34,198 bases of DNA from Pseudomonadota bacterium (GTDB taxonomy: Bacteria > Pseudomonadota > Gammaproteobacteria > Steroidobacterales > Steroidobacteraceae). The position numbers were made by a program, and so were the translations under genes. The stretch lies in assembly GCA_021787615.1 (NCBI GenBank), contig JAJYLP010000033.1:1-34198 (forward strand), read 5' to 3'. Positions 1 to 34,198 of the stretch are shown here, piece by piece (within the stretch, counting starts at the first letter, position 1; each line of letters starts with the position of its first letter). The notes beneath the pieces were generated by a model that did not search any database, had not been told where the DNA came from, and worked only from the letters and a program-made list of their open reading frames with translations.

Positions 1-921
1 GCCGCCATCACCAACTGGCACATTGCTTCGGGGCGCGCCTTCACTACCGCGGATGCGAACTCTTCAGCGCTGGTGGCGGACATCGGACAGACCGTCTACC
101 GTGAGCTGTTCCGGTCGTATGAAAACCCGGTCGGCGCCACCATCCTGATCAAGGGCGTGCCGGTCAAGGTAATCGGCCTGTATCAGTCGAAGGGCCAATC
201 GCCGATGGGCCAGGATCAGGACGATCTGGTGGTGATCCCATTCACGACCGCCGAGCGGCGCGTGCTCGGCGTCGCGGCCCCGACTCAAACCGAGGCACAG
301 AACGCGGGCACGACCTACCTGCCGCCGCCCAACCCCTTCGGCATGCAGCCGCGCATGACCGGCTACGTGAATGTGATCTACGTGCAGGCTGCCGCTGCCG
401 ATCTCGTGCAGCGGGCGATGCAGGAGGTGACCGCGACGCTGCGCCGCCGTCACAACATCCGCCCGGGCGACACGGACGATTTCAGTGTGCGCAATCTCAG
501 CCAGATCGCCACCGCGGCCGAGGGCAGCAGCCGCGTGATGGCGCTGCTCCTGGCCACGGTCGCCTCGATCTCGCTGTTGGTCGGCGGCATCGGCATCATG
601 AACATTCTCCTCGTCTCGGTGACCGAGCGGACGCGCGAGATCGGCCTGCGCATGGCGCTCGGCGCCCGGCGCGCGCACGTCATGCTGCAGTTTCTCACCG
701 AATCGGTCTTGCTCAGCGCGGCCGGCGGGACGGCCGGCATACTCATCGGGGTCGGAGCCTCGGAGCTGGTTTCCGCAGTCGCGGGGTGGCCGATCGCGCT
801 GTCGCTCACGGCCGCGCTCGGCGGGTTCGTGTTCTCCGCGGTGGTGGGCGTGTTCTTCGGCTATTACCCGGCGCGCAAGGCCGCGGCGCTGAACCCGATC
901 GAGGCGCTGCGCTACGAGTGA
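1..921 (+). CDS. MacB/FtsX-type ABC transporter permease, C-terminal part
   Basis: This gene is open from the first base of the window, so its N-terminus is missing; 306 residues are visible. Residues 1 to about 175 look like the MacB periplasmic core domain (GRAFT near the start, then VGATILIKG and VIGLYQSKG). After it come FtsX-family membrane segments at about 180-205, 237-258 and 269-289. Between them lies the conserved TERTREIGLRMALGARR, and the end is YYPARKAAALNPIEALRYE. This is the classic C-terminus of MacB-like permeases, which with an ATPase partner move macrolides, lipoproteins or peptides across or out of the inner membrane. Substrate cannot be told from the sequence. The partner ATPase and membrane fusion protein would be expected upstream, outside the window. 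The next gene converges on it with a gap of only 15 bases. Confidence 0.93.
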   Translation, partial: AAITNWHIASGRAFTTADANSSALVADIGQTVYRELFRSYENPVGATILIKGVPVKVIGLYQSKGQSPMGQDQDDLVVIPFTTAERRVLGVAAPTQTEAQNAGTTYLPPPNPFGMQPRMTGYVNVIYVQAAAADLVQRAMQEVTATLRRRHNIRPGDTDDFSVRNLSQIATAAEGSSRVMALLLATVASISLLVGGIGIMNILLVSVTERTREIGLRMALGARRAHVMLQFLTESVLLSAAGGTAGILIGVGASELVSAVAGWPIALSLTAALGGFVFSAVVGVFFGYYPARKAAALNPIEALRYE

Positions 922-936
922 CGGACGCCCGAGCGC

Positions 937-1749
937 CTAGCGCCCCTGACCGAACGCCACGGAGAAGGTCAGCAGCCCGCCGCCCGGCAGCGGCGAGAAT
1001 GCGATGCGCTGGCGGGGGCTTCGATTGAAGCCCATGAAGGTGTTGGTGAAGAAATCGGCGCAGAAATTGCCGAGCGCCATGCCGAAGAGGGTATCGGAGG
1101 GATAATGCCAGCCGCCCTCGATGCGCGCCCAGGCGGTGGCGAAAGTCAGCCCATGCAGGCCGACATCGAGCGCGTCGCGCACGCCGGGAGTCATGGGAAT
1201 CTGCTCGAGATTGAGCGTCGCAAGGCGGGTATACACGGCGGATGCCGTGGTGTGGTTCGACGGGAAGCTGTGATTGTTGGCGCGATTCGGCCGCTCGCGG
1301 TACGCGAGGCGGCTGATCATCGAATTGGTCTCGATCGCCGTCGTGGCGGCGACCAGGTTGACCAGGTACCCCTTGGCCTTGTCCTCGAGCCAGGCCTTGC
1401 CGAAGTGACCGCTGGGCGCGAACAGCAGCGCGGCGATGTCGACGCCGACCGAGGCGCTGCGCAGCGTGTAACTCCAGCTCGTGGCATTGGCGTTGGAGCC
1501 GAATAGCGGCGTATGCGTGCGCCCCCAGCGCGAAATGCGGTGGTCGAAGTTGCCGAACTGCAGCGCCGCCGCACCGGCGAGCGGACCCCAGACCCAGGGA
1601 TCCGTGGCCGCCGAGACGGCCGCCCGGCGCACCCGCGCCCAGCCGGGCTTGATCGTCACATTCTGGCCCCAACGCGGGCCGCCGGGCAGCGTCGCGCAGC
1701 CGGTCAGCGCGAGCGCCGTCAGCGGCAGAGCGGCCCGCAGCCCGCGCAT
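937..1749 (-). CDS. PAP2-family phosphatase, predicted lipoprotein
   Basis: The 270-residue product begins with a short signal peptide ending in the lipobox LALTGC (Cys18), so it is probably a lipid-anchored envelope protein. It carries the PAP2 superfamily signature. There is a degenerate first motif around R153-P154, PSNH at 163-166 (a form of PSGH), and R209-x5-H215-x3-D219 inside ARIEGGWHYPSD. H215 would be the phosphorylated nucleophile and H166 the general acid. Family members dephosphorylate lipid phosphates such as phosphatidic acid, undecaprenyl pyrophosphate or lipid A, or act as acid phosphatases; the substrate here is unknown. Its ATG directly follows the TGA of the upstream gene at 1750, so the two form an operon of paired PAP2 proteins. 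The lysine of the first motif is not in the canonical position. Confidence 0.85.
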   Translation of the reverse strand: MRGLRAALPLTALALTGCATLPGGPRWGQNVTIKPGWARVRRAAVSAATDPWVWGPLAGAAALQFGNFDHRISRWGRTHTPLFGSNANATSWSYTLRSASVGVDIAALLFAPSGHFGKAWLEDKAKGYLVNLVAATTAIETNSMISRLAYRERPNRANNHSFPSNHTTASAVYTRLATLNLEQIPMTPGVRDALDVGLHGLTFATAWARIEGGWHYPSDTLFGMALGNFCADFFTNTFMGFNRSPRQRIAFSPLPGGGLLTFSVAFGQGR

Positions 1750-2574
1750 TCAGAAGTCCTTGACGAAGCCGACCGATACGCCGCGCGGCAGGATCTCAAC
1801 GAGCAGCGGGACCTTGCGCTCGGAGGCCCAGTAGCCGAAGGCAGAGCCGAGCAGCCATCCGGCGATGACATCGGACTGCCAGTGCCCCTGGCTCTTCATG
1901 CGCCCGTACGCATCGTAGACCGGCAGCAGCTCCGCGGCCCAGATCCACGGATAGCGATGCCGATAGTGCAGGATGAACGGCGTGACGAAGCTTGCCTGCA
2001 GCGTGACCTCACCACTCGGGAAGCTTTGATCGGTTCCCTGAAAGAACGCGTTCGGGCCCTCGCCCTGGTAGGGCCGTGCCCGCCGGAATGTGTACTTCAG
2101 GGCGTCGGCGGCAAAGCCCGCGAACACCGACGAGTCGGCCGCCTGCCAGAACACGTGGCCGAGCCCTTTGTGATTGCCGAGGAAAAGCGCCCCGGCCGCC
2201 TCGAAGGCGACGGTGCCGTATTCCAGGCCCAGCTGGTTCGAGCGCGAGAAGATGCCGTTGTTGTCCTGCGCCTTCAGCCGGTAATCGATGCCGAAGGGGC
2301 CGTGACTGGAGCCCTCGTGCAGCCGCATCGCGGCGAGGAAGGCCGCGGCCCCCGCGGCAGGCAGCACCCAGCGCCGCCGCCACCATGAGTGCGCCCCGGC
2401 GCGCAGTTTGGACTTCACTCCCCTCTGGCTTGATGAGGGGCGGCTCGAAGCCGGCCGGCTGGGCGCTCCCTCGCCGGCATATGCCCGGATCGGCGCGACA
2501 ACCAGAAGCGCAATCAGCGGCGCACCGGCCAGTGAGCGGCGCGGATTGCTCGAACGGGCTCGCAGCGTGTTCAT
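1750..2574 (-). CDS. PAP2-family protein with a PSGE variant motif
   Basis: I place the start at ATG 2574 because AGGGG lies 9 bases upstream; an in-frame ATG at 2583 and longer readings lack a good ribosome site. The 274-residue product has a Sec-type signal peptide (hydrophobic core about 15-30, likely cleavage after AYA) and a second hydrophobic stretch at about 69-82. PAP2 motifs are K150-x6-R157-P158, PSGE at 176-179, and R215-x5-H221-x3-D225. The nucleophile His221 is kept, but the general-acid histidine of PSGH is glutamate (E179). The protein may have altered or weak phosphatase activity, or a binding role. It is the first gene of a two-gene minus-strand operon; the second PAP2 gene abuts its stop codon. 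Substrate is unknown. Confidence 0.82.
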   Translation of the reverse strand: MNTLRARSSNPRRSLAGAPLIALLVVAPIRAYAGEGAPSRPASSRPSSSQRGVKSKLRAGAHSWWRRRWVLPAAGAAAFLAAMRLHEGSSHGPFGIDYRLKAQDNNGIFSRSNQLGLEYGTVAFEAAGALFLGNHKGLGHVFWQAADSSVFAGFAADALKYTFRRARPYQGEGPNAFFQGTDQSFPSGEVTLQASFVTPFILHYRHRYPWIWAAELLPVYDAYGRMKSQGHWQSDVIAGWLLGSAFGYWASERKVPLLVEILPRGVSVGFVKDF

Positions 2575-3081
2575 TAAGGTCATCCCCTGAGTCAGGCGTT
2601 CCAGCACAGCGCGCCAGTCGGCACGCCTCCCAACAGAAATCCACTCGTGTCGGCCTCGGGAATCATCGGCGGAAGCGGTGCGGCAACAAGAATCAGGCCG
2701 GCGTTGCGCGCGGACGCGCACACCGAGCGGCTCACGTGCTGTGCAATGCGGGCTCGGCGGATCGACGGCTGCGGTCACGTGAACCTCGAAACAAACCACG
2801 CGCTCTGCAGTTCCCGGCGCCCGATCCTTGACGTGGAGTCATTCTCGCGCTCGACCGCGGCGGCTCGGCATCGACGGGAGTCGCGCGCGGCGGGATGGTC
2901 TGCCGCGCCGCCCGATCTCCCCTTAGAAGAGTCCAATCGCGGAAGGTTCCCACTGCGGGTGCCTCGCGCCGTCTTCGAGCATCACACGGCGTCGCGGGTC
3001 CCGCACGTGTCTCGCTTCCGGCACGCCGGCGTGCCGGACGAGACGATTGCACCCGAGCCTGCGGCTGGTAAGCTCCCGGTC
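2575..3081. other. Divergent intergenic region, no gene recognised
   Basis: About 500 bases separate the minus-strand PAP2 pair from the plus-strand methyltransferase. The methyltransferase frame stays open upstream to about 2647, but that extension has no recognisable domain and is rich in Arg, Ala and Ser, so I read it as non-coding. The stretch should hold divergent promoters. The one clear structure is the 22-base palindrome at 3017-3038. I see no RNA gene or insertion-sequence end. Confidence 0.5.
3017..3038. repeat. 22-base perfect palindrome upstream of the methyltransferase
   Basis: The half-site TCCGGCACGCC is followed directly by its exact reverse complement, with no spacer. It lies 43 bases upstream of the methyltransferase ATG at 3082. 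Neither side has a T-run, which argues against an intrinsic terminator. It could be an operator for a dimeric regulator or a cruciform/hairpin element; that function is inference. Confidence 0.6.
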
Positions 3082-3717
3082 ATGCGACCCCCGCCACCTG
3101 CAGGTTTCGATGACGCGCTCGAGCGCTGGAACGAGCGCTTTTCGCAGCCCGGTTATCTCTTTGGACTCGCGCCGAATGCCTTCCTGGTCAGACAGAGCAC
3201 GCGTCTGCGGCCCGGCTCGCGCGTGCTGTGCGTTGCGGACGGTGAGGGGCGCAACAGCACCTGGCTCGCCGCGCGCAGCCACGAGGTGACTGCGTTCGAC
3301 CTGTCGCCCGTGGCGGTGGGCAAGGCGCGGGCGCTGGCGGCCGAGCGGGGCGTTGCCGTCGATTACCACGTCGCGGGCACCGACACCTGGGATTGGGCGC
3401 CGGGGGCGTACGACGCGGTGGCGGCGATCTTCATCCAGTTCGCCTCGCCCGCCCAGCGCCCGCCGCTCTTTGCAGGCATGTGGCGCACGCTCAAGCCCGG
3501 CGGGCTGCTGCTGATCCAGGGGTATACGCCCAAGCAGCTCGAATACGGGACCGGCGGGCCCGGCAGGCTCGATCATCTTTACACGGCCGAGATGCTGCGG
3601 GAGCTCCTGCCGCAGGCGCAGTGGCTCGAACTCACCGCGCATGAGGCCGATCTCACCGAGGGTGGCGGCCATCGGGGGCGCTCCGCGCTCATCGATGCGG
3701 TGGCGTGCAAATCATAA
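3082..3717 (+). CDS. Class I SAM-dependent methyltransferase
   Basis: The 211-residue product has the Rossmann-type AdoMet-binding motif VLCVADGEGRN at 48-58 and an acidic strand end AFDLS at 71-75. Later come DAVAAIFIQF (motif II region) and LKPGGLLLIQGYTP (motif III region). This layout matches small TehB-like / methyltransferase-domain proteins of unknown substrate. The N-terminal WNERFSQPGYLFG is typical of that group. I choose ATG 3082 because homology-like sequence starts there, although the ribosome site is weak. It is followed after 63 bases by the MFS transporter on the same strand, so co-transcription is possible. Confidence 0.85.
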   Translation: MRPPPPAGFDDALERWNERFSQPGYLFGLAPNAFLVRQSTRLRPGSRVLCVADGEGRNSTWLAARSHEVTAFDLSPVAVGKARALAAERGVAVDYHVAGTDTWDWAPGAYDAVAAIFIQFASPAQRPPLFAGMWRTLKPGGLLLIQGYTPKQLEYGTGGPGRLDHLYTAEMLRELLPQAQWLELTAHEADLTEGGGHRGRSALIDAVACKS

Positions 3718-3780
3718 CGGTACGCCGGGAAAGCTCGTGCGCACAGTGCCGGCTGCGCGCCGGCTGAGCAGAGGAGGAAC

Positions 3781-4974
3781 GTGCGCTTGAACAGACGGCC
3801 GCTGCCCCGCGACGCGTGGCTCCTGTGCTTCTCGGCATTCAGCGCCGACCTGGGTTATCAGGGCGTGACGGCGCTCTATCCGCTGTATCTGGTCTTCCAG
3901 CTGCACGCTTCGCTGTATGCGTATGGGCTGGTCACCGCGATCGCCTTCGGCGGCGGCGCGCTCGTATCGTATCTCGGCGGCCGCGCCGGCGATCGCCTCG
4001 ACCGCAAGCGCGTCGCGGTGGCGGGCAACGTCCTGATTCCGCTGATGGCGCTCGCGGGGCTCGCGCATTCTCTGGGGCTCTCGGCCCTGCTTTACATTCT
4101 CGGCTGGTGGGCGCGTTATTTCCGCAGCCCCGCGCGGCGCGCGCTGCTGGTGGGCGCAACGCCGCCCGAGGAGCGCACGCGCGCCTTCGGCACGCTGCAC
4201 GCGCTGGACATCGGCGGCGGCATGCTCTCGGCGCTGGTTGCCCTCGGCGCGCTGTGGCTGAAGGTGCCGGTGGCGGCCGTGATGCTCTGGGCGATCGCGC
4301 CGCTCGTGGTCTCGACGCTGCTGCTGCTGTTCGTGCGCCGCAGCGAGGTCTATTCCGGCCGGACACCCGAGGGCGCGGCCGCGGGGGCCGGCCGCATGCC
4401 GCCGCGCACGATGCTGGCCGCGCTGCTGATTGCCGCGACCCTCTACGGGTTCAGCTTCTACAACCTCGGCTTCCCCATCGTCACCGCCACCGAGGCGCAT
4501 GTCGCAGCGCGCTACGAGTGGGGCGTGCTCGCCTACGTCGTCTATCTCGGCGTTTCGGCGCTGAGCGGCTATGCGCTCGGTGCGCGCCGAGGACCCCCGG
4601 CGCGCTCGCTGTGGCTGCTCGGCTACCTGCCCTCGGCGCTCGGCTCGGGGCTGATCGGGCTCAGCGTTGCGGGGCACATGCAGACGCTGGCGTTTTATCT
4701 GGCGGTCGCGGTGCTCGGCTTCGGGATGGGCGCGGTCGAGACTTTCGAGCCGACACTGGTGTCCTCGCTCGTCAGCCACACGCGCCTGGGGCGCGGCATG
4801 GGATTTCTCTCCGTCTCGCGTGCGACCGGCCAATTCCTCTCGAATCTGATCATGGGCGCCCTGTTCGTGTTCGGACAGTCGGTGCCGTACTTCTACGCGT
4901 TCGCCTCCGCGCTGCTCGCGGCGCTGGTGCTTGGTGCGATGGAGCTTGCCGCGCGCCGGCGGCTTGCGGGGTAG
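3781..4974 (+). CDS. Major facilitator superfamily transporter
   Basis: The 397-residue hydrophobic protein has about 12 predicted membrane spans. It carries the MFS motif A, GGRAGDRLDRKRV (66-78), in the loop between helices 2 and 3, followed by a basic WWARYFRSPARRALL segment. It acts in the inner membrane, moving a small solute using the proton gradient; the substrate is not evident. The start is ambiguous. AGGAGG lies 3 bases before GTG 3781 and 9 bases before an in-frame TTG at 3787, and the spacing favours the TTG. The difference is two residues. Its nearest same-strand neighbour is the upstream methyltransferase gene. A multidrug or metabolite exporter role is a guess. Confidence 0.88.
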   Translation: MRLNRRPLPRDAWLLCFSAFSADLGYQGVTALYPLYLVFQLHASLYAYGLVTAIAFGGGALVSYLGGRAGDRLDRKRVAVAGNVLIPLMALAGLAHSLGLSALLYILGWWARYFRSPARRALLVGATPPEERTRAFGTLHALDIGGGMLSALVALGALWLKVPVAAVMLWAIAPLVVSTLLLLFVRRSEVYSGRTPEGAAAGAGRMPPRTMLAALLIAATLYGFSFYNLGFPIVTATEAHVAARYEWGVLAYVVYLGVSALSGYALGARRGPPARSLWLLGYLPSALGSGLIGLSVAGHMQTLAFYLAVAVLGFGMGAVETFEPTLVSSLVSHTRLGRGMGFLSVSRATGQFLSNLIMGALFVFGQSVPYFYAFASALLAALVLGAMELAARRRLAG

Positions 4975-5313
4975 CGCGGCGCGGCGAAAGGGTGTTACGA
5001 CGCACATGCCCAAGGAAGCCGAAAACATGTTCCTTCCGGGGTCAAGCCGATGGGATAGGCTAAGGAGTTGGGCGCTAGGCGCGGGGTACCCTCAGAAGCT
5101 GCCGCAAATGCCCACGCGCCATACGAGCGCCGTGCTCCTCGGAGACCTGCGGGCCAGAGTCGCAAATAGCAGGCGTTCGACGTCCTCCGTGACGTGCCCG
5201 GTGCGCTGACCCAGGGGGTGGCACCGCAGCCGGATCGTGACGCAGGCTCGCTGGTCTCAGGAACTTTCGTCCCATATCATGACATATCATGATAGTGCGT
5301 GAGATTTGACAAC
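4975..5313. other. Intergenic region before the toxin-antitoxin module
   Basis: About 340 bases with no convincing gene. It contains an imperfect element, AAGGAA (5012-5017) and TTCCTT (5030-5035), and the tandem operator-like repeat at 5273-5294. Short open frames here on both strands lack domain signal and ribosome sites. The promoter of the downstream three-gene module probably lies at its right end. Confidence 0.5.
5273..5294. promoter_or_regulatory. Tandem operator-like repeat upstream of the RHH gene
   Basis: The decamer CATATCATGA occurs twice head to tail (5273-5282 and 5283-5292). The second copy overlaps a perfect 10-base palindrome, TATCATGATA (5285-5294). The copies are 10 bases apart, about one helical turn, as expected for cooperative binding of ribbon-helix-helix or Xre dimers. 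The site ends 19 bases before ATG 5314. Autoregulation by the downstream RHH or HigA-like protein is inferred; the repeat itself is directly visible. Confidence 0.7.
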
Positions 5314-5508
5314 ATGGCATCCAAGACGTCGACGAGCCGGCTCCGCGGCAAGCAGTTGCCTGTCTCCACGCTGCTGCCGCCCGAGCTCGTCCGCGAGATC
5401 AAGCGCCTCTGCAGCATCACGCACGCGCCGCTGGCGGCCTACGTGCGCGAAGGCCTCGAGCTCGTGCTGGTGAAGCATGCCGAGACGCTGCGCAAGGCGG
5501 TGAAGTAG
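5314..5508 (+). CDS. Small ribbon-helix-helix-like protein
   Basis: This 64-residue basic protein has a beta-strand-like PVSTLLPPELVREIKRL followed by a helix, AAYVREGLELVLVKH. That pattern fits the ribbon-helix-helix fold of Arc/CopG/ParD-type regulators and antitoxins. I use ATG 5314; an in-frame GTG at 5299 would add five residues but touches the operator region. No strong ribosome site precedes either. It sits 98 bases upstream of a HigB-like toxin reading and shares its strand, with a tandem 10-base repeat immediately upstream. It may act as a repressor of the whole module or as an extra antitoxin. The fold call rests on pattern only. Confidence 0.6.
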   Translation: MASKTSTSRLRGKQLPVSTLLPPELVREIKRLCSITHAPLAAYVREGLELVLVKHAETLRKAVK

Positions 5509-5606
5509 CCCGCGACACGACATAGCAAAAAGGCTATACCGCGCGGGACCGGACGGTACGGGTTCACCCTCAGGCGCAAGCCGAGCTCAAGGCGATCCCG
5601 GCGGAC

Positions 5607-5864
5607 ATGCGGGCGCGGTTCCTCCGCATCGCCGAGCTCCTCGAGCCCTTCGGGCCGCAGACGGTGGGCATGCCGCACGTGCGCCCGCTCGAGCGCAAGC
5701 TCTGGCAGATGCGCATGCATGGCCGGGACGGCGCCGCGCGAGCGGTGTATGCCGCCGCCCAGGGGCGATCGCTCCGCGCGCTGCACGTCTTCGTGAAGAA
5801 GACGCAGGCGATACCGCGAAGCGCCATCGAGACGGCCCTGAAGCGACTGGAGAGCGTGAAGTGA
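5607..5864 (+). CDS. HigB/phage Gp49-like RelE-family toxin, N-terminus in doubt
   Basis: The 85 residues from ATG 5607 match the family core of Gp49-like HigB toxins: GMPHVRPLERKLWQMRM, GRDGAARAVY, then LHVFVKKTQAIPR and a final helix. Such toxins are ribosome-dependent or free mRNA endonucleases. Family members normally start about 20 residues earlier. In this frame the expected strand and helix are readable upstream (TVRVHPQAQAELKAIPAD). However, no ATG, GTG or TTG lies between that stretch and the in-frame TAG at about 5523. So either translation begins at 5607 and makes an N-truncated protein, a non-standard start is used, or a mutation removed the start. The stop overlaps the antitoxin GTG by 4 bases. 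Confidence 0.7.
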   Translation: MRARFLRIAELLEPFGPQTVGMPHVRPLERKLWQMRMHGRDGAARAVYAAAQGRSLRALHVFVKKTQAIPRSAIETALKRLESVK

Positions 5865-6151
5865 AGACCTTGAAGATCCTGAAGCGGGAACTCCTCCGCG
5901 ACCAGCGGACGGCGCGGGCCCATGCGGACCTCGCTGAGGAGTTCGATGTTGCCCGAGCCCTCATCGATGCGCGCGTCCGCGCGGGGCTCTCTCAGATCGA
6001 GGTCGCCGAGCGCACGGGCGCCACGCAGAGCGTCGTCGCGCGCCTCGAGGGCGGCCGGCGGCCGCCCTCGATGAGAACCGTCGAGCGGTTCGCCCGCGCG
6101 GTGGGCGGCAGGCTGATTGTCCGCATCGAGCCTGCGAGAGCGGCTCCGTAG
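5861..6151 (+). CDS. Xre/HigA-type antitoxin
   Basis: The 96-residue product has a helix-turn-helix of the Xre/Cro type at about 41-65 (AGLSQIEVAERTGATQSVVARLEGG read in two parts: AGLSQIEVAERTG and ATQSVVARLEGG). The preceding helical region is typical of HigA antitoxins (HADLAEEFDVARALI). It should bind and neutralise the HigB-like toxin and repress the operon through its DNA-binding domain. GTG 5861 overlaps the toxin TGA by 4 bases, implying translational coupling. The toxin-first order is the hallmark of higBA. The 60 bases after it contain no clear terminator. Confidence 0.85.
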   Translation: MKTLKILKRELLRDQRTARAHADLAEEFDVARALIDARVRAGLSQIEVAERTGATQSVVARLEGGRRPPSMRTVERFARAVGGRLIVRIEPARAAP

Positions 6152-6660
6152 ACATCGGGCGCCAAGCGGAAATCGCGCATGCCTCCTGAGTACGTGCTCA
6201 CCCTGGGCTACGCGGCCGACAACGATGTATAGCCCGTTGCTCTGCTCGAGGGCGCACTGAGCTTTGCGAGGATCGCGGCTGCCGCGGTTGTCAACTTGGG
6301 GCCGGTGGATAACGGCTCATCTGACGCCCTCACGCTGCCACTGTTACGTCCAGTTCGGGAGTTCGCGGAGACCTGGTCGAGGCGCATCGCGCACTGACAT
6401 CCGGCATTGCGGATCGGCGTGAAGTGCGCGGCCTCGGCATTGATCCGGCCGCAGACGACGGGCAGAGGTCGCTCGAGCAATTTCGGGCCGGCGCTGAGGG
6501 CCTGCGCGGCCTGAGAGCGCCGCAGGAGTCGCGAGACAAGGAACGGCGCCGCCAACCAGGACCCTGTCTTGCGGGCTAAAGACGCCAGCGCCTGTTTCGA
6601 AGCCTATGTAAGCCACTGATCATAAAGGAGAGTGGTCACCTGCTTGGTAACACCCCGGCG

Positions 6661-6689
6661 AAAAAAGAAGACCCCGCTTGCGCGGGGTC
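6661..6689 (-). terminator. Intrinsic terminator (minus strand)
   Basis: GACCCCGC (6670-6677) and GCGGGGTC (6682-6689) form a perfect 8-bp stem with loop TTGC. On the minus strand it is followed by TTCTTTTTT (6669 down to 6661). There is no T-run on the plus side, so it serves a minus-strand transcript. No minus-strand protein gene lies upstream, which supports an RNA gene. Confidence 0.85.
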
Positions 6690-6838
6690 GGTCGCTTGCT
6701 TGCATCGAGTCGTGCTTCTTGTTTTTTTTGCCTGGCACGGTACGGCATGCGTCTGTGGCGCGCATGCGAGCCCGTGCTTTCTCGTAATTTCCTTGCTGTG
6801 TGGTTCTTCCCCGTCGGACCGCATGACGGCCCCAAGTG
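6661..6838 (-). ncRNA. Candidate sigma-54-dependent structured small RNA
   Basis: Reading the minus strand, a sigma-54-type promoter predicts a 5' end near 6838 and an intrinsic terminator ends the transcript near 6661, giving about 178 nt. The transcript can fold into several stem-loops. One pairs 6811-6815 with 6825-6829 (CCGTC/GACGG). A longer one has a perfect 7-bp inner stem (6745-6751 with 6761-6767), a 4x4 internal loop and a 6-bp outer stem (6735-6740 with 6772-6777). Between this stem and the terminator is an A-rich unpaired stretch, AAAAAAAACAAGAAG, reminiscent of Hfq/Crc-binding motifs of the CrcZ type. No convincing peptide is encoded. It does not match a family I can name. Transcription is inferred, not shown. 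Confidence 0.55.
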
Positions 6839-6849
6839 GGTTATTCGTA

Positions 6850-6865
6850 GCAATACCTATGCCAA
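6850..6865 (-). promoter_or_regulatory. Sigma-54 (RpoN) promoter
   Basis: On the minus strand the sequence TTGGCATAGGTATTGC has GG at -24 and GC at -12 separated by exactly 10 bases. It matches the sigma-54 consensus YTGGCAC-N5-TTGC at all but the last conserved C of the -24 block. Transcription would start near 6838. Confidence 0.6.
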
Positions 6866-6918
6866 CTTGAACTCTCTGGATCGATCGCTCGCTGATCGGC
6901 ACCCGCTCGGCGCATGAA

Positions 6919-6945
6919 TGTGACGTAATGTCCATTGGCGTGACA
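6919..6945. promoter_or_regulatory. Paired activator-site-like repeats
   Basis: TGTGAC (6919-6924) and GTGACA (6940-6945) share GTGAC repeats exactly 20 bases apart, two helical turns. They also form an imperfect inverted pair. Their centre is about 94 bases upstream of the predicted start at 6838, a usual place for enhancer-binding-protein sites of sigma-54 promoters. Identity of the activator is unknown. Confidence 0.4.
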
Positions 6946-7119
6946 TGATTTGGCCTATCCTTCGCGCGAAACCATCTTCCGCTCCCGTTGAGACGCCTCA
7001 AACCGCTGCGAATGTAAAAAACTTCGACGAGTTTAGGGCCTCATCGCGTGCGGAAATGCCGCTGCCCGGTTCATAACGCTCTGAATGTCTTTGCGAATCA
7101 GACCAGCATCGAGGTGTAA

Positions 7120-9591
7120 ATGAAATCGACGGACGGCTCCAGGAAGGCGCCGGGCGTCCTGCGCCTGTTCTGGATGGCTTTGTTCCTGGCATCGGCGGCC
7201 CGCACGCTTGCGGCCGATCGGGCGCTGCCGTGCCCGCCGCCGCTGCGACCCGCAGTCCATTTCTGGATCCGGGTCTACACGCAGATCGACACCGACGCGG
7301 GCTTCCTGCACGACTCGAGCAATCTCGGCGTGGTCTACGAGACGGTGCATTTCACTCCCGACAGCTCGCGCTGGGAACGCCAGCGCCTGGTCGATCGCGA
7401 GCGTGACCGTCTCGTCGCGGAACTGCGCCGTATCGCCGCGGGGGTGCGGCCGCTGACACCCGATGAGAAGCGCATCGTGGCGTTATGGGGGCCGCATGTC
7501 AGCGCCGCACGGCTGCGCGAGGCGGCGGACGATATCCGCTTCCAGCTCGGCCAGGCCAACCGCTTCAAGGCCGGCCTGATCCGCTCAGGTGCATGGCAGG
7601 ATGCGATCGCACGCGCGCTGGCCGCGCGCGGATTGCCCCCCGAGCTGGCCGCGTTGCCGCTGGTGGAGTCTTCCTACAATCCCCGCGCCTACTCCAAGGA
7701 CGGAGCGGCCGGGCTGTGGCAGTTCATGCCCGGCACGGCGCGGCGCTTCCTGCGCATGGGCGCGGCCGTCGATCAGCGGTTCGATCCGTTCAGCGCCACC
7801 GTGGCGGCCGCGCAGCTGCTGGCCTACAACTACCGGATCCTGGGGACGTGGCCGCTGGCCATCACGGCCTATAACCAGGGAGTCGCCGGCATGCTGCGTG
7901 CCGTGCGCGTCATCGGCTCACGCAACATTGCCACCATCGTGCAGCGCTATCACTCCGCCACCTTCGGGTTCGCGTCACGCAACTTCTACGCGTCCTTCCT
8001 CGCCGCGCTGTACGTCGAGCAGCATGCGCAGCGGTTCTTCGGTGATCTGCAGCGCTTGCCGGAGGAGCATTTCCAGGAGGTGACGCTCCCGGGCTACGTC
8101 GCCGTGGCCTCGCTCGAGCGGGCGGCGGGCGTGACTTCCGCCCGGCTGCGCGAGCTCAATCCGGCGCTGCTGCCGTCGGTATGGGACGGCGAGCTGGATG
8201 TGCCGAGGGGATATCGTCTGCGCCTGCCGGCGGGCGGACCCGACTGGACCGTCGCCGCGCTCACCGCGCGGCTCGGTCCGCAGGCGTTGCTCGCGGCGCA
8301 GCTGCGGCCGCCCGTGTACCGGGTGCGCTGGGGCGATACGCTCTCCGGTATCGCGGCGCGCTACCGGCTCAGCCCCTGGACGCTGGCCCGATTCAACGGC
8401 ATGCCGCTCGATGGGATGCTGCGCGCCGGCGAGCGTCTGCGGCTGCCGGGGGCCAGCCAGCCGCCGGCGGTCCTCGCCGCCGCGAGCCTGCCGCCGGGCG
8501 CGAGGCCCGGGACCTACCGGGTGCGTCCCGGGGATACGCTCTCAGGCATTGCGACGCATTACGGGGTGAGCGCAGAGGCTCTGGCGCGGCTCAACGACAT
8601 TCCGGCCAACGGCCTTCTGCGCGTGGGGGAGCCGCTGCATTTGCCGGGCGCCGCGCCGCCGGCGCCGCTCGAGGTCGCGACGGCGACGGCCGCGGTGTTG
8701 CCGGCGCTCTATCGGGTCCGGCCCGACAATACCCTCTCCGGCATTGCCGTGCGCTATGACGTGAGTCCCTGGGCTCTGGCGCGGCTCAACGACATTCCGC
8801 TCGACGGCGTCCTGCGTGTGGGGGAGCCGCTGCGTCTGCCGGGCGCCGCCCAGCCGGCGCGGCTCGCGGCCGTGGCACCGGCCGGCGCGGTGGATGACAT
8901 CCCCGCCGCCGCGCACGCGCTGAGCCCACCGCTCGGCTCGACTCTGGCTGCGAACGCCTCAGGCGCTGCAGTCCCGCTGCCGCCCGCAGCCTCGCGACTG
9001 GCGTCGGGTCCGAACCAGGCGCTGGCGGATGCCGAGGCCGGCGCGCGCGCCGCGCCGCGCCCGGCCGCGGGCGATCCGCAGCCCGTCTCGGCTGGTCAGG
9101 CCGAGGCTCTGGGCCCCATGCTGGGTCCCGAGGGTGAGCCGGCGCGCAGCGTCGACCCCACGGACTACACGGTGGCGCCGAATGGCACGATCCGCGTGGC
9201 GGCCGCCGAGTCGCTCGGCTACTACGCCGAATGGCTGGGCGTCAGCGCCATGGACCTGCGCCGCATCAATCATCTGGCCTTCAGCCAGCCGGTGCGTATC
9301 GGTGAGCGGATCCGGCTGGATTTCCGTTATGTGACGCCCCAGCAGTTCGAGCAGCGGCGCATCGCCTACCATCGGGCCCTGGAAGCGAGCTATTTCGCCA
9401 GCCACCGAATCGACGGCACTCGGACCTACGTGACCCGCAGCGGCGACTCATTGTGGACCCTGACGCAGCGCTTTGCGGGGCTGCCGGCGTGGCTGCTGCG
9501 CCAGTACAACCCCGATACCGATTTCTTCGCGCTGCGGCCCGGGACCCGCCTGGTGATCCCGCGGATCGTGCCGGACCGGGCCGCCGGGTGA
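7120..9591 (+). CDS. MltD-like lytic transglycosylase with five LysM domains
   Basis: The 823-residue product has an N-terminal signal sequence (hydrophobic core about 13-32). It then has an SLT-type lysozyme-like domain at about 170-270 with catalytic Glu183 in LPLVESSYNP, followed by DGAAGLWQFMPGTAR and ITAYNQGVAGM. Three close LysM repeats begin at Tyr400, Tyr466 and Tyr531. Two divergent LysM units begin near 683 and 770, the last containing RSGDSLWTL. A degenerate LysM-like segment may lie at about 325-370. Such enzymes cleave the glycan strand of peptidoglycan to 1,6-anhydro muropeptides in the periplasm; LysM binds GlcNAc-containing strands. It is nearly twice the length of E. coli MltD, mainly from extra LysM units and an Ala/Pro-rich linker (about 580-680). 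An L,D-transpeptidase gene follows. Confidence 0.92.
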   Translation: MKSTDGSRKAPGVLRLFWMALFLASAARTLAADRALPCPPPLRPAVHFWIRVYTQIDTDAGFLHDSSNLGVVYETVHFTPDSSRWERQRLVDRERDRLVAELRRIAAGVRPLTPDEKRIVALWGPHVSAARLREAADDIRFQLGQANRFKAGLIRSGAWQDAIARALAARGLPPELAALPLVESSYNPRAYSKDGAAGLWQFMPGTARRFLRMGAAVDQRFDPFSATVAAAQLLAYNYRILGTWPLAITAYNQGVAGMLRAVRVIGSRNIATIVQRYHSATFGFASRNFYASFLAALYVEQHAQRFFGDLQRLPEEHFQEVTLPGYVAVASLERAAGVTSARLRELNPALLPSVWDGELDVPRGYRLRLPAGGPDWTVAALTARLGPQALLAAQLRPPVYRVRWGDTLSGIAARYRLSPWTLARFNGMPLDGMLRAGERLRLPGASQPPAVLAAASLPPGARPGTYRVRPGDTLSGIATHYGVSAEALARLNDIPANGLLRVGEPLHLPGAAPPAPLEVATATAAVLPALYRVRPDNTLSGIAVRYDVSPWALARLNDIPLDGVLRVGEPLRLPGAAQPARLAAVAPAGAVDDIPAAAHALSPPLGSTLAANASGAAVPLPPAASRLASGPNQALADAEAGARAAPRPAAGDPQPVSAGQAEALGPMLGPEGEPARSVDPTDYTVAPNGTIRVAAAESLGYYAEWLGVSAMDLRRINHLAFSQPVRIGERIRLDFRYVTPQQFEQRRIAYHRALEASYFASHRIDGTRTYVTRSGDSLWTLTQRFAGLPAWLLRQYNPDTDFFALRPGTRLVIPRIVPDRAAG
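8317..8844 (+). repeat. Three near-identical LysM-coding repeats
   Basis: Units starting at 8317, 8515 and 8710 (spacings 198 and 195 bases) encode LysM modules of the form YRVR..DTLSGIA. Units two and three share long identical DNA, for example around 8578-8604 and 8773-8799, coding ALARLNDIP. This suggests a recent in-frame duplication within the transglycosylase gene. Confidence 0.8.
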
Positions 9592-9630
9592 CCAGGCGCT
9601 GCGCCTCGCGAGCCATGTCATAATCCATCC

Positions 9631-10173
9631 ATGCGACTGCCGAAGATCATCCTGACCGCCGCCGTGCTCGCGTCCGTGGCCGCAGGCGCCTGCGCCGCGC
9701 CCGCGCCTCGCACGGGGCGCGTCCCCCTGCTCTCCGACCCGCACCTGCCGCACGTGCAGTATGTCCTCGTCAAGAAATCCGCGCGGCGGCTCTACCTGAT
9801 GAACGGCGAGCAGGTGGTGCGCGCGTTCACAATCCACCTCGGCCTGATGCCGAACGGGCCGAAGGAGCGCTCCGGCGACTACCGCACGCCCGTGGGCTGG
9901 TATCGGCTGGTGCGCCGTGATCCGCGCAGCGATTTCTTTCTGTCCATCCAGATTTCCTATCCCAATCGGGCCGATCGGGCGCGCGCCCGCGAGCACCACT
10001 GGCGGCCGGGCGGGGAAATCATGATTCACGGTCTGCCGAACCGGCTGAACAGCCCCCTGTCGTATTATCTGGACAGCGATTGGACCGACGGCTGTATCGC
10101 CGTGTCCGACGCTGACATGATGCAGATCTGGATGATGACCCGCGACGGCATGCGCATCGACATCCAGCCTTGA
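9631..10173 (+). CDS. L,D-transpeptidase (YkuD/ErfK family)
   Basis: The 180-residue product has a cleavable signal peptide (about 1-22) and one YkuD domain. The catalytic signature is present as H133-G in IMIHGLPN, and T152-D-G-C155 with Cys155 as nucleophile. The usual His before GC is Asp153, a variant also seen in YafK/ErfK-like members. The domain begins with VLVKKSARRLYLMNGEQ, as usual for these proteins. The enzyme should act in the periplasm, cross-linking peptidoglycan stems or attaching or removing proteins at meso-diaminopimelate. Position 39 bases after the LysM transglycosylase gene suggests a shared cell-wall role. No clear ribosome site is seen; CATAAT at 9620-9625 could be a -10 element. 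Confidence 0.9.
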   Translation: MRLPKIILTAAVLASVAAGACAAPAPRTGRVPLLSDPHLPHVQYVLVKKSARRLYLMNGEQVVRAFTIHLGLMPNGPKERSGDYRTPVGWYRLVRRDPRSDFFLSIQISYPNRADRARAREHHWRPGGEIMIHGLPNRLNSPLSYYLDSDWTDGCIAVSDADMMQIWMMTRDGMRIDIQP

Positions 10174-10189
10174 GCCCGTCCGGTCCCTG

Positions 10190-11575
10190 ATGGAAAACAA
10201 CGACCTCGAACCCGAGTTCATCGAAGCGCGCGTTCATCCTCGCGGTAGTCTCGAGAACCTCTCACAGGAGGAAATCGCCAAGCTGCTCGACTCGGGGCAG
10301 GGCGGCCTGTACCCGCTGTTCCGCAAATGCGCGCTGGCGGTGCTCAACAGCGGTGCTGCCACCGACAACGCCAAGGAGATCTTCGACCGGTACCGCGACT
10401 TCGAGGTGCGCATCATGCGCCAGCCGTGGGGCATCCGTCTGGAGATGCACCACGCGCCGGGCGCAGCGTTTGTCGACGGACAGATGATCCGCGGCATCAA
10501 AGAGCACCTGTTCGCGGTGTTGCGCGATGTGGTGTTCACCTCGAACGAGATCATGGCGGCGGGACGGTTCGACCTGAACGAGTCGCCCTCCATCACGAAT
10601 GCGGTATTTCACATCCTGCGCAACGCCCAGCTGCTCGAGTGCAAGGCGCGCCCCAATCTCGTGGTGTGCTGGGGCGGGCATTCGATCGGCGCCGAGGAGT
10701 ACAAGTACTCCAAGCGCGTCGGCTACGAGCTCGGCCTGCGCGGGCTCGACGTGTGCACCGGCTGCGGTCCGGGCGCGATGAAGGGGCCGATGAAGGGTGC
10801 GACCATCGGGCATGCCAAGCAGCGCATCGAGCATGGCCGCTACATCGGCATTACCGAGCCCGGCATCATCGCCGCCGAGCCGCCCAATCCGATCGTCAAT
10901 CACCTGGTCATCATGCCGGACATCGAGAAGCGCCTGGAGGCGTTCGTGCGCTTCGCGCACGGCATCGTGGTGCTGCCGGGCGGGGCCGGCACCCTGGAGG
11001 AGATCCTCTACCTCCTCGGCATTCTTCTCGATCCGGCCAACCGCGATCAGCCCTTCCCCGTGGTGCTCGCCGGGCCGCACGCGAGTGGCGGTTATTTCGA
11101 ACACATCCGCCACTTCATCCGCGGGACGCTCGGAGAGGCGGCGCTCGCGCGCGTGAACATCATCGTCGACGATCCGGCCGAAGTCGCGCGGCAGATGGTG
11201 CGCGGCATCGAGGCGGTGCGGGAATTCCGCCGCCAGCGCAAGGACTCGTACAATTTCAACTGGCTGCTGTCGATCCGGCCGCAGTTCCAGCAGCCGTTCG
11301 AGGTGACGCACGAATCGATGCGCGCGCTCGCGCTCGGACGCGACCAGCCCGCGCACGAGCTGGCGGCCAATCTGCGCCGGGCCTTCTCCGGCATCGTCAC
11401 CGGCAACGTCAAGGAGCACGGCATTCAGGCCATCGATCGCCACGGCCCGTACGAGCTCGCCGGCGATCGGGGCCTGATGCGCCTGCTCGATGAGCTGCTC
11501 GCGGCATTCGTGGAGCAGGGCCGCATGAAGCTGCCGGGCAGCCTCTACCGGCCGGTGTACCGACTGGTCGCTTAG
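10190..11575 (+). CDS. ppnN: Pyrimidine/purine-5'-nucleotide nucleosidase PpnN
   Basis: The 461-residue product aligns by eye with E. coli YgdH/PpnN (454 residues) through its length. The N-terminal domain includes IRLEMHHAPGAAFVDG, and the central LOG/Rossmann domain has VCWGGHSIG, CTGCGPGAMKGPMKGA and the signature PGGAGTLEE at 263-271. The C-terminal domain is HGIQAIDRHGPYELAGD. PpnN hydrolyses the N-glycosidic bond of nucleoside monophosphates to a free base and ribose 5-phosphate; in E. coli it is stimulated by (p)ppGpp. It is cytosolic. The gene follows the L,D-transpeptidase by 16 bases. It has no evident ribosome site of its own. Confidence 0.95.
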   Translation: MENNDLEPEFIEARVHPRGSLENLSQEEIAKLLDSGQGGLYPLFRKCALAVLNSGAATDNAKEIFDRYRDFEVRIMRQPWGIRLEMHHAPGAAFVDGQMIRGIKEHLFAVLRDVVFTSNEIMAAGRFDLNESPSITNAVFHILRNAQLLECKARPNLVVCWGGHSIGAEEYKYSKRVGYELGLRGLDVCTGCGPGAMKGPMKGATIGHAKQRIEHGRYIGITEPGIIAAEPPNPIVNHLVIMPDIEKRLEAFVRFAHGIVVLPGGAGTLEEILYLLGILLDPANRDQPFPVVLAGPHASGGYFEHIRHFIRGTLGEAALARVNIIVDDPAEVARQMVRGIEAVREFRRQRKDSYNFNWLLSIRPQFQQPFEVTHESMRALALGRDQPAHELAANLRRAFSGIVTGNVKEHGIQAIDRHGPYELAGDRGLMRLLDELLAAFVEQGRMKLPGSLYRPVYRLVA

Positions 11576-11752
11576 CCGCGTGGCCGAGTCCGCAGCGGAT
11601 TGCGCCGCTTCGATGTGACATAATGGACTGTGATGGTTCATAACCGGACCGTCGCGGTTTTCCGCAGTCTGCGAGTGAGGAGCCTGTGAACCAGTACCTG
11701 CGCAGGGAGCGCGTGGACCGTACCCTCAAGCCTCGTTGCCCGAGGTGCGTCC

Positions 11753-12025
11753 ATGAGTTCATCGTTCAGGGAGCGCGGCGTCCCGCCCGTCGCTCGAGAG
11801 GAGACCGCCGGCACCAGTCCGCCGGCCGCAGCGCCGGTTGCACCGTTCCCGAACTGGTACGAACGCATGCAAAACGTTCGCGCCCGGCACGATGCCATCA
11901 CGCGCAATCTCAATACCTGGTCGAACTACAAGAACTGGGCCGAGCGCATGCGCACGGTCTGGAGCGAGGAGGCCGCCGCGCACGACTCGGCGCCGCATTC
12001 CGGCGATTCCACGCCCAATCATTGA
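11753..12025 (+). CDS. Small hypothetical protein, Trp/Asn-rich
   Basis: I do not recognise this 90-residue protein. A disordered Pro/Ala/Arg-rich N-terminal third is followed by a compact, probably helical region with a loose internal repeat (NWYERMQNVR and NWAERMRTVW, about 30 residues apart). It ends in an acidic-polar tail. Codon third positions are mostly G or C, as in real genes here, and AGGT lies 8 bases before ATG 11753. An overlapping frame from GTG 11686 begins with a CPRC motif but soon turns Arg-rich, so I reject it. The next small gene follows by 16 bases. The repeated aromatic motif could bind a partner protein; function is unknown. Confidence 0.55.
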   Translation: MSSSFRERGVPPVAREETAGTSPPAAAPVAPFPNWYERMQNVRARHDAITRNLNTWSNYKNWAERMRTVWSEEAAAHDSAPHSGDSTPNH

Positions 12026-12041
12026 GCACCGGAGACCTCTG

Positions 12042-12194
12042 ATGGAATGCGTCATGCTCTGGTGGGACGAGCTCGATGATCTCACCGCCGCCCTGGCTCA
12101 CCTGGCCCGCTCGGCGTTCGCCGAAGTGATCGCCTTCCCGCCGCTGCCCGAGTGGGGCAGCCTCATCGGTCAGTGGCTGCGCCTGCCGGCCTGA
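12042..12194 (+). CDS. 50-residue small protein
   Basis: ATG 12042 is preceded by GGAG at 7 bases and opens a 50-residue frame beginning MECVMLWWDELDDLTAALA and ending GSLIGQWLRLPA. It is Trp- and Leu-rich with an acidic start and an amphipathic middle, and could associate with membrane or a partner. I know no family for it. It lies 16 bases after the previous small gene on the same strand and 139 bases before htpG. A CGCGCCG/CGGCGCG hairpin (12235-12252) sits between it and the htpG promoter. The good ribosome site is the main support. Confidence 0.5.
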   Translation: MECVMLWWDELDDLTAALAHLARSAFAEVIAFPPLPEWGSLIGQWLRLPA

Positions 12195-12272
12195 GCCGCC
12201 CGCCCGCCCCCCATCCCCGACGCTCAAGCCCGCGCGCGCCGTGAACGGCGCGTCTCGCCGCCCGGGCGCGCA

Positions 12273-12300
12273 TTGAAAATCGGCCGATCGCGCCCAAAAT
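12273..12300 (+). promoter_or_regulatory. Sigma-32 (heat-shock) promoter of htpG
   Basis: TTGAAA (12273-12278) and CCCAAAAT (12293-12300) are separated by 14 bases. This is close to the RpoH consensus CTTGAAA-N13/14-CCCCATnT. It ends 33 bases before the htpG GTG. Heat-shock control of htpG is established in other proteobacteria; here it is inferred from the motif. Confidence 0.7.
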
Positions 12301-12333
12301 GCTCCGCTCCGGTAGAGATTTAAGGAGTGGACC

Positions 12334-14250
12334 GTGACCCGCCCAGAGACCCCGTCGAGCCCGCCTTCCGATCGCCAGACGCACGGCTTTCAGGCGGAGG
12401 TGCGCGAGCTGCTGAAGCTCATGATTCACTCGCTGTACAGCCACCGGGAGATCTTCCTGCGCGAGCTGATCTCCAATGCCTCGGACGCCAATGACCGCCT
12501 GCGCTTCGCGGCGATCGGCGCGCCCGAGCTGCTCGGCAGCGACACGGAGCTCGGGATCCGCATCGAGGCGGATCCGGCGGCGGGCACGGTCACGATCGCG
12601 GACAACGGCATCGGCATGACGCGCGAGGAAGCCGTCGCCAATCTCGGCACCATCGCCCGCTCGGGCACGGCGGAGTTCTTCCGCTCCCTCTCGGGAGACC
12701 GCCAGAAGGACGCACAGCTGATCGGGCAGTTCGGCGTCGGCTTCTATTCGGCATTCATCGTCGCGGACCGGGTCGAAGTGCTTTCGCGCCGCGCCGGCGA
12801 GCCTGCCGGAGCCGCGGTTCGCTGGGAGTCGCGCGCCGACGGGGAATTCACCGTCCAGACCGTGACGCGCGAGGCGCGTGGGACTGAGGTTACGCTGTAC
12901 CTGAAGAGCGAAGCGAAAGAGTTCGCCGATCCTTTCCGGCTGCGCACGCTCATCCGCCGCTACTCCGACCACATCGCCTTTCCCGTGCGCATGCGCAAGG
13001 AGGGCGAAGCGTCGCTCGAGTACGAGACCGTCAACCAGGCCACGGCGCTGTGGGTGCGGCCGCGCGCCGAGATCACGGACGAGGAGTACCGCCAGTTCTA
13101 TCAGCATCTGGCGCACGATTTCACCGAGCCGCTCGCCTGGAGCCACAATCGCGTCGAGGGCAAGCGCGAGTACACCAGCCTGCTGTATCTACCGGGGCGC
13201 GCCCCTTTCGACCTGTGGCAGCGCGAGGCGGTGCATGGGCTGAAGCTGTACGTCAGGCGCGTGTTCATCATGGACGATGCCGAACAGTTCCTGCCGCTGT
13301 ATCTGCGCTTCGTCAAAGGGGTGGTCGACTCGAGCGATCTGCCGCTCAATGTCTCGCGCGAGCTCCTGCAGCGCGAACCGGAGGTTGAGGCGATCCGCGC
13401 CAGCCTTACCAAGCGCGTGCTGGACATGCTCGCAAGGCTCGCCCAGGACGAGCCGGACAAGTACATCGCGTTCTGGAAGGAGTTCGGCCTGGTTCTGAAG
13501 GAGGGAGTCGGTCAGGACACGGCCAATCGCGCCGCGCTCCTGCCGCTGCTGCGCTTTGCGAGCACGCACGAGGCGGGCGATGAGCCGGTGGTGAGCCTCT
13601 CGCAGTACGTGGCGCGGATGAAGCCCGGCCAGGAGCGCATCTATTACATCGCCGCCGAGAGTCTCGCTGCGGCGCGGCGCAGCCCCGCCATCGAGCGGCT
13701 CGCCGAGCGGGGCATCGAGGTGCTGCTGCTCGGGGACCGGATCGATGAGTGGATGATGGGACAGCTCGAGGATTTCGAGGGCAAGCGTTTCAAGGACGCC
13801 TCGCGCGGGGAGCTGGAGCTCGGCACCCTGGAGAGCGATGCCGACCGGCGGGAGCGTGAGGCGGCGCTGAAGGAAAGCAAGGGCCTGCTGAAGCGCATCA
13901 AGGACGCGCTCGGCGCGCGGGTGACCGAGGTGCGCGTGAGCTCGCGCCTGAAGGACTCTCCGGCCTGCCTGGTTCGCGATGAGCACGATCTCGGGGCGGG
14001 CATGCGCAAGATCCTCGCCGCTGCCGGTCAGGCGGTGCCGGAGTCCAAACCGGCGTTGGAGCTCAACACCGTCCATCCGCTCGTGAAGTACCTCGACGGC
14101 CTTGCCGATGCGGGACGTTTCGAGGCGCTCGCCGTGCTGCTTTACGAGCAGGCCGAGCTCGCCGAGGGCGGCGAGCTCGGCAACCCGGCGGAGTTCGTCC
14201 AGCGGCTCAACCGCCTGCTGGTCGAGCTGGCGGCGGGTCACGCCGCGTGA
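12334..14250 (+). CDS. htpG: Molecular chaperone HtpG (Hsp90)
   Basis: The 638-residue protein contains all Hsp90 landmarks. The GHKL ATPase has E44 and N48 in [18 protein letters not shown] at 90-95 and GQFGVGFYS at 131-139. The middle domain has [32 protein letters not shown] and the catalytic arginine region LNVSRELLQ. The C-terminal dimerisation domain ends [10 protein letters not shown] and beyond. It is a cytosolic ATP-dependent chaperone acting with DnaK. The start is GTG 12334 with AAGGAG 6 bases upstream. The N-terminal SDANDRLRF differs from the commoner SDASDKLRF. A sigma-32-type promoter lies just upstream, and the alpha/beta-hydrolase gene overlaps the stop by 4 bases. Confidence 0.97.
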
Positions 14251-14900
14251 AGCTGCCACGCGCCGAGCGCCTGACGCTACCCGGCCCGGCGGGCGCCCTC
14301 GAGGCCCTGCTCGAGACGCCGGCGGGCGAGGACGGCGCGGCGGCGGTCGCGCCCGCTGTTTTCGGGGTGGTGTGCCATCCGCACCCGCTCTACGGCGGGA
14401 CGCTCGACAACAAGGTCGTCTACACGCTGGCGCGCGCGTTCGAGGAGTGCGGCGCGCCGGTGGTGCGCTTCAACTTCCGCGGTGTTGGCGCAAGCGCGGG
14501 GACCCATGACGCGGGTCGCGGCGAGACCGAGGATGCGCTCGCCGTGGTCGCCTACGGCCGTGCGCGTTGGCCGGGGGCGGCGCTGTGGCTCGCCGGCTTC
14601 TCCTTCGGGGCGGCCATCGCCGTGCGGGCGGCCGCGCGGGCCTCGCCGGCCAGGCTGGTGCTGGTGGCCCCCGGGGTGAGCCGGGTTGCAATGGACGCCG
14701 TGCCCTCGCCGCGCTGCCCGTGGCTGCTCGTCCAAGGTGATGCCGATGAGGTGATCGAACCGGCCGATGTGCTGCAGTGGGCGGCGCGCCAGACGGTGCC
14801 GCCGGTGCTGCGCACCTTCCCGGGGGCGGGGCATTTCTTCCATGGCCGGCTGCACGAGTTGCGCCGGACGGTCGTGCAGTTCATGAATCGCCCCGACTGA
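14247..14900 (+). CDS. Alpha/beta hydrolase
   Basis: This 217-residue single-domain protein has the nucleophile elbow GFSFG with Ser119, an acidic residue in GDADEV (Asp165/167) and the catalytic His196 in GAGHFFHG. The early [14 protein letters not shown] and [11 protein letters not shown] are typical of the COG2945-type predicted hydrolases, probably cytosolic esterases of unknown substrate. GTG 14247 overlaps the htpG TGA by 4 bases, so the two are translationally coupled. It would be heat-induced with htpG if the sigma-32 promoter is real. A terminator hairpin lies 34 bases after the stop. Confidence 0.9.
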
Positions 14901-14934
14901 CGGGCGCGGTCCGCGCGGGGGCGCTGCGAAATGA

Positions 14935-14959
14935 ACGGGGTTCGCGAAGCGAACCCCGT
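14935..14959 (-). terminator. Intrinsic terminator between hydrolase and HU genes
   Basis: ACGGGGTTCGC and GCGAACCCCGT form a perfect 11-bp stem with a GAA loop. On the minus strand it is followed by TTCATTT, a modest U-tract, and it lies 24 bases past the HU-like stop codon. It probably ends the HU transcript and may work for both converging genes. Confidence 0.75.
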
Positions 14960-14983
14960 CGTATCTCGCGACTCAGCGCGTGC

Positions 14984-15298
14984 TCAAGAGTTGACCATCG
15001 CCTTGAGGTTCTTCAGCGGCATCACACGGACCTTCTTGCTGGCCGGCTTCGCCTTGAACATCATCTTCTCGCCCGTGAACGGGTTGATTCCTTCGCGTGC
15101 CTTCGTGGCCGGCTTCTTCACGACCTTCATCTTCAGCAGCCCCGGCATGGTGAACAGGCCATTGCTGCGCAGGCTCTTCTTGATCACGCCGTTCAGCGAA
15201 TCGAACACACCGCCGACCTGCTTGCGCGAGAGCCCCGTGTCTTTGGAAATTTGAGTCAGGACTTCCGACTTGGTCGGAGCGCTACCCTTTTTCGCCAT
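14984..15298 (-). CDS. HU-family DNA-binding protein
   Basis: The start is ATG 15298 with GAGGAG 9 bases upstream; the longer open frame upstream is leader. The 104-residue basic product opens with MAKKGSAPTKSEVLTQIS and carries the HU/IHF arm motif as NPFTGEKM at 72-79 (usually NPxTG). Its tail is VRVMPLKNLKAMV. It belongs to the divergent HU-like group with Lys-rich N-termini and a GLFTMPGLLKMKVV strand, not to classical HU-alpha/beta or IHF. It should bind and bend DNA as a dimer in the nucleoid. The gene is monocistronic, with a strong promoter at 15369-15396 and a terminator at 14935-14959. Confidence 0.93.
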   Translation of the reverse strand: MAKKGSAPTKSEVLTQISKDTGLSRKQVGGVFDSLNGVIKKSLRSNGLFTMPGLLKMKVVKKPATKAREGINPFTGEKMMFKAKPASKKVRVMPLKNLKAMVNS

Positions 15299-15368
15299 AT
15301 TGCGCCACTCCTCGAATAAATGAATGTGCGCGCTGTGGTGCAGCCACGCAACGTAAGAATCGCCGCGG

Positions 15369-15396
15369 AAAATAGCACATGCGCGCGCGTGCGCAA
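15369..15396 (-). promoter_or_regulatory. Sigma-70 promoter of the HU-like gene
   Basis: On the minus strand TTGCGC (15396-15391) and TATTTT (15374-15369) are separated by 16 bases. Seven A residues (15406-15400) lie just upstream of the -35, like an UP element. A second A7 tract (15436-15430) lies 30 bases further up, three helical turns away. The predicted leader is about 64 nt. Confidence 0.6.
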
Positions 15397-15469
15397 CTGT
15401 TTTTTTGCGCGCGCTCGCGCTGAAACAGCTTTTTTTCAAAGGTTTTCGCACGACCCGCGGGTCGGCGGT

Positions 15470-15817
15470 TCAGATTTTGGCGGCGAGTTGCGCGGCCGCC
15501 GCGGCCGCGCCTCGTATCAAAACGTCCTTGTGACGGTTTTTTGCGCCGCGGATCAGAGAAACGTCCGCTTTCGGCACGCCAAGTGCATGAGACAAGAGGT
15601 GTATGAGCCTTTCGTTCGCAGCGCCCTCGACGGGAGGCGCCGCGACCCTCACGAGGAGTCTTCCGTCGCGTACGCCGTCAATACACTCTCGCGATGAGCG
15701 CGGCTGAATACGTATGCGCAGCACGCAGTCGCTTCCGCGAATCTCCAACCAGTTCGCGACCTTGGCGCGCTTGGTTGATGTGTCGTGCATGGCGCGGTTC
15801 AGCTTTGCGGGGCGCAC
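15470..15817 (-). CDS. yggU: DUF167/YggU-family protein
   Basis: The 115-residue reading starts at GTG 15817; a later ATG at 15790 gives 106 residues and is closer to the family start. The core is WLEIRGSDCVLRIRIQPRSSR, VRVAAPPVEGAANERLIHLLS and a glycine-bearing IRGAKNRHKDVLI, diagnostic of DUF167. The molecular role of YggU is not established; it is a small alpha/beta cytosolic protein. It follows yggT by about 30 bases, and the yggS-proC-yggT-yggU order is conserved in proteobacteria, suggesting one operon. Confidence 0.9.
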   Translation of the reverse strand: MRPAKLNRAMHDTSTKRAKVANWLEIRGSDCVLRIRIQPRSSRECIDGVRDGRLLVRVAAPPVEGAANERLIHLLSHALGVPKADVSLIRGAKNRHKDVLIRGAAAAAAQLAAKI

Positions 15818-15845
15818 CGGCTGCAGGGATCGCGCCGGCCGCGCC

Positions 15846-16376
15846 TCACACGTGCAGCAGGATCAGCAGCGCCTGGATCAGGATGCAGGCCCACAGCGGT
15901 GACAGATCGATACCGGCAATCGCCGGTATCAGACGTCGGAAGGGCCGCAGCGCCGGCTCGCACAACGAGGCCAGGATGGACTGCAGCGGCGAGTAGCCCC
16001 CCGGGGCCACCAGGCTGAGCAGCGCGTAGAGAATGATGGCGTAGAAATAGGTCCACAGCAGGGTGCGCACGATCTCGAGCGCGACCGCGTGCAGCCACAC
16101 CCATAGGCCGACCCAGCCCATGCCCTCGAGCCCGAACACCACGGCCACTTCGAGCGCGGCAACCAGGATGACCGCCACCACCGAGGCGGAGTCAACCTTG
16201 CCGATCGGCGGCAGCACGCGCCGCAGCGGCAGGATCAGCGGATTGGTCAGGCGCACGATCGCCTGGCAGAGCGGATTGCGGAAATCCGCGCGCGAGAGCT
16301 GCAGCAGCAGTCGCGCCAGGACGACGAACAGCGCCAGCGAGAGCAGCGTTTCGATGATGTAGATCAGGGCGCTCAT
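15846..16376 (-). CDS. yggT: YggT-family membrane protein
   Basis: ATG 16376 gives 176 residues with two YGGT repeats. Each repeat has a hydrophobic helix, a conserved RNPLCQAIVRLTNPLILPLRRVLP-type loop (first copy, residues about 34-57) and a second copy with EPALRPFRRLIPAI before the last helix. Four to five membrane spans are expected in the inner membrane. Family members are tied to osmotic tolerance and cell-surface organisation, but no biochemical activity is known. The gene lies 20 bases downstream of proC, a conserved pairing. The frame stays open upstream through proC, but that part is antisense-like noise. Confidence 0.93.
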   Translation of the reverse strand: MSALIYIIETLLSLALFVVLARLLLQLSRADFRNPLCQAIVRLTNPLILPLRRVLPPIGKVDSASVVAVILVAALEVAVVFGLEGMGWVGLWVWLHAVALEIVRTLLWTYFYAIILYALLSLVAPGGYSPLQSILASLCEPALRPFRRLIPAIAGIDLSPLWACILIQALLILLHV

Positions 16377-16396
16377 GACGGTCTCGGCAGGCCGGA

Positions 16397-17224
16397 TCAG
16401 GCGGGATGAAACTGCTCGGCGAGCTCCCGGCTGCGCGCCGCCGCCGCCTGCACCGCGCGCGCGACGATCCGGTCGAGGCCCGCGGCCTCGAAGGCGCGCA
16501 GCGCCGCCTCGGTCGTGCCGCCCTTGGAGGTGACTTCGGCGCGCAGCTGCGCCAGCTCGGCGATACCGCTGTGCGCGAGCACTCCCGCCCCATGCAGCGT
16601 CGCCACGCTCAGCGTGCGCGCCGCCGGCGCGGGCAGTCCCAGCTCGGTGCCGGCCTGCGCCAGCAACTCGGCCAGCAGGAAGAAATACGCCGGCCCGCTG
16701 CCGGAGAGCGCGGTGACCACATCGAGCGCCTCCTCGCTCTCGAGCCGGACCACCTCGCCCACGGAGCGCATGACCCGCTCGGCGAGTTCCACGTGCGCCG
16801 GGCTGATGTGCGGGGGCGCGTAAAGTCCCGTGACCCCCGCGCCGACCAGGGCCGGGCGGTTGGGCATGGCGCGCATCACCGGCACCTGCGCTCCGCACCA
16901 GTGCCGCAAGGCCGCAATGCGCACGCCCGCGGCCACCGAGATCACGAGGGGGCGCTTGTGGGCGAGTTCGCCGGCGAGAGGGCCGAGCACCTCGGCGACA
17001 TTCTCGGGCTTCACGGCGAGCACGACCACGCTCGCGCCGCGCACGGCGGCGGCGTTGTCGGCTGCCGCCGTCAGGCCGAATTCGCGCTGCAGCGCCTCCC
17101 GGGCCGCCGGCTCGCGCTCCCCGACCGTCAGGCGCTCGGGACGCATGCCCTGGCGCAGCAGCCCGCCGATCAGGGCGCGGCCCATGTTGCCGCCGCCGAG
17201 CACCGCCAGATCGAGATGATTCAT
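16397..17224 (-). CDS. proC: Pyrroline-5-carboxylate reductase
   Basis: The 275-residue protein begins with the Rossmann NAD(P)-binding fingerprint AVLGGGNMGRALIGGLL. It continues with VVLAVKPENV, RAMPNRPALVGAG, the catalytic-domain ALSGSGPAYFFLLAE and VTSKGGTTEAAL. It reduces 1-pyrroline-5-carboxylate to L-proline, the last step of proline synthesis, in the cytosol. The length is normal for the family (about 270). It lies 43 bases after yggS and 20 bases before yggT on the same strand; the yggS-proC-yggT cluster is common in proteobacteria. Confidence 0.97.
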   Translation of the reverse strand: MNHLDLAVLGGGNMGRALIGGLLRQGMRPERLTVGEREPAAREALQREFGLTAAADNAAAVRGASVVVLAVKPENVAEVLGPLAGELAHKRPLVISVAAGVRIAALRHWCGAQVPVMRAMPNRPALVGAGVTGLYAPPHISPAHVELAERVMRSVGEVVRLESEEALDVVTALSGSGPAYFFLLAELLAQAGTELGLPAPAARTLSVATLHGAGVLAHSGIAELAQLRAEVTSKGGTTEAALRAFEAAGLDRIVARAVQAAAARSRELAEQFHPA

Positions 17225-17267
17225 AGGCCTGCGATTGTAGCGGCTGGCGCGCGCCGGCGCGCTGCGT

Positions 17268-17972
17268 TCATGCCGGCGGGCTGCGCGGGCCGAACAGCGC
17301 CGTGCCGACGCGCACCACGGTGGAGCCCTCGAGGATGGCGCTCTCGAAGTCTGCGCTCATGCCCATCGAGAGCGTATCGAGCCCGGCGCCCTGCGCGTTC
17401 AATGCCTCGCGCAGCTCGCGCAGCCGGGCGAACCAGGCGCGCTGGCGCTCAGGATCGCGCTCCGCCGGCGGGATGCACATCAGCCCGCGCAGGCGCAGCC
17501 GCGGCAGCGCACCAAGCGCCTCGGCGAGCTGCGCCAGCTGCGCGGGCGCCACGCCGGCCTTGCTCGCCTCGCCGGCGAGGTTGACCTGGATACAAACATT
17601 GAGGGGCGGGGCGTGCACGGGCCGTTGCGCCGAGAGACGCTCGGCGACGTGCAGCCGCTCGAGGCCATGGACCCACTGAAAGCGCTCGGCGATCGGGCGC
17701 GTCTTGTTGGCCTGCAGGCGGCCGATGAAGTGCCAGGTGAGCGCCAGCCCCGCGAGCGCCTCGAGCTTGCCGAGCGCCTCGTTGAGGTAGCTTTCGCCGA
17801 ACTCAGTGAGGCCCGCGGCCGCCGCCGCGCGCACCGACTCGGCGGGCTGGGCCTTGGACACGGCCAGAAGTGTGATGTCGGCCACATTCCGCCCTGCGCG
17901 CGCGGCTGCCGCGGCAATCCGCGCCTGCACCTCGTGCACGCGTTCCGCCAAATTCTGCGAAGCCCTTATCAT
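17268..17972 (-). CDS. yggS: PLP homeostasis protein YggS/PLPBP
   Basis: The 234-residue product matches the YggS/PROSC family. It has ITLLAVSKAQP with the PLP Lys40, FGESYLNEALGKL, WHFIGRLQANK, the glycine- and Met-rich GLMCIPP, and SMGMSADFESAI near the end. It binds pyridoxal phosphate on a TIM-barrel fold without enzyme activity and balances vitamin B6 and amino acid pools. It is divergent from pilT with 82 bases between start codons, the same arrangement as in Pseudomonas. FGESY replaces the more usual FGENY. No good ribosome site is visible before ATG 17972. Confidence 0.95.
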   Translation of the reverse strand: MIRASQNLAERVHEVQARIAAAAARAGRNVADITLLAVSKAQPAESVRAAAAAGLTEFGESYLNEALGKLEALAGLALTWHFIGRLQANKTRPIAERFQWVHGLERLHVAERLSAQRPVHAPPLNVCIQVNLAGEASKAGVAPAQLAQLAEALGALPRLRLRGLMCIPPAERDPERQRAWFARLRELREALNAQGAGLDTLSMGMSADFESAILEGSTVVRVGTALFGPRSPPA

Positions 17973-17994
17973 ATGGGTGGCCGAAGCCCTCCGT

Positions 17995-18000
17995 TATACT
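17995..18000 (+). promoter_or_regulatory. Possible -10 element of pilT
   Basis: TATACT lies 54 bases before the pilT ATG in the yggS-pilT intergenic space. No good -35 hexamer is found 16-18 bases upstream, so the promoter may need an activator or be weak. Confidence 0.35.
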
Positions 18001-18054
18001 GCACCGACCGGTCAGGCGCAGGATGCGCTCGACCCGACTCCGATCGGAGACCCG

Positions 18055-19092
18055 ATGGTCGATATCGCGCAATTGCTGGCCTTCGCCGTGAAGAACAACG
18101 CCTCGGACCTGCACCTGTCCGCCGGGGTGCCGCCCATGATCCGCGTCGACGGCGACATGAAGCGGATCAATATGCCACCGCTGGCGCACAAGGAAGTGCA
18201 CAGCATGGTGTATGACATCATGAACGACAAGCAGCGCAAGGCCTACGAGGAGTTCTTCGAGACCGATTTTTCGTTCGAGATCCCCAAGCTCGCGCGCTTT
18301 CGCGTCAATGCCTTCACTCAGAATCGCGGCGCCGGGGCGGTGTTCCGCACGATTCCCTCGAGCATCCAGTCGCTCGATGACCTCAATGCGCCGAAGATCT
18401 TCCGCGACCTGTGCATGCTGCCGCGCGGCCTGGTGCTGGTGACCGGCCCCACGGGCTCGGGCAAATCGACCACCCTCGCCGCGATGGTCAATCACTGCAA
18501 CGACAACCGGCCCGACCACATCATCACCATCGAGGATCCGATCGAGTTCGTGCACGATTCCAAGCGCAGCCTGATCAACCAGCGCGAGGTGCACCGCGAC
18601 ACGCTCGGCTTCAGCGAGGCGCTGCGCTCGGCGCTGCGCGAAGACCCCGACGTGGTGCTGGTCGGTGAGTTGCGCGACCTCGAGACCATCCGCCTCGCGC
18701 TGACGGCCGCCGAGACCGGCCACCTGGTGTTCGGCACCCTGCACACCAGCTCCGCAGCCAAGACCATCGACCGCGTGGTCGATGTGTTCCCCGCGGCCGA
18801 GAAGGAAATGGTCCGCTCGATGCTGTCCGAATCGCTGCGCGCCGTAATCTCCCAGACGCTGCTGAAGCGCATCGGCGGTGGACGCGTCGCCGCGCACGAG
18901 ATCATGATAGGCACGCCGGCGATCCGCAATCTGATCCGCGAGGGCAAGATCGCGCAGATGTACTCGGCGATTCAGACCGGCCAGGCCTCGGGCATGCAGA
19001 CGCTCGATCAGTGCCTCTCGGAGCTGCTCGCCAAGGGCCAGGTGAGCAAGGAGGAAGCGCGCTTCAAGGCGCAGAACAAGGACAGCCTGTGA
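18055..19092 (+). CDS. pilT: Type IV pilus retraction ATPase PilT
   Basis: ATG 18055 with GGAG 5 bases upstream gives 345 residues, matching Pseudomonas PilT (344). Motifs in order are ASDLHLSAGVPP (N-terminal PAS-like domain), Walker A GPTGSGKS at 131-138, the Asp box ITIEDPIEF, Walker B VLVGELRD with Glu205, the His box AETGHLVFGTLH (219-230), and the PilT-specific AIRNLIRE at 289-296 needed for retraction. It is a hexameric cytoplasmic motor that depolymerises the pilus for twitching and DNA uptake. Two further family members follow directly. The longer open frame upstream overlaps yggS on the other strand and is not coding. Confidence 0.97.
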   Translation: MVDIAQLLAFAVKNNASDLHLSAGVPPMIRVDGDMKRINMPPLAHKEVHSMVYDIMNDKQRKAYEEFFETDFSFEIPKLARFRVNAFTQNRGAGAVFRTIPSSIQSLDDLNAPKIFRDLCMLPRGLVLVTGPTGSGKSTTLAAMVNHCNDNRPDHIITIEDPIEFVHDSKRSLINQREVHRDTLGFSEALRSALREDPDVVLVGELRDLETIRLALTAAETGHLVFGTLHTSSAAKTIDRVVDVFPAAEKEMVRSMLSESLRAVISQTLLKRIGGGRVAAHEIMIGTPAIRNLIREGKIAQMYSAIQTGQASGMQTLDQCLSELLAKGQVSKEEARFKAQNKDSL

Positions 19093-19142
19093 TGAGCGGC
19101 GCGGCGATTCACTTATAAAGAGGGGCGTGCGGGGGGGTGCCT

Positions 19143-20291
19143 ATGGACCGCGATCAAGCCATCAAGCTGATTCACGATCTGCTGCGGCGGATGGTCGAGC
19201 GGAGCGCCTCGGACCTGTTTCTCACCGCCGGCTTTCCGCCTGCCGTGAAAATCGACGGCGAGGTCCGGCCGCAGAGCGAGCGGGCGCTCACGGCCGAGCA
19301 GTCTGCCACGCTGGTGCGCTCGCTGATGAACGACCGGCAGACGCGCGATTTCGATGCCACCAAGGAGTGCAATTTCGCGATCGCCCCGCCGGGCATCGGC
19401 CGCTTCCGCGTCAGCGCCTTCGTGCAGCAGAGCGCGGTCGGGTGCGTCATCCGCATGATCAACGCCAAGATCCCGAGCTTCGAGGAGCTCGACCTGCCGC
19501 CGATCCTCAAGGAACTCTCCCTCTCCAAGCGCGGCCTGGTGGTGGTGGTCGGCGGCACCGGCTCGGGCAAGTCGACCACACTCGCGGCGATGATCGGCTA
19601 CCGCAACGAGAAGACGCGCGGCCACATCGTCACGGTGGAGGACCCGGTGGAGTTCATCCACCAGCACAAGGGGTGCGTCATCACGCACCGCGACGTGGGC
19701 GTCGATACCGACTCCTGGCAGGTGGCGCTGAAGAATGTGCTGCGCCAGGCCCCGGATGTCATCTATATCGGCGAGATCCGCGACCGCGACACTATGGAAT
19801 ACGCCGTGCAGTTCGCCGAGACCGGCCATCTGGTGTTCTCCACGCTGCACGCCAACAACGCCAACCAGGCGCTCGATCGCATCATCAATTTCTTCCCCGA
19901 CGAGCGGCGCGAGCAGCTGCTGATGGACCTGTCGCTGAACATCCGCTCGTTCATCTCGCAGCGCCTGGTGCCGCGCGAGGGCGGCTCGGGCCGCATCGCG
20001 GCCATGGAAATCATGCTCAACTCGCCGCTGATCCAGGACCTCATCTTCAAGGGCGAGGTGGTCAAGATCCGCGACGTCATGGCGCGCTCGAACCGTCTCG
20101 GCATGAAGACCTTCGATCAGTCGCTGTTCGAGCTGTACGAGACCGGGTTCATCTCCTACGAGGATGCGCTGCGCAACGCCGACTCCAAGAACGAGCTGCG
20201 GCTGCGCGTGAAGCTCGAGAGCCACCGCGAGAGCCCGGCCCTCGATGACGGCAGTCTCGCCATCATGGACGAAGAGGAGAAAAAGCCGTGA
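19143..20291 (+). CDS. pilU: PilU-type retraction ATPase
   Basis: I start at ATG 19143; an in-frame GTG at 19137 would add two residues, and a G-rich run lies upstream. The 382-residue product has ASDLFLTAGFPP, Walker A GGTGSGKS (137-144), EDPVEFIHQHKGC, IYIGEIRDRDTMEYA and AETGHLVFSTLHANNANQALDRI. Its extended C-terminus has YEDALRNADSKNELRL. FIHQHKGC and the HANNANQALDRI region are typical of PilU, and the AIRNLIRE motif of PilT is absent. PilU works with PilT to increase retraction force. The stop overlaps the GTG of the third ATPase gene by 4 bases. Confidence 0.93.
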   Translation: MDRDQAIKLIHDLLRRMVERSASDLFLTAGFPPAVKIDGEVRPQSERALTAEQSATLVRSLMNDRQTRDFDATKECNFAIAPPGIGRFRVSAFVQQSAVGCVIRMINAKIPSFEELDLPPILKELSLSKRGLVVVVGGTGSGKSTTLAAMIGYRNEKTRGHIVTVEDPVEFIHQHKGCVITHRDVGVDTDSWQVALKNVLRQAPDVIYIGEIRDRDTMEYAVQFAETGHLVFSTLHANNANQALDRIINFFPDERREQLLMDLSLNIRSFISQRLVPREGGSGRIAAMEIMLNSPLIQDLIFKGEVVKIRDVMARSNRLGMKTFDQSLFELYETGFISYEDALRNADSKNELRLRVKLESHRESPALDDGSLAIMDEEEKKP

Positions 20292-21418
20292 GCGATGCGG
20301 CCACGCTGGGCGCCGGAGAGGCGCCGCCGGAGCCCAAGGGCGAGGATACGGCTGCGCTGCAGATCAACACCAAGCCGCTATTCAAGCTGATGGTCGAGCG
20401 CAAGGCGTCCGACCTGTTCTTCACCAGCAACGCGCCCATCAAGATCAAGATCGAGGGGCAGATCTACCCGATCAACAAGCAGGTGCTCACCCCGCAGATG
20501 GTGCGCCAAGCGGCGCTCGCGCTGATGACGGGCGAGCAGCGCGAGCAGTTCGATCAGGAGCTCGAGCTCGATTTCGCCATCTCCGAGTCCGGTCTCGGCC
20601 GCTTCCGCGTCAACGTGTTCATGCAGCGCGGCTATCCGGCCGTGGTGCTGCGCTACATCACCGCCGATATGCCGCGCCTGGACTCGCTCGGGCTGCCGGA
20701 GGCGATCGGCGAGCTGGCGATGCACAAGCGCGGCCTGGTGCTGGTGGTGGGCGCGGCCGGCTCGGGCAAATCGACCACCCTCGCGGCCATGATCAACCTG
20801 CGCAACGAGACCGCCTCGGATCACATCCTCACCATCGAGGATCCGATCGAGTTTCTGCATGCCAACAAGCGCTCGATTGTCAATCAGCGCGAGGTCGGCT
20901 GCGACACCAAATCCTTCGCCCGCGCGCTGCGCGGCGCGCTGCGCGCCGCGCCGGATGTCATCCTGGTCGGGGAGATCCGCGATCAGGAGAGCATGGAGGC
21001 GGCCATTCATCTGGCCGGCACGGGGCACCTGGTGCTGGCGACGCTGCACGCGAACAACTGCGCGCAGACCCTCGACCGCATCATCAACATGTTTCCCTCC
21101 GGGCAGCACGCGCAGATCTTGCTCGATCTGTCGCAGTACCTGCGCGGCATCCTGGCGCAGCGCCTGGTGATGGGCAAGGACGGACATCGCCTCGCCGCGG
21201 TCGAAGTGATGCTCAATACCCCGCACATTTCCGACCTGATCAGCAAGGGCGATGTGGTGGGGGTCAAGGAGGCGATTGCGGCGAGCGCCGAGCAGGGCAT
21301 CCGCAGTTTCGACGCGGCGCTGCACGAGCTGTACAAGCAGAGCCGCATCGAGCTCGCCGATGCGCTCGCCAACGCTGATTCGCGCGCCAATCTCGAGGCG
21401 AAGATCAACTTTGGATGA
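20288..21418 (+). CDS. Third PilT/PilU-family ATPase
   Basis: GTG 20288 overlaps the pilU TGA by 4 bases. The 376-residue protein has an extra, probably disordered 25-residue N-terminus, then ASDLFFTSNAP and a Walker A GAAGSGKS at 155-162 (Ala for the usual Thr). Later come EDPIEFLHANKRSIVNQREVG (positions about 184-204, like PilT), ILVGEIRDQESMEAA, GTGHLVLATLHANNCAQTLDRI (Gly where PilT has Glu) and a PilU-like C-terminus ADALANADSRANLEAKI. It lacks AIRNLIRE. The mixture suggests a distinct paralogue, not a recent copy. It probably hydrolyses ATP and joins or tunes the retraction motor; it could also belong to a second pilus system. A terminator hairpin lies about 90 bases downstream. Confidence 0.88.
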   Translation: MSDAATLGAGEAPPEPKGEDTAALQINTKPLFKLMVERKASDLFFTSNAPIKIKIEGQIYPINKQVLTPQMVRQAALALMTGEQREQFDQELELDFAISESGLGRFRVNVFMQRGYPAVVLRYITADMPRLDSLGLPEAIGELAMHKRGLVLVVGAAGSGKSTTLAAMINLRNETASDHILTIEDPIEFLHANKRSIVNQREVGCDTKSFARALRGALRAAPDVILVGEIRDQESMEAAIHLAGTGHLVLATLHANNCAQTLDRIINMFPSGQHAQILLDLSQYLRGILAQRLVMGKDGHRLAAVEVMLNTPHISDLISKGDVVGVKEAIAASAEQGIRSFDAALHELYKQSRIELADALANADSRANLEAKINFG

Positions 21419-21506
21419 GCGAGGTGCGAGGGCACTTTGAAAGCCTCGTTGCCCCTGCCGAACGAGCCGCCCGGATGGCGGGGCCGGGCGCCTGACCGTC
21501 AGGGAC

Positions 21507-21523
21507 GGCCCGTGAGACGGGCC
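21507..21523. terminator. Hairpin between converging transcripts
   Basis: GGCCCGT and ACGGGCC form a perfect 7-bp stem with a GAG loop, between the third ATPase gene and the converging PyrK-like gene. Neither side has a real T-run, so termination is plausible for both strands but not certain. Confidence 0.45.
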
Positions 21524-21536
21524 TCTCGTGGCGGCT

Positions 21537-22412
21537 TCAAAACACCTGCAGCGCGTCGAACACCGGTCCGTCGACGCAGACCCGCATCATGGCATCGCCC
21601 TCGCGGGTGCGCACCCGCACGGTGCAGCCGGCGCAGCCGCCGACCCCGCACGCCATGAACTCCTCGAGCGACACCTGACAGGGCACCGCGTAGCGGCGCG
21701 CCAGCTGGGCGGCCGCCGCCAGCATCGGCGTCGGCCCGCAGGCGAAAAGCTCGACCTCGGCGAGCGCTTCGCCCGTGAGGGTTGCCAGCCACTCCCCGGC
21801 GAGCTCCGTGACGTAGCCGTCGAAGCAGCCCGGGAATCCCGCGCGGCTCGCGAGGCGGCTCGGGACCGCCCACTGCTCGAGCAACGGCATGCAGGCAATC
21901 GCGCCGGCCGGTATCCCGGGGACGAGCAGCGTCGAGGGGCGCGCAGGGAACGGGAAGGGGATCTCCGAGCCGATCAGCGCGAGCGGCCGGTAGCGCCGCT
22001 CGGGCTCGGCGCGCAGTCGCTCGGCGAGGAAGATCATGGGCGGTATTCCCACGCCGCCGCCGATCAGCACCGCCCGCGGCCGCTCGGGGTGCGGCGTGAA
22101 CGGCCGGCCGATCGGGCCGATCACGCTGACCGTTTCACCGGGTTTGCGCGCAGCGAGCGCCCGCAGCCCGGGACCGACGATCTTGTAGAGCAGATCGATC
22201 CAGCCCGCCGCGGCATCGGCGCGCATGATCGACAGCGGCCTGCGCATCGGGATGGCCGGATCGCACGTCACGTGCACGAAGCTGCCCGGCTCGGCGCGCG
22301 CCGCGCAGGAGGGAGCCTCGAGGCGCAGCACGAACTGCTCGGCCTCGTAGGCGCTCTGGCGCACGATGCGGGCATCTTCCAGATGCACCGTGCCGCGGTC
22401 TGCGCGGCTCAC
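21537..22412 (-). CDS. PyrK-like FAD/[2Fe-2S] electron transfer subunit
   Basis: The 291-residue product resembles the electron-transfer subunit of class 1B dihydroorotate dehydrogenase. An FAD domain has RRPLSIMRADAAAGWIDLLYK, and an NAD domain has VLIGGGVGIPPMIFLAERL and ELFACGPTPML. A C-terminal [2Fe-2S] cluster has Cys255, 260, 263 and 279 (CX4CX2CX15C, in FMACGVGGCAGC). It should pass electrons from a partner dehydrogenase to NAD. The gene overlaps pyrB by 4 bases and follows it, so it is linked to pyrimidine synthesis. No class 1B PyrD is in the window. In Pseudomonas the place after pyrB holds a pyrC-like gene instead. An oxidoreductase with another partner remains possible. Confidence 0.85.
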   Translation of the reverse strand: MSRADRGTVHLEDARIVRQSAYEAEQFVLRLEAPSCAARAEPGSFVHVTCDPAIPMRRPLSIMRADAAAGWIDLLYKIVGPGLRALAARKPGETVSVIGPIGRPFTPHPERPRAVLIGGGVGIPPMIFLAERLRAEPERRYRPLALIGSEIPFPFPARPSTLLVPGIPAGAIACMPLLEQWAVPSRLASRAGFPGCFDGYVTELAGEWLATLTGEALAEVELFACGPTPMLAAAAQLARRYAVPCQVSLEEFMACGVGGCAGCTVRVRTREGDAMMRVCVDGPVFDALQVF

Positions 22413-23362
22413 GCGGCGTTTCTCCAGGCCAGCGCCTCGCTGAGCACCGCCATGCGCACGGCGACGCCGTTGCGCACCTGGTCGCGGATCACCGAGTGCG
22501 GGCCGTCGGCGACGTCGGAGGCGATTTCGATGCCGCGGTTCATCGGCTGCGGGTGCATGACGATGGCGTCGGGGCGCGCGAGGGCGAGCCGCTCGGGCGT
22601 CAGTCCGTAGCTCGCGTAATAGCGGTCCGCATCGGGCAGGTCGACCTCGGTCATGCGCTCCTTCTGAATGCGCAGCATCATCACTACGTCCACCTCCGCC
22701 AACCCCTTCTCGAGCGAGGTATGGCGCGCGCAGCCCCGGAACTCATCCGGCCCGGGCATCAGCGCCGGCGGCGCGACGATGCGCAGATCGGGCACGCCGA
22801 GCGCCTGGAATACGTGCCAGGCCGAGCGCGCGACCCGCGAGTGGCGGACATCCCCGACGATGGCGATGCTCAGGTCCTCGAAGCGGGATTTGTGCTGGCG
22901 CACGGTCAGCGCATCGAGCAGGCCCTGCGTGGGATGCGCCACGTGCGCCTCCCCGGCCGACAGAACGCTGACGTGCGGAGCCACGTGCGCGGCGACCGTC
23001 GCGGGCACGCCTGCCTCGGCATCGCGGATCACCAGCGCATCAACGTGCAGAGACTGCAGCGTATAGACGGTATCGAGCATGCTCTCGCCCTTGACGCGCG
23101 AGGACAGCTGAACCTCCAGATTCACCACGTCCGCGCCGAGCCGCTTGGCCGCGAGCTCGAACGACACCCGCGTGCGCGTGGAGGGCTCGGTGAACAGGTT
23201 GGCCACCGTGCAGCCGGCAAGCGCGCGGCTGACCGGCGGCCGCTCCCCGAGCGGCCTCACCAGACTCTGCGAGCGCTCGAGCAGCCGCTCGATCAGGGGC
23301 CGCGGCAGGTCTTCGAGGGTGATGAGGTGGCGCAACGAGCCGTCGGCGCGCAGCTGTCTCAT
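22409..23362 (-). CDS. pyrB: Aspartate carbamoyltransferase catalytic subunit
   Basis: The 317-residue protein has the carbamoyl-phosphate site FTEPSTRTRVSFE (Ser61-Thr-Arg-Thr-Arg65), VKGESMLDTV, HPTQGLLDALT, IVGDVRHSRVARS and, near the end, HPQPMNRGIEI. HPQPMNRG has Gln where HPGP is usual. It condenses carbamoyl phosphate and aspartate in the second step of pyrimidine synthesis. Pseudomonas-type PyrB has a long N-terminus and pairs with an inactive dihydroorotase; this protein has the short form. It lies 70 bases after ruvX. No pyrR gene stands between them, unlike Pseudomonas. The 4-base overlap couples it to the PyrK-like gene. Confidence 0.96.
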   Translation of the reverse strand: MRQLRADGSLRHLITLEDLPRPLIERLLERSQSLVRPLGERPPVSRALAGCTVANLFTEPSTRTRVSFELAAKRLGADVVNLEVQLSSRVKGESMLDTVYTLQSLHVDALVIRDAEAGVPATVAAHVAPHVSVLSAGEAHVAHPTQGLLDALTVRQHKSRFEDLSIAIVGDVRHSRVARSAWHVFQALGVPDLRIVAPPALMPGPDEFRGCARHTSLEKGLAEVDVVMMLRIQKERMTEVDLPDADRYYASYGLTPERLALARPDAIVMHPQPMNRGIEIASDVADGPHSVIRDQVRNGVAVRMAVLSEALAWRNAA

Positions 23363-23432
23363 GCGGCCTCCGGCGCAGCGGCCCGCAGCGCACCGGCCCG
23401 GGGCCGATCGCGCTCGAGCGGGATGGTGGGAC

Positions 23433-23882
23433 TCATGGCAGTTCTTCTCCAGGCTCTCCGGACAGCCAGCGCTCCAGGATGACCGCGGCCGCGGCGCTGT
23501 CGATGTCCTCGCGCCGCAGCCGGCGCCGCTCGCCCCGCGCCCGGCGCCTCTTGAGCGCCTCGCTCGCCTCCAGGGACGAGAAGCGCTCGTCGATCAGGCT
23601 CACCGGCAGCGCGAAGCGGCGCTTGAGCTCGCCCGCGAAGCGGCGCGCGTGGGGCAGCATTGCCCCGGCCGTCCCATCGGCATTATACGGGGCGCCAACC
23701 ACCAGCCGCGCGGGATTGAACGCGCGCAGCTCACGTCCAATCGAGTCCCAGTCCGGGGCGCCCGCGCGCGCGGTGGCGGCGGGCCGCGGCGCGGCGGTGC
23801 CCGTGAGGGTATCCCCGGTGGCAATGCCGATGCGTCTGAGTCCGAAATCGAAGGCGAGGACGCGCAGGACCGGCTCAGGCAT
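23433..23882 (-). CDS. ruvX: RuvX/YqgF, pre-16S rRNA nuclease
   Basis: The 149-residue RNase H-fold protein starts MPEPVLRVLAFDFGLRRIG and keeps the acidic catalytic residue in AFDFG. It also has LVVGAPYNADGTAG, SLIDERFSSLEA and the last catalytic acid in REDIDSAAAAVIL. YqgF processes the 5' end of 16S rRNA and is also called a putative Holliday-junction resolvase. It overlaps the stop of yqgE by 8 bases. The yqgE-ruvX-pyrB order is the Pseudomonas/Xanthomonas one, minus pyrR. Confidence 0.95.
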   Translation of the reverse strand: MPEPVLRVLAFDFGLRRIGIATGDTLTGTAAPRPAATARAGAPDWDSIGRELRAFNPARLVVGAPYNADGTAGAMLPHARRFAGELKRRFALPVSLIDERFSSLEASEALKRRRARGERRRLRREDIDSAAAAVILERWLSGEPGEELP

Positions 23883-24552
23883 GTCCGGCCGTGAGGCTCA
23901 GCTGCCCGGCATCGATGCCGAGCAGCCGCAGCGCGCCGCTCCAGCGCTCGGCGAACGGCAGCTCGAACACCACCCGCGCATCCACCGGCACGGAAATCCA
24001 GGCATTGTCGAGCATCTCACGCTCGAGCTGCCCGGAGTCCCAGCCGGCATAGCCGAGCGCAATGATCGCGTCCTCGGGTCCCTCGCCGCGCGCCATGGCC
24101 GCGAGCACGTCGCGCGAGGTCGTGACCTGGATCGTCTCGGAGACCTTGTGGGTGTGGTCCCAGTGGCCGCCCGGTCGATGCAGGACGAAGCCGCGGTCGA
24201 TCTGCACCGGCCCGCCGCGCAGCACCGGCTGCGCCGCGATGCTCTCGTTCGAAGGGGTGATCTGCATCTGCGAGAACACGTCCGAGAGGCGCATCGGCAG
24301 CGGCTTGTTGAGGACGATGCCGAGCGCGCCGCGCTCGGTGTGCTCGCACACGAGCGCGACGGTCTGCGAGAAATTCGGGTCGGTGAGCGAGGGCATCGCG
24401 ATCAGCAGGTGGTTGGTCAGACTCGCGGAGTCTTCGGGCTGCGGCGGCGGCGCGCCACGGCGTGTCTGGTCGCCTCGCGCGGGTCCGTCGTCTGCTGCCA
24501 GCTCGACCTCAGGCTGTGCCTCGCCGCCCGGCTTGCCGCTGTGCTCGCCCAT
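23875..24552 (-). CDS. yqgE: YqgE/AlgH-family protein
   Basis: ATG 24552 gives 225 residues. An unusual 40-residue charged N-terminal extension rich in Gly, Pro and Glu precedes the family start SLTNHLLIAMPSLTDPNF. The core has SQTVALVCEHTERGALGIVLNKP, VLRGGPVQIDRGFVLH and ALGYAGWDSGQLEREM, followed by NAWISVPVD. The fold is known but the activity is not; in Pseudomonas the homologue AlgH affects alginate regulation. The upstream tonB-like gene ends 31 bases before. The extension may not be translated; an internal start near the SLTNHLL region was looked for, and no ATG with a good ribosome site was found. Confidence 0.93.
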   Translation of the reverse strand: MGEHSGKPGGEAQPEVELAADDGPARGDQTRRGAPPPQPEDSASLTNHLLIAMPSLTDPNFSQTVALVCEHTERGALGIVLNKPLPMRLSDVFSQMQITPSNESIAAQPVLRGGPVQIDRGFVLHRPGGHWDHTHKVSETIQVTTSRDVLAAMARGEGPEDAIIALGYAGWDSGQLEREMLDNAWISVPVDARVVFELPFAERWSGALRLLGIDAGQLSLTAGHA

Positions 24553-24583
24553 GCGCCCAGTATGGGGACGCCGGGCGCGCGGC

Positions 24584-25453
24584 TCAAGGCACGCTGACCG
24601 ATCCGCGCATGCGCCCGCCCTCGAACTGCCATTCATACGTGAAGCGCAGCACCCGGTAACGGCGTGCCAGATTCGGCGGAAAGGGATCGAAGGGGCTGGC
24701 CAAGCGCAGGATCGCGAGCGCCGCCTGATCGAGCGCCGGATCGCCGCTCGAGCGGCGGATCACCGCGTGCGCCAGGCGTCCGTTGGAGTCGATCTCGACC
24801 TCGATCACCGGATTGGCGTGCGGACCGGCCTCGCGCGCGGCCACCGGGAAATTCAGCGTGCCGATCCGCTCGACCTTGCGCCGCCAGGCCACCAGGTAGG
24901 GCGCCACGATGGCCGAGCGGGTGTCCGGGCTCACCCACAGCTCGCGTTTCGGGCCGCGCAGCTGGACGGGCCCGCTTGCGCTCGCGCCGAGCGCGCCGTT
25001 GGCACCCTGTCTGAGCGCGCCTTCGAGCGAGCCCGGTGCGCTGCCGATGCGGTACGTGACCCGGGTGCTCCAGCCCGTGGTGGCGAGAACCCGTTCCTGA
25101 CCGCCTTGCGCCGGCCGGCCCGGCGGGGCCGCAGTGCGGCCACTGTGCGCCGCGGTGGGCAGGCCGGCGTGCAGCCGCGGCGTGTTGGGCGGTACGTCGC
25201 GCTGGGTGTTGCCTGCGCCGAGCTCGGTGCGCTGCGCCAGATACGCCGCGGTGGCGTTGTGCCGTGCCGCCGGCAGCTGGTCGGAGACCAGCAGCACGCG
25301 CAGGCCGGGCGCGCCGCGCCCCCCGGCGAGCGGGGAGTTGAAGGTCACCCCGAGAATCACCAGCCCGTGCAGCAGAGTTGCCAGGAACAGCATCGCGAAC
25401 AGGCGGTCGCGGGGGGCGCGTCCGGCCTGAAGCGATGCGGATTGAGCCGTCAC
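24584..25453 (-). CDS. TonB-family protein (TonB3-like position)
   Basis: The 289-residue protein has a cytoplasmic N-terminus and one membrane helix at about 18-38 (LFAMLFLATLLHGLVILG, with the His of TonB helices). A long periplasmic linker, Ala/Gly/Thr-rich instead of the typical Pro/Lys repeats, is followed by a TonB C-terminal domain. That domain has NPVIEVEIDSNGRLAHAVI, SSGDPALDQAALAILRLA and PFPP. It would link inner-membrane energy to an outer-membrane partner. Its place between gshB and yqgE equals that of Pseudomonas tonB3 (PA0406), needed for twitching and pilus assembly, and here it borders the pilG cluster. The ExbB/ExbD partners are not in the window. Confidence 0.9.
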   Translation of the reverse strand: MTAQSASLQAGRAPRDRLFAMLFLATLLHGLVILGVTFNSPLAGGRGAPGLRVLLVSDQLPAARHNATAAYLAQRTELGAGNTQRDVPPNTPRLHAGLPTAAHSGRTAAPPGRPAQGGQERVLATTGWSTRVTYRIGSAPGSLEGALRQGANGALGASASGPVQLRGPKRELWVSPDTRSAIVAPYLVAWRRKVERIGTLNFPVAAREAGPHANPVIEVEIDSNGRLAHAVIRRSSGDPALDQAALAILRLASPFDPFPPNLARRYRVLRFTYEWQFEGGRMRGSVSVP

Positions 25454-25463
25454 GGACCCCCCC

Positions 25464-26426
25464 TCACCGGCGGGCGGGCGCCAGGTGCCGCTCGATCGCC
25501 TCCATCAGCTGTGCGCCGATGTCGAGGGGGTGCTGCCGCTCGATTTCACGGATGCCGGTGGGGCTGGTGACGTTGATTTCCGTGACGTAGCCGCCGATGA
25601 CGTCGAGTCCGACGAACAGCATCCCGGCCGCCGCGAGCGTCGGGCCGATCTCGCTGGCGAGCCAGCGTTCCCGCTCCGTCAACGCCCGCACGTGCGCACG
25701 CGCGCCGGCGGCCAGGTTGCCGCGGTTGTCGTGCGGCTGCGGAATCCGCGCCAGCCCGTAGGGCAGCGGCTGCCCGTCGATGAGCAGCACCCGGGTGTCG
25801 CCCTTGGCGGCGATCTCGGGCAGGTAGCGCTGCACAATGGCGAAGCGCTGGCCGTAATCGGTGAGCGTCTCGAGCACCACGCCCATGTTCTTGTCGTGCT
25901 GCTCCAGGACGAAGATCGAGCGCCCGCCCATGCCGTGCAGCGGCTTGCACACGATCTTGCCGTGCTCGGCCAGGAACGCCGCCATGTCTCCCATGTCGCG
26001 CGTGATCAGGGTCGGGGCGCAGCACTGCGGGAACCACGCGGTGTAGACCTTCTCGTTCATGTCGCGCAGCCCGCGCGGCCGGTTGACCACCTGCGCGCCC
26101 TGCGCCTCGGCCCGCTCCAGGATGTAGGTGGTATAGATGTATTCGGTGTCGAACGGCGGATCCTTCCGCATCAGGATGCAATCGAGCTCCCCGAGGCGCA
26201 TCGCGGCGGGCTCGCCGAGCTCGAACCACCCCGACGGGTCGGCCTTCACCGCGAGCGGCCGGACCCGGCCCCAGGCGATGCCGTCGCGCAGCCACAAGTC
26301 GCGCTGCTCCAGGTAGGCGAGCGACCAGCCGCGCCCCTGCGCCGCGAGCAACATGGCGAGCGTCGAGTCCTTGGCGTAATGAATGGCGTCGATCGGATCC
26401 ATGACCACGCCGAGTCGATGGGACAT
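25464..26426 (-). CDS. gshB: Glutathione synthetase
   Basis: I use ATG 26426 (MSHRLGVVMDPIDAIHYAKD), giving 320 residues, close to E. coli GshB (316). The open frame continues upstream without homology. ATP-grasp features include LMRKDPPFDTEYIYTTYILE, VVNRPRGLRDMNEK, IVCKPLHGMGGRSIF, DTRVLLIDGQP, IPQPHDNRGNLAAG and the metal-binding VTEINVTSPTG. It joins gamma-glutamylcysteine and glycine in the cytosol. It starts divergently from pilG, as in Pseudomonas, with about 250 bases between the two starts. The tonB-like gene follows after 10 bases. Confidence 0.97.
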   Translation of the reverse strand: MSHRLGVVMDPIDAIHYAKDSTLAMLLAAQGRGWSLAYLEQRDLWLRDGIAWGRVRPLAVKADPSGWFELGEPAAMRLGELDCILMRKDPPFDTEYIYTTYILERAEAQGAQVVNRPRGLRDMNEKVYTAWFPQCCAPTLITRDMGDMAAFLAEHGKIVCKPLHGMGGRSIFVLEQHDKNMGVVLETLTDYGQRFAIVQRYLPEIAAKGDTRVLLIDGQPLPYGLARIPQPHDNRGNLAAGARAHVRALTERERWLASEIGPTLAAAGMLFVGLDVIGGYVTEINVTSPTGIREIERQHPLDIGAQLMEAIERHLAPARR

Positions 26427-26674
26427 GACGGGATGATGCCAGGACCCGCCGCCCGTGTCCGGCCTGGCTCGGTTGCGGGCATCGGCATGCCAAAAGCGTG
26501 ACGCAGCCGGCATGGCGGGGGTCCATCCGATATGTTAAAAGAAAATCTGCGTGAGTTCTCGGGGCCCGCAGGGCCAATGGCGGCGCTTCGGGCATTGCGT
26601 GTACGCTCCGGACTCGAGGGGGTACCGCCATCGTGGCGGCCGCCCGAGCCTCGCCTCGACAGAGAAGGAGTTGC

Positions 26675-27073
26675 GTGGCCGTGACTGCCAGCAACACGAA
26701 GCTCCAGGGCCTGAAGGTCCTGGTCATCGATGACAGCAAGACGATACGCCGAACGGCCGAGACGCTCCTCGCCAAGGAGGGGTGCGAGGTCTACACGGCC
26801 ATCGACGGGTTCGATGCGCTCTCGAAGATCGCCGACCATCAGCCGGACATCGTGTTCGTCGACATCATGATGCCGCGTCTCGACGGGTATCAGACCTGCT
26901 CGCTGATCAAGCACAACAAGGTGTTCCGCTCCATCCCCGTGATCATGCTGTCCTCGAAGGACGGCCTGTTCGATCGCGCGCGGGGGCGGATCGTCGGTTC
27001 GGAGCATTATCTGACCAAGCCCTTCACCAAGGACGAGCTGTTGAGCGCGATCGAGTCGCATATCGGGAGATGA
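26675..27073 (+). CDS. pilG: Twitching motility response regulator PilG
   Basis: GTG 26675 has AAGGAG 4 bases upstream; a second in-frame GTG at 26681 is an alternative. The 132-residue product is a stand-alone receiver domain with Asp19/Asp20, the phospho-acceptor Asp63 in FVDIMMPRLDGYQT, LSSKDGLFDRARGRIVGS and Lys115 in YLTKPF. It is nearly identical in motif layout to Pseudomonas PilG, a ChpA target that promotes polar pilus extension through FimL/FimV. It opens the Pil-Chp operon, divergent from gshB. The stop overlaps an ATG used or bypassed by pilH. Confidence 0.96.
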   Translation: MAVTASNTKLQGLKVLVIDDSKTIRRTAETLLAKEGCEVYTAIDGFDALSKIADHQPDIVFVDIMMPRLDGYQTCSLIKHNKVFRSIPVIMLSSKDGLFDRARGRIVGSEHYLTKPFTKDELLSAIESHIGR

Positions 27074-27078
27074 CGGCC

Positions 27079-27444
27079 ATGGCGCTGATTCTCATCGTCG
27101 ACGATTCGCCGACCGAAGTGCATGTCATGCAGAAGGCGCTCGAGAAGCACGGCTTTCGCACCGCGGCGGCCGCCGACGGCGCCGAGGGCGTCCGGCTGGC
27201 GCGCGAGATGAGCCCGGACCTCATTTTCATGGACATCGTCATGCCCGGCATGAACGGCTACCAGGCGACCCGCGCGCTGGTCAACGATCCGCGCACGCGG
27301 CAGATTCCGATCATCATGGTGACTTCCAAGGGCCAGGAGACCGATCGGATCTGGGGGCTGCGCCAGGGGGCGGTCGATTACATGGTCAAGCCCGTCTCCC
27401 CCGACCAGCTGATCGCCAAGGCGCGCCTGGCGCTGGCGAGCTGA
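27079..27444 (+). CDS. pilH: Twitching motility response regulator PilH
   Basis: ATG 27079 gives 121 residues, the exact length of Pseudomonas PilH, with GGGAG 9 bases upstream. ATG 27070, overlapping the pilG stop, would add three residues but has no spacing for that site. It has receiver-domain residues Asp8/Asp9, Asp52 in FMDIVMPGMNGYQATR, Thr82 and Lys104, and the PilH-type VTSKGQETDRIWGLRQGAVDY. PilH works as the phosphate sink or retraction-side regulator of the ChpA system. It sits just after pilG in the operon. Confidence 0.95.
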   Translation: MALILIVDDSPTEVHVMQKALEKHGFRTAAAADGAEGVRLAREMSPDLIFMDIVMPGMNGYQATRALVNDPRTRQIPIIMVTSKGQETDRIWGLRQGAVDYMVKPVSPDQLIAKARLALAS

Positions 27445-27504
27445 ACCGCCCCATGCCGCACCATTCGTTCCATCCGCATCGCGGCGCGCAGGGGCAACAC
27501 CGGT

Positions 27505-28068
27505 ATGAGTGAGGCGCCGTCGCTCGAATCGTTGCGTGACCGGCCCTTCGAGCTGCTCTGCGAGCTCGAGCGGCGGGCCCGTGCCGTCTCGGCGCAGCCC
27601 GGCCAGGAGGGCACCGCGGAGCGCGAGTGGGTGGGCGTCGCGCTGCGCATGGCCGGAGATCTGTATCTGGTGGCGCGCGAGGAGACCCGCGAGGTGTTGG
27701 GGATGCCGGCGGGGATGACGCGCGTGCCGGGCGCCAAGCCCTGGATCAAGGGCCTCGCCAACGTGCGCGGCCAGCTGCTGCCGATCGTCGATCTGCGCCA
27801 GTTCCTCGGCAGCGGCGCCACCCCGATCGGGCGCACCACCCGTGTGGTGGCGGTGAACCATCGGGAGATTCCCGCCGGGCTGATCGTCGATGAGGTGCTC
27901 GGCTTCCGGCGCTTCGCCGAGGCGGACTTCTCCGCCGAGGCGCCGCCGACCATGGCCCGCTGCGAGCACTATCTCGCCGGGGCATTCCGCCGCGCCGGGG
28001 AGCAGTGGCCGGTGCTCAGCCTGCGTGCGCTGCTGGAAAGCCCCGCATTCGCGGAAGCGGCAGCATGA
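27505..28068 (+). CDS. pilI: CheW-like adaptor PilI
   Basis: The 187-residue protein has a single CheW domain. Signs are [24 protein letters not shown], then [31 protein letters not shown] (read as [18 protein letters not shown] and [13 protein letters not shown]), and later [21 protein letters not shown]. It bridges the PilJ receptor and ChpA kinase in the cytoplasm. It starts at ATG 27505, 60 bases after pilH, and its stop overlaps pilJ by 4 bases. The N-terminal 40 residues, [13 protein letters not shown], match PilI-type adaptors. Confidence 0.93.
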
Positions 28069-29414
28069 GCGCACGGCCGGCCCTCGCTGCACAATCACGC
28101 GGGCTCGCGGCACTGCTCGCCGCGAGCGCCGGCTGCACGCTGCTCGGCGCCGTGGGCGCCTACCTTGCCGCCCGTGGCGCCGCCTCCCCGCTCGAGCGCA
28201 TCGGCCCGCCCGCCCTCGCGGCGGTGGCTGTCGTGCTGCTCATCGCGGCCATCGTGCTCGCCGGGCGCATCGAGAAGGCGGTGCAGGATCAGCGCTTCGC
28301 CGCCGAGACCCAGCGCAAGGAGAACGACCGCAATCAGCAGGCCATCCTGCGCCTGCTCGATGAGCTATCGAGCCTCGCCGACGGCGATCTGACCGTGCAG
28401 GCCACCGTCACCGAGGAGATCACCGGCGCGATCGCCGATTCGATCAACTACGCGGTCGATGCGCTGCGCGGCCTGGTCACGACCATCAATCACTCGGCCA
28501 TCCAGCTCGACAGCGCCGCGCGCCAGACCCAGGCGCTCTCGCAGCACCTCGCCAAGGCGAGCAGCGCGCAGTCGAAGCAGATCGCCTCGGCCACCGAGTC
28601 GGCCTCGGGCATGGCCAGCTCCGTGGCGGAAGTCTCGGGCAATGCCGAGCGCGCGGCCGACGTGGCGCGCCACTCGGTGGAGATCGCCCACAAGGGCGGC
28701 GATGCGGTGCGCCGCACCATCGACGGCATGAACGCGATCCGCGAGACCATCCAGGAGACCTCCAAGCGGATCAAGCGGCTCGGGGAGAGCTCGCAGGAAA
28801 TCGGCAACATCGTCGAGCTGATCAACGACATCGCCGAGCAGACCAACATCCTCGCGCTGAACGCCTCGATCCAGGCGTCGATGGCCGGGGAGGCCGGCCG
28901 CGGCTTCGCGGTGGTCGCCGACGAGGTGCAGCGGCTCGCCGAGCGCGCCGCCAATGCCACCAAGCAGATCGAGGTGCTGGTGCGCACCATTCAGACCGAC
29001 ACCAACGAGGCGGTGGTGTCGATGGAGCGCAGCACCACCGATGTGGTCGGCGGGGCGCTGCTCGCGGAGAACGCCGGGGCGGCGCTCGATGAGATCGAGC
29101 AGGTCTCGAACCAGATCGCCAGTCTCGTGCAGAACATCTCCGCCAGCGCGCGCCCCCAGGCGAGCGGCGCGCAGAACATCGCGCGCAACATGCAGGTCCT
29201 GCGGGAAATCAGTGTCCAGACGGCCGAGTCGACCAACGCCACCTCCGCGGCCATCGCGCAGCTGGCGGAGCTGTCGGCCGGCCTGCGCCGCGCGGCCGCG
29301 GGCTTTCGGCTGCCGGGCGGCCTGCCCCCGGGCGCCACCGGCGCCTACAAGCGCCCTGAGAACCTCGCGGCCGCGAGCCGCGCCGCGCCCATCACCGCCG
29401 CCGGCGGCAACTGA
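28065..29414 (+). CDS. pilJ: PilJ-type chemoreceptor lacking the periplasmic domain
   Basis: ATG 28065 overlaps the pilI stop. The 449-residue protein has two membrane helices (about 13-35 and 47-67) joined by only some 12 residues. Pseudomonas PilJ (682 residues) instead has a large periplasmic region. The cytoplasmic part is clearly PilJ-like: [44 protein letters not shown] (read in two parts) and [19 protein letters not shown]. The signalling tip has [24 protein letters not shown], split here as [12 protein letters not shown] and [12 protein letters not shown]. Ser replaces the usual Ala in LNASIQ. Pro364 lies in the coiled coil after the tip, which is unusual. It should control ChpA, but how it senses pilus or surface input without the usual domain is unclear. 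No pilK methyltransferase gene follows. Confidence 0.88.
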
Positions 29415-29437
29415 ACACTCTGCCGCGGAGCCACTGG

Positions 29438-32400
29438 ATGTCGGAAGTTGCCTCGCAGACGCTGGAGCTCGTCGGGCACGAACTCGCCCAGACGCTCGCC
29501 GAGGCGCGCGCCGCAATCGAAAGCTACCTCGAGCAGCCGGACAACGTGACGCTGCTCGAGCGCTGCAAGCACGAGCTGCATCAGGCGCAGGGCGTGCTGC
29601 GCGTGCTGGAAATCTACGGCGCGGCCCTGCTCGCCGAGGAGATGGAGCTGGTCGCCGATTACCTGCTCGCCACCGTCACCGAGCGCAAGGGTCAGGCTGA
29701 GAGCCTCGATGCGCTGCTGCGGGCGCTGGTGCAGCTGCCGGGCTATCTGGAGCGGGTGCTCGGTGGCGGCCGCGATATCGCGCTCGTGCTGCTGCCTCTG
29801 CTGAACGATCTGCGCGCGGTGCGCGGCAGCGCGCTGCTGTCCGAGGGCACGCTGCTGCTGCTCAACCTCAAATCGGACAAGCAGGCCCAGCCGCAGGCCA
29901 CCTCGCCCGGGGAACCGCAGGTCACCGTCGAGCAATGGTCTCGCCGCCTGCGCGCGCAGTTCCAGGCCGGTCTGATCGGCTGGATCCGCGGCGAGCGCAT
30001 CGAGCAGAACCTCGCGGCGCTCGCCGGCGTCGCCGAGAAGCTCGAACAGTCCGCCACGCGCCAGCCGGTGTTCCAGCTCTGGTGGGTGGTCGGGGCCGTG
30101 ATCGAGGCGCTGCGCGAGGGCGGGCTCGAGGGCGGCGTGTCCATCAAGCGGCTGCTCGGACTCGCCGACCGGGAGATCCGCCGGCTCTACGAGCTCGGCG
30201 AGCCCCGCTATTGCCAGAGTCCCTCGGTGGATCTGCTCAACAACCTGCTCTATTACGTAGGCCGCTCGGCGAGCAGCGGCACGCGCGTCTCGGCGGTGCG
30301 CACCTCGTTCCGCCTGACTGAGCTGCTGCCGGTCGATGAGAGCATCGAGCAGGAGCGCGAGAGCCTCTCGGCGCCGAACGTGAAGCTGATGCAGACCGTG
30401 GCGGCGGCCATCCGCGAGGATCTCGCCAAGGTCAAGGAGGTCCTTGAGCAGTTCGGGCGCCGCGGGGCCACCGAGAGCGAGGAGCTGCGGCCGCAGGTCG
30501 CGCTGCTGCGCAAGATCGGCGATACGCTCGGCGTGCTGGGCCTCGGCGCACAGCGCGCCACGGTGCAGACGCAGACCGAACGGCTGGAGCGCATGCTCGG
30601 CGGAACCGAGCCGGCCGATGAGACGGCGCTGGTGGAAGTCGCCGCCGCGCTGATCGCCGTCGAGGACCGCCTGGACGACAACCTGGTCGGCATGATCCGT
30701 CCGGCCGGCGCCGAGGCGGGCGAGGCGCCGGGCGAGGACCGCGAGTTCCAGCAGGTTCAGGCCGCGGTGCTGCGCGAGTGCATCCAGAACCTGGCCTGGA
30801 TCAAGGAAGCGGTCACGCAGAGCATCGGCGGCACCCCCGACCCGGCGGCGCTCGACAGCTGGCAGGGCCTGGTGACCGGCGTGAAGGCCGCACTCCTCAT
30901 GCTCGGCAAGGCGCGCGCCGTGGAGGTCGTCGAGGGCATCGCGACGCAGCTGCGCCGGATCATGCGTCCAAGTGCGCCAGCGGTGCCGCCCGGGTGGCTC
31001 GACCGCCTGGCCGATGCGATCGTCAGCATCGAGTACTACATGGAGACGCTGCAGGCCGGCCGCAGCGATCCGTGGTACATGCTGGACAACGCCCAGTCGT
31101 GCCTGCAGTTTCTCGAGCGCACGCCGCAGACGGTGTCGCTGCCGGCCCTGGAGCCCTCCGCGTTCGCCAAGACGGTGCTGATGACGCCGGGCGAGACACA
31201 AGTCGCGGCCACCTTCCCGGACTTGGCGATTGCGCCGGCTCCGGCTGCCCCGCGGGTGTCTTCCACGGCCAAGCTCGCCGCGCTCGCCGCGAGCGCCAAC
31301 CCCGAGCTGGTCGGGCTGTTCGTCGAAGAGGCGCACGAGGAGCTGGCCAAGATCCGGCGCCACTTCCCGCTGTGGGATCAGAACCCGCTCGACCGCGATG
31401 CGCTCGAGATCGTGCGCCGCGCCTTCCATACCCTCAAGGGCAGCGGGCGGATGGTCGGCGCGCGCGAGCTCGGCGAGCTCGCCTGGTCGGTCGAGAGCCT
31501 GCTCAACCGGCTGCTCGACAACACCCTGACGCGCAGTCCGACCATTCTCGAGGAGCTGCGCCAGGCCATCGCGGCGCTGCCGCAGCTGATCGAGCAGCTC
31601 GAGTCCGGGCGCCCCGTGCAGACCGACGTCGCCGGGATCACCGCCGCGGCGCATGCCATGGCGGCGGGGCGCGAGCCCGACGGGGCGCTTGAGCCGGCCG
31701 CCGCAACGGCGCCCGCGCCGAGCGGACCGCAGTCCCCGGCGGCCGCGCCCGCCGGGATGGACGAGAGCCTGCGCGAGATCTACGCGCGCGAGACCGAGAC
31801 CCATGTGGCCACGATCCGCGCCTTCCTCAAGGGCGAGGCTCAGGCCCCCCCGCCGCACGCCCTGCCCGAGGACGTCTATCGCGCCTGCCACACTCTGGCG
31901 GGCAGCTCGAAAGCGGCTCAGGCGCGCCACGGGGTGCGCCTCGCCGAGCCGCTCGATCACTGGATCCGACGCGTGTTCACGAGCGGCGCGGGGCTCGGCA
32001 CGCAGGATCTGGCCCTGCTCGCCGACTGCATGACCGCGATGGAGTCGGTCGCCGAGCACCTGGAGGAGCCCACGGGGTACTTCGCCAGCCACCTGCTGCT
32101 GGTCGAGCGGCTGGGCGAGGCGGAGAAGGCGCTCGATCAGCGCATCGCGGCCGCCGAAGCCCCGGCGGACGAGACCTCAGCGGCGCCGCAGGCAGCCGCG
32201 GCGAGCGCCCCCGAGGCGCCCGAACCGACGGCCCCGGCGGCCGAGCCGGTCATCGACTACGACCCGGAAGTCGCCGCGGTCTTTACCGAGGAGGCGCTCG
32301 AGCTGATCGAGGGCTCGGAGCGGGCGCTCGCGCAGTGGCGCGCCGCCGCAGGCAGCGCCGAGCGCGCGTTTGCGCTCAAGCGCGCGCTGCATACGCTCAA

Positions 32401-34198
32401 GGGTGGAGCGCGCATGGCCGGCATCATGGCCATGGGCGATCTGTCGCACGAGCTCGAGACGCTGGTCGGACAGGCCGAGAGCGGCTCGCTGGCCGCCGGC
32501 GATGCGGTGTTCGATGTCATTCAGGCGAGCCTCGATCAGCTCGCGGGCATGCGCGAAGCCGTCGTCAACGGGCAGGGCGTGCCGCCGGCGCAGGCGATGA
32601 TCGCGCGGATTCGCGCGTTGACCCAGACCGGCGTGCCCGGCGCGGCCGCGGCCGCGGCGGCCCCGCCGCCGGCCGCGCGCATCGAGCCCGATCTGCCGGT
32701 TCTCGCCCCCGCCGGGCCGCGGCCGCTGCCGCAGGAGCCCGTTGAATTGACCGGGATGACGGAGCAGGCCGCTGAGGCCGTGCCCGTCGAGAGCGTCGCG
32801 GTCGATCCGGACGCGGTGCCGGTTCTGCAGCCGGCCCAGAGCGCCGCGCCGGCGCCGCCGCCTGTGACCAAGGCTCCCCCGCCGAGCGCACCATCGGAGG
32901 CGCTGGCCGCCCCCTTGCCGGTGCCGCCGGGACGCGAGCCGGTCGGGCCGCCCGAGCGCCAGGAGATGGCGCGCGTCGACGCCGAGCTGCTCGACAAGCT
33001 GCTCAACGTCGCCGGCGAGGCCAGCATCGCCCGCTCGCGGCTCGATCAGCAGATCAGCTCCATCGACTTCAACCTCGGCGAGCTGTCGCGCACTGTGACG
33101 CGCCTGAAGGAGCAGCTGCGCAGTCTCGAGATCGAGACCGAGGCGCAGATCCTGCACCGGCACGATCCGGAGGGCGGCCATCGCAGCGACTTCGATCCGC
33201 TTGAGCTCGACCGCTACTCCTCGATTCAACAGTTCTCGCGCGCACTCGCCGAGACCGCCAATGACGTGGCGAGCCTGCAGCAGCTGCTCGAGAACCTGAC
33301 CAAGGACGCCCATACGCTGCTGCAGCAGCAGGCGCGCACCATGACGGAGCTGCAGAACGGACTGATGCGTACGCGCATGGTGCCGTTCCAACAGCATGTG
33401 CAGCGACTCTCGCGCATCGTGCGTCAGGCGGCGGCCGACACCGGCAAGCGCGCGGAGCTCGTCGTCGAGGGTGCCGCCGGCGAGCTCGACCGGCAGGTGC
33501 TCGAGCGCATGCTGCCGCCGTTCGAGCACCTGCTGCGCAATGCCGTGGTGCACGGCATCGAGTCCCCGGAGGAGCGCGCCAAGCGCGGCAAACCGCAGGC
33601 CGGGCGCATCGAGCTGCAGCTGCGCCGCGAGGGCGCGCAGGTCGTGGTGCGCCTGATCGACGACGGCGCGGGCATGAATCTCGAGGCGATCCGCGCCAAG
33701 GGGCGCGCGCTCGGCTTGATTGCGCCCGGGCCGGTGAGCGATGAGGAGGCCATGCAGCTCATTCTCGAGCCGGGCTTCTCGACCGCAGGCAGCGTGACGC
33801 AGCAGGCCGGCCGCGGCGTCGGCATGGACGTGGTGGCCACCGAAATCAAGCGGCTCGGCGGCGCGCTGCACATGGAGACGCACCCGGGCGCGGGCACGGA
33901 ATTCACCATCCGCCTGCCGTTCACGCTCGCGATCAGCCACGCCCTGATCGCGCGGGCGGGCGATGAGCTGTACGCGCTGCCGCTGCCGACCGTCGAGGGC
34001 GTGCTGCGGCTGCCGCTCGAGCAGGTCAATCAGTATCTGGGCACCGACTCGGCGCCGTTCGAGTACGGCGGTCAGCGCTACCGCTTCCAGCACCTGGCCG
34101 TGTTCATCGGCCTGCCCCCCTCGCCGCTGCCGGAGCAGGAGGCCACCGTGCCGGTGGTCCTGGTGCGCGCCGGGGAGCACTCCACGGCGCTGGTGGCC
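29438..34198 (+). CDS. chpA: ChpA/PilL hybrid histidine kinase, N-terminal 1587 residues
   Basis: ATG 29438 opens a frame that stays open to the window end, so the protein is cut. It begins with the FimL-like / Hpt-like region of ChpA (HELHQAQGVLRVLEIYGAALLAEEME, split: HELHQAQGVL and RVLEIYGAALLAEEME). Histidine phosphotransfer sites follow at His664 (HTLKGSGRM), His818 (HTLAGSS) and His985 (HTLKGGARMAG), joined by Ala/Pro-rich linkers. Next come a CheA-type dimerisation region (about 1175-1310) and the kinase domain, with N box NAVVHGIESPEERAKRG (Asn1368), DDGAGM, GRGVGMDVV and GAGTEFTIRLPF. A CheW-like domain begins near 1490. The receiver domain expected at the C-terminus is beyond the window. 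It signals to PilG and PilH. It lies 23 bases after pilJ. Confidence 0.95.
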   Translation, partial: MSEVASQTLELVGHELAQTLAEARAAIESYLEQPDNVTLLERCKHELHQAQGVLRVLEIYGAALLAEEMELVADYLLATVTERKGQAESLDALLRALVQLPGYLERVLGGGRDIALVLLPLLNDLRAVRGSALLSEGTLLLLNLKSDKQAQPQATSPGEPQVTVEQWSRRLRAQFQAGLIGWIRGERIEQNLAALAGVAEKLEQSATRQPVFQLWWVVGAVIEALREGGLEGGVSIKRLLGLADREIRRLYELGEPRYCQSPSVDLLNNLLYYVGRSASSGTRVSAVRTSFRLTELLPVDESIEQERESLSAPNVKLMQTVAAAIREDLAKVKEVLEQFGRRGATESEELRPQVALLRKIGDTLGVLGLGAQRATVQTQTERLERMLGGTEPADETALVEVAAALIAVEDRLDDNLVGMIRPAGAEAGEAPGEDREFQQVQAAVLRECIQNLAWIKEAVTQSIGGTPDPAALDSWQGLVTGVKAALLMLGKARAVEVVEGIATQLRRIMRPSAPAVPPGWLDRLADAIVSIEYYMETLQAGRSDPWYMLDNAQSCLQFLERTPQTVSLPALEPSAFAKTVLMTPGETQVAATFPDLAIAPAPAAPRVSSTAKLAALAASANPELVGLFVEEAHEELAKIRRHFPLWDQNPLDRDALEIVRRAFHTLKGSGRMVGARELGELAWSVESLLNRLLDNTLTRSPTILEELRQAIAALPQLIEQLESGRPVQTDVAGITAAAHAMAAGREPDGALEPAAATAPAPSGPQSPAAAPAGMDESLREIYARETETHVATIRAFLKGEAQAPPPHALPEDVYRACHTLAGSSKAAQARHGVRLAEPLDHWIRRVFTSGAGLGTQDLALLADCMTAMESVAEHLEEPTGYFASHLLLVERLGEAEKALDQRIAAAEAPADETSAAPQAAAASAPEAPEPTAPAAEPVIDYDPEVAAVFTEEALELIEGSERALAQWRAAAGSAERAFALKRALHTLKGGARMAGIMAMGDLSHELETLVGQAESGSLAAGDAVFDVIQASLDQLAGMREAVVNGQGVPPAQAMIARIRALTQTGVPGAAAAAAAPPPAARIEPDLPVLAPAGPRPLPQEPVELTGMTEQAAEAVPVESVAVDPDAVPVLQPAQSAAPAPPPVTKAPPPSAPSEALAAPLPVPPGREPVGPPERQEMARVDAELLDKLLNVAGEASIARSRLDQQISSIDFNLGELSRTVTRLKEQLRSLEIETEAQILHRHDPEGGHRSDFDPLELDRYSSIQQFSRALAETANDVASLQQLLENLTKDAHTLLQQQARTMTELQNGLMRTRMVPFQQHVQRLSRIVRQAAADTGKRAELVVEGAAGELDRQVLERMLPPFEHLLRNAVVHGIESPEERAKRGKPQAGRIELQLRREGAQVVVRLIDDGAGMNLEAIRAKGRALGLIAPGPVSDEEAMQLILEPGFSTAGSVTQQAGRGVGMDVVATEIKRLGGALHMETHPGAGTEFTIRLPFTLAISHALIARAGDELYALPLPTVEGVLRLPLEQVNQYLGTDSAPFEYGGQRYRFQHLAVFIGLPPSPLPEQEATVPVVLVRAGEHSTALVA

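Follow-up and report, generated by a model that had tools for sequence, protein, structure and literature searches.

A predicted sigma-54-dependent small RNA gene conserved beside mltD in Steroidobacteraceae-type bacteria

The minus-strand stretch described here is very probably the gene for a small regulatory RNA (sRNA), switched on via sigma-54 and conserved in environmental bacteria. The window, that is the whole stretch of DNA analysed (34,198 nucleotides), is contig C50 of genome G000, which comprises 3.73 Mb in 176 contigs and is 99.7% complete. Sigma-54-dependent sRNA genes are a known kind, of which few are known to the authors, and judged from sequence there is a strong case for a conserved and so far undescribed one. 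The preferred reading, to which a probability of about 70% is given, is that of a free-standing gene for an Hfq-binding, trans-acting sRNA that would work by base pairing, with a sigma-54 promoter and a working 3' module. A sequence-only reading of this DNA had proposed a sigma-54-dependent sRNA with an unpaired A-rich stretch and a terminator, a central claim that is supported, with the -24/-12 elements kept and no conserved frame found. The features are the following:

6661..6838, minus: predicted sRNA of about 178 nt, its start placed from promoter geometry
6919..6924, minus: conserved upstream element GTCACA, likely an activator (enhancer) site, 60 bases 5' of TGGCA
6940..6944, minus: distal GTCAC repeat of the sequence-only reading, not kept in relatives
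6849..6864, minus: sigma-54 -24/-12 promoter TGGCATAGGTATTGCT, with GG at 6863-6862 and GC at 6851-6850
6816..6832, minus: hairpin H1, 7 bp, from folding
6735..6777, minus: hairpin H2, two-part stem with 6 bp outer and 7 bp inner, from folding
6715..6729, minus: A-rich tract AAAAAAAACAAGAAG, unpaired in the centroid, candidate Hfq distal-face (ARN) site
6690..6710, minus: candidate seed, ACTCGATG followed by the core CAAGCAAGCGACC, from conservation
6661..6689, minus: intrinsic terminator, 8-bp stem and T-rich tail, from sequence and folding
7120..9591, plus: divergent mltD-like lytic transglycosylase gene with LysM repeats (Pfam SLT, four LysM stretches)
6636-7001, minus: 121-aa frame with TTG start spanning the region, no Pfam match

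The promoter reported for this region, with its exact 10-base GG-GC spacing, is present and conserved in relatives, and from the position of the GG and GC, exactly 10 bases apart, transcription would be expected to start near 6838. A TGGCA-type promoter was found in 63 distinct upstreams, and every one of these reads TGGCA-N6-TTGC, the search pattern requiring TGGCA and not the exact TTGC; the count omits L037 (a degenerate site, none by pattern) as well as L135 and L140, which are cut off. In an alignment of 20 loci the TGGCA/TTGCT promoter is invariant and the 3' end is kept, and the window's genome holds 12 TGGCAYN5TTGCW sites versus 3 for the reversed control. The paired GTGAC repeats described upstream are indeed there, as minus-strand GTCAC at 6944-6940 and 6924-6920, 20 bases start to start, but conservation is limited to the promoter-proximal copy (6924-6919), the distal one not being exact in the aligned close relatives L003-L010. 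Of 61 upstreams, 46 have a GTCACA-type element (GTCACA, GTCATA, ATCACA, GTCGCA or GTTACA) at -59/-60 from TGGCA, exact GTCACA falling between -70 and -48 in 43 of 61 and between -150 and -80 in 1 of 61; the element is likely an activator (enhancer) site. A further GTCACA-type element is seen at -28/-29 in 21 of 61 upstreams, about three helical turns from the first, a position not shared by the distal repeat of the window. With regard to membership among sigma-54-dependent sRNA genes, the conserved -24/-12 GG-N10-GC and an upstream activator-type site are both present.

The distribution of the RNA was followed at several depths. With a cut-off of E <= 0.01, BLASTN recovers the stretch from 26 of 60 relatives, the nearest giving long matches with 75-90% identity; in the other relatives the 3' end alone matches, and rows near the cut-off look like chance. 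Of the 58 genus genomes 46 contain the 13-base core, as do 26 of the 28 good ones (reversed control 5/58), a figure in which G077 counts by a chance match only, its real copy having CAAGCAGGCGACC and being detected by the covariance model. This model of the 3' module, built from 43 sequences and used to search 200 family genomes, finds a match at E <= 1e-15 in each of the 28 good genus genomes; its training set included 17 of these loci and not the other 11. Among the matches listed, a gap between 57 and 33 bits parts members from the rest, and members fall in genera g1, g25, g32, g34, g36 and g69 and in G412, labelled g23. A longer core pattern was found across the order in 25 of 296 genomes, all inside the Steroidobacteraceae-type family, and a related pattern, searched in one genome per species over 84,980 species, returned 53 stretches: 48 carry a terminator, namely 45 loci already known plus the new L111, L120 and L135, and the remaining five (L127, L134, L139, L142 and L144) lack promoter and terminator alike. 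Records that share the core are nearly all metagenome genomes (Gammaproteobacteria, Proteobacteria, Steroidobacteraceae). On this pattern the RNA family would be Steroidobacteraceae-type, and within its genus the gene appears to belong to the core set, so that it should control something basic there.

Exact core matches without promoter and terminator were left out as chance (C52 of the window's genome, G013 C49, G063 C105, G064 C15, G008 C138 and G077 C113), and weak model matches below 33 bits in g72 and g20 were left out of the members, those inspected having a different seed and another genomic location. In the Rfam covariance search that had been proposed as a check, no described family reached its gathering score in the window or in 14 loci, the far-below matches of the window having E >= 0.29, in line with the earlier remark that the sequence was not a recognised one. 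Among the matches listed for sigma-54, Steroidobacteraceae or PEP-CTERM sRNAs in open-licence literature, there was no account of this RNA family.

Folding of 6838-6661 returns the stem-loops that had been proposed, namely a 7-bp hairpin and a two-part stem of 6 + 7 bp, together with the 8-bp stem and T-rich tail of the expected intrinsic terminator, and leaves the A-rich stretch (6729-6715) unpaired in the centroid, as anticipated; the folding energy has z = -2.0, with 6 of 200 shuffles as good. In the window's clade (n=18) 93% of cells are paired and most stems barely vary, H1 being paired in 85.7% of cells, with two pairs changed on both sides, and the outer stem of H2 in 100%. In the other clade (n=30) H2 has seven pairs, 87% paired, and shows 42 both-side cells (shuffles 14.1 +/- 3.9) with a covariation score of 0.56 (shuffles 0.29), the structure having been predicted on the same alignment on which covariation was tested; slid versions of the stem reach at most 16 both-side cells and a covariation of 0.24. 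The measures least fooled by relatedness are the counts of pairs with both-side change (6 versus 5.0 shuffled, 153/500 as high) and of further pair types (15 versus 13.3, 78/500 as high), neither of which is above shuffles in that clade; in the window's clade both are likewise within shuffles (238/500 and 125/500 as high). Conservation of the stems with compensatory changes, which the sequence-only reading had suggested looking for, is seen in that the main stem is kept and such changes are present, and the evidence that they offer for the H2 stem may be called moderate, not decisive.

The best conserved part of the RNA is its 3' module, made up of the A-rich tract, CUCCUC or CUCGAUG, CAAGCAAGCGACC and the terminator. 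Among the 43 module sequences CTCCTC is found in 32 and CTCGATG in 11, the anti-SD CUCCUC being missing from the window's own clade, and in the 20 aligned loci an invariant CAAGCAAGCGACCG stands 5' of the C/G-rich terminator, with core and terminator nearly invariant. The A-rich tract contains AAnAAnAA in 32/43 modules; its ARN repeats amount to (ARN)5 in the window, to at least four in a row in 13/43 and to fewer than three in 11/43. Short forms of 82-118 nt (L120, L125, L074 and L203) retain little besides the module, and in L192, of genus g70, promoter, upstream elements and A-rich tract are kept and the seed is different. Such a tract appears to fit the distal face of Hfq, a protein that scores over cut-off in all 28 good genus genomes and in 54 of the 58 overall, and the core looks like a seed.

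It is proposed that an enhancer-binding protein at GTCACA would open the sigma-54 promoter, giving rise to a transcript of about 178 nt that would end at the terminator. The 5' two thirds, with H1 and H2, would be structured and replaceable, and the 3' module would be the working part: the A-rich tract would bind the distal face of Hfq and the U-tail the proximal face, and the single-stranded CUCCUC/CUCGAUG and CAAGCAAGCGACC between them would pair with several mRNAs, in most relatives partly via Shine-Dalgarno-like complementarity. Searches for targets gave no excess. Long complementarity to GTCGCTTGCTTG with at most one mismatch was found at 8 sites in the window's genome versus 12 for the control. 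None of the 58 genus genomes has the seed, SD and ATG pattern GCTTGCTTG-GGAGG-ATG, and the energies of duplexes with pilA leaders were at chance (median z -0.03, n=25); within the window there are 4 complementary runs of at least 10 per strand, including the RNA's own site, shuffles giving 2-7.

An unlikely alternative is that the RNA titrates a protein, in which case the A-rich tract (CrcZ-like, for Hfq/Crc) or the GGAAGGAAG linker (CsrA/RsmA-like) would sequester a translation regulator and the seed would be incidental. The tract is present, with the single AAnAAnAA counted above, and the linker occurs in 15 of 30 second-clade RNAs, GGAAG[GC]AAG in 20 of 30; however, each RNA has one A-rich tract only, the linker is not seen in the short forms or in the 3' UTR form, and the 13-base core, needless for a sponge, is the best conserved part.

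The base-pairing sRNA reading also draws on the surroundings of the gene. Of the 58 member loci, 52 show an mltD-like gene, divergent every time; in five of the six others the upstream sequence is shorter than 260 bases, and the last one, L013 (G003), has mltD about 2.5 kb off, divergent and on the same contig. The layout of locus L169 is ordinary. Seventeen of twenty other mltD loci of the family have no sigma-54 match, and the remaining three (L269 in g31, L271 in g27 and L280 in g19) have an mltD-divergent sigma-54-type promoter and a different short RNA with terminator, the module model matching terminators only, and in the g31 and g27 loci. L269 and L271 have a CTAGGG motif reminiscent of the linker in the RNA studied, for which reason the mltD locus may be older than the module.

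In genus g25 the locus takes another form. At six loci (L075-L079 and L111) the sigma-54 promoter lies 837-861 bases 5' of the core, with a frame of 249-271 aa between promoter and module that is over the Pfam cut-off for PEP-CTERM in 6/6 and matches DUF4114 in 6/6, its stop codon falling where the A-rich tract begins, 26-30 bases 5' of the core. Since the promoter and the module lie on either side of a PEP-CTERM surface-protein gene, the module is by position an mRNA 3' UTR, and it would act as such or be cut from it. This arrangement raises the question of whether the free-standing RNA is a remnant, the leader and 3' UTR that a PEP-CTERM mRNA left behind on losing its frame, with a module that would serve the 3' end of an mRNA (as a stability or terminator element) and be devoid of trans activity. 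In g25 promoter, PEP-CTERM gene and module do form one unit at the same locus, and CCGGATAAC, found around most g25 stop codons, reappears where the A-rich tract begins in several free-standing RNAs, including L015, L021, L057 and L146. Such an origin is nevertheless rather improbable: free-standing forms occur in g34 and in the g1/g32/g36/g69 branches and g25 is one clade, so that one later gain of the frame is simpler, and a mere leftover would be unlikely to retain promoter, upstream element, stem and core genus-wide.

When 41 MltD fragments are placed in a tree, the four from g25 form one clade (100/99) beside sRNA-bearing branches, deep forks being unsettled, and a single gain of the PEP-CTERM frame in g25 is the simplest reading, not a proven one. 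That one orthologous locus carries the same sigma-54-controlled RNA in two ways, free-standing in several genera and as a PEP-CTERM mRNA 3' UTR in one, is an evenly balanced proposition. If true, it would offer a natural record of how an sRNA gene acquired a reading frame and turned into a regulator that is mRNA-borne or has a dual function, and the two forms at one locus would make a testable case for how mRNA-borne sRNAs arise or vanish. As to a small protein or leader peptide, the 121-aa frame does span the region, contrary to the letter of the earlier statement that no protein gene fits, but it has no Pfam family match, the RNAs of 18 relatives (170-185 nt) differ in length out of frame and the ATG 5' of the core is absent from the CTCCTC clade, so that the frame is not a conserved protein gene and this reading, rejected here, is highly improbable.

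CrcZ and CrcY are sigma-54-dependent, the CrcZ gene adjoins cbrAB and Rfam includes a CrcZ family; the promoter type of MgrR and ChiX differs from that of the RNA described here. The CrcZ-like layout once suggested was not borne out, since CrcZ and CrcY have several CA motifs and are under CbrB control, whereas this RNA, of 178 nt, has one A-rich tract, an mltD-side locus (mltD neighbour in 52/58) and 0 Rfam matches (window and 14 loci), and CrcZ family membership is not supported on the same grounds. What it shares with CrcZ and CrcY of Pseudomonas is an A-rich motif of the AAnAAnAA type (PMC3480352). NrsZ of P. aeruginosa is a free-standing RpoN-dependent sRNA (PMC9731577) and is encoded downstream of ntrBC; the RNA described here is likewise free-standing and, by sequence, of the sigma-54 type, kinship being compared through Rfam only, but it adjoins mltD. 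GlnZ of Enterobacteriaceae is described as RpoN- and Hfq-dependent, with a conserved seed, in the 3' UTR of the glnA mRNA (PMC9731577), a situation resembled by the g25 form, whose host gene, unlike glnA, is the PEP-CTERM gene, the form in the window being free-standing. Class II Hfq sRNAs such as MgrR and ChiX have a central single-stranded A-rich, ARN-like tract (PMC6239178), which the (ARN)5 tract predicted to be unpaired in the window's RNA would resemble.

Regarding the activator, PrsK/PrsR came into consideration through the PEP-CTERM link. As the only activator it was rejected, since no PrsR scores over cut-off in 11 of the 28 good genomes that have the RNA, the window's among them; in all, TIGR02915 (PrsR) is over cut-off in 36 of 58 genus genomes. 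PilR may tentatively be put forward as a candidate. An NtrC-type regulator gene adjoins pilA in at least five genomes (G001, G017, G025, G074 and G075), and pilA upstreams have GTGAC...GTCAC pairs whose likeness to the RNA's upstream element is modest and whose spacing is different (7/29 above the 95% background score, 4/29 at p < 0.05, median p 0.13). Other sigma-54-like sites of the window's genome precede, by Pfam, a PEP-CTERM gene (L204), fliL and fliM (L208) and pilA (L211). When ten other sites were scored for the upstream element, L215, which precedes an outer-membrane-like protein without Pfam match, came top (10.1, p 0.03), a score that is unremarkable because ten tests were made. At L206 and L212 (C43 and C95 of the same genome) two copies of TGGCATGGCGCTTGCTTG have near-identical flanks on both sides and are probably a repeat, not promoters.

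Some further observations concern the neighbourhood and other loci. Between the RNA gene and an MFS-like gene the window has a pair resembling a Gp49-like toxin (PF05973) and an HTH antitoxin (5607-6151, plus strand); in L003 and L004, both close relatives, about 60-130 bases separate the MFS match from the RNA core, and the window thus seems to hold an insertion at this pair. G005 (6.9 Mb) has two copies of the RNA gene, L090 and L091, on different contigs and both with promoter and terminator, which may reflect a real duplication or a mixed assembly; L090, which stands outside the member list, has the promoter and scores 65.5 bits with the model. In g72, L190, L191, L193 and L194 are short sigma-54-type units (TGGCA-N6-TTGC, about 200 bases, terminator) that are not beside mltD, often carry a CCGCCGGGGG-type motif and may represent another sRNA family. 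Genus g20 has similar non-coding stretches (L184, L185, L187-L189 and L196), each with an A-rich tract and a terminator at its end; of these, L184, L185 and L188 are flanked, as judged by eye, by a histidine-kinase-like frame and a small lipoprotein-like frame.
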